Made by a program: the position numbers and the translations under genes. A stretch of 64,000 bases of DNA from Sphingobacteriaceae bacterium (GTDB lineage Bacteria; Bacteroidota; Bacteroidia; B-17B0; Aurantibacillaceae), in assembly GCA_002319075.1 (NCBI GenBank), contig NVQB01000001.1, positions 372,001 to 436,000 of the forward strand. The letters are read 5' to 3'. Under the pieces are notes generated by a model that was given only the letters and a program-made list of their open reading frames with translations, was not told the origin of the DNA and did no database searches. Within the stretch, counting starts at the first letter, position 1. Each line of letters begins with the position of its first letter. Shown one piece after another: positions 1 through 64,000 of this stretch.

Positions 1-443
1 ACGCCTCCATAGCGGCTGAGCCCGGCGGGATAATCCTGCTGATAGGAAATATGCAGCCCAAGAATTTTTGCCTCCACGTAATAAGAAATGAGGCAGTACG
101 CCAGGTACAAAGAGACACTGGCCCCAAGAACGGTGAGTATCCTTTCTATTTGTTTTCGCTTTCGGTCTCGTTCCAGTTTCAAAATTGAGTAGGGTACCCA
201 AAAGGGCCAGACTATCTGCGCAAAAAACAGGAATGTATAAGTCATAGGCCACCGTAAAAAGCTCCAGCCTTGATACGTGAGTGAGAGCCACACAAAGCCC
301 TCAGATATCTGCTGTATTCCGAAGATCAGGGGTATGCTTGCAAACAGCAATTGAGAACTGTGTTGGCTTTTTTTGATGGAGGCCACTCCGATTGTTACCA
401 GGACAATACCTGCTCCAAAACTTGCATTGGCGGAAAAACACAT
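1..443 (-). CDS. DUF6629 family membrane protein (3' end cut off by window)
   Basis: The reverse strand is open from an ATG at 443 to the window edge (147 codons, no stop). The protein begins MCFSANASFGAGIVLVTIGV, which matches the characteristic start of DUF6629 integral membrane proteins, and continues with alternating hydrophobic helices and short loops (about four membrane segments visible). The function of the family is unknown. It is divergent from the BLUF gene, and the 216-bp space between them carries two CRP/FNR-like palindromes that could serve either gene. The family assignment is from memory of the N-terminal signature; the start is well supported. Confidence 0.75.
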   Translation of the reverse strand, partial: MCFSANASFGAGIVLVTIGVASIKKSQHSSQLLFASIPLIFGIQQISEGFVWLSLTYQGWSFLRWPMTYTFLFFAQIVWPFWVPYSILKLERDRKRKQIERILTVLGASVSLYLAYCLISYYVEAKILGLHISYQQDYPAGLSRYGG

Positions 444-559
444 GGACGTAATTTTAAATTATGGCTGATGATTTCTGCAAATACTAATCTGCGGGACGTC
501 TTTGCAATTACCTTTCCCGCTTCCTAAATTCAAAGGTAAGTGCGTCCTAAATCTATCAG

Positions 560-595
560 ATGATATCTCTCATGCATTAACATGAAATACATCAT
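560..595. promoter_or_regulatory. Two CRP/FNR-like palindromes
   Basis: Two TGA-N6-TCA dyads sit in tandem: ATGA-TATCTC-TCAT (560-573) and ATGA-AATACA-TCAT (582-595). They lie between the divergent DUF6629 and BLUF genes. The second shares 13 of 14 bases with the site at 4552-4565. Binding by a Crp/Fnr-type regulator is inferred from the half-site spacing only. Confidence 0.5.
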
Positions 596-659
596 GCTTT
601 ATAACTTGAATCACATTGTTAAACAAAGTAATTTCACCTAACTATTAGACTAAAAAAAA

Positions 660-1127
660 ATGTTTGAGTTGATCTATTGTTCCGAAGCAAATGCGAATAT
701 ATCGGAAGACGATATTGCGTCTATTCTCAGTACCTCCAGAGCCTTTAATAAAACCCATAGCATTACCGGATGTCTTTTATATTACAATGGCGAGTTTATA
801 CAGATTTTGGAAGGAGAGGAAAATGTTGTGCAGAGCCTGTTTTCAAACATCCGTAAAGATAAGCGGCATACAAATGTTCAGCTTATAGCAGAAGAATTTG
901 CGGCAGGCCGCGCCTTTGAAAGCTGGAACATGGCTTTCAACAGCATTAATCCCGCTCAGTTTTCGCCCATTATCGAATCCTTGTTTATTGAAAATGTAAT
1001 GGCGTTTTCTGACTTTGCGGCTAAGCCCAATGAAGCCACAAAACTTTTTTGGTACATGACCCGCCAACTACTGGACGGGAATTGGCCGGAAACAAAAGAG
1101 TCTGATCGCACCAGGCTGTTTTTCTAA
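660..1127 (+). CDS. BLUF domain blue-light sensor protein
   Basis: A 155-residue protein with a BLUF flavin-binding domain over roughly residues 1-95. The photocycle residues of the family are present: Tyr6 (LIYCS), Asn30, Gln48 in the FIQILEG strand, and Trp89/Met91 in SWNMAF. It is a stand-alone short BLUF protein of the PixD type, with about 50 further residues that form the C-terminal helical cap and no attached output domain, so it probably signals by protein-protein contact in the cytoplasm. The start lies just behind an A-rich run with no evident Shine-Dalgarno, which is normal in Bacteroidota. Tandem palindromes lie 65-100 bp upstream. Recognition is firm; the partner is unknown. Confidence 0.93.
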   Translation: MFELIYCSEANANISEDDIASILSTSRAFNKTHSITGCLLYYNGEFIQILEGEENVVQSLFSNIRKDKRHTNVQLIAEEFAAGRAFESWNMAFNSINPAQFSPIIESLFIENVMAFSDFAAKPNEATKLFWYMTRQLLDGNWPETKESDRTRLFF

Positions 1128-1808
1128 TTATTGTTTTATAACCCTTCCGTCTTCCATTTCAATGATCCGTTTGGTGCGGTTGGCAAAATCATTGTCGTGA
1201 GTTACAATTAAAAGCGATTGATTATAATTAGCCGCCAGCTCTTCGAAAATGTGAAACACGATCTCACTGTTTTTTTTATCGAGGTTACCGGTGGGTTCAT
1301 CACCCATGATAATGAGCGGGTCATTAATAAGAGCTCGCGCTATGGCCACCCTTTGTTTTTGCCCGCCCGAAAGCTGGTTCGGAAATTTCAGCGCTTCGCT
1401 TTCAATGCCGAGTACTTTCAGTTTTTCGTATGCCCTGTGTTCAATTTCTTTCTCTGAGAAAGCCCCAAGTTTTAAACCAGGAAGCATCACATTTTTCAGT
1501 ACACTGAATTCATTCAGTAAATAATGGAACTGGAACACGAAACCTATTTTTTCGTTCCTTACCCTCGCCAGCTCTTCCTCTTTTTTAGCCACCATGCTAA
1601 CACCATCTATTTTCAGGTCCCCCCTAAAGTCCATATCCATTGTTGAAAGTATATAAAGGAGTGTAGATTTTCCGCAGCCTGACTTCCCGATCACCGACAC
1701 AAACTCCCCTCTATCAATAGAAAAGCAAATGTCTTTCAATACAGGTACTGTAATTGGATCGTGAAACTCCTTACAGATATTTATCGCTTCGATGACTTTG
1801 CTGTTCAT
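1128..1808 (-). CDS. ABC transporter ATP-binding protein (MacB/LolD type)
   Basis: A 226-residue nucleotide-binding subunit. Visible motifs are Walker [10 protein letters not shown] (41-49), Q-loop Gln93, signature LSGGQ (146-150), Walker B LIIMGDE (165-171) and H-loop His204. Length and motifs fit the LolD/MacB ATPases that pair with FtsX-type permeases to drive mechanotransmission rather than conventional transport. It is the last gene of a four-gene reverse-strand operon (unknown 103-aa protein, adaptor, permease, ATPase), one base after the permease stop. The substrate is unknown: efflux of a small molecule or peptide, or lipoprotein release, are both possible. The adaptor favours efflux. 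Confidence 0.93.
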
Positions 1809-1809
1809 T

Positions 1810-3069
1810 TTATTTTCCCCTGATAATAATAACCGGATCTACTTTGCTCGCTTTGCGCGACGGAAAATAACCCGCGAAATAAGTAGTGACCACTGAAAAA
1901 ACTCCGCCAATAATATAAAACACAGGGCTGTAGTTAACCGGATAGGTTTTAATGGTAGGAAGTGCTTCTGTGTTAAAAGGAATGAGGTCTATGAGCGCAG
2001 AGGCGCCAAGTCCGAGCAGCAGCCCCAGCGCACCCCCGAAGATTCCTATGGTAAGCGCGATACTAATAAAAATTGCTTTCACATTCTTGCCCGAAAAACC
2101 GGTTGCTTTTAAAATGGCTATGGTATCCATTTTTTCATAGATCATCATGTTCAGAATGTTATAGATTCCGAAACCAGCCACCACTAAAAGCGTAATGCCT
2201 ACAACATACGAAATGAGGGTCCTGATAAAGGTTCCGGTTTCAAACTGCGCATTTGCTGTATTAATATCGAGTGCTTCCACATCAAACAATTGATGGTACT
2301 CATGCGCCATCGCCGGTGCGTTAAGAATATCTTTCAGCTTCACCTGGATATCTGTAACATAGCTGTTAGGCTCTCCCAGAAGTTTTTGAGCGGTAACAAG
2401 CGATACATAACTCTGTATCTTATCGAGTTCCTGCAATCCCGATTGAAAATAACCGACTACTTTCAACTGAAAACGTTCGCCACGGGAAGTTGTTACCTGC
2501 ACTACATCTCCCAGCTGTGCTAACATTTTTTCGGCCGCGGCTTTTCCAAGGATAATGCTGTTCGGAATATTTTTAAGATCTATATAACGCCCTTCAGTAA
2601 CATACTCACTAAATTTAAAAAGTCTGTTCTCGGCTTCAGGATCAATACCGCTTACTGTGCCTGGTAAGTCAACAGCACCGAGGTTGTAAAATACCTGACA
2701 ACTGATTTTTGGAGCAATGCCTAATACACGTTTATCTTCCCGCAGCGTTTTCAGAATAACTGCGCTGTTCCTGATCTGCAACTGTTCGTTTTTAGGTTTT
2801 ACAGAGCGAATAAAGTTATGGGTACCGGAATAAGTTTTGGACAATTCAACAGGTTGTAACGCGGAGGGCTGTACCTCTTTATAAAGACGGATATGCGGAG
2901 TACGATTTAAAACTAAGCCATCAAGCAACTGATTTAACCCCGTCATAAAGCTCAGCAGGGTAATGAACATGGCAATGCTGAACGTAACACCAATAGCAGC
3001 CACAAGCGTTTGCCGCCAGCGGGCCAGCAATAACGAACGCGAAATATCAAAACTGAGCTTCAGGTTCAT
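1810..3069 (-). CDS. FtsX/MacB-like ABC transporter permease
   Basis: A 419-residue inner-membrane permease with the layout of the MacB/LolC family: one N-terminal membrane helix (about 20-45), a large periplasmic MacB_PCD-like domain (about 50-280), then three helices (about 285-310, 335-365, 380-405) forming the FtsX domain. It ends with a typical SRKASKVDP...IRGK tail. Its ATG overlaps the stop of the upstream adaptor by one base (TAATG), so the two are translationally coupled. With the ATPase and adaptor it should form a complete MacAB-like pump; no TolC homologue lies in this operon. Confidence 0.9.
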   Translation of the reverse strand: MNLKLSFDISRSLLLARWRQTLVAAIGVTFSIAMFITLLSFMTGLNQLLDGLVLNRTPHIRLYKEVQPSALQPVELSKTYSGTHNFIRSVKPKNEQLQIRNSAVILKTLREDKRVLGIAPKISCQVFYNLGAVDLPGTVSGIDPEAENRLFKFSEYVTEGRYIDLKNIPNSIILGKAAAEKMLAQLGDVVQVTTSRGERFQLKVVGYFQSGLQELDKIQSYVSLVTAQKLLGEPNSYVTDIQVKLKDILNAPAMAHEYHQLFDVEALDINTANAQFETGTFIRTLISYVVGITLLVVAGFGIYNILNMMIYEKMDTIAILKATGFSGKNVKAIFISIALTIGIFGGALGLLLGLGASALIDLIPFNTEALPTIKTYPVNYSPVFYIIGGVFSVVTTYFAGYFPSRKASKVDPVIIIRGK

Positions 3070-4166
3070 TAGTCGGGTTTTACAAGTTCTTCGTCTTTAG
3101 AAATACCTGTCAGAATTTCGATTACCTGGTAATCTTTCAAGCCTGTTTTTACCTGTGTTTTTTGTCCGTTACGCTTTATCACCGTACTGTCGTTAAGCAG
3201 GTAATTCCGCGGAATGAGCAAGGTGTTTTTTTTCCTGCTGATCACGATATTAGCCTCGAAGCTTGTATTCGGGTAAACGATCGCCGGAGCTTTTGTAAAT
3301 TCGGCTTCCACAATAAAGGTCTTACTGCGCTCGTTCATCAGCGGGAAAACGCGTGTTACCTGTGCTTCAAATACTTGTCCGCGATAGCTGTCAAGCGTAA
3401 CTAGAACGGGTAAGCCCTTTTTTATTTTTACAATGTCATATTCGTCCACCTGCATCTCCAGAATAAAAGTGAAAGCATCACCCACAATGGCTAACGGAGT
3501 CTGCATACTTACCATTTCTCCTTTTACTTTATTGAGGCTGTATACGATGCCGTTTAATTCGCTGCGAACTGTATAGTCGTTTTCAGAAGTTCCTGTGATC
3601 AGTAAATTTTTCTTCGCTTGTAATGAGGCAAATTCTAATTGCCGTTGCAGGTCCTCCAGTTTCAGCAGCGACGAGTAATAAGAGGTTCTCGAATTTTTAA
3701 AGCCCAGTTCACGCTGTTCCAGATCTACTCTGGTGCCTATGTTTTGCTGCCATAGCGCTAATTGGCGTGTATATAGCAAAGAATCATTCTGCATTTTTTC
3801 CCTGGCGAGATCTGAAAAAGCACGGGCATCTATCAATTTGCTTTTATTAGCGGCAAGATCAGAGAACCTTGCGGCCAGCTCGGCATTTTCTTTTGTGAGA
3901 CGCTGGATGTCGTTTGATATAAATAGAAGAGGCTGCCCTTTTTTTACGGTATCTCCTTCTTTCACAAACACCTGTTCAATAATGCCGTTGGCCTGTGCAA
4001 ACACCTGGTACTGATCTTTGCTTTTAATGGTACCCGAAGCATACACCGATTCTGATACACTGCCTAAAACAGGCTTGAGTTTTTCTTTATCCTGTTTGCA
4101 GGCTGTAAAATAGAACAGGCTGCACAGTGTCATGAAACAAAATTTTAAAATTCCAACAGATCTCAT
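3069..4166 (-). CDS. HlyD/MacA-type periplasmic adaptor lipoprotein
   Basis: A 365-residue membrane-fusion protein. The N-terminus is a lipoprotein signal ending in FTAC (Cys23), so it is probably anchored to a membrane. A biotinyl-lipoyl-like segment follows (GIIEQVFVKEGDTVKKGQPL, about 58-77), then a long coiled-coil hairpin (about 80-190), a second lipoyl half and a beta-barrel domain. It bridges the permease to an outer-membrane channel. It sits between the 103-aa gene (5-bp gap) and the permease (1-base overlap). Assignment is secure; the cargo is not known. Confidence 0.9.
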   Translation of the reverse strand: MRSVGILKFCFMTLCSLFYFTACKQDKEKLKPVLGSVSESVYASGTIKSKDQYQVFAQANGIIEQVFVKEGDTVKKGQPLLFISNDIQRLTKENAELAARFSDLAANKSKLIDARAFSDLAREKMQNDSLLYTRQLALWQQNIGTRVDLEQRELGFKNSRTSYYSSLLKLEDLQRQLEFASLQAKKNLLITGTSENDYTVRSELNGIVYSLNKVKGEMVSMQTPLAIVGDAFTFILEMQVDEYDIVKIKKGLPVLVTLDSYRGQVFEAQVTRVFPLMNERSKTFIVEAEFTKAPAIVYPNTSFEANIVISRKKNTLLIPRNYLLNDSTVIKRNGQKTQVKTGLKDYQVIEILTGISKDEELVKPD

Positions 4167-4171
4167 AGCGT

Positions 4172-4483
4172 TTATACAACAAGGAGAGGTTCAATGCTAA
4201 TACGTGCGATATCATCCAGTCCGAATTGCAGGATCGAAGCTGGAAATTCAGTGAATTCGCCATTACTCTTATTATGGATCGCCCAGAAAGCTTCTTGTTT
4301 TTCTTCGGGCAAAAAACAATATTTCTCTGCAGGATAGAGGTATTCAAATTGAGAGTCCTTAACTACTTTAAACTGCACAAACTGGCCTTTCAGTTCTTTA
4401 TTGTCTTTTGTGTATAAAGTTACTTTGCTGAAGTGGGGATTTGAAAGATCGTAGAGAGAATAAATGTGGAGTGTTGATTTCAT
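4172..4483 (-). CDS. Unknown small cytoplasmic protein heading the ABC efflux operon
   Basis: A 103-residue protein without signal peptide or membrane segment that I do not recognise. It looks like a compact mixed alpha/beta domain with several aromatic residues (Tyr and Phe) and ends ISIEPLLVV. It is the first gene of the ABC operon: its stop is five bases before the adaptor start, so it is almost certainly co-transcribed. A palindrome of the CRP/FNR type lies about 70 bp upstream (4552-4565). The reading frame is supported by operon position rather than by homology. Confidence 0.65.
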   Translation of the reverse strand: MKSTLHIYSLYDLSNPHFSKVTLYTKDNKELKGQFVQFKVVKDSQFEYLYPAEKYCFLPEEKQEAFWAIHNKSNGEFTEFPASILQFGLDDIARISIEPLLVV

Positions 4484-4551
4484 AGGATTTAAAACTTTCT
4501 AAAACATAGCCGGGTGCTCGATAAAGGTATCCTGCTTTAGTCAAGCCTGGC

Positions 4552-4565
4552 ATGAAATACATCAC
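4552..4565. promoter_or_regulatory. CRP/FNR-like palindrome upstream of the ABC efflux operon
   Basis: ATGA-AATACA-TCAC, centred about 75 bp upstream of the first operon gene. Its core CATGAAATACATCA is identical to the site at 581-594 in front of the BLUF gene. Confidence 0.5.
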
Positions 4566-4620
4566 TGCTAAACATGACTTTCATCAGCTTCTTTTGGATA
4601 GCCGTTTGTTCTACTAATCG

Positions 4621-5052
4621 CTATTGGCCAGGGTAGCCGCTTTCCAGATCTGCCAGCGTTCTCCTGGTACATTCATTGTCAAAAAAAGCAGATACGGATT
4701 CTCCGTTTATAATGAGCGAAACCTTAAAATTATAAAAGCCAGTACGGGGAATTTCCGCTTCCAGATAATTACTGAAGGGATATTGATAAAGATCTTCCGT
4801 TGCCATTGTGCCCCCCTTGTAGTAGAACGCTATGTAACCTATAATGATCGTATTCATCAGAGCTTTGCCGCTAACTTCGTTTACATATACATGGAGGCGG
4901 TTACCGCATTTTTTTACCAGTTCTATCTCGTACCTGCCTGCCGTGTGTTTGATACAAGAGTTGGTATCGCAGGAAATTTTCTGAGCCTTTAACAGGAATA
5001 TACTTGTAAAAAAGAAAATGGTAAAACCGGTTCTGATGAGTGTTTGATTCAT
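4621..5052 (-). CDS. Secreted protein of unknown function
   Basis: I take the start at 5052 (MNQTLIRTGF...) because it places a signal peptide with hydrophobic core IFFFTSIFLL at the N-terminus; an in-frame start at 5100 would bury it. The mature part is about 115 residues, with Cys pairs near the start (CDTNSC), a middle Cys (KKCGN) and a late one (DNECT), suggesting disulfides in the periplasm. No family recognised. It stands alone between the ABC operon and the BON gene. Confidence 0.6.
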   Translation of the reverse strand: MNQTLIRTGFTIFFFTSIFLLKAQKISCDTNSCIKHTAGRYEIELVKKCGNRLHVYVNEVSGKALMNTIIIGYIAFYYKGGTMATEDLYQYPFSNYLEAEIPRTGFYNFKVSLIINGESVSAFFDNECTRRTLADLESGYPGQ

Positions 5053-5354
5053 GTCCCAAAGTTCTGGATGAATCTGCTTTGAAGCCTTAACTTCCGTCAC
5101 TTAAAAATATGATCCCCGTCATTGGATAAAAATAGTATTAGAAATTGCCAGAGCGCGGAGGTATTGCTGCGTGCATCAGTAAGTAGTTTAAAAAAACTTT
5201 GTGAATTTCTATTACCGTGAGATATTCTTTTCGTAAAAGCTTTCGGACGCGTTTCTTTTTTTTGAGAAAATAGAAATAAAAAAAGCCATTGGCGGCCCTG
5301 GAGCAAATCTTCAAGGTCCGGCCAACAGCATTTTTTGGGTTGCTTTGGTTATTA

Positions 5355-6026
5355 TTAGTCCATTAACGAGTAATCGTAATCCACTACCAGTTCATTATCC
5401 ACGTTCCACACGCCTTTGGTATTCCAGGCAATGCGTTCGGCCTGCTCTTTCTCGTACCACGATCCTACAGTACCCGTTAAAGTTACTTTTGTACCTTTTA
5501 CGCTCACTTCAATATCTTCCGAATTAATAGCCCAGTTACGTGCAAGGGCACGTTCCACTTCGCGTTTTTCTATCAGGTCGTGCGACTCCGGTTTAAGTGT
5601 AATATTACTGGTAACGCCCATAACACCGTTTATGTTTTTTACAGCTTCTTTTGCAGCCTCACGCTGGAAGTTCCAGTTTACTTCACCATCGAGGGTGATC
5701 CAGCCTTTCTCAACTTTTACTTTGATCTTTTCATTTGGAATTTTCCAGTTCCATTCCATAGCGGTGAGTACATTCGTTGCAATAGTGCTATCGTCTACTT
5801 TTTTTAGAGAGTCGAATTGCACTTCGATCTTTTCAACAACCACCTTTACACCCGCTACGCTTTTTGCAGCAGCTTCCGCTTCCGATTTTTTTGCATAGCT
5901 ATTTACCGTGCCGGTTAAAGTGATCACACCGTCTTTGGCAATTACACCAATTTCTGCTGCATGCAACAGAGGTTCCCATTTAATGGCGTCTTGTACTTCT
6001 TTTTGTAATTGTTCGTTGGTTTTCAT
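5355..6026 (-). CDS. Triple BON-domain protein (OsmY-like, no signal peptide)
   Basis: A 223-residue protein made of three BON domains (about 1-70, 75-145 and 150-222), each with the ITL(T/D)G(T/E)V core and a closing conserved Gly-Val. BON domains bind membranes or phospholipid surfaces and are typical of osmotic-stress proteins such as OsmY. Unlike OsmY there is no signal peptide: the protein begins MKTNEQLQKEVQDAI directly with the first domain, so it is probably cytoplasmic. Upstream lies a strong dyad GTGA-N6-TCAC (6087-6100), which suggests stress-type control. Confidence 0.92.
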   Translation of the reverse strand: MKTNEQLQKEVQDAIKWEPLLHAAEIGVIAKDGVITLTGTVNSYAKKSEAEAAAKSVAGVKVVVEKIEVQFDSLKKVDDSTIATNVLTAMEWNWKIPNEKIKVKVEKGWITLDGEVNWNFQREAAKEAVKNINGVMGVTSNITLKPESHDLIEKREVERALARNWAINSEDIEVSVKGTKVTLTGTVGSWYEKEQAERIAWNTKGVWNVDNELVVDYDYSLMD

Positions 6027-6084
6027 AGCTCTTAATTTTAATGAGTTTTTACATCACAAAATTAGAGCTAAGCGTATTCCGGCG

Positions 6085-6102
6085 CAGTGATTTGGGTCAC
6101 TG
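6085..6102. promoter_or_regulatory. CRP-like palindrome upstream of the BON gene
   Basis: CAGTGA-TTTGGG-TCACTG is a perfect 6-bp inverted repeat with a 6-base spacer. It holds the GTGA-N6-TCAC core of CRP-type sites and is centred about 68 bp upstream of the BON gene start. Confidence 0.55.
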
Positions 6103-6167
6103 GTTTTGATGATCCTCAACAGACTTTAATTGCTCCTGATTAAATTTAACCAGTAAGATCTATAAGA

Positions 6168-6647
6168 CTATCTGAACAAGTGTCCACAGTGGTAGTTTTC
6201 AAACAGCTCTTCCAGCACCTTTATAGACTTCCTCCCAAAGGCTTTGTGGTTTTCAAAATAACTTCGGCCGAGGATCATGATGCGCAGCAGGGTATAAATT
6301 TGCAGATTGCACAGCTTGTTTCTCAAATGCGGTGGCAGACTTAATACCTGTGCCGGGTCTTCAAAAACTTCCCGGTGTTTGCGCGGAATGCTACGCATGT
6401 ACCGCTGCTTTTCTACCTGGTTGGTAAAAAAACTAAGCTGCGTTTTTGTTGTTTCTAAAAGTTGTTTGCAGGCCCTGCCGGAAATATAGATGAAGTGCCC
6501 TTCAAACTTATAATTAAAAGGCTGGTAATTGTGCCGGAGCGCAGAGAGCTCTAGTGGACTTAAAATTTGTTTTAGATAAGGCAGCGAACGTTTGTCTGTT
6601 TTGGTAAGTGACGCCAGCACAGTATGCGGAAGGTCTTTGGTTTTCAT
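6168..6647 (-). CDS. Small protein with an RNA polymerase alpha-CTD-like C-terminus
   Basis: A 159-residue basic protein. Its last 45 residues (LCNLQIYTLLRIMILGRS followed by a GRKSIKVLEELFENY helix) resemble the helix-hairpin-helix of the RNA polymerase alpha C-terminal domain, where an LxxxxI.TL / FGxKSLxEL pattern is typical. The first 110 residues are helical and not recognised. A free alpha-CTD-like module could bind DNA or modulate transcription. No signal peptide or membrane segment. The CTD similarity is my reading of the motif, not a search result. Confidence 0.6.
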   Translation of the reverse strand: MKTKDLPHTVLASLTKTDKRSLPYLKQILSPLELSALRHNYQPFNYKFEGHFIYISGRACKQLLETTKTQLSFFTNQVEKQRYMRSIPRKHREVFEDPAQVLSLPPHLRNKLCNLQIYTLLRIMILGRSYFENHKAFGRKSIKVLEELFENYHCGHLFR

Positions 6648-6967
6648 AAGCTTGATCTTTAGATGTTTCGATATCCTGGGATCGTGGGCTTATGAATTTG
6701 TGTAAAGATAAAAATTTTAGAAAATAGATCTCCTTAAAAATAGGGAGAAGATTTACTTAGTATTGGGGAGTTGGAATGGAGATTTATTCGATAACCTTGT
6801 AAAAAAGTAGTGGAAAAAGAAAAATAGGGTAAAATAAGCCAAAACGGACGGTTTACCGCCCATTTTTTCGCGGTTAAATAATCTACATTTGATGAAATAA
6901 TCCACGCTGTAACAGAAAAGCATTTTAATGATTAACATAATTAATTATTTGTGGTGATCAGGTCTTT
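6648..6967. other. Intergenic region with a Bacteroidota-type promoter
   Basis: A 320-bp AT-rich gap between divergent genes. The only element I can support is TACATTTG at 6884-6891, a perfect TAnnTTTG -7 box on the plus strand that would start transcription about 70 bp before the STAS/HATPase gene. The -33 region is only a T-run (about 6863-6869). No ORF is credible here. Confidence 0.45.
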
Positions 6968-8023
6968 ATGAAAAAACTATATACCACACAAGAATATAAA
7001 GATTGGCATAAAAAAAAGCTAAAGAAGATTCAAATCGAACTCAAAAGCAAGAATTATGCTCCTATCAAAAGAAAGAAATCAATAGGTTACCAACGACAAG
7101 CGGAGCCAGTTCCGCTGATAGCACCAAGAGACTTTAGGCTTTTAACAAACACTGAACAATGTTTAGGTTTTTTTAGGGATGTGAGGGATGAAAAAAATCA
7201 AGTTTTAATTAAGAACATACGGTTTTTAGTTATATCCATGAGTGATATAGAGCATATTGATTATGCTACAATTAGTGTTTTAAGTGCTATATGTGAAGAT
7301 TTTACATTTAGAAATATCGCTATGCGTGGCTTACTGCCTCGAAACCCAGCCTGTAAAAAAATCATTGTAGATTCGGGTTTTTTGAATCGCATGTATGATG
7401 ATAATCAAAGGAAATTCACCAAATTTACTCCCTCAGATGTTTTCGTATTTGAGAAAGGTGGTGATAAATTCACTGACTCAGATAATATTCGGATAGGAGA
7501 ACTTATTAAAGAAGTGTCAAAACATCTCACGGGCGTAGGTAGACATTTTAATCCAGTAAAAACAATTTTACTTGAAATTTGCGGTAATGCAATTGAGCAC
7601 TCAGATTCTCTATGTAAGCAATGGCTGCTCGGAGTAATGTATGAAAAAGATAAGGTGGTCTTTACCGTTACTGATGTAGGCCGGGGCATTTTGGAAACTT
7701 TATATAGAAAGCCTTTAGCCGGAATCAAAGATATGTTTACGTTAAAGGAAAAGCACGAGATACTTAATGGTGCATTTGAGCAGAAATATGGGTCCAGGAC
7801 GAGGGAAATAAATCGTAATAAAGGTCTTCCTGCTGTTAAGTACAATTCGGAAATGGGTTATATTCTTAATTTGATTGTTGTCACTAATAATGTAATTTTG
7901 TACTTTGGTGAGGATAGTGAATCATCAACATTTTTGAGGGGCGCACCGAGATTGAAAGGAACATTCTATCAATGGGAAGTTACAAAGGAATGTATTGATA
8001 AAGTTATAGTAAAAAAATCATGA
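6968..8023 (+). CDS. STAS-like/HATPase two-domain protein (anti-sigma-kinase-like)
   Basis: A 351-residue soluble protein with no signal peptide. Residues about 65-145 look like a STAS domain (alternating strands and helices, IDYATISVLSAICEDF, then GLLP.N and DSGFLN). Residues about 175-345 form a GHKL ATPase: N-box Glu203/Asn207 in LLEICGNAIEHS, G1 box Asp236-Gly238-Gly240 in VTDVGRGI, and a G2-like NKGLPAV (285-291). There is no dimerisation/phospho-His domain, so it resembles SpoIIAB/RsbW-type protein kinases joined to their STAS partner. Its stop overlaps the start of the DUF4325 gene by 4 bases. First gene of a three-gene unit; biological role unknown. Confidence 0.75.
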   Translation: MKKLYTTQEYKDWHKKKLKKIQIELKSKNYAPIKRKKSIGYQRQAEPVPLIAPRDFRLLTNTEQCLGFFRDVRDEKNQVLIKNIRFLVISMSDIEHIDYATISVLSAICEDFTFRNIAMRGLLPRNPACKKIIVDSGFLNRMYDDNQRKFTKFTPSDVFVFEKGGDKFTDSDNIRIGELIKEVSKHLTGVGRHFNPVKTILLEICGNAIEHSDSLCKQWLLGVMYEKDKVVFTVTDVGRGILETLYRKPLAGIKDMFTLKEKHEILNGAFEQKYGSRTREINRNKGLPAVKYNSEMGYILNLIVVTNNVILYFGEDSESSTFLRGAPRLKGTFYQWEVTKECIDKVIVKKS

Positions 8024-8451
8024 AGATAATTAGCATACTTAATAATTATTCAGAATATCCGGGTTTGAGGAATTGCAATATCAGTGAACATTCTGGCGAA
8101 GAATTTTACCATGTTGTTTTAAACAAGGAGTTTAAAGATAGCTTTGAAAAAAGCGAAACGGTGCAAATTAACTTGGATGGTACAGGAGGTTACGCATCTT
8201 CATTTTTAGATGAAGCCTTCGGTAATCTTGTATATGATTTTTCGTTAGAGAATGTGAAAAAATATGTTGAAATTATATCAGAGGAAGAGCCACATTGGAA
8301 GGAAATGATAGAAACGCAAACGTTTAAAGAATGGGAGAGAAGGCGATTAGAAAAGGAAAGTCCTAAAGTAACAATTAAACATGCTCCGTGGTTTAGAATG
8401 ATTGATAAAACTATTCAAGAGAAAGTATGGGAATTGCCTGCTGTTGTGTAG
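8020..8451 (+). CDS. STAS-like DUF4325 protein
   Basis: A 143-residue cytoplasmic protein. The INLDGTGGYASSFLDEAFG segment (about 50-68) is the hallmark of the DUF4325 STAS-like family (a strand, then S-F-x-D-E-A-F-G at a helix start). The C-terminal third is charged and helical and is not covered by the family core. Its ATG lies inside the end of the upstream STAS/HATPase gene (ATGA overlap), so the two are made together. By analogy with SpoIIAA/RsbV it may be the phosphorylation or binding target of the HATPase, but that is inference. Confidence 0.75.
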   Translation: MKIISILNNYSEYPGLRNCNISEHSGEEFYHVVLNKEFKDSFEKSETVQINLDGTGGYASSFLDEAFGNLVYDFSLENVKKYVEIISEEEPHWKEMIETQTFKEWERRRLEKESPKVTIKHAPWFRMIDKTIQEKVWELPAVV

Positions 8452-8939
8452 AAAATCCAACGTTTTGTGGGCTTGAAGCCTCCGATTGGATTAATATCAT
8501 AGGGGTTCTTGTTAACGCTGGTTTAGGCCTTTGGGTTGTATTGACTATTCAAAGTAGAGCAACTAATCGGCGAATATTAAAAGATCACTTTATTTCTGAG
8601 GTTAAAAACATTCGGGATGAATACAAGGAATTTCTTTCCAAACTATATGGCAATTCTATTGCTCCTAAGACCGTAGTGCCATGGTTCAAGTTGATGAATG
8701 TAAAGGCGGCCGACCTATTGAATCTACTAGATCAACGGTATAGTATTCATAAAAAAATGTTAGATGCTTATCAAGTTGAGTTGCGCGAACTGATTACAAA
8801 TAGCCCGGAATTTAACGCTCAATTCAACAACACTCGCTTAGAGCTTTCAGTCGACTTACAAAACAAAGTCATTAGATTTCAGCAAAATTCCAGTTATGTA
8901 TTCAATCACATAATCACTAAGATAAATGATGCTTCATAG
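8427..8939 (+). CDS. Single-pass membrane protein, third gene of the STAS/HATPase unit
   Basis: A 170-residue protein with one membrane helix near the N-terminus (about 20-41, INIIGVLVNAGLGLWVVLTI), followed by a cytoplasmic, mostly helical domain of about 125 residues. The proposed ATG lies 25 bases inside the DUF4325 gene in another frame, behind GAGAAAG; no later ATG would keep the membrane helix, so this start is likely but not certain. Topology (short outside, long helical inside) would suit a membrane-bound effector or sensor for the two soluble partners. No family recognised. Confidence 0.65.
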   Translation: MGIACCCVENPTFCGLEASDWINIIGVLVNAGLGLWVVLTIQSRATNRRILKDHFISEVKNIRDEYKEFLSKLYGNSIAPKTVVPWFKLMNVKAADLLNLLDQRYSIHKKMLDAYQVELRELITNSPEFNAQFNNTRLELSVDLQNKVIRFQQNSSYVFNHIITKINDAS

Positions 8940-8989
8940 TAAGAATGCAAAATTAATTTAACTGCGTATTTTCATTGACACTTCTGCAA

Positions 8990-9020
8990 GATTTTACTTT
9001 CACCTATGAAAAGCAAAATC
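8990..9020. terminator. Hairpin between convergent genes
   Basis: An imperfect inverted repeat (GATTTTaCTTTc ... gAAAAGcAAAATC) lies exactly between the end of the membrane-protein gene and the end of the convergent MNT-HEPN gene. It lacks a clean T-run, so termination is inferred from position and symmetry. Confidence 0.35.
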
Positions 9021-9886
9021 TATTCAGTAAAACTCTGAATCTTCCCCTTACAAATCTCCTCCGTCATCGTGCGCAGCAATTGCACCCGTTCACTCAAATA
9101 CTCCAGGTCTTCTTTAGAGATCTTATAATCCATATTGTAACGGGCATCTACGTAAGCTTTCTTTAAAAGATCAAAGCGCTGGCGTTCTTCGGCCGAGGCT
9201 TGCGGGAACACTTTACCAAACTCCATGTTGCAGGCTTTGGCAAGATTGCCGAGTTCTTCAATGTTATGTGTTTTGGGTTTGTAGCCGGTAAACACTAACT
9301 GAATGGCGCCGTAGTAACGTTCAGTTGCCTGATGTAATTGAAAGGCTGCATTTTTTAATTGTGCATGTTGCATTGAAAATTCATAGTGCATAAAAAACTC
9401 ATTCGCGCTCTCAAACCAATTATCAAAATCACGCTGTGCTTTTGCCTGTACTTCTGCAGGGCTCATGTCGCGCTTGTCTTCAAGGGTATAACGGTTGCTA
9501 GTAAACAGCTGGATGCCTTCTTTCTTAATGTCTCCAAAAAAGTAAGAACCTTCGCGCAACTCGTTGTTTACAAATTCCATCCCATGATAAATAGGATGCA
9601 CTGGTGTAGCCAGCTTTAATTCGTTTAATCTGTTGCTAATTCCCGACGTAACACTATCGCTATTCGCATGGCCATTCTTACTTAAGATGATGAGCAGATC
9701 GTAATCGCTTTTGTACTCGTAAGTATTGCCCTTCTCCATGTATTTATCTTCCACCCAGGTGCCACGTGCATAGCTCCCAAATAAAATGATCATCTCAATC
9801 TCCGCAAACCTTGGGATCAAAGCCGCCACTATGGCCTTTAATTCGGCTTGCTTGTGATCGGGCAGAAAAGAGAGGATGGTTTTCAT
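9020..9886 (-). CDS. Fused nucleotidyltransferase-HEPN protein (MNT-HEPN)
   Basis: A 288-residue protein. Residues about 15-110 are a minimal nucleotidyltransferase domain with GSYARGTW (37-44) and the catalytic Asp pair in SDYDLLI (Asp61/Asp63). Residues about 150-280 form a HEPN domain (AAFQLHQATERYYGA, then THNIEEL and DARYNMDY). In the known two-gene HEPN/MNT toxin-antitoxin systems, the MNT antitoxin AMPylates and silences the HEPN RNase; here both are one polypeptide, a fusion also common in Bacteroidota. I do not see a clean R-x4-6-H RNase motif in this HEPN half, so it may not be an active nuclease. Confidence 0.85.
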   Translation of the reverse strand: MKTILSFLPDHKQAELKAIVAALIPRFAEIEMIILFGSYARGTWVEDKYMEKGNTYEYKSDYDLLIILSKNGHANSDSVTSGISNRLNELKLATPVHPIYHGMEFVNNELREGSYFFGDIKKEGIQLFTSNRYTLEDKRDMSPAEVQAKAQRDFDNWFESANEFFMHYEFSMQHAQLKNAAFQLHQATERYYGAIQLVFTGYKPKTHNIEELGNLAKACNMEFGKVFPQASAEERQRFDLLKKAYVDARYNMDYKISKEDLEYLSERVQLLRTMTEEICKGKIQSFTE

Positions 9887-10134
9887 AACTTTAGTCCTGA
9901 AGTGAACTTATTCTACTTCAATAGAGTTAAAGATAATGGTTTTTAAGACGACGAAATTTTCACGCTGAAAAACGTGTTAACAATCCAATCAACAAAAATT
10001 TCACCTAATTTTGCATGCCTAGCAGTTTCTTTCAGTTGGTACGTATTTAACTGATAATCATAAAATTAACTGGTAAATACTCATAACTTGCGCTTATTTA
10101 ACTTTCACAATTACACAATTGTACAATAATGTAA

Positions 10135-10142
10135 TACATTTG
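10135..10142 (+). promoter_or_regulatory. Bacteroidota -7 promoter element before the Abi_2 gene
   Basis: TACATTTG fits TAnnTTTG exactly. A TTG occurs at 10119-10121, closer than the usual -33 spacing, and palindromes ACAATTGT (10115-10122) and TTGTACAA (10119-10126) overlap it, so an operator is possible. Predicted transcription start is about 10147-10150. Confidence 0.5.
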
Positions 10143-10152
10143 TATTAACCAA

Positions 10153-10199
10153 ACCCCTCACGCCTCTGATTCAAGCGCACTTTGAGGGGTCTTTTTTTT
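10153..10199 (+). terminator. Intrinsic terminator directly upstream of the Abi_2 start codon
   Basis: ACCCCTCA (10153-10160) pairs perfectly with TGAGGGGT (10183-10190). The 22-base loop holds a further CGC/GCG pairing, and eight T residues follow (10192-10199). It lies between divergent genes, so it cannot end any neighbouring CDS. It must terminate a short RNA or attenuate the Abi_2 gene. Confidence 0.8.
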
Positions 10200-10207
10200 C
10201 CCTTTTT

Positions 10208-11101
10208 ATGAAATTCGACAAACCGCCTCAAACCCATGAGGAGCACTATCATCTTTTAATTAAGAGAGGCTTAAAAATTGATGATGAGGCAAGGTTTTAT
10301 AAGTATACCAAAACAATAGGTTATTATCGTCTTACTGGATATATGTATCCCTTTCAATCAAACGACGGTTCTCATAATTTTAAAACTCCGGTTAGCTTCG
10401 ACACTGTATTAGAACATTATTTATTTGACAAAAAGTTAAAGCTGATTCTATTGCACGAAATTGAAAGAATTGAAATTTCTTTCAGGGCAATTATTTGTAA
10501 CACGTATGCTTTGAAGTATGGTTCGCACTGGTATTTAGACGATTCTTATTTTAACGATAAAGCTATTTTTTATAAAATAATTGAAGATGTAAAAAAATAT
10601 TCTACAGACACTAGTGATCTGTTTATTAAAAATTATAATAGCAAGTATACAGACCCAGCTTTACCTGCATCGTGGATGGTATTTGAAATTTTCACCTTTG
10701 GTCAAACCGCAAGTATTTTTGAAAACCTAAAAGATACCGGCGAAAAAAAAGCGATTGCTGCCGAATACGGCACTGTTGTGCCTATACTGGAATCGTGGTT
10801 TAAGAGTATTAATTTCATAAGGAATTGCTGCGCGCATCATTCAAGATTATGGAACAGGAAAATTCCAATTAAGCCAATGATTCCTGAAAGAAAAAACAAA
10901 AGATTTCTAACTCATATAGATGCCGAAACGAATAAAAGAATTTACGGGGTGCTCTCATGCATGCTCTTTCTGAATAAGCAAATTAGCCCCAAGTCTAAAT
11001 TTAAAGAAAGAATTAAAAATTTGTTTGTGGAGTATCCCAGCGTAAATAAAGAGTACATGGGCTTTCATGCTGATTGGGAGAAAGAAGAGTTGTGGACTTA
11101 G
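10208..11101 (+). CDS. Abi_2 family (AbiD/AbiF-like) HEPN abortive-infection protein
   Basis: A 297-residue protein of the Abi_2 family. It has the family start (PPQTHEEHYHLLIKRGL), the GYYRLTGYMYPF segment (38-49), an ERIEISFRA helix, and the HEPN ribonuclease motif R-N-C-C-A-H (Arg205-His210) within IRNCCAHHSRLWNR. Members are phage-exclusion or toxin-like HEPN RNases; AbiF-type proteins are considered close relatives of the ancestors of Cas13. The ATG is preceded by CCTTTTT rather than a ribosome-binding site, and a terminator ends 8 bp upstream. Expression therefore probably depends on readthrough or is tied to the short upstream RNA. No phage protection can be shown from sequence. Confidence 0.85.
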   Translation: MKFDKPPQTHEEHYHLLIKRGLKIDDEARFYKYTKTIGYYRLTGYMYPFQSNDGSHNFKTPVSFDTVLEHYLFDKKLKLILLHEIERIEISFRAIICNTYALKYGSHWYLDDSYFNDKAIFYKIIEDVKKYSTDTSDLFIKNYNSKYTDPALPASWMVFEIFTFGQTASIFENLKDTGEKKAIAAEYGTVVPILESWFKSINFIRNCCAHHSRLWNRKIPIKPMIPERKNKRFLTHIDAETNKRIYGVLSCMLFLNKQISPKSKFKERIKNLFVEYPSVNKEYMGFHADWEKEELWT

Positions 11102-11146
11102 TTGAAGTTTATAAGATGCTTCACAGAATAGACTAAAAGACAGGAT

Positions 11147-11992
11147 TTAGCTGATATGCGCTTCTTCAAGAACTTTATCCGTGTAAGTATCGAGCTGTAC
11201 TTCCTCATATAAATGAAGGTTAGCATCAGCTGCATTTAAAATCTCCAAAGCATATTGGTAAGCCTCAGTAAATTTATTGTCCTGAGGAGCAGCTATTAAA
11301 AGGTCGATGCCTGCATTGCGGGCCGAGATAGCGCCCTTTAAATAGTTAAGCTGGTTTTGGATAAGTAAGGCCTTATTAGTGATCACTTCTTCGCTTTCCA
11401 GATCAAGGCTTAAGCCTTTTACAAAATGAGTGGTGTTGTTTTCCCATTTCAGATCTACTCTAAAATTTACTTTTCCGTTGATCAGAGGCGTTCTTTCTTC
11501 CTGAATGATGGTTTCAAATTTCGGATTGCGGCTAAGGATGTTATGTTGCAGCTTTTTGATAAGCTGCCCTCCTGTTTTGTGCCTGAATTCAGTAACGGGT
11601 GATTCGTAGGCAGACAAGTAGGTTTGAGAATAATGATGAATAGTTGTGTCAGGATCTTTTATCAGGATGCCAAAATTAAATTTATCGAATTGCAAGGAAC
11701 CACTTGTATTCTGGAAAAAAAACTCTTCCAGCACGAGGTCATATTCAAATAAAGAATTGTGAATGAATTTTTCTATTTGTTTTTTCTTTTGCCTGAAAGA
11801 AACCAGGTAAGATTTGATAACCTCTATCTCTGCATCAGGAAATGCTTTTTTAAGTCGCAGCAGTGATTTAGGAAATACAAACTCAACCACATTTGTGCCA
11901 GGAAAAATAAAAAGCAGCCCAAGGTTAATCGATTCGCCAAGCTTGTCGACATGCTTATATTTTAATATGGAATATGCAATACTGTTGTTCAT
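11147..11992 (-). CDS. DUF3037 domain protein
   Basis: A 281-residue protein starting AYSILKYKHVDKLGESINLG, the typical DUF3037 opening (Y-S-x-L-x-Y ... E-x-x-N-x-G). DUF3037 genes usually stand directly behind a HipA-like kinase gene. Here the ATG overlaps, in the ATGA manner, the end of a reading frame that looks like a HipA-like N-terminal piece (11989-12172), so the pair was once coupled. This member is longer than the core domain; the last 120 residues (LDLESEEVITNKALLIQNQL and on) are an unrecognised alpha/beta region. Function unknown. Confidence 0.7.
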   Translation of the reverse strand: MNNSIAYSILKYKHVDKLGESINLGLLFIFPGTNVVEFVFPKSLLRLKKAFPDAEIEVIKSYLVSFRQKKKQIEKFIHNSLFEYDLVLEEFFFQNTSGSLQFDKFNFGILIKDPDTTIHHYSQTYLSAYESPVTEFRHKTGGQLIKKLQHNILSRNPKFETIIQEERTPLINGKVNFRVDLKWENNTTHFVKGLSLDLESEEVITNKALLIQNQLNYLKGAISARNAGIDLLIAAPQDNKFTEAYQYALEILNAADANLHLYEEVQLDTYTDKVLEEAHIS

Positions 11993-12172
11993 AGGACACT
12001 TCGCTTTAAAGCATTGATCAATAGGCCTGAATTGCTTTTAACACAATAAAGGTAATCTTCCCAGTCTGCGCAAACCTCCGCCATTAAAAGCCTCTACCAA
12101 CAGCGGTTTGGTTGTGCCGTCGCTAAAGAATTCTTCATGTATAAATGTTGCTTTATAATGTGGTAAAGACAT
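11989..12172 (-). pseudogene. Remnant of a HipA-like kinase N-terminus
   Basis: An ATG at 12172 opens 44 codons that include GTTKPLLVEAFNGG, like the N-terminal strand region of DUF3037-associated HipA-like kinases, and hits a stop at 12038-12040. A second frame, joinable by a one-base shift near 12080, carries on with DYLYCVKSNSGLLINALKRS and ends in a TGA that overlaps the DUF3037 ATG. Together about 57 codons survive of a gene normally several times longer, so this is a frameshifted and internally deleted copy. The assignment rests on motif similarity and the partner gene. Confidence 0.45.
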
Positions 12173-12344
12173 AAGTGGGAATATAAAGATATAAATATTC
12201 AGATGACATAATAACGAAATTGTGTATTAAATCTTGAAGGGCTTTTTAATAACTAAAAATGCCATGATTCTCTTAGGAATAAGAATTTAACCCTGCAATC
12301 CACATACTTTTTGGACAATGATTACAAAGTGGTAAGGTGCCTGT

Positions 12345-12358
12345 ATGACAAATATCAC
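12345..12358. promoter_or_regulatory. CRP/FNR-like palindrome upstream of the CBS gene
   Basis: ATGA-CAAATA-TCAC, centred about 90 bp upstream of the CBS protein start. Same half-site arrangement as the sites at 582, 4552 and 14108. Confidence 0.45.
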
Positions 12359-12441
12359 TACTCGCTATGACGGCTGACATTTAAAGCGTAAGAAAGTCTC
12401 TGTTACTTTACACTTACAAAACAACATTAAAAACAAAAGCC

Positions 12442-12957
12442 ATGAAAGTAAGTGAGATAATGACATCCAGAGCTCTGAAGTATTGTACTACTGACACAAA
12501 ATTACGTAAAGCAGCAAAGCTTATGAAAGCAGGCAACTGCGGCGCGCTGCCCGTTGTGGATGAAAACAAAAAGGTGCTTGGAATCATCACCGATCGTGAT
12601 ATCTGCCTTTCTATGGCGAAAAAGCACGGTAAGGCCGATGCAAAAAGAACAGTGTCTCAAATTATGCCTAAAGATATATACACCGTAAAAACAGACGATT
12701 CTGTAGCCACCGCCTTTCGCCAAATGAGAATGTTCCAGGTGGGACGCCTTCCGGTAACAAACGCCAATGGAATGCTGAAGGGCATTGTATCTCTGCACAG
12801 TGTTATCAATCATTCCATGGATAGCGGAACAAAATCTGTGGGTGCAAGTGTTTCAGCCTCCGAAAACCTATTGAAGACACTACAGGCAGTTAATAAAAGA
12901 TATGCTCCCAACAAGAGTACTAAAAAAACAGTAAAACCTACTGCCAGGAAAAATTGA
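12442..12957 (+). CDS. Tandem CBS domain protein
   Basis: A 171-residue cytoplasmic protein with two CBS motifs (about 5-60 and 68-125), each with the GxLPVxD/N and GIxTDRD/GIVSLHS pattern of a Bateman module that binds adenosine nucleotides. A basic, flexible tail follows (NKSTKKTVKPTARKN). There is no catalytic domain, so it is probably an energy or nucleotide sensor acting on a partner. It is followed after 44 bp by the PepSY-like gene in the same direction. Upstream palindrome at 12345. Confidence 0.92.
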   Translation: MKVSEIMTSRALKYCTTDTKLRKAAKLMKAGNCGALPVVDENKKVLGIITDRDICLSMAKKHGKADAKRTVSQIMPKDIYTVKTDDSVATAFRQMRMFQVGRLPVTNANGMLKGIVSLHSVINHSMDSGTKSVGASVSASENLLKTLQAVNKRYAPNKSTKKTVKPTARKN

Positions 12958-13001
12958 AAAACAATTATCTCGATCATTAACACACTACTAATTAAAAAAA
13001 C

Positions 13002-13283
13002 ATGAACAAATACCAGGCAGATACACATTCCGGAAAAGTTACTCCGGAAATAATTCCCTCACCCATATCTGATTATATTAAAAATAATTTCAGAGAAGAT
13101 TTTTTGACAGAGATTCACACCCTCAAAGATAAAAACGGGAAAACGTTTTACAGGGTCGATATCAGCCACGATAACACCCTGCATCATTTAAAATTTGACA
13201 CACAGGGTACCCTGATTTTGCAGGAAGCAGAACCTCTCATGGAGTTGTTTGACGAAGAGGATAATTTTACGCCGTTAGACTAA
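13002..13283 (+). CDS. Small PepSY-like protein
   Basis: A 93-residue acidic protein without signal peptide. The pattern FYRVDI...LHHLKFDTQGTLI resembles the PepSY-like (BLIP-type) fold, with two strands around a DxxG turn followed by an acidic tail. Such proteins are usually periplasmic inhibitors or folding modules; here no export signal is visible. It probably forms an operon with the CBS gene. Family assignment is tentative. Confidence 0.6.
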   Translation: MNKYQADTHSGKVTPEIIPSPISDYIKNNFREDFLTEIHTLKDKNGKTFYRVDISHDNTLHHLKFDTQGTLILQEAEPLMELFDEEDNFTPLD

Positions 13284-13367
13284 TTCATAAATCCTGGAGT
13301 GCACTGACTCAATATGGGTGAAAGTTAAAGAGACGTTTATTAAACGAGGCTCATGTACTTTAGTTAC

Positions 13368-13661
13368 TTAACTGCTTTGTTCTATAATTAGTTTTAGATG
13401 ACTCGCGGGAATAACACCCGATTGTCGCCATTTTACCTGCCCCTTCTTAAACAAGATCAGCGTAGGCACACCCTTTACCTGGTAAGCCTGCGCCGCCGCC
13501 GGGTTTTTGTCAACATCCACTTTTACAATGATCGCTTTATTACCGAGCTTAAGTTTCACTTCTTCAAGGATTGGCGCCATGCTTTTGCAAGGGCCACACC
13601 ATTCTGCAAAAAAATCTACCAGTACAGGTTTGTCGGAATTGATCAGTTCTTTAAAATTCAT
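13368..13661 (-). CDS. trxA: Thioredoxin
   Basis: A 97-residue single-domain thioredoxin with WCGPC (residues 21-25), the buried Asp in VDFFAEW, and the cis-proline loop GVPTLILF. No signal peptide, so it is a cytoplasmic disulfide reductant. It is convergent with the PepSY-like gene. Several thioredoxins usually occur per Bacteroidota genome, so the symbol denotes the family rather than the main housekeeping copy. Confidence 0.93.
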
Positions 13662-13794
13662 TTTATTTATTTATTTATTTTTTGTTTCGTTAATGAACTA
13701 CCTAAGTAAAATGAATCTCTCCGTAAAAAGGTATGATTCCAATATCAGCGAACATAATAATCTTTCCTTCTTCATTACTTACTGAAATCCTCCA

Positions 13795-13869
13795 CTAACC
13801 TGTATCACCTGTCTCTTTGCATGCGCCGGAGAAAATTAAAAAGAATAAAATAATGCAGAAGTTTTTCAT
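13795..13869 (-). CDS. Possible tiny lipoprotein (24 aa)
   Basis: ATG at 13869 opens 24 codons: a Lys-Asn start, a hydrophobic run (FCIILFFLIF) and the lipobox SGAC, then a short polar tail ETGDTG and stop. It begins 8 bp after the 53-aa gene in the same direction. It would leave only an eight-residue lipidated peptide, like small entericidin-type lipoproteins, or may be the residue of a longer lipoprotein. Confidence 0.3.
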   Translation of the reverse strand: MKNFCIILFFLIFSGACKETGDTG

Positions 13870-13877
13870 TTAAGCTT

Positions 13878-14039
13878 TTATAATTTTATTCCTCTTTTTT
13901 TCATTTCTTCCGCCAGCTTGCCTTCAATCTTGCGGCACGAACAATGTTGCTGATGTTCCAGGTGCCAGGCTATACGCTGATCAGTTGTCGGATTTTTAGG
14001 CATCTTATGTTTCAGGTGCCATTCTTTATTTAATTTCAT
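13878..14039 (-). CDS. Conserved small protein (53 aa) with His/Cys-rich centre
   Basis: ATG at 14039, 53 residues, starting MKLNKEWHLKHKMPKNPTT and containing RIAWHLEHQQHCSCRKI. I recognise this as a recurrent, unnamed small protein of Bacteroidota and Proteobacteria, with the invariant EWH..HKMPKNPT, WHLEH and C.CR. The His/Cys cluster suggests metal binding, but no function is known. Upstream lie palindromes at 14108 and 14161, shared with the divergent gene at 14235. Confidence 0.7.
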   Translation of the reverse strand: MKLNKEWHLKHKMPKNPTTDQRIAWHLEHQQHCSCRKIEGKLAEEMKKRGIKL

Positions 14040-14107
14040 GAGGATCTCTTATCATCAAAACTACTGTCTGATTATAAAACACTCTGTGAGGCTGCGCACT
14101 TTTTCAG

Positions 14108-14174
14108 ATGATCTTGATCACCCGATTCACGGGCATTGCTGGCAACGATCACAGAAACGAGTGACCAGGATCAG
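14108..14174. promoter_or_regulatory. Two CRP/FNR-like palindromes in a divergent intergenic region
   Basis: ATGA-TCTTGA-TCAC (14108-14121) and GTGA-CCAGGA-TCAG (14161-14174) lie between the 53-aa gene (start 14039, minus) and the membrane protein at 14235 (plus). Each is placed about 60-70 bp from one of the starts. Confidence 0.5.
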
Positions 14175-14234
14175 GGACTGGTGCCGGACCTCACACTACC
14201 TTTGAACAGTTATTAAACGACTTAATCAAGGCTC

Positions 14235-14678
14235 ATGAATAAGCTCAGAATTGCAATCATCATCCTGTTACTCGCTGTGGCGGTAAATGCCTTAATGGCG
14301 GGTTATTCGTTTATCGCCGACCCTAGCGGTAAAGGTTTAAACATTTCCATCGCACTGTTGCGTCATTCACCCTTTCATGATTTTTTTATCCCGGGGCTGA
14401 TATTATTCCTGGTAAACGGACTGGCAAATATTTTCACCGCCATGTTTTTGCTCAACCAATGGCGCAATGCATACTTATTCGTAATGATTCAGGGGATACT
14501 GTTAACAGGATGGATCCTGGTACAAGTTATTATGCTTGTTCAGTTCAATGCATTACACGCCATTCTGGGGGCAGTAGGTTTATTTTTCTTTGCCGCTGGC
14601 TGGAAACTTCACAACAAAGTTAGTTGCCTGAAAGTTTCCTGCTTTCCAAATTCAGATGAAATACGTTCCTGGAAATAA
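14235..14678 (+). CDS. Four-helix integral membrane protein, unknown
   Basis: A 147-residue protein with four predicted membrane helices (about 5-25, 50-72, 80-102, 105-125) and a short cytoplasmic tail. I do not recognise a family. It is first in a same-strand run with the DUF2953-like, GerW-like and lipoprotein genes (gaps of 24, 24 and 56 bp), so the four may be one operon under the palindrome at 14161. Confidence 0.65.
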   Translation: MNKLRIAIIILLLAVAVNALMAGYSFIADPSGKGLNISIALLRHSPFHDFFIPGLILFLVNGLANIFTAMFLLNQWRNAYLFVMIQGILLTGWILVQVIMLVQFNALHAILGAVGLFFFAAGWKLHNKVSCLKVSCFPNSDEIRSWK

Positions 14679-14702
14679 AAACGGGAGCATAATAACAGAC
14701 AC

Positions 14703-15227
14703 ATGACAATTCTCCTGATAGTAATAGGACTGCTTATAACACTCTGCTTATATATTATAGTGGCTCCTTTTTACCTGGAGATAGATACAACACGCGACCT
14801 ATATAGACTTCGTTTTCATAAACTAGCATCTCTGAGTTTGAATACACAAAATGATCCGGCTTTGATCTTAAAGATAGCAGGCTGGAAAAGAGCGATCACG
14901 CTAGAGAATAGTGGTGCTGCCAAAGAAGTGGTAATTAGAGAACCGCTATCTCCATCTCCGCAAAAACGTAGAAACTTATCTTATCATCAATTAATAAAAC
15001 TCCTGCAAAGTTTTAAAATAAAAACCTTCTACCTCGACGTGGATTTTGGAGACATGCCGCTGAACGGCATACTCTTTCCTTATTTCTATTGGCTCAGTGG
15101 GTATAGCGGAAAAACGGTTCGTATCAATTTCAACGGAAATACAGTTCTAATACTCGTTGTAAAAAATAGTATCGCCAGAATGGGCTGGGCGTTGATCAGC
15201 TCAAAATTAAAAACCAATCCATCTTAA
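14703..15227 (+). CDS. Membrane-anchored protein, DUF2953-like by context
   Basis: A 174-residue protein with one N-terminal membrane helix (about 2-24) and a beta-rich soluble part. The opening (helix, then FYLEIDTTRDLYRLRFHKL) and its place immediately before a GerW/YtfJ gene match the ytfI (DUF2953)-ytfJ pairing known from Bacillus. The sequence itself is too divergent for me to be sure; the adjacency is the main argument. Confidence 0.5.
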   Translation: MTILLIVIGLLITLCLYIIVAPFYLEIDTTRDLYRLRFHKLASLSLNTQNDPALILKIAGWKRAITLENSGAAKEVVIREPLSPSPQKRRNLSYHQLIKLLQSFKIKTFYLDVDFGDMPLNGILFPYFYWLSGYSGKTVRINFNGNTVLILVVKNSIARMGWALISSKLKTNPS

Positions 15228-15251
15228 AGGTGGATCTAACACAAATAACAA

Positions 15252-15626
15252 ATGAACAATTTAGATGAAGTACTCAGCAAAGTAACTGAGTTTTTAAAAT
15301 CAGAAGCAAAAACAGAAACTATTATCGGCGAACAATTTAAACTCGGAGAATTTACCTGTGTGCCTGTTATGTCTGTAGGTATAGGCTTTGGCGGCGGAAG
15401 CGGCGAAGGAAAAGGCAATGCGAAAAACCAGGCAGAAGGCGAAGGAACAGGTGTAGGTGGAGCAGCTGGTCTTGGTATGGGACCTGTAGGATTTCTTGTG
15501 ACACACGGGAATGAAATTCAGTTTGTGCCTGCACGTGCAAACAAAGGTCTGAGTGCGGCATTTGAAAAAATACCGGGTCTGCTAGAAAAATTATTCGACC
15601 AGAAAAAGAAAACAGAACATGCATAA
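15252..15626 (+). CDS. GerW/YtfJ family protein
   Basis: A 124-residue protein with the GerW (YtfJ) layout: helical start, TIIGEQFKLGEFTCVPVMSV, a Gly-rich stretch (GIGFGGGSGEGKGNAKNQ, about 42-60) and GAAGLGMGPVGFLV. In sporulating Firmicutes it is a germination-related protein, but it is widespread in non-sporulating bacteria, where its role is unknown. It follows a DUF2953-like gene, the usual partner. Confidence 0.85.
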   Translation: MNNLDEVLSKVTEFLKSEAKTETIIGEQFKLGEFTCVPVMSVGIGFGGGSGEGKGNAKNQAEGEGTGVGGAAGLGMGPVGFLVTHGNEIQFVPARANKGLSAAFEKIPGLLEKLFDQKKKTEHA

Positions 15627-15682
15627 ATAGTAAAAACAAGCACTTACTAATTATTCCGTACAGGGATTTAAAACAACACACT

Positions 15683-16051
15683 ATGAAAAAACTATTTGTC
15701 TCGTTGGCACTCTGTGCTATAATAACTCTCAGCTCCTGTGGTGTTAACTACGCAACCATTGGTAATCATAATCTGAATAATACGCAGGTGCACCTATCTA
15801 CAAACAATTTTAAAGTAGTGGATAAAGTAGCAGGAACCGCTTACGTGCAATACATCGTATTTATTGGCGGATTAAAAAAACAACAACTTTATGAAAAGGC
15901 CTATTCAGATATGCTTGCTAAGGCCAATCTTCTAAACACCTCAAAAGCGCTGGTAAATATTTTAACGGAAGAACACTATGTGTTTATAACACCTTATTAC
16001 ATTCGCCGGACACTAACGGTAAGCGCCAATGTGATTGAGTTTACACGTTAA
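15683..16051 (+). CDS. DUF6567-like lipoprotein
   Basis: A 122-residue lipoprotein: signal MKKLFVSLALCAIITLSSC with lipobox LSSC (Cys19). The mature part NLNNTQVHLSTNNFKVVDKV, then a GGLKKQQLYEKAYSDML helix and the closing TVSANVIEFTR strand match Bacteroidota DUF6567 lipoproteins, which resemble TRL-like/DUF4156 small envelope proteins. Function unknown. A strong terminator follows (16069-16105), ending the 14.2-16.1 kb transcription unit. Confidence 0.7.
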   Translation: MKKLFVSLALCAIITLSSCGVNYATIGNHNLNNTQVHLSTNNFKVVDKVAGTAYVQYIVFIGGLKKQQLYEKAYSDMLAKANLLNTSKALVNILTEEHYVFITPYYIRRTLTVSANVIEFTR

Positions 16052-16068
16052 TATTATTTTACATAGTG

Positions 16069-16105
16069 AAGATAAGCAGGTTGGCAGCCTGCTTATCTTT
16101 TTTTT
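16069..16105 (+). terminator. Intrinsic terminator
   Basis: A perfect 12-bp stem, AAGATAAGCAGG / CCTGCTTATCTT, with a 7-base loop is followed by a T-run. It ends the plus-strand unit that finishes with the DUF6567 lipoprotein. Confidence 0.85.
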
Positions 16106-16117
16106 AAATAAGATCCG

Positions 16118-17521
16118 TTATTGTAAACTATAGGTTTCACTCTTTAGTGGAATGCAAACATCTTTATATCCTTCCGTAGTTATCCTACTTTGCAGTGCTG
16201 TTTTTGCTTCCGCTTCCCCATGAACCAGGAAGATTTTCTTTACAATGTTTTTATCCTGGCAGGAAAGATAGCGAAGGATCTCGGCATAGTCTGCATGCGC
16301 ACTTAGAGACTTGATACTCTCAATGTTAGCTTTCACGTCAAAATAATCTCCAAAAATATGAACGCGCGTTACTCCCTGCAGTAATTTACCTGCTAAAGAT
16401 GTAGGTGTACAATAACCCATTAGTAAAATGGTATTCTTCGATTGAGTGATGCTGTTGGCAATGTGGTGCTTCACGCGCCCGGCATCCGCCATCCCTGAGG
16501 CAGAAATAATCACGCAAGGTTCTTCAAGTGCGTTCAGGGCTTTTGATTCTTCCGAATCCTGTATGTAAGTTAGATTTTCAAAACCAAACGGATCGGGATC
16601 TGTTGTTATGTATGCTCTCAATTCTTCGTTAAAGCTTTCCGGGTGCTTACGCACAAGGTCTGTTGCTTTTGTTGAGAGCGGACTATCCACAAATAGTTTC
16701 ACATCGGGAAGATGTCCTTTTTTCTTGAGTTTGTCAAAAAGGTACAGGATCTCCTGCGTCCTTCCCAAACTAAAAGCCGGTATAATCAACTTACCTTTGT
16801 TATCGACACAGGTGCGTTGCAGAATTTCAAGTAACTTATCTTCAGCATCAACTAAAGGGTCGTGCAAGCGATCACCGTAGGTAGATTCGCAAATGATGTA
16901 ATCAGCTTGCGGAAAAACTGCCGGTGGTTTCAACAAAGGGTCAGAGTATCTGCCTATGTCACCTGTAAAGGCAAGCCGGGTAGTTTTTCCATTTTCGTTG
17001 GCAATCACATTTACGGTGGCGCTGCCAATGATATGGCCGTTTTCTTTAAAGCGAAAGGCGATTTCATCATTAAGATGAAAGTCGGTATCAAATGGAATTG
17101 CTTTAAACTGCTTAAGACATTTCTCTGCTTCACGAACACTATACAGGGGTTTGATTTCAGACTCGCCATTTTTCTTTCTTCGGCGGTTTATAAACCGGAT
17201 GTCACTTTCGTGAATGTGAGCACTGTCCAGTAATAATATGCCACATACATCAAAAGTTGCAGGTGTGCAATAGATCTTACCTGAAAACCCTTGTTTTACA
17301 AGGCTTGGAAGATTACCGCAATGATCAATATGCCCATGTGAAAGAATAACCGCGTCAATTTCAGCAGCGTTTACTCCCAGGTTCCTGTTCATCGCGTCGG
17401 TATCCTTTCCCATACCCTGATATAATCCGCAATCTAAGAGAATATGTTTCCCCTTTTCCGTTATAAGTAAATGTTTACTTCCTGTTACACCCTCTGTGGC
17501 GCCAATAAATTTTAATTTCAT
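16118..17521 (-). CDS. MBL-fold beta-CASP ribonuclease/hydrolase
   Basis: A 467-residue metallo-beta-lactamase fold protein of the CPSF73/RNA-specificity type. Metal ligands are in SHGHIDH (His62, His64, Asp66, His67), with FTGDIGR further on. The beta-CASP insert covers about 220-360 (FSLGRTQEILYLF, ASGMADAGRVKHH), and the RNA-specificity C-terminus has SLSAHADYAEI and FLVHGEAEAK. It is probably an RNA-processing nuclease, although such stand-alone proteins also occur in stress operons. Its ATG overlaps the patatin stop (4 bases), making it the last of a three-gene coupled operon. Confidence 0.92.
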   Translation of the reverse strand: MKLKFIGATEGVTGSKHLLITEKGKHILLDCGLYQGMGKDTDAMNRNLGVNAAEIDAVILSHGHIDHCGNLPSLVKQGFSGKIYCTPATFDVCGILLLDSAHIHESDIRFINRRRKKNGESEIKPLYSVREAEKCLKQFKAIPFDTDFHLNDEIAFRFKENGHIIGSATVNVIANENGKTTRLAFTGDIGRYSDPLLKPPAVFPQADYIICESTYGDRLHDPLVDAEDKLLEILQRTCVDNKGKLIIPAFSLGRTQEILYLFDKLKKKGHLPDVKLFVDSPLSTKATDLVRKHPESFNEELRAYITTDPDPFGFENLTYIQDSEESKALNALEEPCVIISASGMADAGRVKHHIANSITQSKNTILLMGYCTPTSLAGKLLQGVTRVHIFGDYFDVKANIESIKSLSAHADYAEILRYLSCQDKNIVKKIFLVHGEAEAKTALQSRITTEGYKDVCIPLKSETYSLQ

Positions 17522-18285
17522 TTTACGGATTTTAAATTCGACAGATCTATGTTTTTCGTCACATAATCGTAGCCGATGGTTATTAATTCTTTCGTCTTTT
17601 TCGATTCAAATAAGTGATGTGTTTTCAATGCCGGTGGTTCTATAAATACATCGCAAAAATCCATGTTTTTTAACACACTGTTGCGCATGAGCAAATGCAG
17701 TGATCTGTCAATACCATGAACAATACCCGTATGTGGATCGAATTCCGGAATTGGATTAACATGTACCCCAATTATTTTCTTTGAGGAATTTATAAAAGGT
17801 TCTACAGGCAAGTTGTTACTCAAACCCCCATCCGCATAAGGCACACCGTTTATAAAACATGGAGGGAGCAAAACTGGTATTGCGGCCGTAGCAATTAATA
17901 CCTCCAGCATATTTCCCTCGCTGACAATTTTTTGCTTACCAGTGTTGAGATCTGTAAGATTTACATAAAGCGGTTTTTTAAGTGCTTCAAAGGTTGTGCT
18001 TCTAAGATTAGCTTTCAATACCCGCGAATAATTATCAAACGATAATAAATTGTGCCAGAATCGGGAATAGTTGAGCCCGATTTCCGGTTCTTCTTTTATC
18101 AACAGCTCTTCAATTTCACTGGGATGGAATCCATCGCAAATAAAGGCTCCAATGAGGGCGCCACAACTTGTTCCGCTTATGGCACTGATGCTGATATCCT
18201 GTTCCATCAACCCTTGAATAACGCCTATTTGTGAATAGCCTCTCGTGCCGCCACCTGATAAAACAAGGTTGCAATCCATACTCAT
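17518..18285 (-). CDS. Patatin-like phospholipase
   Basis: A roughly 255-residue patatin-family lipid acyl hydrolase. It has the oxyanion loop GGGTRG (11-16), nucleophile Ser40 in GTSCG, and catalytic Asp152 in ADGG. I place the start at 18285, where ATG overlaps the dehydrogenase stop (ATGA); an earlier start at 18303 would only add six residues inside the upstream gene. No signal peptide, so it is cytoplasmic or peripheral. It sits between D-lactate dehydrogenase and the beta-CASP gene, with both junctions overlapping. Confidence 0.92.
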   Translation of the reverse strand: MSMDCNLVLSGGGTRGYSQIGVIQGLMEQDISISAISGTSCGALIGAFICDGFHPSEIEELLIKEEPEIGLNYSRFWHNLLSFDNYSRVLKANLRSTTFEALKKPLYVNLTDLNTGKQKIVSEGNMLEVLIATAAIPVLLPPCFINGVPYADGGLSNNLPVEPFINSSKKIIGVHVNPIPEFDPHTGIVHGIDRSLHLLMRNSVLKNMDFCDVFIEPPALKTHHLFESKKTKELITIGYDYVTKNIDLSNLKSVK

Positions 18286-19268
18286 AGAATTAAATTGACG
18301 CACTGTTTTTTATGTTCGAAACAATCCAGGTTATGTATGGTGGTAACCGCAATGTTCGCTAAGGCTTCCTGCGTTAAAAAAGCCTGGTGACCAGTAACGA
18401 TCACGTTGCTGAAAGTCATCAGCCTGGCAAGAACATCATCCTTTAATACTTCAGGGGAATGGTCCTGGAAAAAGAGACTTTCATCCTCATACACATCCAT
18501 TCCAAAGTAACCGATGTGTCCTGACTTCAGAGCGCTTACAACTTCGTTTGTATCTATCAGTTTTCCCCGGCTTGTATTGATTAGCATCACGCCTTGTTTC
18601 ATCATCTTTATTCTTGTTGCGTTGACGATATGTTCTGTTTCTTTTGTTAGTGGGAGATGAAGTGTGATGATATCACTCTCGCAGCATAACTTCTCAAGGC
18701 TTGTATATTCCACATTATAATTTTCTGCTAAAGAAGAATTTTTTACATTATCGAAGGCTAGCATGCGGCATCCAAAGCCGTAAAGGATGTTTGATACCAC
18801 TGAACCGATTTTTCCTGTGCCTATAATGCCTACTGTTTTTCCTTTCATATCAAAACCCACAAGACCGTTCAATGAAAAGTTTAATCGATGTGTATTGTTA
18901 TTCGCCTGAACTATTCTTCTATTGAGCGCGAGCATGAGGGTAATTGCATGTTCAGCTACCGAATAAGGTGAATAGGCCGGAACCCGGGCAACAGCGATGT
19001 TAAGATTGTGGGCTGTATTCATGTCAACATGATTGTAGCCCGCCGAGCGCAGAGTGATATACTTAACCCCAAGGCGTTGGAGCTCCATAAGATTTTCGGC
19101 TTTCAGATCGTCACTTACAAAAACCGAAATTGCTTCACAACCCTTCGCAAGGTTCACAGTTGCCTCTGTCAGGGTCTGCGGAATAAATATTAGTTCATGC
19201 TTCCCGTCATTCGCCGAAAGGAGATGCTCATTTTCAAATTCATGGATGCTATACACAGCTGTTTTCAT
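18282..19268 (-). CDS. ldhA: D-2-hydroxyacid dehydrogenase (D-lactate dehydrogenase type)
   Basis: A roughly 328-residue enzyme of the D-LDH family: N-terminal substrate half, Rossmann motif VGIIGTGKIG, active-site Arg in NTSRGKLID, and catalytic His in VTGHQAF. It reduces pyruvate to D-lactate with NADH, a typical oxygen-limitation reaction. The ATG at 19268 is preferred over the upstream TTG at 19283. First gene of the dehydrogenase-patatin-nuclease operon, behind a perfect TGTGA-N6-TCACA palindrome (19375-19390). The substrate (pyruvate versus a related 2-oxoacid) is inferred. Confidence 0.88.
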   Translation of the reverse strand: MKTAVYSIHEFENEHLLSANDGKHELIFIPQTLTEATVNLAKGCEAISVFVSDDLKAENLMELQRLGVKYITLRSAGYNHVDMNTAHNLNIAVARVPAYSPYSVAEHAITLMLALNRRIVQANNNTHRLNFSLNGLVGFDMKGKTVGIIGTGKIGSVVSNILYGFGCRMLAFDNVKNSSLAENYNVEYTSLEKLCCESDIITLHLPLTKETEHIVNATRIKMMKQGVMLINTSRGKLIDTNEVVSALKSGHIGYFGMDVYEDESLFFQDHSPEVLKDDVLARLMTFSNVIVTGHQAFLTQEALANIAVTTIHNLDCFEHKKQCVNLIL

Positions 19269-19374
19269 AGCGGAGTTATTCAACCGCAGGTAAGTTTTAG
19301 CGCCGCTTCCCTTTGGTTGAGAACAAACTTAGGCTTGTAAAGGAGCTTAGCAGCTGATATTCGTCATCTCTTGC

Positions 19375-19390
19375 TGTGAGTTTGATCACA
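19375..19390. promoter_or_regulatory. Perfect CRP-consensus palindrome upstream of ldhA
   Basis: TGTGA-GTTTGA-TCACA is an exact 5-6-5 CRP/FNR-type dyad, about 110 bp upstream of the dehydrogenase start. It is the best of eight related sites in the window. Confidence 0.6.
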
Positions 19391-19517
19391 AATAATTGAG
19401 TTGAAGGGTATTAGTTTTAGGATTTAAACAAAACACTGGCACTTATACAGCCAGCCTAATATCCGGGAGCAGTTCCTAAACCGCTCAATTTATAATGACT
19501 TTATTAATTTTGTAAAT

Positions 19518-19742
19518 ATGGAAGTACTACTGGATTACATTGGAGGTATTGAGGAAGAACTCTCATCTGCGAAAAAGGAAGAACCTGAAAAACGGACCTA
19601 TAAAAAAGATCCAGGAATTACAGAAGAGCTAACAGCACTACAACACGTTAGAAACTTTTACAAAAAGGTTAGAAATTATCACGCAGCATTAATCGAAACT
19701 AAAGCGCCGCTAATTGGAAGTAAAAATAATTACCGTACCTAA
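19518..19742 (+). CDS. Possible small charged protein, unknown
   Basis: A 74-residue, highly charged, helical reading frame (IEEELSSAKKEEPEKRTYKK, then a LQHVRNFYKKVRNY helix). A perfect -7 box TAATTTTG lies at 19505-19512, only six bases before the ATG, so the transcript would be leaderless or nearly so. Its 3' end overlaps the convergent gene ending at 19710 by 33 bp, which lowers confidence. No family recognised. Confidence 0.4.
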   Translation: MEVLLDYIGGIEEELSSAKKEEPEKRTYKKDPGITEELTALQHVRNFYKKVRNYHAALIETKAPLIGSKNNYRT

Positions 19743-20240
19743 AACTCCAACTAAAAACCCCCCTGCTCCCCAAGAGACGAGCTTTTTCCACTTTTCTTTT
19801 TTCTCTCTTTCCAAAATGGCTTGTGTTTCTTTGAGGTTTGCATTTGCAGCATTTAAATTATTTATTGTACCACTTAAGTTTTCTCTTGTACTTATTAAAA
19901 TAACACTGGCACTGTCAACTGAAGTATTCACATTTTGAATTAAAGCTTTGGTTATGGCTGTTACATCTGCCAAGGCTTTTAAGTTAAGTTGGGCGATTGA
20001 ATCGTTGTTTGCGGCAAGGCTTTCTAAATGTTTGATATTTTCTCGTGTTAACTTACTAAATTCGTCATATCGTGTTTTCTCGAACACAACAACACCACTA
20101 TCGCACAGAATTGTCAGAGAATGGTTTTTTGGAAAGGTTTGAGCCTTCTTTAAATTCTCTTTTGTAAGAATAATCACTTTCGTTTGTCCAAAACCTGAGA
20201 GCTTCGTTAAAACGAAGAGAATAATTAAAATATTTTTCAT
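19710..20240 (-). CDS. Exported coiled-coil protein with C-terminal membrane anchor, unknown
   Basis: A 176-residue protein: signal peptide (MKNILIILFVLTKLSGFGQ), a mostly helical middle rich in Asn/Ala/Leu heptads (about 60-150), a basic stretch EKKEKWKK, and a C-terminal membrane helix (about 155-173). This layout (cleaved signal, periplasmic coiled coil, terminal anchor) is unusual; it resembles small phage lysis or envelope-spacer proteins, but no phage gene is near. Its ATG overlaps the previous gene's stop (ATGA), placing it last in a small cassette with 20237-20681. Confidence 0.6.
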   Translation of the reverse strand: MKNILIILFVLTKLSGFGQTKVIILTKENLKKAQTFPKNHSLTILCDSGVVVFEKTRYDEFSKLTRENIKHLESLAANNDSIAQLNLKALADVTAITKALIQNVNTSVDSASVILISTRENLSGTINNLNAANANLKETQAILEREKKEKWKKLVSWGAGGFLVGVLGTVIIFTSN

Positions 20241-20422
20241 GGTGCAAGGCTATCTAGTTTGGCAAGGTTTGCTTTGATCAGTCCTTTTAAAGAATCAGAT
20301 TTGGATTTCACTTGCTCTGTTTTAACAAGCAACTGCTGATTAATGACTTCAACTTCAATTCCTGATTTAAAAGAGTATTTTTTAAGATCTGAAAGCACCG
20401 AATTAGCGCTGTCAATCTGCAT
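20237..20422 (-). CDS. Small coiled-coil protein, probably the 3' half of a split gene
   Basis: From the first ATG this gives 61 residues (helical, ending LIKANLAKLDSLAP). The frame is, however, open back to 20462 and reads coherent protein there (RLEFPVKRINNAK). Removing one base in the CCCC run at 20468-20471 fuses it to the membrane protein upstream. It therefore looks like the cytoplasmic coiled-coil part of one roughly 150-residue protein. Its stop overlaps the start of the following gene. Confidence 0.45.
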   Translation of the reverse strand: MQIDSANSVLSDLKKYSFKSGIEVEVINQQLLVKTEQVKSKSDSLKGLIKANLAKLDSLAP

Positions 20423-20462
20423 CTTTGCATTATTTATGCGTTTGACTGGAAATTCCAGTCTA

Positions 20463-20681
20463 TCAGACCCCTAAATTCCGATAAAAATAGAACCCTCCAA
20501 AAATCAGAGCAATGACCTTTAAAATAAACAGCGCCAGAACATAAATGCTGGGGTCTATTTTTTTGAACAAGTGGGGTCTGTCAATGTGAAATTTCCAACA
20601 TAACGCATAAAGCCCTTCTGCTTTAATGCATAAAATGGTGAACAAAAAAAGGGCTAAAGCTTGCTTCCAGGGACCAGGCAC
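20463..20681 (-). CDS. Two-helix membrane protein, probably the 5' half of a split gene
   Basis: A 72-residue protein with two hydrophobic helices (about 6-26 and 45-66) that ends abruptly after FYFYRNLGV, directly at the last helix. The downstream frame supplies a natural continuation after a one-base shift at the GGGG run (minus strand). It is either a real two-ORF cassette, a pseudogene, or a base-call error. No family recognised. Confidence 0.45.
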   Translation of the reverse strand: MPGPWKQALALFLFTILCIKAEGLYALCWKFHIDRPHLFKKIDPSIYVLALFILKVIALIFGGFYFYRNLGV

Positions 20682-20813
20682 AAAAGTGAGGGATCGATTT
20701 CATTAAGATTCTTATAGTTTTTAAAAGAGTTCGTTACTGCTTTCCGTACCAAGTTACAGCCCGCAGTATTAATTTAAAATTAATCTTTAATCTATGTTCA
20801 TAGTCAATTACCA

Positions 20814-20844
20814 TTGTAAGTATGAACTGCTTGCAGTACTTTTG
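20814..20844 (+). promoter_or_regulatory. Promoter of the LysE-Crp genes
   Basis: TTG at 20814-20816, a 20-base spacer, and TACTTTTG at 20837-20844 fit the Bacteroidota consensus (TTTG / TAnnTTTG). Transcription would begin about 40 bp before the LysE gene. Confidence 0.55.
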
Positions 20845-20889
20845 CCATTGAGATGAAAAAAAATCTCAAATTTTATCTGAAAGTGCTGC

Positions 20890-21531
20890 TTGATTTCACT
20901 ACTTCTTATATTCATTTTTTCCGGCCTGGTGAGTTTTTTAGGGTCTCTACAACTGGGTCCTGTAAATCTGTTTGTTATTAATTCAGTAGTATATCAAAGC
21001 AAAAGAACGGCTTATTGTGTTGCCATTGGCGGATGTATCCCTGAGTTCATTTACTGCGGTTTAGCCGTATTTGCAAATAGTTATTTACTGGAACATAAAT
21101 CGTTGATTTTTTTACTAAAAATTGTTTTCATAATCATGCTGATACTGGTTGGTTTTATTTTTTATTTCAAAAAACAATCACCCATTGCACTTCAAAACGA
21201 AACGAGTTCAACTGAACAAGCCATACAAGCTATCTTTAAAGGCTTTTCACTGGCAGTTTTAAATCCTCAGTTATTACCATTCTGGGTATTCATTCAAATC
21301 TATTTTAATTCAATCCCATTTCTTCAAATTAAATCCAACTTCGAAAAATTTTCGTACATCTTAGGCTCAGGAGTTGGAGCGTTTATGCTCCTGGCATTTT
21401 TTATACACATTGTAAATAAATACAGGGAAAAAGTTTTAAAATACATGCACAACGACTACTACTTTAAAGCATTATCTTTATTGTTTTTTGCATTGGCAGG
21501 ACATCAAATTTGGATGCTGATTAATTCGTGA
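20890..21531 (+). CDS. LysE family exporter
   Basis: A 213-residue inner-membrane protein with six hydrophobic helices and the LysE/RhtB family start: FLGSLQLGPVNLFVINSVV in helix 1 and GGCIPEFIYCGLAV in helix 2. It exports amino acids or related small molecules. No ATG precedes the first helix in frame: a stop lies at 20878-20880, so TTG at 20890 is the only reasonable start. The Crp/Fnr regulator begins 12 bp after its stop. Confidence 0.85.
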   Translation: MISLLLIFIFSGLVSFLGSLQLGPVNLFVINSVVYQSKRTAYCVAIGGCIPEFIYCGLAVFANSYLLEHKSLIFLLKIVFIIMLILVGFIFYFKKQSPIALQNETSSTEQAIQAIFKGFSLAVLNPQLLPFWVFIQIYFNSIPFLQIKSNFEKFSYILGSGVGAFMLLAFFIHIVNKYREKVLKYMHNDYYFKALSLLFFALAGHQIWMLINS

Positions 21532-21543
21532 TTTTTTTATAAA

Positions 21544-22218
21544 ATGACTCAAGACAATAAATATTGGTATTTACGGAATCACAAGCTCTTTGATCAACTT
21601 AACTCAAAGGAAATTGAAAGCTTATGCATTGTGTCTAATATGAAAAATGCAGAAAAAAATGATGTTATTTATTTTTCGGAATCTGAAGTAAAAAAAATAT
21701 TTATTTTAAAGGTTGGAACAGTAAAAATTTGTCGGGAAGATCAATCTGGTAAAGAAATAATTACGGAAATGCTAACAGAAGGTGATATTTTCGGGCATCT
21801 GAATAGTACTGGAACCAGTCATGAATACGCCAAAGTACTAAGCGATCAGGTAAAACTCTGCTTTTTTGAAATGCCTAATTTCCTCAATGTCTTACAAAAT
21901 AACCCGACGCTTTCTTTAAAATATGCCAACGCAGTGAATGAAAAATTACTCACTTTTCAGCAAAAATATGAAGATTTGGTTTTTAAAGATGTGAATACAA
22001 GAGTGCTTGATTTTTTTAAAGTATACGCCAAACATCACGGGAAAAGCAATGGCACCTCCATCGAAATGGAAATGCTTTTAAATCATCAGGACATTGCTGA
22101 CTATACGGCTTCATCACGGCAATCTGTTACTACAATAATAAACAGGCTGGTTGAAAAAGGTAAACTTGTATATGAAGGCCGAAAAAAAGTGATTATTCCC
22201 AATATAAAAGAACTCTAA
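21544..22218 (+). CDS. Crp/Fnr family transcriptional regulator
   Basis: A 224-residue regulator with a cyclic-nucleotide-binding-like beta-barrel (about 15-120), a long dimer helix (about 125-150) and a winged helix with recognition segment QDIADYTASSRQSVTTIINRL (about 180-200). The cAMP-contact PFGExxL-type loop is not conserved (GDIFGHLN instead), and no Cys cluster for an FeS centre is visible, so the ligand is unknown. It follows the LysE gene by 12 bp and probably controls the local unit. Whether it reads the palindromes at 0.5-19.4 kb is open. Confidence 0.9.
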   Translation: MTQDNKYWYLRNHKLFDQLNSKEIESLCIVSNMKNAEKNDVIYFSESEVKKIFILKVGTVKICREDQSGKEIITEMLTEGDIFGHLNSTGTSHEYAKVLSDQVKLCFFEMPNFLNVLQNNPTLSLKYANAVNEKLLTFQQKYEDLVFKDVNTRVLDFFKVYAKHHGKSNGTSIEMEMLLNHQDIADYTASSRQSVTTIINRLVEKGKLVYEGRKKVIIPNIKEL

Positions 22219-22560
22219 CTGTCTTTTAAACGACATTTTCATTTAACGACTTACAGTAGTTTAGCATACAAATCTGAAGTATGCCGGGTAGTGTAATTAT
22301 TTTAACTCTTTGTTTGCAATTTACAGTTGGTGAAAAGAAGGAAAATGAAAAAATTCCTGATACGAATTCCGATACAAGTATTGCAATTCTGAATGCTCAT
22401 TCTGATTTCTCAAGTAATGCTCATACCGCTTCAGGTTGCATTCATTTACATTCAAAAAATGGCACAAAAAACCTTGTACCTGAGGGGTCTGAACAGGAGA
22501 GTGTGGTAGATTTAACGGTGTGTTTTTCACGATGCTCCAATTAAGCTTTACATTTTAATC
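22219..22560. other. Gene-free stretch
   Basis: Between the Crp/Fnr gene and the YHS gene. One 87-codon frame runs through it (22281-22544), but its composition is not protein-like and it has no recognisable domain. A hydrophobic piece in another frame is interrupted by stops. I see no convincing gene; decayed coding sequence is possible. Confidence 0.4.
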
Positions 22561-23031
22561 ATGAAAAAAATATTCTTCTTTTTTACTCTTGTTATCCATA
22601 ATTTGATTGTTGCCCAGACTTTAAGCACGGAAGTAAGATTACGGGTAAAAAATTTCAATACTGATAAATCAGGCATTGCACTTCAGGGCTATGATCCGGT
22701 TAATTATTTTTTAGGTACCGCCAAAACAGGTTCAAGTGCCTATTCTTATAACTATAACGGAATAACCTACCGCTTTGTTTCAGAAAAAAACATGGCCTTA
22801 TTTAAAGCTTCTCCCGCAAAATTTGAACCTGTGTATGGCGGCTGGTGCGCTTATGCTATGGGGGCTACAGGCGAAAAAGTGGAAGTAGATCCTGAAACAT
22901 ATAAGATAATAGACGGCAAATTATATTTATTTTACAATGCCTTTTTTAATAACACTTTACCAAAGTGGAATAAGGACGAGAAAAACTTAACTAAAAAAGC
23001 CAACGAAAATTGGCTGAAATTAAATAAGTAA
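22561..23031 (+). CDS. Secreted YHS-domain protein
   Basis: A 156-residue protein with a signal peptide (MKKIFFFFTLVIHNLIVAQ) and one YHS-like domain: IALQGYDPVNYF at about 40-51, ITYRFVSEKNMALFKASPAKFEPVYGGWCAYA following, and an LYLFYN strand. YHS domains bind metals or oxyanions through Tyr/His/Ser-type patterns; this periplasmic form with GGWCAYA is common in Bacteroidota and Proteobacteria, of unknown substrate. The next gene (DoxX) starts two bases after its stop. Confidence 0.88.
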   Translation: MKKIFFFFTLVIHNLIVAQTLSTEVRLRVKNFNTDKSGIALQGYDPVNYFLGTAKTGSSAYSYNYNGITYRFVSEKNMALFKASPAKFEPVYGGWCAYAMGATGEKVEVDPETYKIIDGKLYLFYNAFFNNTLPKWNKDEKNLTKKANENWLKLNK

Positions 23032-23032
23032 T

Positions 23033-23437
23033 ATGACTAAAAGCACAAAAATTATTTCCTGGATCTCAGCATTGGTAGCTTCGATAATAATGCTCCAAAC
23101 GCTCTATTTTAAATTTAGCGCGGCTCCTGAAAGCGTTTATATTTTCACGCAACTCGGATTAGAACCTTATGGAAGAATTGGTGTTGGTGTTGCAGAATTA
23201 ATTGCTGCCATTTTATTACTCATTCCTTCCGTTAGATTTTCAGGTGCTTTGATGGGTATAGGCTTAATGACAGGGGCTTTAATAGGACATATGACTAAAC
23301 TGGGCATTGAGGTTATGGGTGATGGCGGTTATTTGTTCGCTCTTTGTCTTATTGTTTTACTGGCTTGTTTGTTGTGTTTCTTTTTAGAAAGAAAACAGGT
23401 ATTACCATTCCTAAAACGTGTATTTAGTTTCAGGTAG
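23033..23437 (+). CDS. DoxX-like four-helix membrane protein
   Basis: A 134-residue protein with four hydrophobic helices and the DoxX features FKFSAAPES in the first loop and GVAELIAAILLLIPSVRFSGALMGIGLMTGA in helices 2-3. DoxX-family proteins are inner-membrane subunits linked to quinone or thiol redox chemistry. It is coupled to the YHS protein gene (one base between stop and start), so the two probably act together. Confidence 0.8.
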   Translation: MTKSTKIISWISALVASIIMLQTLYFKFSAAPESVYIFTQLGLEPYGRIGVGVAELIAAILLLIPSVRFSGALMGIGLMTGALIGHMTKLGIEVMGDGGYLFALCLIVLLACLLCFFLERKQVLPFLKRVFSFR

Positions 23438-23702
23438 AAACACAAAAAATTTTACCACTTCCGTTTTCGTTTTTGATAGCGCTTTTCGTTTTGGTTTTAA
23501 GAAAAAAAAGGTGAAATACAAAAACCGCCACTACCCTATGAAAGGGTTAATTTTATTTCCCGTCAGATTGTAAGTAGTAGCCATTAGTCTATCATTTATC
23601 TTGATTAGAAACATACGATCCGCCTCTAGAGTCTAACTAGTGGTCTCAAGAGCTTATAACTGAAAAACAGGCTTCATGGCAATTTGCTCTGCTGCCAATA
23701 AA

Positions 23703-24707
23703 TTATTGAATAATTAATTTACCGGTTTTCACAATAGAATTTCCAGACTTTAAAGCATACAAATAAATGCCTGCTGAAATTTCAGGAAGAGGAATAATCT
23801 CGCTATTGCTATCTAAAACTTTACTAAGTAAAACTCTCCCGGTAATATCATATAAAGTCATAGAACCATTTTCCAAAATTTTATCTTGCTTTACCAAAAT
23901 GCCAGCGTCAGTTACATATGCCTTAATAGTTGTATTTGATAAATACAGATTAGAAATACCTGTGGTGGTATTATTAGTTCCTGCAGAGATGGATTGAGCT
24001 TGAACTACTGCTTTAGTTGCTGTTTCCTGAAGTATAGCCAAAGTGAAAATTCTGGAAAAATTCCATGCAGCATTTACTGTCGAAGACATGGAATAGACAA
24101 CTGAATCTCCAACTGAAGCGGGTAAGGAGATATTTAAACCCGTTGCGCCCGTCAGTGATTTTCTGAATACGTCGAAATGCACGGGCTCTCCGTTAGATCC
24201 TGTGTAATTGAGAGTATCTTCAGCCAAAACCACAAATAAGCTTAATCCGGCTAAGGAATGCATGGCTTCCGTTTTAATTACAACGCGCGATCTGATAGAG
24301 TCGTTACCATATTTTGTCTGACGAATAGTAATACTCGCGGGAGACATTTGTCCTAAATGCGGCGTAAAAATGGAAGAAGATCCATAATTTACAGAAGTAG
24401 AAACAGGAACGCCTTGTATTACCAGCACTGGCGTACCACCATAAACACCATAATAATTAGTGCGCGCGTCGTTTTCTAAAACATTGTGCTGACTTAAAAC
24501 ACAGCCGCTGTAGGGAGCGCTTGGATGCACCGCTAAATGAATTACATCCGTTTGCGCAGTATAGTTAGTATAAAACCCAGGGTTGCGGGAAGCGCAAATG
24601 CTGCATTTGGTATTTGTAAAATGCTCAACCACCACTTTTTTTGGTACTTGACAAAAGCCTATCTGAGCTATATAAATAAATGCAAAAAGTAAACTAGATT
24701 TTTTCAT
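23703..24707 (-). CDS. T9SS-exported Omp28-like protein
   Basis: I place the start at 24707 (MKKSSLLFAFIYIAQIGFCQ), which gives a clean signal peptide; the upstream codons to 24824 are not signal-like. About 334 residues: a thioredoxin-fold N-terminal half with VVVEHFTNTKCSICASRNPG and later YGGTPVLVIQG, as in Omp28-related proteins, a beta-sandwich middle, and a C-terminal type IX sorting domain (about the last 75 residues, with LYDITGRVLL and ISAGIYLYAL). It is secreted to the cell surface. A -7 box TACATTTG on the minus strand lies 55 bp upstream. Confidence 0.85.
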   Translation of the reverse strand: MKKSSLLFAFIYIAQIGFCQVPKKVVVEHFTNTKCSICASRNPGFYTNYTAQTDVIHLAVHPSAPYSGCVLSQHNVLENDARTNYYGVYGGTPVLVIQGVPVSTSVNYGSSSIFTPHLGQMSPASITIRQTKYGNDSIRSRVVIKTEAMHSLAGLSLFVVLAEDTLNYTGSNGEPVHFDVFRKSLTGATGLNISLPASVGDSVVYSMSSTVNAAWNFSRIFTLAILQETATKAVVQAQSISAGTNNTTTGISNLYLSNTTIKAYVTDAGILVKQDKILENGSMTLYDITGRVLLSKVLDSNSEIIPLPEISAGIYLYALKSGNSIVKTGKLIIQ

Positions 24708-24761
24708 AATAGGATGTTTTAAATAATTACAAGTAAGCTTTGGAGTTTTCCAGTTACAAAA

Positions 24762-24769
24762 CAAATGTA
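24762..24769 (-). promoter_or_regulatory. -7 promoter element of the Omp28-like gene
   Basis: The minus strand reads TACATTTG, an exact TAnnTTTG match about 55 bp upstream of the start codon at 24707. No clear -33 element is present. Confidence 0.4.
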
Positions 24770-24908
24770 AAAAGCACAATACGACTTTAATGTCGGGTAG
24801 ACGACGTATTGCCAACTTTTTCAAACTTAAATTTGAATCAACTTCATTACGATGAGGGATTTGGTTTAAGAATCAGGGCAAATAAAAAAGAGAAGACTAC
24901 TCTCAGAA

Positions 24909-25631
24909 TTGATTATGGCACTACTAAAGATTGGCAGGGTTCATGCGCGGTTTTTTCCGAGGCAGTTTAAGCAACTGGTTATCCTGCTGTTTTTTACGAA
25001 GGTTACTTTCGCTCAAAAGATAAACCGGTTCTTCTACAAAGATTCTACAGCTTTTTACCTGAAGTACGACACAGTGTATTTGAATAAAATTATTCCTGGC
25101 GAATTTAACACTGCTATTCATCTTGCGTTACAGTATTATCCTGAACTTTACGGGGCAGAAATAAAGTTCAGAATCAAAAAAACTATTTCACCACTTGCCG
25201 CAAGGCCAACATTCTGGGCAATTTTCAGAAGACCCTCTAAAAGAAAATATCTTATAACCATTAGTAATTCTACACTGGTAAAACTGACCCCTATTCTATT
25301 GAAAAATTTAACTTTCAATTCTCAGGTTGGAGTTATTGGTCACGAATTAGCACATATATCCTTTTACCAATCTAAAAGAGGCAGGTACTTTATGAAACTA
25401 CTTTTAATGCATCTGAGTCGGAGAGCTATTGATACATTTGAATGCGACACAGACAAAAGGTGTATCGATCACGGTTTGGGTTTTCAGTTATTGAGTTGGA
25501 GTAAGGAAGTTAGGGTCAAACTTGTCTTGAAGCAATGGGGCGGTTCAAATTCTCCAGAAGGAAAGCGAGAGCGCTACATGAATCCGGAAACAATTAGTAA
25601 GTATATGAGTGCCCTGCCCGTTTACTTTTAA
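24909..25631 (+). CDS. Putative HExxH zinc metallopeptidase-like protein
   Basis: A 240-residue protein. The N-terminus (KQLVILLFFTKVTFAQ, about 21-36) is a signal peptide or membrane anchor behind a basic stretch. A zinc-binding HELAH (His145-Glu146-His149) is followed 29 residues later by ECDTDKRCIDHG (Glu178/Asp180/Asp182), a spacing typical of gluzincin-type proteases of the M48 sort. I do not recognise a named family. It stands alone. ATGs at 24909 and 24915 are both possible starts. Confidence 0.65.
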   Translation: MIMALLKIGRVHARFFPRQFKQLVILLFFTKVTFAQKINRFFYKDSTAFYLKYDTVYLNKIIPGEFNTAIHLALQYYPELYGAEIKFRIKKTISPLAARPTFWAIFRRPSKRKYLITISNSTLVKLTPILLKNLTFNSQVGVIGHELAHISFYQSKRGRYFMKLLLMHLSRRAIDTFECDTDKRCIDHGLGFQLLSWSKEVRVKLVLKQWGGSNSPEGKRERYMNPETISKYMSALPVYF

Positions 25632-25670
25632 AGGTAAAGTAATTAAAATGTCGGTTAGGTGACAATTTAA

Positions 25671-25799
25671 AATGAAGTTAATGTTGTTCTTTGTACAAAT
25701 AATAACCAGGCTACAATTTATGAGCGAACAGCAGGTTCAAACCAAAGGACACTCTTAAACGGATCCTGGCAGGTTGGTGTCACCTTTGGCAATAATTAG
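25671..25799 (+). pseudogene. Possible C-terminal fragment of a lost gene
   Basis: After a stop at 25668, a frame without start codon reads about 42 residues of protein-like sequence ending GSWQVGVTFGNN, as at the end of an outer-membrane or secreted protein. The 5' part is missing. Weak evidence, based only on composition. Confidence 0.25.
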
Positions 25800-25852
25800 T
25801 TCACTCATGATTTTTTAGTTATGCATCACAAGTTCATTCAAAAAAAATAATT

Positions 25853-26593
25853 ATGTCAAAATACTTATCACTACTGGTATCCTTCTTACTAACTGTATCA
25901 GGACTTTCGGCTCAAGCCCCTGGAGTTGAAAAGAAACGTTATAACTACAATCATAATTTTGATCTGGCATTCTCAACCAATGGTAATCAATCATCAGGAG
26001 CACTGTCGTGGGTAAAGTTTCATTCCATCTCTAAAAAAAAACGCTTTAAGATTGGATATGGTATTCGTTTTACCTCGCAGGCCGGAAAAAATTTAAACTA
26101 TGTAACTGCCCCCGCAATACTAACTTCTAAAGAAACCGGGCCGCAGGTTCTATTTTCTAAAATATATTACGAAAACGTAGATACGTTTTTTGTTTCAAGG
26201 GCTCAAAACAATCTTTTAAATGTGAGTATCAATTTACAATATACCATTAAAGGAAAACTTGATATTGGCTTTAATATTGATGCAGCTGGATTTTCCTTTG
26301 GAGGAAGTACCACCGGAAAATATATTGCCTACCAATCTGACGAGAGTGAGACTTTTCATACAGCCTCTCCAACCCGCTACAACCTTTTGCTGGTAAGCGA
26401 TAACGATATAGGAGGGTTAAATTCAGAAGTGTATTTTAGATATTGGTTTCATGAAAAATGGGCGATAAGAGCTGGAGCATCATTTCTGTTTACAGAATAT
26501 ACAACAAAAAATAAACTACGTTTAAATAATGATCGTTGGAGAAATAAATCACTGATGGGTTTAGTTGGCATTACATTCTCTCCTTTCAGATAA
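25853..26593 (+). CDS. Outer-membrane beta-barrel-like protein, unknown
   Basis: A 246-residue protein with signal peptide (MSKYLSLLVSFLLTVSGLSAQ) and alternating amphipathic strands with many aromatic residues, ending in an aromatic-rich strand (LMGLVGITFSPFR), as expected of a small outer-membrane barrel. It starts the 26-29 kb operon: its stop is four bases before the YceI ATG. No family recognised. Confidence 0.65.
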   Translation: MSKYLSLLVSFLLTVSGLSAQAPGVEKKRYNYNHNFDLAFSTNGNQSSGALSWVKFHSISKKKRFKIGYGIRFTSQAGKNLNYVTAPAILTSKETGPQVLFSKIYYENVDTFFVSRAQNNLLNVSINLQYTIKGKLDIGFNIDAAGFSFGGSTTGKYIAYQSDESETFHTASPTRYNLLLVSDNDIGGLNSEVYFRYWFHEKWAIRAGASFLFTEYTTKNKLRLNNDRWRNKSLMGLVGITFSPFR

Positions 26594-26597
26594 TGCG

Positions 26598-27149
26598 ATG
26601 AAAAAAATAGTGTTTATAGTTTTAAGCATAGTTGGTTTTGGATTTATTTCTAAAACAAGTACAATGCAAAACGAAGAATGGATTGTAAATTCTTCGAGCG
26701 TTAAATTCAAAATTAAGAATGCAGGATTTACGATTGATGGCACATTTAGTGGCTTCATCGCGAAAATATTTTTCGACCCGGCTAAAGGATATGGTAATTC
26801 AATGGCTGCCACTATAGAATCCAGATCAGTAAATACAGGCAATGAAAGCCGGGATGATCATTTGAAGAAAACTGAGTATTTTGATGTTGCCACCTTTCCA
26901 ACTATCAGCATGAAAGCTACACTGTTTGAAAAAGAAGCCGACGGCAGTTTCAGAGGGTATTTTAAACTATTTATAAAAGGCAAAACCAGATATGTTCTTG
27001 TTCCTTTCACATTTACAGAAAAAGAAGGAAAAGCAATCATCAAAGGAGCATTTATTATTAATCGGCTAGACCTTGGGGTTGGCGAATCGAGCAGGATTTT
27101 ATCTGATAACGCCACCATAACAATTGCCGTGAATGCTACAAAAAAATAA
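26598..27149 (+). CDS. YceI family lipid-binding protein
   Basis: A 183-residue YceI-like lipocalin-fold protein. The start at 26598 gives the signal peptide MKKIVFIVLSIVGFGFISKT. Family features: SSVKFKIKNAGFTIDGTFSG near the N-terminus, RDDHLKKTEYFDVATFPTI in the centre, and an FIINRLDLGVGESSRILSD loop near the end. YceI proteins bind isoprenoids or other amphiphiles in the periplasm. Its stop is one base before the DinB ATG. A second YceI lies at 60387. Confidence 0.92.
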   Translation: MKKIVFIVLSIVGFGFISKTSTMQNEEWIVNSSSVKFKIKNAGFTIDGTFSGFIAKIFFDPAKGYGNSMAATIESRSVNTGNESRDDHLKKTEYFDVATFPTISMKATLFEKEADGSFRGYFKLFIKGKTRYVLVPFTFTEKEGKAIIKGAFIINRLDLGVGESSRILSDNATITIAVNATKK

Positions 27150-27150
27150 G

Positions 27151-27651
27151 ATGTTAAAACAAGAAGCCATAAAACAACTTTTGAGCGTGCAATCTATTTT
27201 GTCGCAAATTAAAGACGAAGACTACACTTCTGCACTTACAACGCTTAAGGGCGCCTCGATTGGAAAACATATCAGACATATTGTAGAATTTTATGAGTGT
27301 TTACTCTTTAATACGGGTAACACTATTGTAAATTACGATACACGAAAAAGAAATCTTCTTTTAGAAGAAAATGTGAAGTACACGGAAGATTTTATTACTG
27401 AAATCATTGACACTTTAATGAAAATAGAAGGCAATACAAGAGTTCTGCTGGTGTCGAACTACCAGGATCAAAATATAACTATGGAGTCATCCGTTTATAG
27501 AGAAATCACCTACAATATTGAACATACAGTACATCATTTGGCCATCATAAGTATTGTTATCCCACTGCATTTCAATTACATTAATTTATCTGCAAACTTC
27601 GGATATGCCGATTCAACTATTCAGTATTTAAAATCTCACAAGGTAATTTAA
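27151..27651 (+). CDS. DinB superfamily protein
   Basis: A 166-residue four-helix-bundle protein of the DinB/YfiT type. Candidate metal ligands are in the first helix pair (GKHIRHIVEFYECLL) and in the last (YNIEHTVHHLAII), giving the usual three-His arrangement. Start at 27151, one base after the YceI stop; an earlier ATG at 27133 would overlap YceI. Members act as thiol S-transferases or are of unknown use. The gene order YceI-DinB-NRDE-ATP-grasp recurs in Bacteroidota. Confidence 0.8.
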   Translation: MLKQEAIKQLLSVQSILSQIKDEDYTSALTTLKGASIGKHIRHIVEFYECLLFNTGNTIVNYDTRKRNLLLEENVKYTEDFITEIIDTLMKIEGNTRVLLVSNYQDQNITMESSVYREITYNIEHTVHHLAIISIVIPLHFNYINLSANFGYADSTIQYLKSHKVI

Positions 27652-27657
27652 CAGAGT

Positions 27658-28386
27658 ATGTGTACAGTTACGTATTTACCATTTAATCAAAGAGAATTTA
27701 TACTCACTTCTAATAGAGATGAAGACGTAGGCAGGTTATCAGCTTTGCCAGTTCAGGAGTATGTGGTTAATAACAGAAGAATCTTTTTTCCAAAAGATCA
27801 AAAAGCCAACGGTACCTGGATAGCTTATGATGTAAAAGGCTACACACTTTGTTTGTTGAACGGAGCAAAAAAAGCACATATACCCAAATCAACTTACAAA
27901 AAAAGCAGGGGCTTAATGATGTTAGACTTTTATTTTTACAACGAACCAGAAGAGTTCGCAAAACTTTATGATTTTAAAGGAATAGAACCCTTCACTCTTA
28001 TTCTTGCTTATTCTTGCTCAAATACCGAGAAAGTAAAACTTTACGAATTAAAGTGGGATGAAGAAAAAGTAGAACTAATAACACACGATTCCTCTCTGCC
28101 ACAAATTTGGTCTTCAGTTACATTATATAGCAATGAAGTAATTGAAGAAAGAAAAAAATGGTTTGAAGTTTGGTTAAGTAAAAACACTGCTTATACACCA
28201 GAGACAATTTTATTTTTTCATCACTTTGGCGGCAATGGTTCCAGCGACAACGATTTGATAATTAATAGAAGTACAAAAAAAACCGTTAGTATTTGCTGCA
28301 TTCATAAAAATTTATCTCACACAGATATTATTTATGAAGACATTATTAATAAAAATCTTCATAAAAGTAAAGTAATTAATTGTTAA
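27658..28386 (+). CDS. NRDE family (TANGO2-like) protein
   Basis: A 242-residue protein starting MCTVTYLP with the Asn-Arg-Asp-Glu signature (TSNRDEDVGR) that names the family. Cys2 would become N-terminal after Met removal, as in Ntn-type enzymes; the biochemical activity is not established, although eukaryotic TANGO2 is linked to lipid and heme metabolism. It lies 6 bp after DinB, and its stop overlaps the next ATG (TAATG). Confidence 0.92.
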   Translation: MCTVTYLPFNQREFILTSNRDEDVGRLSALPVQEYVVNNRRIFFPKDQKANGTWIAYDVKGYTLCLLNGAKKAHIPKSTYKKSRGLMMLDFYFYNEPEEFAKLYDFKGIEPFTLILAYSCSNTEKVKLYELKWDEEKVELITHDSSLPQIWSSVTLYSNEVIEERKKWFEVWLSKNTAYTPETILFFHHFGGNGSSDNDLIINRSTKKTVSICCIHKNLSHTDIIYEDIINKNLHKSKVINC

Positions 28387-29417
28387 TGAGACTACCATTA
28401 TTTATTGCAAAATTCAGCAGGTACGAGTACTGGCCCTGGTGGTTATTTTACCTGCCTATACTTCCTTATTGGTTCTATCTGGCCTTAAAAAATAAATCCC
28501 TCGCCTATTTCACCGCAGCTAATCCTGGAATAGAGCTGGGTGGTTTTTATGGCGAAAGCAAAACAGAAATTTTAGATTTGATAGACAAAAAATATTTACC
28601 AAAAGCTGTTGCTGTTGACAATTCTATTGATTTTATATCTATGTTACATCAAATGAAGAAACTTGGCCTGGGCTATCCGGTAATTGCAAAGCCTGATGTA
28701 GGCGAAAGAGGAAATCATGTCACCTTAATTCACGACCAAAAAGAGCTTATCCTTTATAATGTAAAATCAAAAACGAAATACATCATTCAAGAGTATATTG
28801 ATTACACGATTGAATTGGGAGTTTTATATAGTAGAATGCCCGATTCTCAAAAAGGAAAAGTAAGCTCAATCACTTTAAAGGAATTCTTGAGTGTTACCGG
28901 AGATGGGAGATCCACCATTAAAGAATTAATGCAAAAAAGTCTGCGGGCAAGATTTCAAATTGAACGTTTAAGTAAGGAGCTTGAGAACAAAATGAAAATT
29001 GTTCTTAAAGAGGGGGAAGTAAAATTACTGGAACCGATTGGTAACCATTGCAGGGGAACAAAATTTATTGACAATAATTTTTTAATTAACGAAAAATTAA
29101 ATGCCGTATTTGACAAGGTATGCATACCCATTAAAGGTTTCTACTATGGTAGATTTGATTTGAAGGTAAAGAGCATTGAGGATTTGTATCGGGGAGAAAA
29201 TATCCGGATTATGGAGCTCAATGGCGCAAGTTCAGAGCCCGGCCATATTTACGATCCCTCTTTAACTCTTCATAAGGCTTATAAAGATTTAGTAAGCCAC
29301 TGGAAACGCTTAGCCGATATATCAAAAGGCAACATGCAATTAGGCGTTAAGCCTGTTTCATTTCTACTGATCATTAAGAGTTATTGGAAGTTTGTGGTTC
29401 TAAAAAAAAATAAATAG
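28386..29417 (+). CDS. ATP-grasp family protein (D-Ala-D-Ala ligase-like)
   Basis: A roughly 343-residue protein: a hydrophobic N-terminus (WPWWLFYLPILPYWFYLALK) then an ATP-grasp fold with GYPVIAKPDVGERG (nucleotide-binding lysine), IIQEYIDYTIELGVLY, and the Mg-binding C-terminal segment FYYGRFDLKVK...IMELNGASSEPGHI. It joins a carboxylate to an amine or thiol at the cost of ATP; the substrate is unknown. The start at 28386 (TAATG overlap with NRDE) is preferred over a TTG six bases earlier. Last gene of the YceI operon. Confidence 0.85.
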   Translation: MRLPLFIAKFSRYEYWPWWLFYLPILPYWFYLALKNKSLAYFTAANPGIELGGFYGESKTEILDLIDKKYLPKAVAVDNSIDFISMLHQMKKLGLGYPVIAKPDVGERGNHVTLIHDQKELILYNVKSKTKYIIQEYIDYTIELGVLYSRMPDSQKGKVSSITLKEFLSVTGDGRSTIKELMQKSLRARFQIERLSKELENKMKIVLKEGEVKLLEPIGNHCRGTKFIDNNFLINEKLNAVFDKVCIPIKGFYYGRFDLKVKSIEDLYRGENIRIMELNGASSEPGHIYDPSLTLHKAYKDLVSHWKRLADISKGNMQLGVKPVSFLLIIKSYWKFVVLKKNK

Positions 29418-29481
29418 TAGTATCTTGTCACATAAGGTACTTTTAGGAAAGAGTAAATTTTACCAGCCGTTTTTAATGCTT

Positions 29482-29736
29482 TTACAAATCATCAGCACTA
29501 CTTTTCGTAAACCTTAAATAGTCTCTCAAAAGATAAGTTTTAACTGTGTAATACAATGTAGTGCCAACTAGTAAAAGGCGAATGCCTTTTCCAATCAGCC
29601 ATATCACTGACAAAGAAAAAATATCTTCTCTGTACTTTTCCAAATCGCCAAAAAAAAGTTTGAGGTTTAATTGAGTAATTATTAATACGGTGATTGCAAT
29701 CGAAAAGAAACCATAACTACCTGCAACTTTTAGCAT
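29482..29736 (-). CDS. Membrane protein, probably the 3' half of a split gene
   Basis: An 84-residue protein with two hydrophobic helices (about 8-28 and 45-70) and the tail LRDYLRFTKSSADDL. Its ATG overlaps the last seven bases of the preceding membrane ORF. The two together would be a normal four-helix protein of about 165 residues, similar in plan to DUF1772-like proteins, so a frameshift near 29730-29736 is likely. Translational coupling of two small subunits is the alternative. Confidence 0.45.
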   Translation of the reverse strand: MLKVAGSYGFFSIAITVLIITQLNLKLFFGDLEKYREDIFSLSVIWLIGKGIRLLLVGTTLYYTVKTYLLRDYLRFTKSSADDL

Positions 29737-29984
29737 TTGCTTTCCTTTGGGTTTGTTGATTTAAAATAGAGTATCCAAATAATGATCACTGCTATTTGCG
29801 TAAAAGGTACATAGTAATAAATTTGATTAGTAATTATAAAGTAGCCCTGCCAACTTTTAAGCGCCCTATATGAATTCAATTGATTCGGACCCAGGACCAT
29901 TTCCTCATAAAGATTTCCAAAAAACAAGTGAGCTAAGAAAAATATTGAAAAACCTAAGAGACCTTTAAATGTTTTTGTTTTCAT
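29730..29984 (-). CDS. Membrane protein, probably the 5' half of a split gene
   Basis: An 84-residue protein: an N-terminal helix with LGFSIFFLAHLFFGNLYEEM (a Gly-Asn-x-Tyr-Glu-Glu loop as in DUF1772-like proteins) and a second helix (PFTQIAVIIIWILYF), ending NPKESKC at the overlap with 29482-29736. See that entry. No neighbour gives a functional clue. Confidence 0.45.
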   Translation of the reverse strand: MKTKTFKGLLGFSIFFLAHLFFGNLYEEMVLGPNQLNSYRALKSWQGYFIITNQIYYYVPFTQIAVIIIWILYFKSTNPKESKC

Positions 29985-30057
29985 TTGATGATATTAAAGG
30001 ATGCACAAAATTAGCTTCAATGCATGCCGACAAAATTATCAAATGGCAATTAATGAC

Positions 30058-30389
30058 TTATTTAATACCTTTTCTAAGTCGGCTTAATGAGGTTTGAATG
30101 ATACCTAAATAAGAGGCAAGTTATTTTAATGGCACCCTCTGTAAAAGATCAGACTGTTTCTTCATGGTCAGATAACGTTCCTCCGCTGTCATAGTTTGGT
30201 AGCTAAGTATGCCATTTATAACTTTAAGAAAAGCATCTTCCCAAATTTGTCTGCCAAACTGTTGAGTCCTTTTTTTACGACAAATCTGTCTTTTTCAATT
30301 GTTCACTGTTCAAAATGGGCAAGTATAGTTTGCAAATCCTTCTCTGAAATATCAATGCGTGATTTTATAAAGGCTGTTAGCTCTGTCAT
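30058..30389 (-). pseudogene. Decayed Crp/Fnr-family regulator
   Basis: From an ATG at 30389 the reverse strand reads TELTAFIKSRIDISEKDLQT, the usual start of Bacteroidota cAMP-binding-like regulators, then a stop. Further down, frames interrupted by stops and shifts give TAEERYLTMKKQSDLLQRVP and LASYLGIIQTSLSRLRKGIK, the hallmark end of the same family. Only about 110 codons of a roughly 190-codon gene remain, with in-frame stops and a missing barrel, so it is a clear pseudogene. Confidence 0.7.
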
Positions 30390-30408
30390 GAATTTGAATT
30401 ACATAAAT

Positions 30409-31092
30409 TTATTCACCTTTATAAATAAGATCTTTTAGGTCTTCACCTTTTTTGTTCACGTGCAGGTCGTGGTGATAATTATCCAGCTTTTTAAGCAGGT
30501 AGGCTAATTGCATTTTTTCGCTGGTGGTCAAATCACCGGGTATGACTTTACTAACTAAGCTCATATTTTGAAACACACTAAATAACACCCCTCTGCCTTT
30601 CTCAGTTAATTGCACAAGTTGGCTCCTCTGATCCCCTGGATTATCAAACTGCTCTATCAAATTATTTTTCAGAAGTCGTTTAATAGTTTCCATACCTGTT
30701 GTTTTTTCCTGCACACTTTTATTGATTAAATCAATTTTACTCAATCTATTAAAATTTAATAAGGTGGCCAGGTAAGTAAACTCATCTGTTGTTTTAAGCT
30801 CTGAATTTTTCAAAGCTTTTTTTGTGTACTGCTTTGCGTAGCGGTACAAATAAGTAATATTTTGTGAGATCGCTATTTCTATTGTACTGGGAGTATCGTG
30901 AATTTTGACACGTTCGTCTCTTTCCGCTGCTGTTTCATCACCGCTCATTAAATGATTACTTTCAAATTGCCTCACGTCAGAGCTTGCTAAAAAGTTTACA
31001 AATCCATTTAAATCAATTTGTTTTTTATCCACGGCTGACTCCTCGTAACTATGAAGTTTTTCTAATACTACTTTTAACAACGCATAATCCAT
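30409..31092 (-). CDS. MarR family transcriptional regulator with N-terminal extension
   Basis: A 227-residue regulator. Residues about 95-205 are a MarR winged helix (SKIDLINKSVQEKTTGMETI, KRLLKNNLIEQFDNPGDQRS with the wing Asp-x-Arg, and VQLTEKGRG). About 90 extra N-terminal residues are unusual for MarR. It is divergent from the TonB receptor at 31224, with a minus-strand -7 box TAAATTTG at 31128-31135, and may control that receptor. It is adjacent to the Crp/Fnr pseudogene. Confidence 0.82.
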   Translation of the reverse strand: MDYALLKVVLEKLHSYEESAVDKKQIDLNGFVNFLASSDVRQFESNHLMSGDETAAERDERVKIHDTPSTIEIAISQNITYLYRYAKQYTKKALKNSELKTTDEFTYLATLLNFNRLSKIDLINKSVQEKTTGMETIKRLLKNNLIEQFDNPGDQRSQLVQLTEKGRGVLFSVFQNMSLVSKVIPGDLTTSEKMQLAYLLKKLDNYHHDLHVNKKGEDLKDLIYKGE

Positions 31093-31127
31093 CTTCTTAA
31101 TTAGTATGATTTTGTACCAAATTTAAT

Positions 31128-31187
31128 CATTTTGCTAGAATTTAACATATTTTTTAACCTTTATTATACAATATTGTTCTAATTTTG
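31128..31187. promoter_or_regulatory. Divergent promoters of the MarR and TonB-receptor genes
   Basis: TAATTTTG on the plus strand (31180-31187) lies 37 bp before the receptor ATG at 31224. TAAATTTG on the minus strand (31128-31135) lies 36 bp before the MarR start. Both match TAnnTTTG. No clear operator dyad was found between them. Confidence 0.5.
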
Positions 31188-31223
31188 AACTTAAGAAACA
31201 AAAACAATCTAAATTTTAAAACT

Positions 31224-33659
31224 ATGACTAAAATTTATTTAACCCTATGCTTAAACTTTATTCTCATTTTAGGAGCCAGGAGCCAGATTAATGGCGTTAT
31301 CAGGGGCAATGTAAAAGATAAAAATACACAGGAGTATATTATTGGGGCAAGCATTTTTATCGAAGGAACTACTACGGGTGTGTCATCAGATATTGATGGT
31401 AATTATAAATTAACCGTACCTGTTGGCACGTATCGCCTCAAAGCATCTTTTGTTGGCTATTCCACCATTCTGAAAGAAAACATCGTTGTTACTTCTGGCA
31501 ATGCTCAAATTATCAATTTTGAAATGGAGCCCTCTTCTTCTGAATTATCGGAGGTTGAAGTAACCTTTGATAAAGGAAAATCGGCGGTTGCAACAGATAT
31601 GATCACACCGCTGTCGGTTCAGCAGTTAACCACTGAAGAAATTAAAAGTAATCCTGGAGGAAACTACGATGTTTCTAAAGTGATACAAACTTTGCCGGGT
31701 GTTGGCGGATCTGCGGGAGGTGCGGCACGAAATGACATTATTATAAGGGGTGGCGCACCAAACGAAAATGTATATTATCTCGACGGCGTTGAAATTCCTG
31801 TTTTAAATCACTTTCAAACGCAGGGAAGCAGCGGTGGGGCTACGGGCATTTTAAATGTATCATTTATTGAAGACGTTAAATTAAGTTCAAGTGCGTTTGA
31901 CGCTAAATACGACAATGCACTTGCATCCACTTTCATTATTAAACAAAGAGAAGGGAACCCCGAAAAATTATCAGGCAACCTGAGAATAGCAGGAACAGAA
32001 GCTGCTGCAACACTGGAGGGTCCTTTAGGAAAAAAAACAAACTTCTTAGCATCGGCAAGAAGATCGTATCTGCAATACCTTTTTGAATTAATTGATTTGC
32101 CTATCCGTCCAAATTTTTGGGATTTTCAGTATAAAGTCACACACAAGTTTAATGATAAGACAACACTTACTGCGATTGGAATTGGCGGCATAGATGAGTT
32201 TGCATTTGCGACACCGAAAAACTCAAGTCCTGAAAACATTTATATCACCAGATCATTGCCCTACATTAATCAATGGAATTACACTACCGGCTTTTCTTTA
32301 AAACGTTTGATCGATAAAGGTTTTATGAATTTTACGGTGAGCCGCAACATGTTTAATAACGCGCTGGATAAATTTGAAGATGACAAACAACTAGAAGATA
32401 AGCGCACTTTTAAATTACGCTCACAGGAAATTGAAAATAAATTCAGATGGGACATCAATAAATATGTTAATGGTTGGAAAATCAGTGGTGGTGTTATGGC
32501 CCAGTATGTGAAATATAACACCAAATTATTTAGCCAGGTTACAAATGCATTATCTGATTCACTGGGAAACGAAATAGCACCAGCCACAAAAATCACTTTT
32601 AACAGCGCTATTGAGTTTTTTAAATATGGCGCTTTCGCAACCGTTGCAAAGAATATTTTAAATCAAAAACTCTTGGTATCATTTGGTTTAAGAACAGACA
32701 TGAACAGCTTTATAATAGATGGCAACAATCCACTCAATACTTTATCTCCCCGCCTATCGCTTGCCTATCATGTAAGTTCAAAGTTTGACATAACCGGATC
32801 TATTGGCAGTTATTATAAAATTCCAACCTACACTACTTTGGGTTACCGCGATGCAAATAATGTCCTGGTAAATAAATCCATGAAGTACATTCAATCCAAT
32901 CATTATGTAATAGGAACTCAATTTTTACCAAATGAAAGCCTGCGCTTTACGGTAGAGGGTTTTTATAAGCAGTACGCTAGTTACCCGGTATCAGCAGCAA
33001 ATGGCATTTCATTAGCTAATCAGGGTGCCGACTTTGGCTCTATTGGAAGTGAAAAAATAAACAGTAATGGTAAAGGAGAATGTTATGGCTTTGAATTTTT
33101 TGTACAACAAAAATTAGTGAAAAAAATATTCTATGTATTCAGCTACACTTTTGTGAGAAGCACCTTTTCAGGATCAGACAACAAATTAATAGTTTCTTCT
33201 TGGGATAACCAACACCTGATTTCTGCTACTCTTGGCTATAAATTTAAAAAGAACTGGCAATTGGGTTTAAAATACAGGCTATCCGGCGGATTGCCTTACA
33301 CTCCGTTTGACTTAACTGCATCACAGCAAAATTATTTACTGCTGGGAACCGGTGTTTTAGATTATTCAAAATTAAATTCAAAACGACTTGATCTTTTTAA
33401 TCAGCTGGACTTAAGGGTAGATAAAAAATTTAACTTTAAACGTACTTCTTTAGATCTATTCGTTGATGTCCAAAACATCTTATTGTTCCGTCAGCAAAGC
33501 GCGCCAAACTATACTTTTAAAAGGAACGCTGATAATACCGGGTTTGAGACAACAGATGGCAATCCGGTTAAAAACGATGGGTCAAATGCTATACCGGTTA
33601 TTCTGCAAAACGATGATCTTTCGGCTACACCAACAATAGGGATTATATTTGAATTTTGA
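31224..33659 (+). CDS. TonB-dependent receptor with CarboxypepD-regulatory-like domain
   Basis: An 811-residue outer-membrane receptor. The ATG at 31224 gives the signal peptide TKIYLTLCLNFILILGARSQ; the promoter -7 box overlaps the only earlier start, excluding it. An N-terminal carboxypeptidase-regulatory-like domain (about 25-110), a TonB plug (about 130-240, with GGAPNENVYYLDGVEIPVLN) and a large barrel ending in Phe (IGIIFEF) follow. No SusD homologue accompanies it, so polysaccharide uptake is unlikely; a metal chelate or another small ligand is possible. MarR is divergent; YdeI follows 26 bp downstream. Confidence 0.92.
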   Translation: MTKIYLTLCLNFILILGARSQINGVIRGNVKDKNTQEYIIGASIFIEGTTTGVSSDIDGNYKLTVPVGTYRLKASFVGYSTILKENIVVTSGNAQIINFEMEPSSSELSEVEVTFDKGKSAVATDMITPLSVQQLTTEEIKSNPGGNYDVSKVIQTLPGVGGSAGGAARNDIIIRGGAPNENVYYLDGVEIPVLNHFQTQGSSGGATGILNVSFIEDVKLSSSAFDAKYDNALASTFIIKQREGNPEKLSGNLRIAGTEAAATLEGPLGKKTNFLASARRSYLQYLFELIDLPIRPNFWDFQYKVTHKFNDKTTLTAIGIGGIDEFAFATPKNSSPENIYITRSLPYINQWNYTTGFSLKRLIDKGFMNFTVSRNMFNNALDKFEDDKQLEDKRTFKLRSQEIENKFRWDINKYVNGWKISGGVMAQYVKYNTKLFSQVTNALSDSLGNEIAPATKITFNSAIEFFKYGAFATVAKNILNQKLLVSFGLRTDMNSFIIDGNNPLNTLSPRLSLAYHVSSKFDITGSIGSYYKIPTYTTLGYRDANNVLVNKSMKYIQSNHYVIGTQFLPNESLRFTVEGFYKQYASYPVSAANGISLANQGADFGSIGSEKINSNGKGECYGFEFFVQQKLVKKIFYVFSYTFVRSTFSGSDNKLIVSSWDNQHLISATLGYKFKKNWQLGLKYRLSGGLPYTPFDLTASQQNYLLLGTGVLDYSKLNSKRLDLFNQLDLRVDKKFNFKRTSLDLFVDVQNILLFRQQSAPNYTFKRNADNTGFETTDGNPVKNDGSNAIPVILQNDDLSATPTIGIIFEF

Positions 33660-33685
33660 GTTTTTAATAATTTCAAAAAAATACG

Positions 33686-34279
33686 ATGCTTGAAAACGGA
33701 AAACAAACCTTTTATGCGAAAGACAGAAAAGCCTGGCGCAAATGGCTCGAGAAAAATCATAAGAATGAAAAAAGCATTTGGCTGATTATTTATCGTAAAG
33801 AAAGCAATGTTCCCAGTATTTATTATCCGGAAGCAGTTGATGAAGCTTTATGCTTTGGCTGGATTGATAGCAAGCCAAATAAAAGAGATGATGAGAGTTA
33901 TTACCAGTTTTTTTCAATAAGAAATCCGAAAAGTAACTGGAGCAAAGTCAACAAAGACAAAGTAGCAAACTTAATAAAGGATGGTTTGATGACTGCTTCA
34001 GGACAGTATCTGATTGATCTTGCAAAGCAAAATGGAACCTGGACAGCCCTGGATGATGTTGAAAAAATTATACTACCTAAGGATCTTGAAACTTTATTCA
34101 AAAAAAATAAAAAAGCCCGGCTTAATTTTTCAAATTTTCCCCGTTCCGCTAAAAGAGGCATACTTGAATGGATCTTGCATGCGAAGAAACCTGAAACGAG
34201 AAAAAAAAGAATTGAAGAAACCGTAAAATTAGCTGAACTAGCTATTAAGGCCAATCATCCAAAACAAAGTAGTAAATGA
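33686..34279 (+). CDS. YdeI/OmpD-associated family protein
   Basis: A 197-residue cytoplasmic protein with family marks: YAKDRKAWRKWLEKNH near the start, YPEAVDEALCFGWIDSKPNK in the centre, FSIRNPKSNWSKVNKDKVA, and a basic C-terminal helix pair (PETRKKRIEETVKLA). The family is poorly defined and includes proteins linked to polymyxin or bacteriocin tolerance. It may be co-transcribed with the TonB receptor. Confidence 0.88.
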   Translation: MLENGKQTFYAKDRKAWRKWLEKNHKNEKSIWLIIYRKESNVPSIYYPEAVDEALCFGWIDSKPNKRDDESYYQFFSIRNPKSNWSKVNKDKVANLIKDGLMTASGQYLIDLAKQNGTWTALDDVEKIILPKDLETLFKKNKKARLNFSNFPRSAKRGILEWILHAKKPETRKKRIEETVKLAELAIKANHPKQSSK

Positions 34280-34482
34280 TTCTTTTCAGGAAGCAGAGTA
34301 TAAACAACCCTCAACACACGGATACTATTTTTTGCTGTATTTATGAGATTGCACATCATTAGTAATGCGGGAGCGATTTTGTTATAGTGCTACAAAGAGC
34401 CTTTGGCGGAACTGCAGAAATGCATTCCGGTAAAACAAAATAGATCGTTGCAACTTAATGAAGCTATAACTAATACTATCTA

Positions 34483-34941
34483 TCAGGCAGCATGTTTCTT
34501 TCTTGATTTAATTATAATCTCACCATTTATGGAAGCCCATTCCGCAAATACGGCATATTGCGCCAGTAAACTCTGACCCAGCTCCGTCAGTTCGTATTCT
34601 ACCCTCGGCGGCACCTCAGGATAAATTTTCCGGGTAATTAATCCATCACCTTCTAAATTGCGCAGTGTAACGGTTAGCATGCGCTGAGAAACATCACCGA
34701 TCTTATTCTTCAATTCGTTAAATCTCATTTTTCCAAATCCACCGAGCGCAAGGATAGAAAGCATGCTCCATTTATCACTGATTCTTGAAATAATGTCTCT
34801 TATGGGACATATTTGAAAGCGCGTGGTCTGGGCTACCTCAAAAATTTCTTTATATTTTTTTTCAGCCGCTGTGTCTTTGTTACCCCTAATAGTTACACCA
34901 GTGTTACTTTGTGATGCCCGTGTGCCCTCTTGTTTGTTCAT
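34483..34941 (-). CDS. HxlR family transcriptional regulator
   Basis: A 152-residue winged-helix regulator: about 45 variable N-terminal residues, then CPIRDIISRISDKWSMLSIL, GFGKMRFNELKNKIGDVSQRML (recognition helix), NLEGDGLITRKIYPEVPPRV (wing) and EYELTELG. The Cys at the domain start, CPIRD, is the usual redox- or aldehyde-sensing position of HxlR regulators. It is divergent from an NmrA-like oxidoreductase, a standard arrangement in which HxlR represses or activates that gene through the inverted repeat between them. Confidence 0.92.
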   Translation of the reverse strand: MNKQEGTRASQSNTGVTIRGNKDTAAEKKYKEIFEVAQTTRFQICPIRDIISRISDKWSMLSILALGGFGKMRFNELKNKIGDVSQRMLTVTLRNLEGDGLITRKIYPEVPPRVEYELTELGQSLLAQYAVFAEWASINGEIIIKSRKKHAA

Positions 34942-34978
34942 TAGTTACTATTTAGTTTTGAGTTATTAAAAGTAACTA
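34942..34978. promoter_or_regulatory. HxlR operator candidate and promoter of the NmrA-like gene
   Basis: TAGTTACT at 34942-34949 and AGTAACTA at 34971-34978 form a perfect 8-bp inverted repeat with a 21-base spacer. A -7 box TAGTTTTG (34953-34960) lies inside it and points to the oxidoreductase gene at 35002. Position and symmetry suggest control by the adjacent HxlR protein. Confidence 0.6.
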
Positions 34979-35001
34979 TTAATCTCTAAAAAACAAAAAA
35001 A

Positions 35002-35856
35002 ATGAACAACAAAATCTTAGTAACAGGTGCTACTGGTACGATTGGCCAGGCACTAATTAAAGGCCTTCAAAACAAAAACACATCCTTTGTAGCAGGAGTT
35101 CGCGACACAAAACAGGCAGCAGAAAAAATTCCGGGTACTACTCTCGTACGATTTGATTTCGGAGATCCATCTACTTACGAAACAGCTACCGAAGGCGTGA
35201 ATAAAGTTTTCTTATTGGGCCCACCCTTAAATTTGAATCTTGTAGAGCTCATTTCCCCGTTTATTGATTTTTTAAAAAAGAAAAATATTACACGCGTTGT
35301 ATACGTTTCGGCCCTTGCTATGGAAAAGGTAAAAGAATTACCGTTTCATGTTACTCTTGTTAAAAAACTGCAGGATGAAGGATTTGATTATACCATTCTC
35401 AATCTCTCTTTTTTTTCTCAGAATTTTAAAAGCTATGAATGGGATAATATTAAAGAGCGTGGTATTACGTATATGCCCGCCGGAACTGGAAAAGTTGGCT
35501 TTGTAGATGTTTATGATATTGGCGAGGCAGCGGCCATTGTTTTAACAGAAGAAGGGCATGAGAAAAAAACATACCAGTTAACCGGTCCTGATTTATTAAG
35601 CTACGGTGATGCCGCAGAGATCCTAAGCGAAGTAACAGGTAAAACAATAGTATATCCAAATCCGAGTCCGGAAGAATATACATCTGTTCTTAAAAGCGCA
35701 GGTGCTCCTGATTTTATTGCACCTTACATGATTAGCGTTTATTCGTTGATCGCGAACAATGAGGTAAGTGTATTAACAGATGATATTGAAAAAATTACGG
35801 GTAAGAAACCACAAACATTAAAAGCAGTTTTAAGCAGAGATTTTCAATCTTTATAA
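35002..35856 (+). CDS. NmrA-like NAD(P)-binding oxidoreductase
   Basis: A 284-residue atypical short-chain dehydrogenase: the Rossmann motif GATGTIGQALIKGL at about 8-21, FDFGDPSTYETA, VVYVSALAME, and a C-terminal half like NmrA/QOR2 proteins (YQLTGPDLLSYGDAAEIL). These are NAD(P)H-dependent quinone or aldehyde reductases or redox sensors. The divergent HxlR regulator and operator suggest induction by reactive electrophiles, which is inference. Confidence 0.9.
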   Translation: MNNKILVTGATGTIGQALIKGLQNKNTSFVAGVRDTKQAAEKIPGTTLVRFDFGDPSTYETATEGVNKVFLLGPPLNLNLVELISPFIDFLKKKNITRVVYVSALAMEKVKELPFHVTLVKKLQDEGFDYTILNLSFFSQNFKSYEWDNIKERGITYMPAGTGKVGFVDVYDIGEAAAIVLTEEGHEKKTYQLTGPDLLSYGDAAEILSEVTGKTIVYPNPSPEEYTSVLKSAGAPDFIAPYMISVYSLIANNEVSVLTDDIEKITGKKPQTLKAVLSRDFQSL

Positions 35857-36128
35857 AAAATCAATATAAACGGGTAGCATAAATATACGTTTTATAATTT
35901 AATGGCCACGGGGTATAATAACGCAGGCCCATTCAAATCGGGCTTTGAGGTTTGAAGCAGTTGAGAGTGAAGAGGTGTTAATGTCATAGTTTATTCTAAA
36001 CTTAATTTCGCTGCTGAGAACATGCTTGAAGGATTGATAGAGAAAGTCGGATCGGCCGCGCCATCCAGCAGGTTGCCAAAGTTTCAGTTAAGACTTGCTG
36101 TTGCCGAACCTCTTACCATACTAAAAGC
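35857..36128. other. Gene-free stretch
   Basis: Between the oxidoreductase and the terminator of the DUF4397 gene. A 31-codon protein-like piece on the minus strand (GNLLDGAADPTFSINPS, about 35998-36080) could be the tail of a lost gene, but nothing else supports one. Confidence 0.35.
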
Positions 36129-36162
36129 AAAAAAAGGCTGCTCAGAAATGGAGCAGCCTTTT
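36129..36162 (-). terminator. Intrinsic terminator of the DUF4397 gene
   Basis: On the minus strand a perfect 12-bp stem, AAAAGGCTGCTC / GAGCAGCCTTTT, with a 7-base loop ends in a T-run, 21 bp after the stop of the DUF4397 gene. Confidence 0.85.
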
Positions 36163-36182
36163 CACACAAAAACTGTGAGTTA

Positions 36183-37964
36183 CTATTTCACAATTTTATA
36201 AGTTAATGTAGCACCCTGGCTCGTTACTTTTAGAAAGTAGATACCAGCGTTTAAATTGTGTGTATTAAATTCTAACAGACCGGATTCAGAATTTTGCGTT
36301 TCAATTATCTTTCCGCTTAAATCTGATAATTGCACGTCTGTTTTTAAATTACTGTTCTTGATGGTGATTTGATCAGCAAAAGGATTTGGATATACTGAAA
36401 CAGAACTGCGCAGATCAACTTGTTCATTTATGCCTGTGATAGTACCAGTAGTTAGGGCTGGAAGAGGAATTAATGTTCCACCGCTTGCCAAAGCTACCCA
36501 AAGACCGAATGAAGGGCCGTTACTATTATTAGCCGGAGTTAAAAATCCACTGGCTAAAACAGTAATAGCGCTTCCTGAAAGTCCTAATGTGTTTAACGGT
36601 GCCAAATAAGTGGCCACTGTAGCTGTTCCTGCTGTATTTGTAACATACAAAGTATAATTTCCTGACGGAGTATTAGAGGCTAAAGGCAAGTACCCTGTTG
36701 AATTGTAGCTTCCATAAGTTATATTAGAAACAACAGTTCCGGCTCCTTCTGCCGCAACATTTACTGCAGGTGCGTCAGTTGAACCATGAAATACCAACAC
36801 GTCGGTATTAATTGCGTTTAGTGCGCGTTCTCTTACAGAAGCATTTGCAATTAAATTAAAAGCCGCTGTAGACGAACCTGGTGTATATCCTGAACCACTA
36901 ACAATTCCGCTCGCGATCAATTGGTATTTTGAAGCTGAAGATAGATTATAAGTAAATGTAGCTAAGGCAGAAGCCACACTGGTGCTTGTTGGCGGAGCAA
37001 TATAAACGGTTACAGTTTGCCCTGCCGGAACATCAATAAAAGGAGAAGCAGTTCTAAAAGCAAAATCATTGATCAGAACAATAGGAGCCGTGCCGGTTGC
37101 AGCTGATTGAAACCAAACGTCTACTTGCGTAGCCGCCGCATCAGCGCAATTATGGATAGCTTGTAATCGCGTAGAAGTGATAGTGGAACTTGGTAGTGGA
37201 ATTAATGATCCTGCCGCTGGAGTAGCTACATACAGGCCAAAAGCTGGTCCATTACTATTAGTTGCCGGATTTAAAAACCCACTTGCCAGTACCGTTAGTG
37301 CTGCGCCACCTAAACCTAAAGTAGATAATGGAGCAACGTACTCAGCCACTACATTTTCCGAAAACTGGTCGCGTACCTGGATATTGTAGTTAGCTGTAGG
37401 CAGGTTTAAATAAGGTGCGAAAGCCGGATAAGAGGCGTTGTTTACGAGTACGTTGGGCAAGGTAGGATTAACACCCGTTAATGGCGCAACGATGTCCACA
37501 GTGGGTGCATCTGTACTGCCATGATGTACCAATATACTGGTTGTAGTCGCATTTGGCGCAGCGGCAACGCCTGCTGTGTAAGTGCTCAACATAAAAGGTG
37601 CCATAGCGTTTGAAGGGCTGTAACCGGTTGGAGAAACAATTCCATCTGCCACTACAATATTTAAACTGTTAGGAATAAAGTTAACAGTGAAGGTAGCAAT
37701 GGATTGTGTAGAGGCTGTTGATGTTCCCGGCGCCACACCTATTGTTAAGACTGTTGCCGCAGGAATATTCGTAAATGTTTGTGATGAATAACGAAACTGA
37801 AGATCGTTAATCAATAAGCTTGTACCTGCATAAATGTCTACAGTGCCAGCGGCTGCATCGGCACAGTTGTGAATCACTTGTAGCGAGGCTGTTTGCGCTT
37901 TGGCTGTAAAAATCAGGGAGCTAAATGTTAAAGCAATTCCCAGGATAAATAGTTTTTTTGTCAT
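36183..37964 (-). CDS. Cell-surface protein with two DUF4397 domain pairs and T9SS sorting domain
   Basis: A 593-residue secreted protein: signal peptide (KLFILGIALTFSSLIFTAKAQ), then two long homologous halves (about 24-265 and 266-505), each built of DUF4397 modules with the signature LQ(V/A)IHNCADAAA and a second VHHGSTDAP / VFHGSTDAP. Last comes a type IX sorting domain of about 80 residues (YPNPFADQITIKN ... LNAGIYFLKV). The halves also share the repeat SGFL(N/T)PA(T/N)NSNGP, showing internal duplication. Probably a surface or matrix protein. A strong terminator follows. Confidence 0.92.
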   Translation of the reverse strand: MTKKLFILGIALTFSSLIFTAKAQTASLQVIHNCADAAAGTVDIYAGTSLLINDLQFRYSSQTFTNIPAATVLTIGVAPGTSTASTQSIATFTVNFIPNSLNIVVADGIVSPTGYSPSNAMAPFMLSTYTAGVAAAPNATTTSILVHHGSTDAPTVDIVAPLTGVNPTLPNVLVNNASYPAFAPYLNLPTANYNIQVRDQFSENVVAEYVAPLSTLGLGGAALTVLASGFLNPATNSNGPAFGLYVATPAAGSLIPLPSSTITSTRLQAIHNCADAAATQVDVWFQSAATGTAPIVLINDFAFRTASPFIDVPAGQTVTVYIAPPTSTSVASALATFTYNLSSASKYQLIASGIVSGSGYTPGSSTAAFNLIANASVRERALNAINTDVLVFHGSTDAPAVNVAAEGAGTVVSNITYGSYNSTGYLPLASNTPSGNYTLYVTNTAGTATVATYLAPLNTLGLSGSAITVLASGFLTPANNSNGPSFGLWVALASGGTLIPLPALTTGTITGINEQVDLRSSVSVYPNPFADQITIKNSNLKTDVQLSDLSGKIIETQNSESGLLEFNTHNLNAGIYFLKVTSQGATLTYKIVK

Positions 37965-38228
37965 TTTTTTAGGTTTTAAAGGTTTTTAATACATTTATAA
38001 TTAACCAGGACTCTTTGCCCTTACTACTATGTCGTGCCAAAAAACAATTACCCTACAGTTAAAAACTAAAAATATGTTAAACAGTATTTTTACTCAGATG
38101 CCGATTTTATTTGCAAACTAGTTGTGATAAGTCGCATCAAGCCCCGCAGTTATTACCGCAACAATGTTTGTAAGAATTCTTTTGAGAAAACATCCTTCTT
38201 AAAATAAAGGACAGTCTACTGTTTTTAT

Positions 38229-40691
38229 TTACTTGTTCGTATTAAAGTCGAACCTCAAACCAAAATTTGGGTAAAACCTGGCTGCATAGTTATTTTTGAC
38301 AGTAACGTTTTCTTGTTCTTTATTAATGACGTACTGGCGCACTACAAGATTATTAAAACTCAAGACATTCCATATATCGAGATAGAGTAGCAAAGTGTGT
38401 TGTTTCCGCTTTCCCGTTTTAATCAACCACTGAACTTTCAAATTGAGATTATTAAAAGCAGGATTTCTTGCAGAATTAATCGCACCCGCTATTAACAAAT
38501 GGTTTCCTGATAAGGTATCTAATACTATGGGTGTATAAGGAGATCCGGAAGCGTAACGAAAATCTAAGCTATAGGAATAAGGAAAAATCCATTTTTTACC
38601 CGCATTTTTGCGAGCATAGTTTATTATCAAATTACAAGAATGCCGCTGATCGAAATAAAAGGGATAAGCAATATCCTGCAAGTTTCTCCGGCGTGAGCTT
38701 TCAGATAAAGCGTAAGACATCCATCCGCTTAAATTTCCCTGTTCCTTTTTCAAAATAAATTCTACGCCTTTTGCTTCACCATAGCCCTGATTTGTAAAAT
38801 TTAAACTTTTGTCGAACATAACGAGTTTGTCATATTTTTTGTAGTAGGCTTCTACCCTCGCCTCCAGACTGCCACGTATTTTTTTTGTTACAGATAAAAT
38901 CGTATGCTGGCACTGATTCGATGTTAGTTTTTTATTTTGATTTAACTGGTAAAGAACAGGCGCCTGATTGAATACACCCCAGCTGCCCGAAACTAGTGTA
39001 TTCCTTGTTAACTGGTAAGCCACTGTCAAGCGAGGTGAAATATCGTAAGCAGCATTCAACTGTGAGTAATCCAGTCTTGCCCCAACGTTTAATAGAATTC
39101 GTTTTAAGATGGTGGCATCATAAAAAGCATACGCGGCAGAAGTCACGTTTGTAGTATTCAAACGAATATTCAGAAGCAGATGCGCCGTGTCGGTGATGGC
39201 AATATCTGTAGCGCGGTAATAATCAAAAACACTTAGCTTGTCATCTTCTAAATTTAATTCAATACCCGTTTTAATTTTGCTTTGAGAATTCAGATAATGC
39301 GTGAGGTCTTCTCGTAAGCCATAGGTAGTATTGTTGGTGTTATAATAGTATTTGCCAAATTTCGAAGAAGTAGTTAAGCCCGAATGCAGGAACGAAGTTT
39401 TACTGTAAGTCTTTTTTCCCATCACGGTTTGCACCTGTAAATTTTGAGCATTGATAGTATTTTTAGCTCTTAATTTCAGGCGGAAGTCTGGCGAGTGCGT
39501 AAAGTCAAGGTTATCCACCACATTAATGGAGGTTACACTTACTTTTGTTTTTTCATTTACAATATACGTGAGCTTACTACTTACGTCACCCATAAAAAAA
39601 GCTTTTGAATGCTGGTTCAGATTTAGCAGATCAAGATTATTTTTTCTTACTCCCACAATGAAACTGAATTTATTTTTAATAAGCGGCCCCTGCAACAGAG
39701 CCGAGTTATTTAAAACACTAAAATCCACATTGCCTTTAAACGTTTGAAAGTCGCCTGTTTTGGTGGTCAGATTAAAAACGGAGGACATAGACTGACCGTA
39801 ATTTGAAGCATATCCTCCCGTAAGCACTTCAGCTTTCTCAAGCATATCAGGATTAAAAACCGATTGGCCGATAGAATAAAAAGGAAATGACAATTTGATA
39901 TTATCCAGAAGAAATTGATTTTCGAATGACTCCCCTCCCCGTATGTGAATATTAGAAGTTCCATAAATATCAATGCGGCCCAGCACGCCAGGCAGTGCAG
40001 TTAAACTGTTAAGGGGATCGTTGGAAATGCCTTTGTTCATCTGTAATTGCGCCTGATTCAACTCCATCTGGCTCACTGAGGCGCGCTCAATGATCTTATC
40101 AGAAGTTACAATTGTTTCAGACAAAGTAATTGCTTCGGGAGAAAGTGGTATTGAGAACTTTGTTGATTTACCTGTTACCTGTATGGGTGAGGCGTATGCC
40201 CGGTATCCAAAGTTGCTTATCAATAAGATGTGCGAGCCTTCTGGAACATTCCGCAATGTAAATTTCCCCTCAAAATCGGTTAAAGTGGAAAAGGAAGCAT
40301 CTTTTATTTTTACGGCAGCATAAGGCAAAGGATCGCCCGCAACACTGTCGCGCACACTACCCGAAATAGTAAAACGCGGTTTATTACCAGGCATCAGCAC
40401 CACCTGCTTATCAATAATTTCCCATTCAATATTACAAGGTTTCAAAATTTTATCCAGAGCTTCAGTAAGCGAAACAGAATTTAAATTTACAGTAACACGT
40501 TGTGAAAGGTTAATGGTGCTGCCATAAGTAAAACTTAAACCTTCCTTTTCACCCAAATCAGCCAGCACTTCCGACAACAGTTTGTTTGCAGCAGTTAGAG
40601 TTATTCTTTTTTCCTGCAAGCGCTCCTGGCCAATAGCGCCAAGGCTAAACAATAGAAATAGTTTAATAACTAAAAAAAATTTCATCGGCAT
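38229..40691 (-). CDS. TonB-dependent receptor with STN signalling domain
   Basis: A roughly 820-residue outer-membrane receptor. After the signal peptide (FFLVIKLFLLFSLGAIGQ) comes an STN domain (about 25-100), used by FecA-like receptors to contact an anti-sigma factor. Then follow a CarboxypepD-regulatory-like domain (about 110-195), a plug (about 215-325, NIHIRGGESFENQFLLDNI) and a barrel ending FGLRFDFNTNK. Start at 40691, where TAATG overlaps the FecR stop; the GTG at 40697 is less likely. With FecR and the ECF sigma factor directly upstream it forms a complete cell-surface signalling system. Ligand unknown; no SusD present. Confidence 0.92.
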   Translation of the reverse strand: MPMKFFLVIKLFLLFSLGAIGQERLQEKRITLTAANKLLSEVLADLGEKEGLSFTYGSTINLSQRVTVNLNSVSLTEALDKILKPCNIEWEIIDKQVVLMPGNKPRFTISGSVRDSVAGDPLPYAAVKIKDASFSTLTDFEGKFTLRNVPEGSHILLISNFGYRAYASPIQVTGKSTKFSIPLSPEAITLSETIVTSDKIIERASVSQMELNQAQLQMNKGISNDPLNSLTALPGVLGRIDIYGTSNIHIRGGESFENQFLLDNIKLSFPFYSIGQSVFNPDMLEKAEVLTGGYASNYGQSMSSVFNLTTKTGDFQTFKGNVDFSVLNNSALLQGPLIKNKFSFIVGVRKNNLDLLNLNQHSKAFFMGDVSSKLTYIVNEKTKVSVTSINVVDNLDFTHSPDFRLKLRAKNTINAQNLQVQTVMGKKTYSKTSFLHSGLTTSSKFGKYYYNTNNTTYGLREDLTHYLNSQSKIKTGIELNLEDDKLSVFDYYRATDIAITDTAHLLLNIRLNTTNVTSAAYAFYDATILKRILLNVGARLDYSQLNAAYDISPRLTVAYQLTRNTLVSGSWGVFNQAPVLYQLNQNKKLTSNQCQHTILSVTKKIRGSLEARVEAYYKKYDKLVMFDKSLNFTNQGYGEAKGVEFILKKEQGNLSGWMSYALSESSRRRNLQDIAYPFYFDQRHSCNLIINYARKNAGKKWIFPYSYSLDFRYASGSPYTPIVLDTLSGNHLLIAGAINSARNPAFNNLNLKVQWLIKTGKRKQHTLLLYLDIWNVLSFNNLVVRQYVINKEQENVTVKNNYAARFYPNFGLRFDFNTNK

Positions 40692-41677
40692 TAGCACCCT
40701 TTACCAGTAATGATTACCTGCTTATTATTCACCTGCATCTTAATGTTCAGAGTTTTCTCGAGTATCGCAATAATTTGCCCGAGGCTAGGCTCTTCAAAAT
40801 AACCGGTAAATTTACATTTCAATATTTCCTGGTTTTTTACGTCTACGTTAATGGCAAAATAATCTTGAAGCTTATCGCAAACTTCCTGGAAAGCAGCATT
40901 CTTAAATTCTAACTTTTTTGTTTTCCACGACAAAAAATTTAAATCGGAACTTTTTTGTTTTATAAGCTGTTTGTTGGCCATGTTTACTATACCCGTTTCA
41001 TCCTTCACTAACGTTATTGACTCACCAGCTATTGATCTTAGCGCTACCTTTCCTGTTATAACAGTAATTGTGGAGTTTTGTTCTTTTTCATATGCAGAAA
41101 TATTGAAGGAGGTGCCCAAAACAGTTACCTCAAAATTATCGTTCGCTATTATAAAAGGTTTTTCCGCATTTTTCGTCACATCAAAATAAGCTTCACCAGT
41201 CAAACTGACTTTACGTTCGTCAGATTTAAATTCTTTTGGATATACTAAAGAGCTATTTTTATTCAGAACAACATGAGTGCAATCCGACAACACAACCATT
41301 CTTTTCACGTCGAAGGTGTTAACCGTGAGCATCTCGGCCCCTTGATTCTTATTACCATAAAGATAGATGGCAAAAACAGCCAAAGCCAGGCAGGCCGCCA
41401 TTCCTAGTGTCCAGGAAAGGTAGGATTTGCCTTTAATCTGAGGAAAAGCAGTTTTCTCCTGCTCCACAGCGATTTTCTTCTGGATGGCTTGCCACGCTCT
41501 GGGTTTGTCAAGTTCTAAATCTTGTGCCAATATACCCGAACTGTCCCATGTAGCTTTAACCTGTTTGTAGAGCGCCTTATTGCCTTCATTTTCCTGAAGC
41601 CATTTTTCTAAACTCTCTCTCTCCTCCTGCGAAGCCTCATTTTTTAGATACCTAAGTATTGATTCCCAGTCATTCAT
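40691..41677 (-). CDS. FecR family anti-sigma factor
   Basis: A 328-residue single-pass inner-membrane protein. A short cytoplasmic anti-sigma region (1-80, WESILRYLKNEASQEERESL) is followed by a membrane helix (about 87-107), the periplasmic FecR domain (about 115-225, VVLNKNSSLVYPKEF, GEAYFDV, FEVTVLGTSFNI) and a C-terminal STN-like domain (about 250-325). It relays occupancy of the STN receptor to the ECF sigma factor encoded just upstream. Confidence 0.93.
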   Translation of the reverse strand: MNDWESILRYLKNEASQEERESLEKWLQENEGNKALYKQVKATWDSSGILAQDLELDKPRAWQAIQKKIAVEQEKTAFPQIKGKSYLSWTLGMAACLALAVFAIYLYGNKNQGAEMLTVNTFDVKRMVVLSDCTHVVLNKNSSLVYPKEFKSDERKVSLTGEAYFDVTKNAEKPFIIANDNFEVTVLGTSFNISAYEKEQNSTITVITGKVALRSIAGESITLVKDETGIVNMANKQLIKQKSSDLNFLSWKTKKLEFKNAAFQEVCDKLQDYFAINVDVKNQEILKCKFTGYFEEPSLGQIIAILEKTLNIKMQVNNKQVIITGKGC

Positions 41678-41721
41678 TGTGTGTGTTGTCTAATGTATAG
41701 TCGTTTAAAAAGGTATTTACC

Positions 41722-42291
41722 CTATGTGTTTAACAAATACCATGTCAAAAGCCAAATTAAAATGTTAAGCGTTTGGTTTTTAGAGAAGATTGCCAAATGA
41801 TCAGCAAGAATCTTAAGGGCTTTAGACAGATTGCTTTCAACGGTTTTTATCGAAATGTTTAATTGTTCGGCAACTTCCCGGTTTTTAAGACCACTAAATC
41901 TGCTCAGGTGAAAAATCATTCGCATTTGTTCCGGCATTTTTTCAAGACCTGCGTCAATAGCGTTGCGAAGCTCTTTTTGTTCGAGCGCTGTATCTGCTTC
42001 CTGAAATTGAGTGGAAACTATTTTTAGTTCGTCTTTAAGCAAACCCTCTGTCTTTCGTTTGCGTAAATAATCCAGTGCTCTAAAAACAACCGACTTGTAT
42101 AAATACGCCTGGTAGTTTTTAATTTCCTGGAGTTCGCCTTTGCGAAGCCATAGTTTTACGAAAACATCCTGCACAACATCTTCGGCAGCCGCCTGATCTT
42201 TTAAAATTGGAAAGACAATCCTGCAGAGTCCATCATAATGCAACTCGAAAAGTTGTCCAAAATCTCTTTCCGTTAAATTAGATTCTGTCAT
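41722..42291 (-). CDS. ECF RNA polymerase sigma factor
   Basis: A roughly 189-residue ECF sigma-70 factor of the Bacteroidota FecI-like group: sigma2 region with FELHYDGLCRIVFPILKDQ and AEDVVQDVFVKLW, and sigma4 region with FHLSRFSGLKNREVAEQLNI and SIKTVESNLSKALKIL. I prefer the ATG at 42291 (MTESNL) over 42315. The C-terminal ILIWLLTWYLL is hydrophobic, as in many members of this group. It directs transcription when released by the adjacent FecR protein. Confidence 0.92.
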   Translation of the reverse strand: MTESNLTERDFGQLFELHYDGLCRIVFPILKDQAAAEDVVQDVFVKLWLRKGELQEIKNYQAYLYKSVVFRALDYLRKRKTEGLLKDELKIVSTQFQEADTALEQKELRNAIDAGLEKMPEQMRMIFHLSRFSGLKNREVAEQLNISIKTVESNLSKALKILADHLAIFSKNQTLNILIWLLTWYLLNT

Positions 42292-42315
42292 AAACTTGTA
42301 GTGTATGCTTGTCAA

Positions 42316-42655
42316 CTAATAGTTAAACTTTAAACTGTTTTTGAGGCAATATGAATTAAAAGTAATGCTAGTAAAAATAAGTAATTTATAGATTGATTGA
42401 ACGGCTGACCATTTTGCAATAAGAGTGAATTCAATAACCCAATCAAACGCAATTCTAGTTCAGTTTAAAAGCCAGATCAGAGTTGATCGCAGATAAAGTG
42501 CAGGCACTTGACAAATACTGCCCCTCAAAAACCTGCTCCAAAAAGCATGATAAAATGGCCTTATTATTTTTGAATCGGAATAAGTTCTAACTCGTTTTTT
42601 TTTCGCGGAGAATCTATGGAGAATTACTTTACACAAAGCTAATCGTATTCTGAAT
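42316..42655. other. Gene-free stretch
   Basis: Between the sigma factor gene (transcribed leftward) and the 3' end of the SbtA gene. AT-rich with no convincing ORF, promoter or strong hairpin that I can see. Confidence 0.4.
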
Positions 42656-43618
42656 TTAGTAGTGTTGAATAACCATAAGGTAAAGTGGCATCCCAAATGT
42701 TATATTGAAAGGAAATGTAATTGCAAGGGCCATGGGCAAATACAAACCCTCGTTAGCTTTAGGTGCTGATAATTTCATGGCAGCGGGAACAGCAATGTAG
42801 GAAGCACTTGCCGCCAATACAGCAAATATAAAACGGCTGCTAATGTCCTTGGTCACCATGCTGCTTGTCAACGCTACCATGCAGCCATTAAATAAGGGTA
42901 TAAGAATAGCGAACACTGCCGGGAACCACCCATTAGAAAAGAACGAACTCAATTTCCGGCCGCTCCTTATTCCCATGTCCAGTAAAAATATAGCAAGAAA
43001 GCCTTTAAAAATATCGTTGGTAAAAGGTTTGATCCCCTCGGCTTGTTTGGCATTAGCCATCAACCCAATAATTAAACTGCCTAGAATTAGCAGTACGCTG
43101 CCATTTGTTAAAGAGTGCTTTATCACTGACATTTTATCGACACGAATTTTTTCTTCCTTGTTAAACACCGACATCAGTATTAAGCCGGCCACTATAGCCG
43201 GAGATTCCATTAATGCCATGATAGCTACCATATGTCCGTGAAATTCCATTTTTTGAGATTCAAGGTAAGACACTGCAGTGACAAAAGTTACCGCGCTCAC
43301 CGAGCCATAAGCTGCAGCTATTGCTCCTGCATCGTATACATTCATTTTTCTTTTTAGAATAAAAAAAGTATAGACAGGGATTAATAATGAAATCAATATT
43401 CCGAAAAGCATTGACCAGATAATTTCATCTGAAAAATTTTCATGGGATAATTCCTGCCCACCTTTAAAGCCGATAGAAAAAAGAAGATAGAGAGAGATAA
43501 ATTTGGATGAATTTGAAGGAATTTCTAAATCGCTTTTTAGTTTGACTGCAATAATTCCTAAAATAAAAAACAAAAAAGCGGGATTTGTAATGTTTGATAC
43601 GAGTAGATCTAGATTCAT
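42656..43618 (-). CDS. SbtA-type sodium-dependent bicarbonate transporter
   Basis: A 320-residue, about ten-helix inner-membrane protein of the SbtA/DUF897 family: ILGIIAVKLKSDLEIP near the start, FSIGFKGGQEL, AAAYGSVSAVTFVTAV, MALMESPAIVAGLIL and AAMKLSAPKANEGLYLPMAL. In cyanobacteria SbtA imports bicarbonate with sodium and is gated by the PII-like SbtB. It is the last gene of a reverse-strand run with dihydroorotase (21-bp gap), DUF6671, two small proteins and isocitrate dehydrogenase. In a non-phototroph it may supply bicarbonate for carboxylations. Confidence 0.88.
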   Translation of the reverse strand: MNLDLLVSNITNPAFLFFILGIIAVKLKSDLEIPSNSSKFISLYLLFSIGFKGGQELSHENFSDEIIWSMLFGILISLLIPVYTFFILKRKMNVYDAGAIAAAYGSVSAVTFVTAVSYLESQKMEFHGHMVAIMALMESPAIVAGLILMSVFNKEEKIRVDKMSVIKHSLTNGSVLLILGSLIIGLMANAKQAEGIKPFTNDIFKGFLAIFLLDMGIRSGRKLSSFFSNGWFPAVFAILIPLFNGCMVALTSSMVTKDISSRFIFAVLAASASYIAVPAAMKLSAPKANEGLYLPMALAITFPFNITFGMPLYLMVIQHY

Positions 43619-43639
43619 ATTTTTTATCTGGTTATTTCT

Positions 43640-44992
43640 TTATCGTTCTTTTTCAAAATTAAGGCGCTTGCCCTTTTCACTTTCATTAAACGCTCCGGCA
43701 GTGTAAACTAAATTACCATTGACGAAGGTTTTCATGATCTTACTTTTAAAAGTGTAATTCTCAAATGGCGACCAGCCACATTTATAAAGTAAATGTTCTG
43801 CAGTGGATTTCCATGGGTTGTTTAAATCTATCATTACCAGATCAGCGTAATACCCCTCTCTTATATAACCGCGCTCTCTTATCCGGTAGATTTCTGCAAC
43901 ATTGTGACTCGTTTTCCTTACAATATCCTCCAAAGAAATTTTACCCTGGTGATACAATTCCAATAAAAGAGGCAGAGCATGTTGCACCAATGGCCCGCCT
44001 GATTTAGCGTTATCATAACTACCCGATTTTTCAGCTAGCAGATGGGGAGCATGATCTGTGGCAATACTATCAAGTTTGTTTTTCTTTAAGGCATCTAAAA
44101 GCCCCTCCTTATCTTGTTGCGTTTTAATCGAAGGATTCCATTTTATTTTATTACCCAAACTCCTGTAGTCTTGATCTGAAAACCACAAATGATGAACACA
44201 CGCTTCACCGGTAATCCTCTTATCTCGAATTGGCAGATCATTTCTAAAAAAACCGGTTTCCGACTGCGTGGATACATGCAAAATATGTAACCGTGTATTG
44301 AACTGTTCAGCCAGTTCTATGACTCTTTTTGTAGCAACAACGCAAGCTTTTTCACTTCTAATCAGAGGGTGGCATCTTACAGGAATATCGCCATCGTATA
44401 AATGCTGATAGAAATTGCCGGCGGATTTTATAAGTGAGTCGTCTTCGCAATGCAGGGCAATAAGTGTGTTTGTTCTACTGAATAATTTTTCAAGAAATTC
44501 AGGATAATTCGCCAATATACCTTCGTCATTGTCAAAGTATAATCCGTCGTCACTTAATCCACAAACGCTTTCGTTATCAATCCTGAGCGCTTCTTGTAGA
44601 TTAGATTTATTTACCCCCATAAAAAAAGAATAATTGGCTAATGAACTCTTTTGAGCCAGCCGGTATTTTTCCTCCAGTAAATCAAGTGATAAAGTATTTG
44701 GAATGGTATTTGGCATATCCATGAAAGAGGTTATGCCACCGGCAACAGCCGCCTTTGATTCGGAATTCAAACTAGCTTTATGCGTCAGACCTGGCTCCCT
44801 GAAATGCACCTGGTCATCAATCATCCCTGGAATAAGATACAAACCTTGGGCATCTATCATATCAAAACGTTGGCCTTGTATTCCAATGTTTTTATCAATC
44901 TTTTCAATTCTCCCGTTAACAATCAGTAAATCTGAATTAAAGACAGATCCCTCATTCACTAACGTAGCATTTTTTATGACTAGTCTCTTCAT
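43640..44992 (-). CDS. pyrC: Dihydroorotase-like amidohydrolase
   Basis: A 450-residue amidohydrolase of the dihydroorotase family: entry motif GMIDDQVHFREPGLTHKASL (the Gln before V-H is normal in Bacteroidota members), GGITSFMDMPNT, ALHCEDD, LHILHVST, TGEACVHHLWF and the catalytic-Asp segment DSIATDHAPH. The usual product converts carbamoyl-aspartate to dihydroorotate in pyrimidine synthesis. It sits between SbtA and DUF6671, not with other pyr genes; a bicarbonate link (carbamoyl phosphate is made from bicarbonate) is speculation. It might be a paralogue of the main pyrC. Confidence 0.85.
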   Translation of the reverse strand: MKRLVIKNATLVNEGSVFNSDLLIVNGRIEKIDKNIGIQGQRFDMIDAQGLYLIPGMIDDQVHFREPGLTHKASLNSESKAAVAGGITSFMDMPNTIPNTLSLDLLEEKYRLAQKSSLANYSFFMGVNKSNLQEALRIDNESVCGLSDDGLYFDNDEGILANYPEFLEKLFSRTNTLIALHCEDDSLIKSAGNFYQHLYDGDIPVRCHPLIRSEKACVVATKRVIELAEQFNTRLHILHVSTQSETGFFRNDLPIRDKRITGEACVHHLWFSDQDYRSLGNKIKWNPSIKTQQDKEGLLDALKKNKLDSIATDHAPHLLAEKSGSYDNAKSGGPLVQHALPLLLELYHQGKISLEDIVRKTSHNVAEIYRIRERGYIREGYYADLVMIDLNNPWKSTAEHLLYKCGWSPFENYTFKSKIMKTFVNGNLVYTAGAFNESEKGKRLNFEKER

Positions 44993-45000
44993 GGCTCAAA

Positions 45001-45861
45001 TCAAGGGTTACAAATATCACAGAAAGTAGGTTCCTCCGTTTTTTTTCCATTTGGATATTTTCTATCCTCCGTGTAATGACATTTTATGCACCGATACTCG
45101 TGAAATAAAGTTGATCTGGTTGGAAATCCACAGCTCATGCATGGTAAACCCGCCTTAACATTGGTAACGCCAAAACCAGGGGTAAAACATTGCGGACAAA
45201 AAGAAACGATTTTATCTGCCAATTTTTTTGCTGCTGATTCTATAACTTCCATCCGGGTAGGATTATACATTGCCCGCATGTCTGTTTCGATATACACTTC
45301 GCCAAAACGAATTACGAAGTCGTAGAAAACATCCTTTAAAACCGAAAGCTCAGTGATGCCTTTTACAATTTCTGAATGACTTGTTGCAGACTTTCTGAGA
45401 ATCAATCCGTGGCTTGGAAATTTAGCCCGGTCGGCAAAATCGATTAACTCAGTTTCAGTTTTTATTTTTTGTCCGTTAAAATTTGTTTTTACACTGAGTT
45501 CTCTAACTACAACCTCTAATTCATTTTTGGCATCCATGAACAAGAGTAATTCATCATCTGCATTCATGAAACCTAATGTCGGATGAGCACCAAAAGAACC
45601 TTCACTTGCCACAGCCATGTCGCAATTGCTAAGTTGCATGGCCATCCGGCACTTTTTACGCGCCGTTTCCAATACATCATCCAGGCGCTCTACCTCGCCG
45701 GTAAAAGTTCCCAGACTATCGGTATCAAGTGTTGCATCATGCAGGCATTCCACATGAAGGGCCTTGTTTAAAACCGGAGAAATGACCTGTTCTTTCCGAT
45801 GTTTGGTAGCAATAATTAATTTTCGACCTGCAAATACTTCTTTTATCCTATCCTTCCTCAT
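45001..45861 (-). CDS. DUF6671 family protein with C-terminal zinc ribbons
   Basis: A 286-residue cytoplasmic protein. The N-terminal 200 residues are an alpha/beta domain (AGRKLIIATKHRKEQVISPV, ASEGSFGAHPTLGFMNADDE, GLILRKS). The last 70 hold four CxxC pairs (CPQC, CMSC, CIKC, CDIC), enough for two zinc-ribbon-like sites. I recognise this as DUF6671; function unknown. It overlaps the end of the upstream small gene by 14 bases and is followed after 8 bp by the dihydroorotase. Confidence 0.75.
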   Translation of the reverse strand: MRKDRIKEVFAGRKLIIATKHRKEQVISPVLNKALHVECLHDATLDTDSLGTFTGEVERLDDVLETARKKCRMAMQLSNCDMAVASEGSFGAHPTLGFMNADDELLLFMDAKNELEVVVRELSVKTNFNGQKIKTETELIDFADRAKFPSHGLILRKSATSHSEIVKGITELSVLKDVFYDFVIRFGEVYIETDMRAMYNPTRMEVIESAAKKLADKIVSFCPQCFTPGFGVTNVKAGLPCMSCGFPTRSTLFHEYRCIKCHYTEDRKYPNGKKTEEPTFCDICNP

Positions 45862-46135
45862 TCATTAATTTAATCTCTACAGTTCCGTTTATTCTCAACC
45901 GAAATTTATTTTCCTCAGCATAATCCATCAGGTTTTTAACCTCCTTGTTATTTTGTGTTAGCTGCTTGATACGTTTTTCATGGAAAGAAGTATCGCCACT
46001 TGTTCGTACGGTAATGCCAAAAGATTCTGTAGAGTGAAAGCTAATTTTACTGGTAATGAGCGCGAATAATATGTTCCGGGCTTCTGAGGGTGTAAAATCA
46101 CCATCTATTAACTTAAAGGTATGTTGCTTTTCCAT
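45848..46135 (-). CDS. Small protein A of a tandem paralogous pair
   Basis: A 95-residue cytoplasmic protein: strand-helix-strand start (KLIDGDFTPSEARNILFALI, then KISFHS) and a central helix (HEKRIKQLTQNNKEVKNLMD). It shares with the next-upstream gene the order G-x-F-T-x-x-(E/D)-A, a K-I-x-F-H segment and a basic R-I-K-x-L helix, so the two arose by duplication. Unknown family. It overlaps DUF6671 at its 3' end. Confidence 0.65.
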   Translation of the reverse strand: MEKQHTFKLIDGDFTPSEARNILFALITSKISFHSTESFGITVRTSGDTSFHEKRIKQLTQNNKEVKNLMDYAEENKFRLRINGTVEIKLMNEEG

Positions 46136-46140
46136 TGTTA

Positions 46141-46383
46141 CTAACCTATGTTTATTTCGCTTTGAACCGATACATTATCTCCGAGGGCTTCAATGGTCTT
46201 TCGGAAACTATAAAGTTCTTTTTGCAAAGATTTGATGCGGGTTTCACGCATTTTAATATCTTCCGCATGATCGGCACTTTCAATTTTTTCCTCATGAAAC
46301 CTGATCTTCACATCAATCATTTTTGTGACAATAGCGATGGCGTCTTTAGCTGTGAATTGGCCCTGTATTAAATGTATTTTCAT
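46141..46383 (-). CDS. Small protein B of a tandem paralogous pair
   Basis: An 80-residue paralogue of the 45848-46135 protein: LIQGQFTAKDAIAIVTKMID, then KIRFHEEKI and the helix MRETRIKSLQKELYSFRKTI. A very short N-terminus precedes the shared part. Five bp separate the two genes, and 23 bp separate it from isocitrate dehydrogenase. Small coiled-coil partners of an enzyme in the operon are one possibility; nothing more can be said. Confidence 0.65.
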   Translation of the reverse strand: MKIHLIQGQFTAKDAIAIVTKMIDVKIRFHEEKIESADHAEDIKMRETRIKSLQKELYSFRKTIEALGDNVSVQSEINIG

Positions 46384-46406
46384 ATACTTTATTTTTTGGT
46401 TATTAA

Positions 46407-47843
46407 TTATTGTCCTTGACCAAGAGAGTAAGCTGGCTTGCCATTAAAAGCATATAGATTTTCGGTTTTAATCACATCTATGCCGTTAAGAATAGCTGCA
46501 TTGAGAAGTTCAACGATGTGAGCCTTGGTAGCAGCAGCATCATTCACCGGTTTAAAACGGCATCTCCAGTGATCCGTACAAAATGTTTCTTTAAACCCTT
46601 CGGGCCAGACTTTTATACCGCGATTGGTAATCATGGAAAGTTTAATCTCTTTAGTTTCCAGCTTTTTTATCACATTTGCCAACTCATCAGGGTTTAAGCC
46701 ATCCCAATGCACAAAGAGATCTACTCCTTGAAGCTCTTTCTTTGCAGCAACCCCACGTTTATACTTTGGCATGTTTAAAGCAGAACTGTTGTTGTATGAA
46801 ACTTTTTTCAAAGTCGATGGCTCTTTTCCGAGGTTTGCAATTACCGCATCTGCAAACTCATTCGTTCCAACTTTTTGTTTGCTGATATTTTCTTTGTAAA
46901 TATCGTAGGTGTGAATGCCATCTTCGATTGTTTTTAACAAGGCGTTTTGTATTCTCTCAGCGGCGTGTGTTTCACCAATATGATTTAACATCATGATCGC
47001 GCCTTGCAGCAGGCCGGAAGGATTCGCTAAATTTTGTCCAGCCCTGCGTGGAGCCGATCCGTGAATAGCTTCAAACATAGCGCATTCCTCGCCTATATTG
47101 GCCGATCCCGCCAGTCCAACTGATCCCGCAATTTGTGCGGCCACATCTGACAACACATCACCATATAAATTTAAAGTAACAATAACATCAAATACTTCAG
47201 GCGTATCAGCCATCTTAGCCGCGCCGATATCAATAATCCAATGTTCATTCTCTATCTCAGGATATTCTTCGGCTATCTCATCAAACACCTGGTGAAATAA
47301 CCCATCCGTTTGCTTCATGATATTATCCTTTGTAAAACATGTTACCTTTTTCCGACCATACTGTTTAGCATATTCAAAAGCATAGCGAACAATTTTTTCG
47401 CAACCAGGCCTGCTTATAATTTTCAAGCATTGAACAACTTCATCCGTTTGCTGATGTTCAATTCCGGCATACAGATCCTCCTCGTTTTCTCTTATGATAA
47501 CCAGGTCCATTTCGGGATGTTTGGTTTTTACAAAAGGATGTAAGCTCATACAAGGCCTCACGTTGGAATAAAGCCCGAGGAATTTCCGCGTTGTAACATT
47601 CAGACTTTTATATCCTCCCCCCTGCGGTGTGGTAATAGGAGCTTTTAAAAAAACTTTATTCTTCCGGATAGTATCCCACGATTCTTTTGCAATACCGGAA
47701 GTATTGCCAGCCAGATAAACTTTTTCGCCAACTTCAATTTCATCCATCTCTATTTTAGCGCCAGCTGCTAACAGTATTTTTAATGTAGCATCCATTATTT
47801 CAGGACCGATGCCATCCCCTTTTGCAATTGTTATACGTTTCAT
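46407..47843 (-). CDS. icd: NADP-dependent isocitrate dehydrogenase (Thermus-type, long form)
   Basis: A 478-residue isocitrate/isopropylmalate-type dehydrogenase: IAKGDGIGPEIMDATLKILL at the start, substrate loop TTRKFLGLYSNVRP, NEEDLYAGIEH, TKDNIMKQTDGLF, the Mg-binding LNLYGDVLSDVAAQIAGSVG, and the cofactor segment EAIHGSAPRRAGQNLANPSG. The extra 130-residue C-terminal domain is the one known from Thermus thermophilus and its relatives. It produces 2-oxoglutarate, CO2 and NADPH. First gene of the leftward carbon locus, unless the membrane gene at 47901 joins it. Confidence 0.92.
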   Translation of the reverse strand: MKRITIAKGDGIGPEIMDATLKILLAAGAKIEMDEIEVGEKVYLAGNTSGIAKESWDTIRKNKVFLKAPITTPQGGGYKSLNVTTRKFLGLYSNVRPCMSLHPFVKTKHPEMDLVIIRENEEDLYAGIEHQQTDEVVQCLKIISRPGCEKIVRYAFEYAKQYGRKKVTCFTKDNIMKQTDGLFHQVFDEIAEEYPEIENEHWIIDIGAAKMADTPEVFDVIVTLNLYGDVLSDVAAQIAGSVGLAGSANIGEECAMFEAIHGSAPRRAGQNLANPSGLLQGAIMMLNHIGETHAAERIQNALLKTIEDGIHTYDIYKENISKQKVGTNEFADAVIANLGKEPSTLKKVSYNNSSALNMPKYKRGVAAKKELQGVDLFVHWDGLNPDELANVIKKLETKEIKLSMITNRGIKVWPEGFKETFCTDHWRCRFKPVNDAAATKAHIVELLNAAILNGIDVIKTENLYAFNGKPAYSLGQGQ

Positions 47844-47900
47844 ATAGTTAATTTAAGTTTGAATTCAATTTCCTGCTTAGAGCTTACCTATCCAGCTCCT

Positions 47901-48176
47901 TTATTCTTTAATTTCCCTGTAACTGGATTGTTTTTTTTGATGCTTTAAATCAATTTCGTGGTCGAGAGTGGTGTAGAGTCTCCAACTGGCCAGCGCCACA
48001 AGAACGCATAAAAAGCCAACCACAAAGTAGTGATGCGCTGCGTAATCAGCTAAATACTGTAACATTCCTAAAGGTGTTAAGTGAGAGATCACACAAAACA
48101 CTAAAATTAAACATGCTATTCCTCCTGTAATAATCAGGACTGCCTTTGCCTTTGAATTACTTTTTTTAGATGTCAT
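47901..48176 (-). CDS. Small two-helix membrane protein, unknown
   Basis: A 91-residue protein: basic N-terminus (TSKKSNSKAK), two membrane helices (about 12-33 and 46-66) and a charged cytoplasmic tail (HEIDLKHQKKQSSYREIKE). Not recognised. It is divergent from the LysR regulator and 57 bp ahead of isocitrate dehydrogenase, so it may be the first gene of the carbon operon. A -7 box TAATTTTG lies just upstream on its strand (48197-48204). Confidence 0.6.
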   Translation of the reverse strand: MTSKKSNSKAKAVLIITGGIACLILVFCVISHLTPLGMLQYLADYAAHHYFVVGFLCVLVALASWRLYTTLDHEIDLKHQKKQSSYREIKE

Positions 48177-48196
48177 ATTTTTTGTTTTATCGTGAG

Positions 48197-48257
48197 CAAA
48201 ATTACGCAGGCCGATACATATATTTTTATTTATATTTGTTATGACTTACATAAATAT
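48197..48257. promoter_or_regulatory. Divergent control region of the carbon locus and its LysR gene
   Basis: A minus-strand -7 box TAATTTTG (48197-48204) serves the membrane gene, and a plus-strand TATATTTG (48231-48238) serves LysR. ATATTT / AAATAT (48232-48237 and 48252-48257) form an inverted repeat with a 14-base centre, the sort of AT-rich dyad that LysR proteins bind next to their own gene. Confidence 0.45.
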
Positions 48258-48262
48258 AATTT

Positions 48263-49186
48263 ATGCATTATACACTACACCAGTTACAGATTTTTTTAAA
48301 AGTGGCGCAATTACAAAGCATTACAAAAGCTGCCGAAGAATTGCATATGACGCAACCTGCGGTATCGATCCAAATAAAAAATCTACAGGATCAATTCGAT
48401 ATTCCTTTAACAGAAGTGGTTGGCAGGCAATTATACATTACCGACTTCGGAAATGAAATCATTGAAATGGCTGAGCGTATCGTTAACGAAGTTTATGCTA
48501 TTAATTATAAAACAATGGCGTACAAAGGTCATCTTTCTGGCAAGCTAAAAATTTCATCTGTTTCAACAGGAAAATATATTATACCCTATTTTCTATCCGG
48601 ATTTATGAAAAAACAGGAAGGCATAGAACTTTTACTGGATGTGACCAATAAGAGTAAAGTGATCAACACTCTTTTAAATAATGAAATTGATTTTGCTCTG
48701 GTTTCGGTTTTACCCGACAAACTTCAAATAGAAAAGGTAGATCTGATGCCCAACAAACTTTATGTAGTGGGCAATATGGAAACTAAATTTAAAAAAGCAC
48801 CCTATGATAAAAAGATCTTCAATGATCTTCCGATGATCTTCAGAGAAGAGGGATCCGGCACACGTGTAGCCATGGAAAAGTTTATTGCTAAAAACAAGTT
48901 ACCAGTGCATAAAAAAATGGAACTTACCTCCAATGAAGCTGTAAAGCAAGCGGTGATAGCAGGGCTGGGCTATTCAATTATGCCCTTAATAGGAATTAAA
49001 AACGAGTTACTAAATAAAGATCTGCAAATTGTGCCCGTGAAAGATTTCCCGATTAAAACCACCTGGCATTTAATCTGGTTAAAAAACAAAAAACACTCAC
49101 CCGTAGCAGCAGCTTACATCAACTATGTTAAAACCGAAAAAGAAAAAATCATTCGTGAAAAGTTTGATTGGTTCAATAGATATTGA
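48263..49186 (+). CDS. LysR family regulator, CbbR/CmpR-like
   Basis: A 307-residue LysR regulator: N-terminal helix-turn-helix (LQIFLKVAQLQSITKAAEEL, HMTQPAVSIQIKNLQDQF) and a periplasmic-binding-like effector domain (about 92-300, with MIFREEGSGTR and GYSIMPLI). The unbroken sequence through the HTH and the linker resembles the CbbR/CmpR regulators of carbon-fixation and bicarbonate-uptake genes. It is divergent from the run ending in SbtA, which supports a role in sensing carbon status. Confidence 0.88.
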   Translation: MHYTLHQLQIFLKVAQLQSITKAAEELHMTQPAVSIQIKNLQDQFDIPLTEVVGRQLYITDFGNEIIEMAERIVNEVYAINYKTMAYKGHLSGKLKISSVSTGKYIIPYFLSGFMKKQEGIELLLDVTNKSKVINTLLNNEIDFALVSVLPDKLQIEKVDLMPNKLYVVGNMETKFKKAPYDKKIFNDLPMIFREEGSGTRVAMEKFIAKNKLPVHKKMELTSNEAVKQAVIAGLGYSIMPLIGIKNELLNKDLQIVPVKDFPIKTTWHLIWLKNKKHSPVAAAYINYVKTEKEKIIREKFDWFNRY

Positions 49187-49280
49187 CAAGCGGATTAACA
49201 GAAAGGATGTGGATTGAGCAGTGAACAGATGAATGAAGGTGATGTTTGGTGGATAGGACGGCCGGGTAGTTTGCTTTATC

Positions 49281-49580
49281 TTAGATAGCTTTAATATTTG
49301 TCCTTAACAAGTCGCCAAATTCCTGATTAATATGACTTACAGGCGAAGCATAAATAATCATTCCTTGCGAAAAGAAATTCTTTTTAACTTCTCGCTCTAT
49401 AACATCGTACAACAGCGCCTTGGTGATAAAAAACAAACGGATGGTTTTCTTTTGTCCCTTTGCAGTTAAAATTGTATTTGTATCAATATGCGTTTGAACG
49501 GCATACTTCTCAGTGATTAAAAAGGAAGAAATTTCTTCTGCTTTTTTCTCGTCTTCCAAAATAATATCTAGTATGATCAT
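49281..49580 (-). CDS. Small PII/CutA-like ferredoxin-fold protein
   Basis: A 99-residue cytoplasmic protein with a beta-alpha-beta-beta-alpha-beta plan: ILDIILEDEKKAEEISSFLI, TILTAKGQKKTIRLFFITKA, LLYDVIEREVKKNF, MIIYASPVSHI. It resembles CutA or DUF3240/PII-like proteins that often end metal-efflux operons. Its ATG overlaps the stop of the TolC gene (4 bases), so it belongs to the efflux operon. The PII-like SbtB partner of SbtA would be another reading, since SbtA lies 6 kb away. The fold assignment is tentative. Confidence 0.5.
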   Translation of the reverse strand: MIILDIILEDEKKAEEISSFLITEKYAVQTHIDTNTILTAKGQKKTIRLFFITKALLYDVIEREVKKNFFSQGMIIYASPVSHINQEFGDLLRTNIKAI

Positions 49581-50968
49581 AGTTTATAATCTAAGGTTCC
49601 GTTTAAATAAACAATAGTAATAACCATTTTTATAAATTTCAGCTTATATTCTGCCAGCTTCAATTCTGTTTCAAGTAATTTATTCTCCCGCGTGTTGATC
49701 ATAAATACAGAACTTTCTCCATTCTGAAATTTAACTTTTTCTGCATCCAAAAGCATTTTGCTATAATTGACTGAACGTTCAGCATTCATAAGCTGTTGCG
49801 CTAAAATCGCCAAAGTCTTCTCCAAAGCGTTGTATTTAAAATTTAATTCGTTCGTTTTATTAAGCAGTTCTAAAGAATTATTTTGAGAAATAACACGCGC
49901 CATTTTGTATTCGTTGGTAGAATTTCTGAGCAATAGCGGGAAAGACATATTTAAACCCCATTTATAATTGTTGGTTGAAAATGCCGGATTGATTGCAGAA
50001 GTGTTATTGGAAAGAAAATTATATTTGACATTCAGAACCGGTTTGATCATTTCTTTTTTTAGTCTTACATCTGTATCCAGAACTTTTTGATAGGCCGTAT
50101 ACTTCGTCAAGACCGGGTTTTGAAGGGTGTTGCTGGTGAGCTTTTCACTAAGGACTGATTTTGCTTTTTTATAATAAACTTCAAGGCTATCGGAAACCTG
50201 GTAAGTAGTAGTAACCAGCGAAGGAGAATTATTTTGCCAGATAAACCCTGAAAGCTCGTTGGTGCTTTTCTGGTTTTCAATCAAGGCATTTTGCAGATCC
50301 AGCAACCTGGTTTGATAAAATATAGCGGCCTCCACAGTATCCACGGAGGCTCTCTCTCCAACTGCAGCCAGCGCTTCCACTCCCTCCAGTCTTTTGCGGG
50401 CAGCATCCATAAAGTAATTGCTGAGCGCTATCTGATTCGTGGTGAACAGCCATTCAAAATAACGTTGTGAAGCCTCAAATAAAAGGGTGTTGAGCTGCTG
50501 TTGCTGCTCGGCTGTGTAATAATTGATGTAAGCTTTTGATTTTAAAACTTCTGCCCGCCTCTTGTCTATAACCAATCCCTGTAAAACACCTACCTCCAGA
50601 CCTAAGTATGGCAAGCCCTGAGAAGGTGTATAAAATTCAGGGTTCACATTCGTACCAACTCCATAATCGTATCCGGCTTTCAGATATTGATTCGTAAATA
50701 GGGGTTGCTTTATTTCGCTATTCAAAGTTGTGAAATAGTTAGAACCATTAAATTGTTTCTGATCGTAGTTGCCGCTTATTAAAGGATCATAGTTGCCCCG
50801 CGCTGCTTTTAGCTGAAGTTCAGCATACTTTTTTTCGTTATTTGCCCGTTTAGCAAGAGGATTATTCTCTAAAACCGAAGCTATAAATTCATTGTATTCT
50901 GGTAACACAGTTTGCCCACAACAAACTTCCGCAGCTAAAACTAAAAGGTATAAAAAAGATTTTTTCAT
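49577..50968 (-). CDS. TolC family outer-membrane efflux protein
   Basis: A 463-residue outer-membrane channel: signal peptide (FLYLLVLAAEVCCG), then two TolC repeats with long amphipathic helices (NEKKYAELQLKAARGNYDP; TNELNFKYNALEKTLAILAQ; AEKVKFQNGESSVFMINTRE). It forms the exit duct for the fused pump protein encoded just upstream, whose stop its ATG overlaps by 4 bases. Confidence 0.9.
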   Translation of the reverse strand: MKKSFLYLLVLAAEVCCGQTVLPEYNEFIASVLENNPLAKRANNEKKYAELQLKAARGNYDPLISGNYDQKQFNGSNYFTTLNSEIKQPLFTNQYLKAGYDYGVGTNVNPEFYTPSQGLPYLGLEVGVLQGLVIDKRRAEVLKSKAYINYYTAEQQQQLNTLLFEASQRYFEWLFTTNQIALSNYFMDAARKRLEGVEALAAVGERASVDTVEAAIFYQTRLLDLQNALIENQKSTNELSGFIWQNNSPSLVTTTYQVSDSLEVYYKKAKSVLSEKLTSNTLQNPVLTKYTAYQKVLDTDVRLKKEMIKPVLNVKYNFLSNNTSAINPAFSTNNYKWGLNMSFPLLLRNSTNEYKMARVISQNNSLELLNKTNELNFKYNALEKTLAILAQQLMNAERSVNYSKMLLDAEKVKFQNGESSVFMINTRENKLLETELKLAEYKLKFIKMVITIVYLNGTLDYKL

Positions 50969-53208
50969 TTCTTGCTCTCATTAGTTTTAGAAACTTTTGC
51001 CGCATAAAATTCAGGTGGAAATCCATTGACTGTTCGCCAAAGTTCATAGAAAAGCGGGACATTTTTAAGCAGCGCAAATCCTTTCACACCGCCACCAATT
51101 TGAATTGCCTCCGGCCATTTTTCGCCCGCATTTCTTGCCAGGATCCTGAACTTTCCATTCTCCGAGATGACTTTATCATAAGCCACAATTTCTGCTTTAT
51201 AGGTGCCATAGCTAATTCCTGGCCAGCCAGAAAAAACAAAGGCCGGCCATCCGTCAAACTGTAATTGTACATCTTGTCCCTTTTGAATAAGCGGCAGGTC
51301 TACAGGATCGATAAACAATTCTACAGCCTGCTCATCCTGCTGAGGCACAATGCTGCATAAAGCAGCGCCCTCTTTAATAATCTCTCCAATACCCTGAACA
51401 TTCGTTTTGGCTATGTATCCGTCCTGAGGTGCTAACACATAATAGAAACCTTTACGCATACTATAGTTTGCCAGTTGATTTTGTAATTTCGTTAAAGATC
51501 CTTCGCCTTCATATAACAGAGATAGTGCCGAGAATTTGTCCGATTCCGTTTTCATGAGTTTTTCCTGGTACTCCTGTTGAATGGAGTTTAGCTCTATCTC
51601 AGCATTTAATAATTCATTTTTAGTGGAGATAAATTTATTATCAGCTGATGTTTTCTTCGCCAGGGCATCCTGTAATTTAATTCTTCTGTTTTCAAGCTCG
51701 GTCTTTGAAATAACACCCTTACTCAACAATTCTTCATAACGTTTTAACTGCTCTTCTGCTACTTTAAAGTTTGCAGTAGAAGTTCTTGCATCCATGCTAT
51801 CGGTGGTAATTTTCAATTTAGCCTGAATGATTTTATTGCGACCTTGCTCCATTTTTAAAAGCAGCGTTTTATTTAGCGCGTCAATTTGAGAATCCACTGC
51901 TGTTATTTTGTCTTCGTAAGATTTAATGGTAGTCTCCTTGGCTCTAATGATGGATTCGGAGCGGCTTATCAGTTGCGGATCGACATACTCCTCTTTAATT
52001 TCAGATATAAAAGCTATGGTATCATTCTTTTTTACGAAATCCCCTTCACGGATGTACCATTTTTCAATACGTCCTGCTATGCGCGATGTGATGGTTTGAG
52101 GTCTGTTTTCGGGGTTCAGTGTGCTTACTTTTCCATAGGAGGATACGCTCTGCGTCCAGGGCATCAAAAGCACAACAAATCCAATAATGAAAATCGCGGC
52201 CAGTGCATATTTTATGATTTTGGAATATGGCCTTACATAAATAGTTGCGAAACTTTTTAAAGTAAAATTCTCATCGTCTAAAAAAGAAATTTCTTTATCT
52301 TCTCCAAACACACTTTCAATTTTATAAAGACTCGTAATGATATCGTAAAAAGTGTTAAGACTACCCACAAGTTTTTCTACAGAATTGATCACTAAAAAGA
52401 TAATGATCTCTGAGGCTATAAACTGGCCCACATTTAAAGCGCCTGTTTGCACCAGGTAGGCGCCAAAAAACAAAAGCACTCCAATAAAACTTACTTTAAA
52501 CACTATAATGCCTTTAAACTGTTTCTCAAGAATGTTGTAGTGCTCTGTTCGCTGCGTAAAGTATTTATGCAACGTCGATTCCGTTCCCGCAGTTATCAGC
52601 TGATTTTGCCTCTCAAGCGCATTCGCCTGGAACCATTCTATTAACCTGTATTTTTCGTTTGACGTTTCAATATTTGTCTGAATTCCCTTTTTACCATAAT
52701 ACCTGATAATAAAGTAAAATGCGGCTCCCAGTAAAATGGTAAAAATCAGGAACCACGAACTGTAGATAGGTAATAAGATTAAACCAAACACAATGCTTAT
52801 TATGGAAAACGAAAAATCCAGCAAGATCTTGCTGATCCCTTTCTGAAGCATAACCACTTCAAAAAATTTATTGAGTTTGGGAAACAATTCTGCAGAGGGT
52901 TCATTTTTCTCGAGATACCGGTTAATACGGGCCGCAAGGTCACCGAATATCTTCTGGTGCAGAGTTTCATTGATACGCATTTGCCATAACTGGAAAAAAC
53001 CGATAAAGGCGCTTACGCAGATGGTAATACTACTGAGAAGAATCAAAGAGGCCGAGAAACGTCCCGCCATGATGTATGTAACAATGCCCTGAATTCCCAG
53101 GGGAATGGAGAGATACATCAATCCCTGGAGTATCGCTAGAAGATATATTTTGAAAACGATCGAACGTTCCTTTAAGAGCCATTTAAAAAGTAATTGAGGC
53201 TTATTCAT
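50965..53208 (-). CDS. ABC exporter membrane domain fused to an HlyD adaptor, no ATPase domain
   Basis: A 747-residue protein. Residues about 15-300 are a type-I ABC exporter membrane domain (six helices, cytoplasmic loops such as ETLHQKIFGDLAARI and SVEKLVGSLNTFYDIITSLY). At about 300, where the nucleotide-binding domain should begin, a short linker leads instead to another membrane helix (332-350). A complete HlyD adaptor follows: RIEKWYIREGDFVKKNDTIA lipoyl half, coiled coil about 420-590, second lipoyl half and barrel. No Walker A, signature or Walker B occurs anywhere. ATG at 53208 under the TetR palindrome; the TolC gene follows with overlap. The energy source must come from elsewhere, or the membrane domain has another role. 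Confidence 0.85.
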   Translation of the reverse strand: MNKPQLLFKWLLKERSIVFKIYLLAILQGLMYLSIPLGIQGIVTYIMAGRFSASLILLSSITICVSAFIGFFQLWQMRINETLHQKIFGDLAARINRYLEKNEPSAELFPKLNKFFEVVMLQKGISKILLDFSFSIISIVFGLILLPIYSSWFLIFTILLGAAFYFIIRYYGKKGIQTNIETSNEKYRLIEWFQANALERQNQLITAGTESTLHKYFTQRTEHYNILEKQFKGIIVFKVSFIGVLLFFGAYLVQTGALNVGQFIASEIIIFLVINSVEKLVGSLNTFYDIITSLYKIESVFGEDKEISFLDDENFTLKSFATIYVRPYSKIIKYALAAIFIIGFVVLLMPWTQSVSSYGKVSTLNPENRPQTITSRIAGRIEKWYIREGDFVKKNDTIAFISEIKEEYVDPQLISRSESIIRAKETTIKSYEDKITAVDSQIDALNKTLLLKMEQGRNKIIQAKLKITTDSMDARTSTANFKVAEEQLKRYEELLSKGVISKTELENRRIKLQDALAKKTSADNKFISTKNELLNAEIELNSIQQEYQEKLMKTESDKFSALSLLYEGEGSLTKLQNQLANYSMRKGFYYVLAPQDGYIAKTNVQGIGEIIKEGAALCSIVPQQDEQAVELFIDPVDLPLIQKGQDVQLQFDGWPAFVFSGWPGISYGTYKAEIVAYDKVISENGKFRILARNAGEKWPEAIQIGGGVKGFALLKNVPLFYELWRTVNGFPPEFYAAKVSKTNESKK

Positions 53209-53222
53209 TGTGTAATTTTCAA

Positions 53223-53296
53223 CAAATGTAGTAATATATCTTTATTTAATAGTAATACTATTATAAATTGTAATAATTTAATATTTATTATATTTG
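53223..53296. promoter_or_regulatory. TetR-type operator between divergent promoters
   Basis: TAATAGTA-A-TACTATTA (53247-53263) is a perfect 8-1-8 palindrome. To its left, the minus strand has a -7 box TACATTTG (53223-53230) for the efflux operon, whose -33 region the palindrome covers. To its right, TTG (53268-53270) and TATATTTG (53289-53296), 18 bases apart, form the promoter of the TetR gene. Confidence 0.7.
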
Positions 53297-53344
53297 TACT
53301 GCTATTTAAGAAAGCATGTGATGCAATTGGAAGTACGTATTAAA

Positions 53345-54007
53345 ATGAACAACAAGCTCTATCTTCGGAATCCGGAAGAGTCGGCTTTAGGCAAGAAAAT
53401 AGTGAAACAAGGTTTAAGCCTCATCAATAAACTGGGTTTTGAGGATTTTACCTTTAAAAAGCTGGCCACTGAGGTAAACACCACAGAGGCTAGCATCTAC
53501 AGGTACTTTGAGAACAAACACAAGCTGCTCGTATATCTCATTACCTGGTATTGGAGTTTCCTCGAATACAAAGTGGTTTTCAGCACCAACAATATCGTAA
53601 GTTCTGAGACCAAGCTAAAAACAATTATAAAATTAATTACCGAAGAGCCAGCTAATGAGTCGCCGGATACTGACTTTATTTCTGAGTTTGAGAGCTATAA
53701 ACTGGTTATCTGGGAGGGATCTAAAGCATTTTTGACACGCAATGTGAGTAAGGATAATAAAGACCGTCTCTTTAAACCTTATAAGGATTTATGTGAACGT
53801 TTTTCATCTATTATAACGGAATACAATCCGAAGTATAAATTTCCGCATTCTTTAGCAAGCACCATTTTAGAAATGGCGCACTCGCAGAAATTTTTTAAGG
53901 AAAACCTGCCGGCGTTAACTGACTTTCCGAAAGAGAAGGATGATAAAAAGGTTATTATTTTTCTGGAATCATTATTGTTTAGTTCATTAAAACCTGTCAG
54001 GTCTTAG
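53345..54007 (+). CDS. TetR family transcriptional regulator
   Basis: A roughly 220-residue regulator with N-terminal TetR helix-turn-helix (VKQGLSLINKLGFEDFTFKK, LATEVNTTEASIYRYFENKH) and a helical effector domain. I take ATG at 53345 as start; 53321 is also possible, while the TTG at 53294 lies within the promoter and is excluded. It is divergent from the fused ABC-HlyD/TolC operon, with a perfect 17-bp palindrome between them, so it very likely represses that operon and perhaps itself. Confidence 0.88.
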   Translation: MNNKLYLRNPEESALGKKIVKQGLSLINKLGFEDFTFKKLATEVNTTEASIYRYFENKHKLLVYLITWYWSFLEYKVVFSTNNIVSSETKLKTIIKLITEEPANESPDTDFISEFESYKLVIWEGSKAFLTRNVSKDNKDRLFKPYKDLCERFSSIITEYNPKYKFPHSLASTILEMAHSQKFFKENLPALTDFPKEKDDKKVIIFLESLLFSSLKPVRS

Positions 54008-54778
54008 TTCTAGAGCCCCCGGCATTTTGGTATTGAGCTGGAGCGCTTAAATTTTCAGAAAGCTCAATAAAGTGCTAACAAAACAGCCAATACCTCATAC
54101 AGGGCCTGGTTTGTAATGCAAGGGAATTTTCAAAGTGGTATCGAAAATATTTCAGGCATTTAAAGATTAAATCTAAAGCTGAACTTAAAAAGTAGTTTAA
54201 ATTAAATGCTGTAAGCAATTTAGAATGCTTTAAAGGTAAAGTGTCGGTGCTGATTCCTCTCTATGGAATACGGGTTCAAATTCAACTCGTATTACTGTTT
54301 CACCCAGTGCTAACACAGTTTAGACTGTTAGCGGAACAAGTTCACTTGCCTCCTGCACCTCAAACGAATCTATCTGATACAAGTTCCCCTAAGGAGTTTT
54401 ACCACTGAGGCACTCAGAACACTTAGGTACACTGAGTGTTTGGTTTTATGCAAGCTCTGAGTCGATCAGAGTGTTGTTAGTTTTCTTAGTGCATCCTGGT
54501 GACGTTACAGTCTTAGTGTTTATTGGAAGATCTTTTGACGAATCTTTAAATATCTTCCGCTTTTAGAGATGAATCAAATCTGGTATCGTGTTTAAATGCG
54601 ATGGTAAAAAGGGCGAAATATTTCCCCTTCCGCAAATAAATGCAAAAAATTGTAAGCTTTGCTCTGTGCTTATTTACGAGCCTTCTCTTATGTATTACCA
54701 CTTACCAGAACAAGAGTTTCTAAAAATTTAATGATACTCACTATAGTCCGGCGGCGACTCTACAATGATACCTAACAT
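54008..54778. other. 770-bp gene-free stretch with repeats
   Basis: No credible ORF on either strand. It contains the CACTnAG repeat (54403-54518) and a perfect small hairpin CTCTGA-GTCGA-TCAGAG (54455-54471). The rest is AT-rich and, as far as I can see, without function. Confidence 0.5.
54403..54518. repeat. CACTnAG tandem and inverted repeat element
   Basis: Four copies of CACTnAG start at 54403, 54411, 54420 and 54430 (CACTGAG, CACTCAG, CACTTAG, CACTGAG). Two inverted copies, CTTAGTG, lie at 54485-54491 and 54512-54518, and a perfect hairpin (54455-54471) lies between the two groups. The arrangement resembles an intergenic repetitive element. Confidence 0.5.
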
Positions 54779-55195
54779 CTAAACTAAGTCGCTGTAGTTA
54801 AGCGCTTCAACTATCTTCATAAACTTTTCTTTCGTAATAGGTTTAACAATAAAATCCGATACCACACAGATCTGTTTTATTTTTTCAAAATCTGCTTGTG
54901 AAATTGACGAAGAAACAACATAAATAGTTATTGTCTTATCAAGGTTCGGTTCTAACTTAACGTATTCCTCTAAGAACTGAAAGCCATCCATCACCGGCAT
55001 GTTTATATCCAGTAGAATAATTTCAGGAAGCAAATCGGGGTGATTGCGGTTGGCTTTAAGAAAATCGATTGCATCCTGGCCATTCAAAAAGGATTTTATC
55101 TTCCTTGCAAGATGCGTGTTTTCAATTACTTTTGTTCCGATAAAGTTTACCAATTCGTCGTCATCAATAAGCGCCACTAAATTTACAGGTTCCAT
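54779..55195 (-). CDS. Single-domain response regulator (CheY-like)
   Basis: A 138-residue receiver domain: acidic pocket Asp11-Asp13, phospho-acceptor Asp63 in LLDINMP, Ser95, and Lys118 in VKPIT. No output domain. It lies 176 bp downstream of the multi-PAS kinase on the same strand and is its probable partner; such single receivers in Bacteroidota often belong to phosphorelays with hybrid or PAS kinases. Confidence 0.92.
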   Translation of the reverse strand: MEPVNLVALIDDDELVNFIGTKVIENTHLARKIKSFLNGQDAIDFLKANRNHPDLLPEIILLDINMPVMDGFQFLEEYVKLEPNLDKTITIYVVSSSISQADFEKIKQICVVSDFIVKPITKEKFMKIVEALNYSDLV

Positions 55196-55371
55196 TTTTT
55201 TTTAAATTAGTTAATAGTATCAATTTCATGCGTATTTGCTTTCTGTGTGTTTTGGATTTTAACCTCTGCAAATAATGTTGCCAGAATAAAACCTATTACC
55301 CTACTGATTGCAGTTTCTTACAATGTAAAAAATAATTTCAGGCGATGATCCTCTCGCATCTTTTAACGACA

Positions 55372-58170
55372 TCATAGGGGAAGCTCGATTATGAATTCCG
55401 TTCCGAACCCCGGTTTACTCTCTAAAACAATGCTACCGCCAAGTACCTCTACTTGCGTCCTGGTCATAAAAAGCCCCAGACCTTTACCTTCCTTCGATAA
55501 GTGAAAACGTTTGTAAAGTCCAAACACTTTTTCACGGTTTTGCTCCAGATCAATGCCAAGTCCATTATCCTTAACTGAAATTCTTATCCGTCCTTTGAGA
55601 AGCTCTGCTCTTATTAAAATTACGGGGCTTACTGCAGGTTGACGGTATTTTATACTATTAGTGATCAGGTTAAAAAAGATGCTATGAACGTAACTCTTCA
55701 GTGTTTCTATTTTATCTACCGCAGTAAAATCTGTTAGAATTTTTACATGTTCTTTTTCAATTTCATTTTGAATGCTAATGCCTATGCTGTTCACTATTTC
55801 CGTTAAACTAATAAGCTCTCTATTTTCTGTTATTTCTGCTCTGATACTTAATATTTTATTAAGATCCTGAACGGTTTCGTCTAATTTCTCTACTGCAACA
55901 AACAAGTATTCCTGGCTTGTTGCACGGTCCTTTTCAGTCAAAGTACCTTTTAATAGTGAGGCAAGTCCCAAAATATTGGCAATAGGCGCGCGCAGATTAT
56001 GGGAAACAATGTAGGCGAACTGCTCAAGATTTTTACTATGTAGAATAATATCGGCAACCATTTTTTCCTTTTCTTCTTCTGCAATTTTTTTGTCGGTAAC
56101 ATCCAGAACTATCCCTAACAGTCCCACGGCCACACCTTCTGCGTTAAATTTAAATTTACTCTTCGTATTAATATGTTTTATCTGTCCATCTTTAAGCCGT
56201 ATACGGTAATTTAATATAGTATCGGTAAAATTTTCCCTCGCTTCTTTAACTGCTGCTGTAACAGAAGCAAGGTCGTTCTCATGAATTAATTTAATCCAGC
56301 TAGAATAGATTTGTTTTTTATCACTTTGCGGAATTCCAAAAATCCTATAAGCTTCATTAGACCAAAAAACTTCCTGCGAATATAAATTCATTTCCCAGTT
56401 TCCAAGGTGCGCTATGCCTTGAGCCTCATTCAGAGATGCTTCACTTTTTGTAAGATTTTCTTCTGCTAATTTGCGTTGAGAAATGTCCTGGTGAGCCACC
56501 ACTAACATCGGTTCGTCTCCATCAAACTTGATGATGCGCATCCCGAACCAACGTTGCTTATCAGGAGAATGACAGGGATACTCCAAATAAAAGTCCTCAC
56601 TTTTAGAACTCATTACATCTTTAAGTCCCTGCAGGACCAAAGTAGCATCTTGCACGCCTTCTAACTGTGATTGGGCACAGACATCAAAATAATTACTACC
56701 GACTCCGGTTCTCAGCACGTCTATGCCATCATTTTCAAGTGCAAATTTGTTCCAGGTTTCATTTACCGCGATAATTGTTCCTTTTTCGTCGACCACTGCA
56801 ATGTGGGAACTTAAAGAGTTAAGTATGCCGGATGTAAACGCCTCACTTCTTTTAAGTTTGCGCTCTGCTAACTTTCTTTCAGTAATATCCCTGAAACTTG
56901 ATACGATGGCATTTAATCCTGGTTCATGCAGCATATTAGTAACGGTACCTTCGCAGTAAATAGAGTGTCCGTCCTTATGCAGAAGGCGTTGCTGATTAGA
57001 GAAGGATGCACCTGGTTCTGATGCAATTTTCCGGATGTGTTCTATAAAAGCCTTTCTATCCTTAGGATGAACGAATGTGATATCTGAGTTATGTAATAAT
57101 TCTTTCTGAGAATAACCTAGTACTTTTGTTACAGAAGCGCTGCAGTAGATGAGTTCGCCATTCTCCTTAACTAATGTGATCATATCAGAACCCTTTTCTA
57201 TCAAAGCACGGTAGCGTTTTTCATTTTGAATCAGCAAATTTTCAAGCTCCTGCTGCCGTTTTAATTTTGCAAATTTGTCAAGAGCATACGAGATGTCTCC
57301 TGCCAGTTCTATGAACAAATCAATTTCGCCCTGGTTCGAAAAATTAATTTCTTCTGAGTAAAGATTGAAAGTACCTATTACTACATTTTCTTTCATTACA
57401 GGAAGAATAATGCAGGAACGTATATGATATTTTTGTGCAAACGGTCTCCAGCTTTCCAGCTCAGGTTCGTTCTCAATATCGTTACAGATGTAATAACTTT
57501 TAGTTCTTAAAACATGATCCTGCGGGCCATGTTTTTGATAGTGAATTTTTTTAAACAACACAAATTCCTTATCAGACATTCCGTAATGATCGACTACATG
57601 AATTGTTTTGACTTTAAAATCGAATAGCCCTATCCACGCCATTCTAAATTTGCCAAATTCAATAGCTATGCGGCAGGCGTTTTTAAAGAGCCCTGCCTGG
57701 TCTTTGATCCGAACTATGTGTTGATTTACCTGGCTTATAAAAGTATTCAGATGAAGGGCTTTCTTGAGTTTTTTTTCTGCTTTTGTCAGACTTGTTATTT
57801 GTCTTGACACAACAAGAATTCCTTCTTTAATTGGCTTGACGTCAAAGGATAACCACTCGCTTGATTTATCCGGATAAGTAAATTCATAATCGAAGTGTTG
57901 TGGTATCCGCTTTTTTATGCAGACTTCCAGGTATGACAAATAAATTGAATTATCCTTTGCAGAACTATGATCTGTTACTTTTGTCATTACTAATTGTTGT
58001 ACCGGAGTTTCTAAAACATCAGAAAAAACCGCATTTACATAGAGATAACGCCCTGTATGATCGATCACCTGTACACCTTCTGTAAGCGTATCCAGAAGAT
58101 AGGTAACGTCTTCTGAGTGGAATAGGTGTATTTTTGATTTGGCACTTAAACTGCTTTTAGACATTTTCAT
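55372..58170 (-). CDS. Soluble multi-PAS/GAF sensor histidine kinase
   Basis: A 932-residue cytoplasmic kinase without membrane helices. Order: PAS (about 20-130), GAF (about 145-305), PAS (about 315-430, RYRALIEKGSDMITLV), PAS (about 445-565), PAS-PAC (about 575-690, with GNWEMNLYSQEVFWSNEAYR), HisKA with His724 in YIVSHNLRAPIANILG, and HATPase with N-box FFNLITNSIKY (834-838), DNGLGI and GKGLGL. It reads several internal signals, possibly redox, since its start overlaps a DoxX gene. The response regulator at 54779 is the likely target. Confidence 0.92.
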   Translation of the reverse strand: MKMSKSSLSAKSKIHLFHSEDVTYLLDTLTEGVQVIDHTGRYLYVNAVFSDVLETPVQQLVMTKVTDHSSAKDNSIYLSYLEVCIKKRIPQHFDYEFTYPDKSSEWLSFDVKPIKEGILVVSRQITSLTKAEKKLKKALHLNTFISQVNQHIVRIKDQAGLFKNACRIAIEFGKFRMAWIGLFDFKVKTIHVVDHYGMSDKEFVLFKKIHYQKHGPQDHVLRTKSYYICNDIENEPELESWRPFAQKYHIRSCIILPVMKENVVIGTFNLYSEEINFSNQGEIDLFIELAGDISYALDKFAKLKRQQELENLLIQNEKRYRALIEKGSDMITLVKENGELIYCSASVTKVLGYSQKELLHNSDITFVHPKDRKAFIEHIRKIASEPGASFSNQQRLLHKDGHSIYCEGTVTNMLHEPGLNAIVSSFRDITERKLAERKLKRSEAFTSGILNSLSSHIAVVDEKGTIIAVNETWNKFALENDGIDVLRTGVGSNYFDVCAQSQLEGVQDATLVLQGLKDVMSSKSEDFYLEYPCHSPDKQRWFGMRIIKFDGDEPMLVVAHQDISQRKLAEENLTKSEASLNEAQGIAHLGNWEMNLYSQEVFWSNEAYRIFGIPQSDKKQIYSSWIKLIHENDLASVTAAVKEARENFTDTILNYRIRLKDGQIKHINTKSKFKFNAEGVAVGLLGIVLDVTDKKIAEEEKEKMVADIILHSKNLEQFAYIVSHNLRAPIANILGLASLLKGTLTEKDRATSQEYLFVAVEKLDETVQDLNKILSIRAEITENRELISLTEIVNSIGISIQNEIEKEHVKILTDFTAVDKIETLKSYVHSIFFNLITNSIKYRQPAVSPVILIRAELLKGRIRISVKDNGLGIDLEQNREKVFGLYKRFHLSKEGKGLGLFMTRTQVEVLGGSIVLESKPGFGTEFIIELPL

Positions 58171-58609
58171 GAGTTTTCTTTTTTAACAGACTTTCATTTT
58201 GATGGAGTACTTGGTCCAAAGAGAATATTTTGTTTTCTATGGGAACAAGCAGAAGAAAAATAACGAGAGCAAGACGGGGCAACACGTGCCTTAAATTCCA
58301 CATGGGTTCGAAAAATGTGAACACGAAACTCACAACGAGCAAATTAACCCCTAATGCATACAAGGCAAAATTTGTCAGAAAGCCGGTAAGTAACATGAGC
58401 CCGGCTGCAAGCTCTACACTACTGCTACAATAAGTAAAAAAGTTTAAAAGATGCCGTGACAGGCCATAGCTTTCAACTCTTAATGCAAATGCTTCTGTTA
58501 AGATCGGGATCTTAATTCTGAAAAGTTTATCGTAACCCTGGAATGAAAAAAGAGTACCTGCAAACAGGCGTAAAAACAATTCTGCAATTTGTAAGTTATC
58601 ATCATTCAT
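58157..58609 (-). CDS. DoxX family membrane protein coupled to the PAS kinase
   Basis: A 150-residue, four-helix DoxX protein: LFLRLFAGTLFSFQGYDKLF in helix 1, then SSVELAAGLMLLTGFLTN, LLVVSFVFTFFEPMWN. Its 3' end overlaps the first codons of the PAS kinase by 14 bases, so the two are translated together. A membrane redox protein coupled to a soluble PAS/GAF kinase suggests that it provides or modulates the kinase signal. Confidence 0.82.
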   Translation of the reverse strand: MNDDNLQIAELFLRLFAGTLFSFQGYDKLFRIKIPILTEAFALRVESYGLSRHLLNFFTYCSSSVELAAGLMLLTGFLTNFALYALGVNLLVVSFVFTFFEPMWNLRHVLPRLALVIFLLLVPIENKIFSLDQVLHQNESLLKKKTHENV

Positions 58610-59009
58610 GATCGTTGCTTTCTCTTATTAGCACAGTCAAAAAAAATCAAGAGAGCTCCATTAGCTTCTTTTCAGACCAGAAGTTATTTGGGTGCTTTAT
58701 TAAACGAAAATTTTAGCGCTTAATATAAGAGCAATAACAATTGTATGCCACCTCTCGAACGCTGCATATACAGCTTCCTTGCGTGAAATACTGTTTGTGG
58801 GATTATCCCGTATTGGGAATGTGGGAAAATACTTTAACGCTCAAAGACCAGCCCACAGTCAAGCGCGTGCCTTTTTGCTCCTTTCCGGTTGAATGAAAGC
58901 ACGCTATGAGAACAGATGTGTGAATTATGTAAGTTTTTAAAATTTGTATAACATCCGTTGCCCGCATGGTTACACTTTTGTATACTATATGCAGATAGGG
59001 AGGCTTTTA
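58610..59009. other. Intergenic region without gene
   Basis: 400 bp between the divergent DoxX and AraC genes. A short perfect dyad GGGAT-T-ATCCC is at 58799-58809, and an SD-like AGGGAGG at 58997-59003 belongs to the AraC gene. Nothing else recognised. Confidence 0.4.
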
Positions 59010-59639
59010 TTGAAATTATTCATAAAGTACATGGTGAGCACGCGCTGTAAGATTACAGTTAAAGAGGCGTTGAAAAAAATGGGTGTTCATTTTGTGATTG
59101 TAGAATTGGGTGAAGTAAACGTAATGGAAGAATTCACGGTTCAACAACGCCTGACTTTAAAGACTGAACTCTCAGGATCTGGTCTGGAACTCATGGACGA
59201 TAAAAGATCCATATTAATTGAGCGTATAAAAAACACCATTATTGAAATGGTACACAATTGCGACGGGTTGATCAAAACAAATTTTTCAAGCTACTTAAGC
59301 GAAAAATTACATCATGATTACACATACATGGCAAATCTATTTTCAGAAGTCCAGGGAACAACAATAGAACAATTTGTTATTGCCAATAAGGTAGAAAGAA
59401 TAAAAGAACTTATTATTTACAACGAACATAGCATAACCGAAATAGCCTGGAAGCTCAATTACAGCAGTGTAGCGCATCTGTCAAATCAATTTAAAAAAGT
59501 AACCGGCTTAACACCATCGCATTTCAGGCAACTCAAAGACAAAAGAAGAATCCCTATTGATGAATTGGGAAATTATCCCGGTACATCAGAAGAAATATTA
59601 CAGCATGATAAGATCGTGAAAACGAAACAACTTTTGTAA
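59010..59639 (+). CDS. AraC family regulator with short N-terminal domain
   Basis: A roughly 209-residue regulator. The C-terminal AraC helix-turn-helix pair is clear (YTYMANLFSEVQGTTIEQFV, HSITEIAWKLNYSSVAHLSN, QFKKVTGLTPSHFRQL). The N-terminal 80 residues (KLFIKYMVSTRCKITVKEAL, GSGLELMDDKRSILIERIK) match a known subtype whose proteins start K-L-F/Y-I-K-x-M-V-S. I therefore choose TTG at 59010, six bases after a good AGGGAGG; ATG at 59031 would truncate the domain. It precedes the YceI/porin operon by 320 bp and may control it. Confidence 0.82.
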   Translation: MKLFIKYMVSTRCKITVKEALKKMGVHFVIVELGEVNVMEEFTVQQRLTLKTELSGSGLELMDDKRSILIERIKNTIIEMVHNCDGLIKTNFSSYLSEKLHHDYTYMANLFSEVQGTTIEQFVIANKVERIKELIIYNEHSITEIAWKLNYSSVAHLSNQFKKVTGLTPSHFRQLKDKRRIPIDELGNYPGTSEEILQHDKIVKTKQLL

Positions 59640-59959
59640 TTGCCATTCTATTCTGCAATTACCAAGAGCTATACAAGTTGGCCCGACCAACGCAAAAGCT
59701 GAACGTGTAACCAGTTTAAGAAAACACCAGTGTTTTTGAGAACATTGCGCTACAAACAAGCAAACCGGTAAGAGACCCTGGGAGCAACAACCTGCCTTTA
59801 TGAGGAACCTTTTCGCCAAACATCTTTCGCTTCAAATTTTAAAGAACGTTTTAAAAGCATTCCTTTAGTGTGAATCCTGTAACTTATCTAAAAAATTGTG
59901 TAACATTTTTTCTACCAATACAGCGCACCTTTGCCAGGTCAACAGAAACGACTTAGTAC
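59640..59959. other. Gene-free stretch
   Basis: 320 bp between the AraC gene and the next operon on the same strand. No ORF, terminator or promoter that I can defend. Confidence 0.35.
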
Positions 59960-60367
59960 ATGAAAAAAATAATCTCATCAGGTCTTGCTGCAGGTAGTAT
60001 ATTGTTAGTGTTAAGTGAGATCGGATTAAGATTAACAGTCTTGCTTTTTCCCGACCTGGCAGTTGAATACTTTGACTCAGCGTTCAGTACCGAAGAAAAT
60101 AGTAACATCTTGTTTTACATGCATCCTTTTATAATAAGTATGGCTCTATCCTGGTTCTGGACCAGATTTAAAGGCGTGTTAACAGGTTCTTTGCTTACGC
60201 GGGGAGTAGAGTTCGGAGTGATCTATGCGATGGTTGCTACTTTTCCCATGATGTGGCTAATTTATTCTACCATGAATGTTTCCCTTGCTATTGTGAGCAC
60301 ATGGTTTATACTTGCTATTCTTCAGGGAATTATTTCAGGGCTGGTCTTTGAACGCATGAACCCCTAA
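59960..60367 (+). CDS. Four-helix membrane protein, unknown
   Basis: A 135-residue inner-membrane protein with hydrophobic helices about 5-32, 50-68, 78-105 and 108-130, and an acidic loop (EYFDSAFSTEENSN). No family recognised. It begins an operon with YceI (19-bp gap) and a porin-like protein (29-bp gap). Confidence 0.7.
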   Translation: MKKIISSGLAAGSILLVLSEIGLRLTVLLFPDLAVEYFDSAFSTEENSNILFYMHPFIISMALSWFWTRFKGVLTGSLLTRGVEFGVIYAMVATFPMMWLIYSTMNVSLAIVSTWFILAILQGIISGLVFERMNP

Positions 60368-60386
60368 TCTGTAAATTCTAATTCGA

Positions 60387-60983
60387 ATGACAACCATTTT
60401 TAAATCGCTTTTTAGCGTAGCAGTACTTTGTCTTTTTATAAATGCAGGCAGCCTGGTTACAAATACTTATGCTCTTGAAAAAGACTATACTGTAACTATA
60501 AAGGGAACATCTAATCTTCATGACTGGTCAGAGAATGTTAATACCGTTACAGGTAACGGTGTAGTTACCTGGAACAGTGACGGCACCTTCGACCTCACTT
60601 CTATTGCAATGAAAATGAATGTGCGCTCTATTAAAAGCAAAGAGGGCGCCATTATGAATAACAACACCTATAAAGCGCTTAAAGCCGATGATCACCCGGA
60701 AATACTCTTTAGCCTTACAGCCCCGATAAAAGCAGTTGTTACAAAGTACAATGACAAGGCTATTTCTGCAAAAGGCAATTTAACGATAGCAGGGGTTACG
60801 AAAGCAATTGATATCCAGGTAAAAGTTTTTATTTACGAAAAAACCAAATTGGGATTTGAAGGATCAAAGACCATCAAGATGAGCGACTTCGGGATTAAGC
60901 CTCCCACAGCGCTTCTTGGAACTTTAAAGACCGGAGATGCGATCACGATAGAGTTTAAAACAAATTTCGCCCTGAAAAATTAA
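60387..60983 (+). CDS. YceI family protein
   Basis: A 198-residue YceI-like periplasmic protein: signal peptide (LFSVAVLCLFINAGSLVTNTYA), TVTIKGTSNLHDWSENVN near the start (the variant of YceI that begins KGTSNLHDW), AIMNNNTYKALKADDHPEIL in the middle, and a FGIKPPTALLGTLKTGDAIT end. It binds an amphiphile. It sits between a membrane protein and an outer-membrane porin-like protein, which suggests transfer of a lipid-like compound across the periplasm. It is the second YceI in the window and differs strongly from that at 26598. Confidence 0.88.
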   Translation: MTTIFKSLFSVAVLCLFINAGSLVTNTYALEKDYTVTIKGTSNLHDWSENVNTVTGNGVVTWNSDGTFDLTSIAMKMNVRSIKSKEGAIMNNNTYKALKADDHPEILFSLTAPIKAVVTKYNDKAISAKGNLTIAGVTKAIDIQVKVFIYEKTKLGFEGSKTIKMSDFGIKPPTALLGTLKTGDAITIEFKTNFALKN

Positions 60984-61012
60984 AATTCCACACAGCTAAA
61001 TACAAATTGAAT

Positions 61013-62347
61013 ATGACAAGATCCACTACCCTCTTCAAAAAAATAACATTGTTTGCATTATCGGCAATTAACTTCATTGTATTTGCACAAACCCCTTTGC
61101 AGTATTTCCGTCCTAATAATCAAAAGGGTCTGCACACTTTCGAGACCACTAAAAACGATACAACTCCTTTTACAGGCATGAAAGTGCGCGTGGGGGGCAA
61201 TTTTACCCAAGACTTTCAAATGCTTAGTCATAAGAATAACGCAACGCCAGTTATCGTAAATGGAGTTAATACAAACCAACTAGCCGGAATTACTAACGGG
61301 TTTAACCTGGCCATGGCCAATTTAAATATCGATGCACAATTGGAAGACGGCATCCGGATGAATCTCACGATGTACCTTTCATCGAGACATCATGAAGAAA
61401 CATGGGTAAAAGGCGGCTACATACAATTTGACAAATTACCTTTCTTTAAAAGCGCGAAGGCAGATAGCATTATGAAAAATTTCACTATCAAGGCCGGGCA
61501 ATACGAACTGGATTATGGAGATCAACATTTCAGGAGATCAGATGGAGGAAATGCTATCTATAATCCCTTTATAGAAAATTTAATAATGGATGATTTCGCA
61601 ACTGAAATTGGCGGAGAGATTTATTTCCATCCCAAAAGTGGTTTCATTGCAATGGTAGGTATCACTAATGGACAATTAAATCCCACTGTAATTAAACCCA
61701 CAAAAATAGATTCTGCTACAGGTAAGCTAAATAAATATCCACCTGCATTTCACGGAAAGTTAGGATATGATAAACAAGTGACGGAGGACTTCAGATTTAG
61801 AATTACGGGATCCATCTATGCTGTGAAGAGTGCAGCAAGTAACTCTCTGTTTAACGGAGACAGAACAGGAAGCCGTTATTTCTATATCATGGAAAATACT
61901 GCTGCCACCGCTGCAGACAATCCTTTTTCCGGTCGTTTCAATCCACGCTTCAGTCAACAGGTAACCACTTTTATGATTAATCCCTTCGTTAAATACAAAG
62001 GACTCGAATTATTCGGTACTTACGAAATGGCACAGGGCAGAGTGATCACTGAGAAAAAAATGAGAACAGCCACGCAGTATGCAGTCGATTTAATTTATAG
62101 GTTTCCAAGAAACAGTGAACTTTTCTGGATAGGTGTTCGTTACAATTCTTTAACTGCAAAAGTGGCGTTAAACACACCTGATGTAACTATCAACCGCGCT
62201 GTGGCTTCTTTAGGGTGGTTTGTCACTAAAAACATTATGGTGAAAGCCGAATACGTTAACCAGGAATATCAAAAATTTGCAATCACGGATATTCGTTCTG
62301 GTGGAAAATTCAATGGCATGATGATAGAAGCCACAATAGGATTTTAA
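61013..62347 (+). CDS. Porin-like outer-membrane protein
   Basis: A 444-residue protein: signal peptide (LFKKITLFALSAINFIVFAQ) and a long series of amphipathic strands (GMKVRVGGNFTQDFQML, GIRMNLTMYLSSRHHEETWV, YELDYGDQHFRRSDGG, ATQYAVDLIYRFPRN), ending FNGMMIEATIGF with a C-terminal Phe. It resembles phosphate-selective-porin-like barrels of Bacteroidota, including the YELDYGDQHFRRSD segment. The ATG at 61013 is preferred to the TTG at 61007. Last gene of the AraC-adjacent operon. Confidence 0.82.
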   Translation: MTRSTTLFKKITLFALSAINFIVFAQTPLQYFRPNNQKGLHTFETTKNDTTPFTGMKVRVGGNFTQDFQMLSHKNNATPVIVNGVNTNQLAGITNGFNLAMANLNIDAQLEDGIRMNLTMYLSSRHHEETWVKGGYIQFDKLPFFKSAKADSIMKNFTIKAGQYELDYGDQHFRRSDGGNAIYNPFIENLIMDDFATEIGGEIYFHPKSGFIAMVGITNGQLNPTVIKPTKIDSATGKLNKYPPAFHGKLGYDKQVTEDFRFRITGSIYAVKSAASNSLFNGDRTGSRYFYIMENTAATAADNPFSGRFNPRFSQQVTTFMINPFVKYKGLELFGTYEMAQGRVITEKKMRTATQYAVDLIYRFPRNSELFWIGVRYNSLTAKVALNTPDVTINRAVASLGWFVTKNIMVKAEYVNQEYQKFAITDIRSGGKFNGMMIEATIGF

Positions 62348-62692
62348 TAAAATAAATTCAAACAGAAGGAATACAATTCATCTTTCAAATAATTTTCCGC
62401 ATGTTGTCTGCACTACCTTTCGGCAGGCCTAGAAGCTTGAGTAAATTAAAAAAATTCGGGCAGGCATAGCGTGGTAATCTTTTTTGAATGATGATTGCGG
62501 ACTTAAACGGGAAACTATTTAGTGTAGGATCAAGTGAGTTTTTACTTTAGGGAATTAAATTTCAAATCAGTGAAGATCGTTTAGCAATTCCTGTCTTTTT
62601 TATGCGAATGATGTCAAAGCCACTTATTTTTAGTAATGAAAACCAAACTTAACAGCATGTTATTTTCATAGTTACTTTATGACTATTTAGTA
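62348..62692. other. Gene-free stretch
   Basis: 345 bp between the porin gene and the 3' end of the histidine kinase gene (convergent). No clear terminator hairpin or ORF. Confidence 0.35.
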
Positions 62693-64000
62693 TTATGAGT
62701 TTAAAAAAAAGCTAAATGTACTTCCTTCTCCCACACTACTCTCCACCATAATTTCACCACCCTGACCTTCGATAAATTCTTTGCTGATCGACAGACCAAG
62801 GCCTGTGCCGGACTTACCGGTTCCTGGCACCTGGAAATATCTGGTAAAAATCTTATCCTTGTATTTCTGTTCAATACCTTTTCCGAAATCTTTTACCGAG
62901 AAAAAAACCCTATTTTGATTTTGTTTAATATCAATTAAAATTTCACTTTCTTCTTTCGAATAACGAATCGCATTTGTTAAGAGGTTTATAAGTACCCAGG
63001 CAGTTTTTTCATTATCTGCTTTTACCATTGGTAATTTCTCGTTTGCTCTTACTTTAAGTTTTATTTTTTTCTGATCCGCTGGAATTTTAACGGCTTCCAA
63101 AGCGTAATTCAAAATTTGAATGGGATCGCTGGCCTGAATATTTAACTGGATGTTTCCTGTTTCTACCTGCGATAAATTTAAGAGCTCACCTGTGATTTTT
63201 AAAAGGCGATTGCTATCGTCTTTAATACTGCTAATGAGTTGTTGCTGCTCTTCGTTGATCTCGCCGGTTTTTTTATTCTCCAACAATTGCAAACCAACCT
63301 TAATAGCAGAAATAGGCGTTTTTAATTCATGTGAAATCGTGGCAATAAAATTGCTCTTTGCAAAATCAAGTTCTTTAAACGGAGTAATATTTTTAAGCAC
63401 AATAAAGTGTCCAATATGTTTTGCTTCTGTTTCACCGGTAGGTGTCACCGAAATCTCAATAATCTCTTTTTCAAAATAACTTTCTTTATTATCCGCATAG
63501 ATTTTCATTGGCTTTTTATCTTCAAGTTGATCTTCTGAGTTAAGTAACTCCTTTACCAATGCTCTCATAAGATCATTTACAATGGCAACATCGTGAGCAG
63601 GCTTCCCTATAAGTTTCCCGGGTTTCACGCCCAGAATACGACAGGCCTCGTTATTGGCAAATAAAATCATTTTCTTTTCATCTAATCCAATAACCGGATC
63701 GTGCATATTATTAATGAGTGTTTCAATACGTTTTTTTTCCATCATTAAATTGGAAAGGTTACTATTATTATACTCTTCAAGTTTCTTTGCCATACTGTTA
63801 AAGGAATTTGCCAGTTCACCGAACTCATTGTGTTCTTCAAAATGCACACGTTCACTATAATTCATATCTGCAATTTCTCTTATACTTGCTGTAAGCTCTT
63901 TTATAGGATTTGCTATCGTACCCGGAAGATTTAAAAATAAAGTAAAGGCTATGAGAAAGCAGAAAGTGCCGGTTAAGGCAATCCAAATGGTAGAGTCTGC
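62693..64000 (-). CDS. HAMP-PAS sensor histidine kinase (5' end beyond window)
   Basis: The reading frame is open to the window end (436 codons). Upstream of the first in-frame ATG at 63865 it still encodes a membrane helix (IWIALTGTFCFLIAFTLFL) and the start of HAMP (NPIKELTASIREIAD), so the true start lies outside. Then follow HAMP (about 60 codons), PAS (NNMHDPVIGLDEKKMILFAN), HisKA with His in ATISHELKTPISAI, and HATPase (NLLTNAIRYS, VKDFGKGI, GTGLGLS). It is a membrane-bound kinase of the PhoR/KdpD-like plan; the signal is unknown. Confidence 0.92.
   Translation of the reverse strand, partial: ADSTIWIALTGTFCFLIAFTLFLNLPGTIANPIKELTASIREIADMNYSERVHFEEHNEFGELANSFNSMAKKLEEYNNSNLSNLMMEKKRIETLINNMHDPVIGLDEKKMILFANNEACRILGVKPGKLIGKPAHDVAIVNDLMRALVKELLNSEDQLEDKKPMKIYADNKESYFEKEIIEISVTPTGETEAKHIGHFIVLKNITPFKELDFAKSNFIATISHELKTPISAIKVGLQLLENKKTGEINEEQQQLISSIKDDSNRLLKITGELLNLSQVETGNIQLNIQASDPIQILNYALEAVKIPADQKKIKLKVRANEKLPMVKADNEKTAWVLINLLTNAIRYSKEESEILIDIKQNQNRVFFSVKDFGKGIEQKYKDKIFTRYFQVPGTGKSGTGLGLSISKEFIEGQGGEIMVESSVGEGSTFSFFLNS

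Follow-up and report, generated by a model that had tools for sequence, protein, structure and literature searches.

A divergent abiF RNA that apparently doubles as a terminator ahead of an AbiF/AbiD-type gene in a Sphingobacteriaceae bacterium

The primary paper on the abiF RNA motif reportedly dates from 2017, and a further primary paper on AbiF is said to have appeared in 2025, in Cell. One described system of this kind is RCd22-AbiFCd, carried by the prophage phi027 of Clostridioides difficile. According to the account in PMC12373285, an abiF-motif RNA with its own promoter and a terminator lies there ahead of abiF, which is reached by read-through, and the Abi_2 protein so encoded has a conserved R/H pair. 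The RNA is reported to work at two levels: termination lowers abiF expression 17-fold, and RCd22 neutralises AbiFCd in trans by direct binding (PMC12373285). In that account, RCd22 is about 100-130 nt long; it contains the abiF motif twice, and its terminator is a hairpin of its own.

Other points of comparison come from PbAbiF (PDB 8vz6), from AbiD1, and from type III systems of the ToxIN kind. PbAbiF is described as binding one RNA per monomer (review PMC12737573), and changing its R210/H215 pair is reported to have inactivated it (PMC12373285). For AbiD1 of Lactococcus lactis pIL105, PMC2661086 describes a transcript of 50 nt that starts at the abiD1 promoter and stops at a terminator directly in front of the gene, and a rare read-through mRNA. 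There, removal of the terminator stem gave no rise in a reporter, and its authors assign the stem no major regulatory role (PMC2661086). In ToxIN-like type III systems, an antitoxin RNA likewise precedes the toxin gene, with a terminator between them, as set out in PMC12373285.

The locus reported here lies in a 64-kb stretch of DNA from a Sphingobacteriaceae bacterium; this whole stretch is called the window, and positions are counted within it. Two genes diverge, one at 9020-9886 on the minus strand and an Abi_2 gene at 10208-11101 on the plus strand, and the gap between them holds a unit of promoter, hairpin and U-run (10135-10199). On the plus strand, this unit begins with a -7 promoter box, TACATTTG, at 10135-10142, which fits TAnnTTTG. 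The box is enclosed by an inverted repeat, TAATAC/GTATTA, of 6+6 bp (10132-10147, without strand). Next on the plus strand comes a predicted RNA of the abiF type, about 50 nt long (10149-10199), with ends inferred and a position given by matches to two covariance models, RF03085 and our R2. Folding and covariation support two stems in it. The outer stem, P1, pairs ACCCCUC with GAGGGGU (10153-10159 with 10184-10190), and the inner stem, P2, pairs CGC with GCG (10161-10163 with 10175-10177).

The same hairpin carries a run of eight T residues (10192-10199, plus strand), read as the tail of an intrinsic terminator. The hairpin ends (10190) 17 nt before the Abi_2 ATG (10208), and the T-run stops 8 nt before it. 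An earlier note on this DNA had pointed to the -7 box, and to a hairpin with eight T residues ending 8 nt before that ATG in a divergent intergenic region; the sequence confirms both. Transcription starts a few bases past a -7 box, so the RNA would be about 50 nt long. The layout is like that of RCd22-AbiFCd, from which the predicted RNA differs in its single motif, in a stem that would itself serve as terminator, and in a length of about 50 nt in place of 100-130.

The Abi_2 gene encodes a protein of 297 amino acids that is of the AbiF/AbiD type. It matches PF07751 (Abi_2) at 6.2e-52 (177 bits; cut-off 25.6), and matches AbiD of PADLOC at 3.2e-71; NCBIfam, searched at 0.001, gave no match to it. 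In the PDB, one sequence matched, the “Abi family protein” 8vz6 (E 2.6e-55, residues 3-296). The HEPN motif RNCCAH of the window protein aligns with RNSCCH of 8vz6, and R205 and H210 therefore occupy the places of R210 and H215 in PbAbiF. The homology to PbAbiF extends over nearly the full length of the protein. The divergent neighbour at 9020-9886 (minus) combines nucleotidyltransferase (Polbeta) and HEPN parts in one protein, and resembles a fused HEPN-MNT pair. Elsewhere in the window, at 6968-8451 (plus), two adjoining STAS-like proteins match PF01740, just below its cut-off, and then DUF4325 (PF14213).

The stretch from 10144 to 10207 folds at -14.6 kcal/mol (z -2.64), a value equalled by 2 of 200 shuffles. 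In a permissive scan of 1.3 kb, the abiF RNA model RF03085 matches 10154-10190 (plus) with 30.8 bits and an E value of 0.0031. All 37 model positions are matched, with no broken pairs, and the consensus P1, P2 and conserved loop letters are present. The search with an abiF covariance model that the earlier note had proposed does find its match, though below the gathering score of 37 bits. Such a score is a limit that curators set for searches rather than a property of the RNA's biology, and the shortfall is why we call the hairpin a divergent abiF RNA. At gathering scores, no Rfam family was reached anywhere in the 64 kb. The hairpin is the only RF03085 match in the genome up to E 10, among the 150 of 1951 candidates that were scored. 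It is absent from the output of a consensus terminator scan, which was restricted to loops of 3-8 nt.

Relatives supply the comparison. In a search of relatives, 3 of 60 genomes (the source genome counted) have Abi_2, as do 48 of 395 genomes of a phylum sample. A query of genome contigs with the single protein gave 37 pattern matches and no confirmed one; a query with an alignment succeeded. In the flanks inspected in both sets, a hairpin with a T-run lies ahead of most Abi_2 genes. An alignment of 17 such RNAs, the window's included (A2, made by MAFFT alone), has 10 pairs, with 99.4% of its 169 cells paired and 6 pairs changed on both sides. Its covariation score is 0.485, against 0.211 when shuffled and at most 0.146 when slid, and RNAalifold returns the same structure. 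Seven hairpins (L015, L026, L027, L029, L031, L032 and L035) were chosen by eye in preference to the script's top-ranked hairpin, which may bias the counts. In A2, the window RNA aligns with those of L024, L030 and L034, whose scores exceed the Rfam cut-off.

A covariance model built from these 17 RNAs, R1, has matches upstream of Abi_2 in 35 of 46 sources, a figure that includes the 17 on which it was trained. Upstream matches are missing in the other 11 (L002, L025, L039 and L040-L047). The comparison was then extended to 80 independent named Abi_2 loci, drawn from several phyla. In 78 of them, an R1 match on the same strand ends no more than 150 nt upstream, and in 74 of these it reaches E <= 0.01. 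The two exceptions are L173, where R1 finds nothing, and L176, where its match follows the gene match at a distance of 85 nt. Loci on viral contigs have an R1 match at E <= 0.001 in 33 of 80 cases, wherever it lies relative to the gene. At L138:49-303, three tandem abiF RNA matches precede the Abi_2 gene, an arrangement that recalls the repeated units of type III antitoxins. CRISPR-like repeats with a period of about 66 (L031:2776-3537), which match RF01322 at a score under its cut-off, adjoin an Abi_2 gene with its abiF RNA.

The window itself can be left out of the model. R2 was built without it, from 43 matches at 42 of the 80 independent loci (alignment A6). In A6, 99.5% of 426 cells pair and 7 of 10 pairs are changed on both sides, figures favoured by the fitting of A6 to the R1 structure and possibly biased by the choice of its loci for score and spread. 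The covariation score of A6, 0.398, exceeds those of its shuffled (0.137) and slid versions (0.109 at most). Applied to the window, R2 gives 53.7 bits (E 9.2e-13) at 10149-10197, the sole match up to E 10 in the 64 kb; genome-wide, the next-best match has 23.2 bits, among the 150 of 804 candidates that were scored. The genomes of L102, L107, L116 and L120 have one R2 match each at E <= 0.01.

The proteins closest to the window's Abi_2 are those of L270 (60% identity) and L102. In both, P1 differs from the window's at two neighbouring pairs, with both sides changed in each; the loop of L270 is identical to the window's, and that of L102 differs by one letter. Across the alignments, too, the stem covaries while the loop letters stay constant. 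These results strongly favour the short RNA of about 50 nt that the earlier note had proposed. That note would have given up its proposal if homologous loci lacked the hairpin, and 78 of 80 carry one.

The promoter box recurs as well. TAnnTTTG stands no more than 44 nt ahead of the stem in 31 of 39 independent loci, taken as Bacteroidota by their record titles, a choice that may bias the count; after mononucleotide shuffling, the box turned up in 1.4 loci on average and in 6 at most. Of 32 boxes in these loci, 30 start 17-19 nt ahead of the stem, and the window's starts 18 nt ahead. The exact box is present in 10 of 36 sample loci, at 17-19 nt in all 10. The box counts take in L025, whose hairpin was found by script and has no R1 match, and this too may bias them. 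Relatives also have T-rich tails 3' of P1. The inverted repeat at the promoter, to which the earlier note had also drawn attention, is complete in the window, at 6 of 6 positions of its arms, but is not shared by relatives; at least 5 positions occur elsewhere only in L180 (5 of 6). As a shared operator it finds no support, being peculiar to the window among the loci compared, and it is probably incidental.

What might such a unit do? We consider it very probable that the locus is a minimal pair of AbiF toxin and RNA antitoxin, in which one hairpin attenuates the gene and silences the protein. Here, the promoter at the 10135-10142 box would give an RNA that folds as a single abiF hairpin. Because the stem and the U-run have the observed anatomy of an intrinsic terminator, most transcripts would be expected to stop ahead of the toxin gene. 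Read-through would deliver AbiF, which 8vz6 and the account in PMC12373285 suggest to be a dimeric HEPN RNase. The abundant short RNA would hold AbiF inactive through its conserved unpaired letters and P2, if RCd22/AbiFCd and PbAbiF are a guide. By the example of type III systems, a fall in the supply of RNA, for instance when a phage shuts down host transcription, would free AbiF, which would then cleave RNA and arrest growth. As a conjecture, AbiF sitting on the leader hairpin of the read-through mRNA might also block its own translation. Counting against this reading as a whole are the RF03085 score under its cut-off, the single motif (set against two in RCd22 and repeats in type III systems), the reporter result for abiD1, and the occurrence of Abi_2 genes and abiF RNAs without each other.

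The anatomy just before the ATG is, of course, also what would be expected if the hairpin did nothing beyond limiting read-through, with no action in trans on the protein, and RCd22 is itself reported to work in cis via termination (PMC12373285). The same source has RCd22 active in trans, however, and the most conserved parts of the RNA are its loop letters and P2, which termination does not need. An unpaired U and C follow P2 in 43 of 43 sequences; dispensable for termination, they argue for protein binding. An attenuator pure and simple is therefore unlikely. On the analogy of RCd22/AbiFCd, the two roles that the earlier note offered as alternatives, “antitoxin or attenuator”, are best combined.

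Further from the evidence is a long structured leader RNA that starts near 10.0 kb and governs the gene. The earlier note had raised such a longer RNA, citing further dyads upstream, and several imperfect dyads can indeed be found at 10043-10135. Yet the stretch 10000-10145 folds no better than chance (z +0.99, with 171 of 200 shuffles equally good), and the unit common to relatives begins at the -7 box. We hold the upstream dyads to be without support as a structure, and the long leader to be very improbable. An ordinary terminator or chance hairpin, unrelated to the gene, might be argued from the failure of any Rfam family to pass its cut-off in the window. This is scarcely credible against the RF03085 and R2 scores, the covariation of the stem, and conservation at 78 of 80 independent loci.

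The pairing of RNA and gene is not universal. R1 matches at E <= 0.01 occur in 66 of the 395 genomes, some without an intact Abi_2 beside them. In 22 such places that were examined, R2 recovers the RNA at all 22, and 8 have no Abi_2 match whatever. Six others (L082, L084, L092, L099-L101) have Abi_2 matches only within the RNA or up to 25 nt beyond it; these are not Abi_2 remnants but artefacts, due to query frames whose starts lay upstream of the genes. The remaining 8 hold remnants, ambiguous pieces or contig ends. Strong abiF RNAs without an Abi_2 match are those of L083, L086, L087, L089, L090, L095, L097 and L098, with L082 also listed.

Several of these RNAs stand ahead of other genes. 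At L095 the gene is an N6/N4 DNA methylase, by Pfam, and L090 and L097 look alike by eye; at L086 it is DarT with a macro-domain protein, and at L089 an AAA_21 ATPase with RloB. L083 has two tandem abiF RNAs ahead of a type I restriction HsdR. In homologues of this hsdR locus, L008/L266, L274 and L278, an Abi_2 gene with its RNA immediately precedes the type I restriction gene, Abi_2 standing between RNA and hsdR; with Abi_2 in that place in these loci, L083 has apparently lost the toxin and kept the RNA.

The source genome itself carries a second Abi_2 gene, L002, with no match to the RNA upstream. Just downstream of it, on the opposite strand (L002:2386-2447, minus), an abiF-like hairpin can be seen by eye (AAGCCUA, an inner hairpin, GCGCUCAAA), to which R2 gives 9.2 bits (E 0.28) with its filters off. 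The absence of an upstream RNA at L002, together with abiF RNAs that have no Abi_2, means that the pairing of RNA and gene is not obligatory.

Six Abi_2 proteins, L040-L044 and L265, form one divergent clade (SH-aLRT 100, in a quick tree with midpoint root), and all six lack the upstream abiF hairpin. Downstream of each, on the same strand, lie a TAnnTTTG box and two hairpins, the one of the form GUG...GCAC and the other, a putative terminator, with a T-run after it (for example L042:2281-2392, plus). For every one of the six predicted RNAs, at least 197 of 200 shuffles folded less well, and none of the RNAs reaches an Rfam family at gathering scores. Possibly, this downstream RNA is a different or relocated RNA antitoxin.

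These observations permit a broader reading, which we regard as possible but doubtful: the hairpin would be antitoxin, terminator and translation operator in one, under feedback from AbiF, and also a portable element placed ahead of other defence genes. Here, AbiF bound to the nascent or leader RNA would tune both read-through and translation, and its feedback would set the ratio of toxin to antitoxin without tandem repeats. Ahead of HsdR, methylase, DarT and AAA_21/RloB, the RNA might control or guard the operon.

On the reading that we prefer, of a minimal AbiF toxin with its RNA antitoxin, the locus can be placed among the described systems. As in type III systems, a terminator, here predicted from the hairpin and eight T residues, stands between RNA and toxin gene, and the RNA would, to go by what is reported for RCd22/AbiFCd (PMC12373285), neutralise the toxin by direct binding. 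Type III systems of the ToxIN kind are described as having a toxin of another fold and an RNA repeated in tandem, with pseudoknots, whereas the window has a HEPN protein and a single hairpin. No tandem antitoxin repeats were found, R2 matching once in the 64 kb, and this makes the locus an AbiF module that would work like type III rather than a classical type III system. AbiD1, as described, differs in a second stem over the ribosome site and in a phage protein reported to raise translation (PMC2661086).

The locus, with its divergent abiF RNA ahead of an AbiF/AbiD gene, clearly extends an already known class of system by one example and does not define a class of its own. Among the papers listed in our literature searches, we recognised no other description of the merging of motif and terminator, of abiF RNAs without Abi_2, or of the downstream RNAs. 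Such variants may already be catalogued, since PMC12804078 cites 2025 work with covariance models for AbiF RNAs.

The comparison says something about the family as a whole. The Rfam cut-off is passed by 3 of 33 scanned Abi_2 loci, against an upstream R1 match in 35 of 46 sources; abiF RNAs beside Abi_2 genes of Bacteroidota are much commoner than that cut-off suggests. To judge by their sequences, the antitoxin hairpin and the terminator of the toxin gene look like one element in this set. Proteins of the AbiD/F type have been proposed as ancestors of Cas13 (PMC12165695, PMC12373285). With such an ancestry, a single self-terminating antitoxin hairpin would plausibly show what an early guide-like RNA looked like, an idea that is easily testable.
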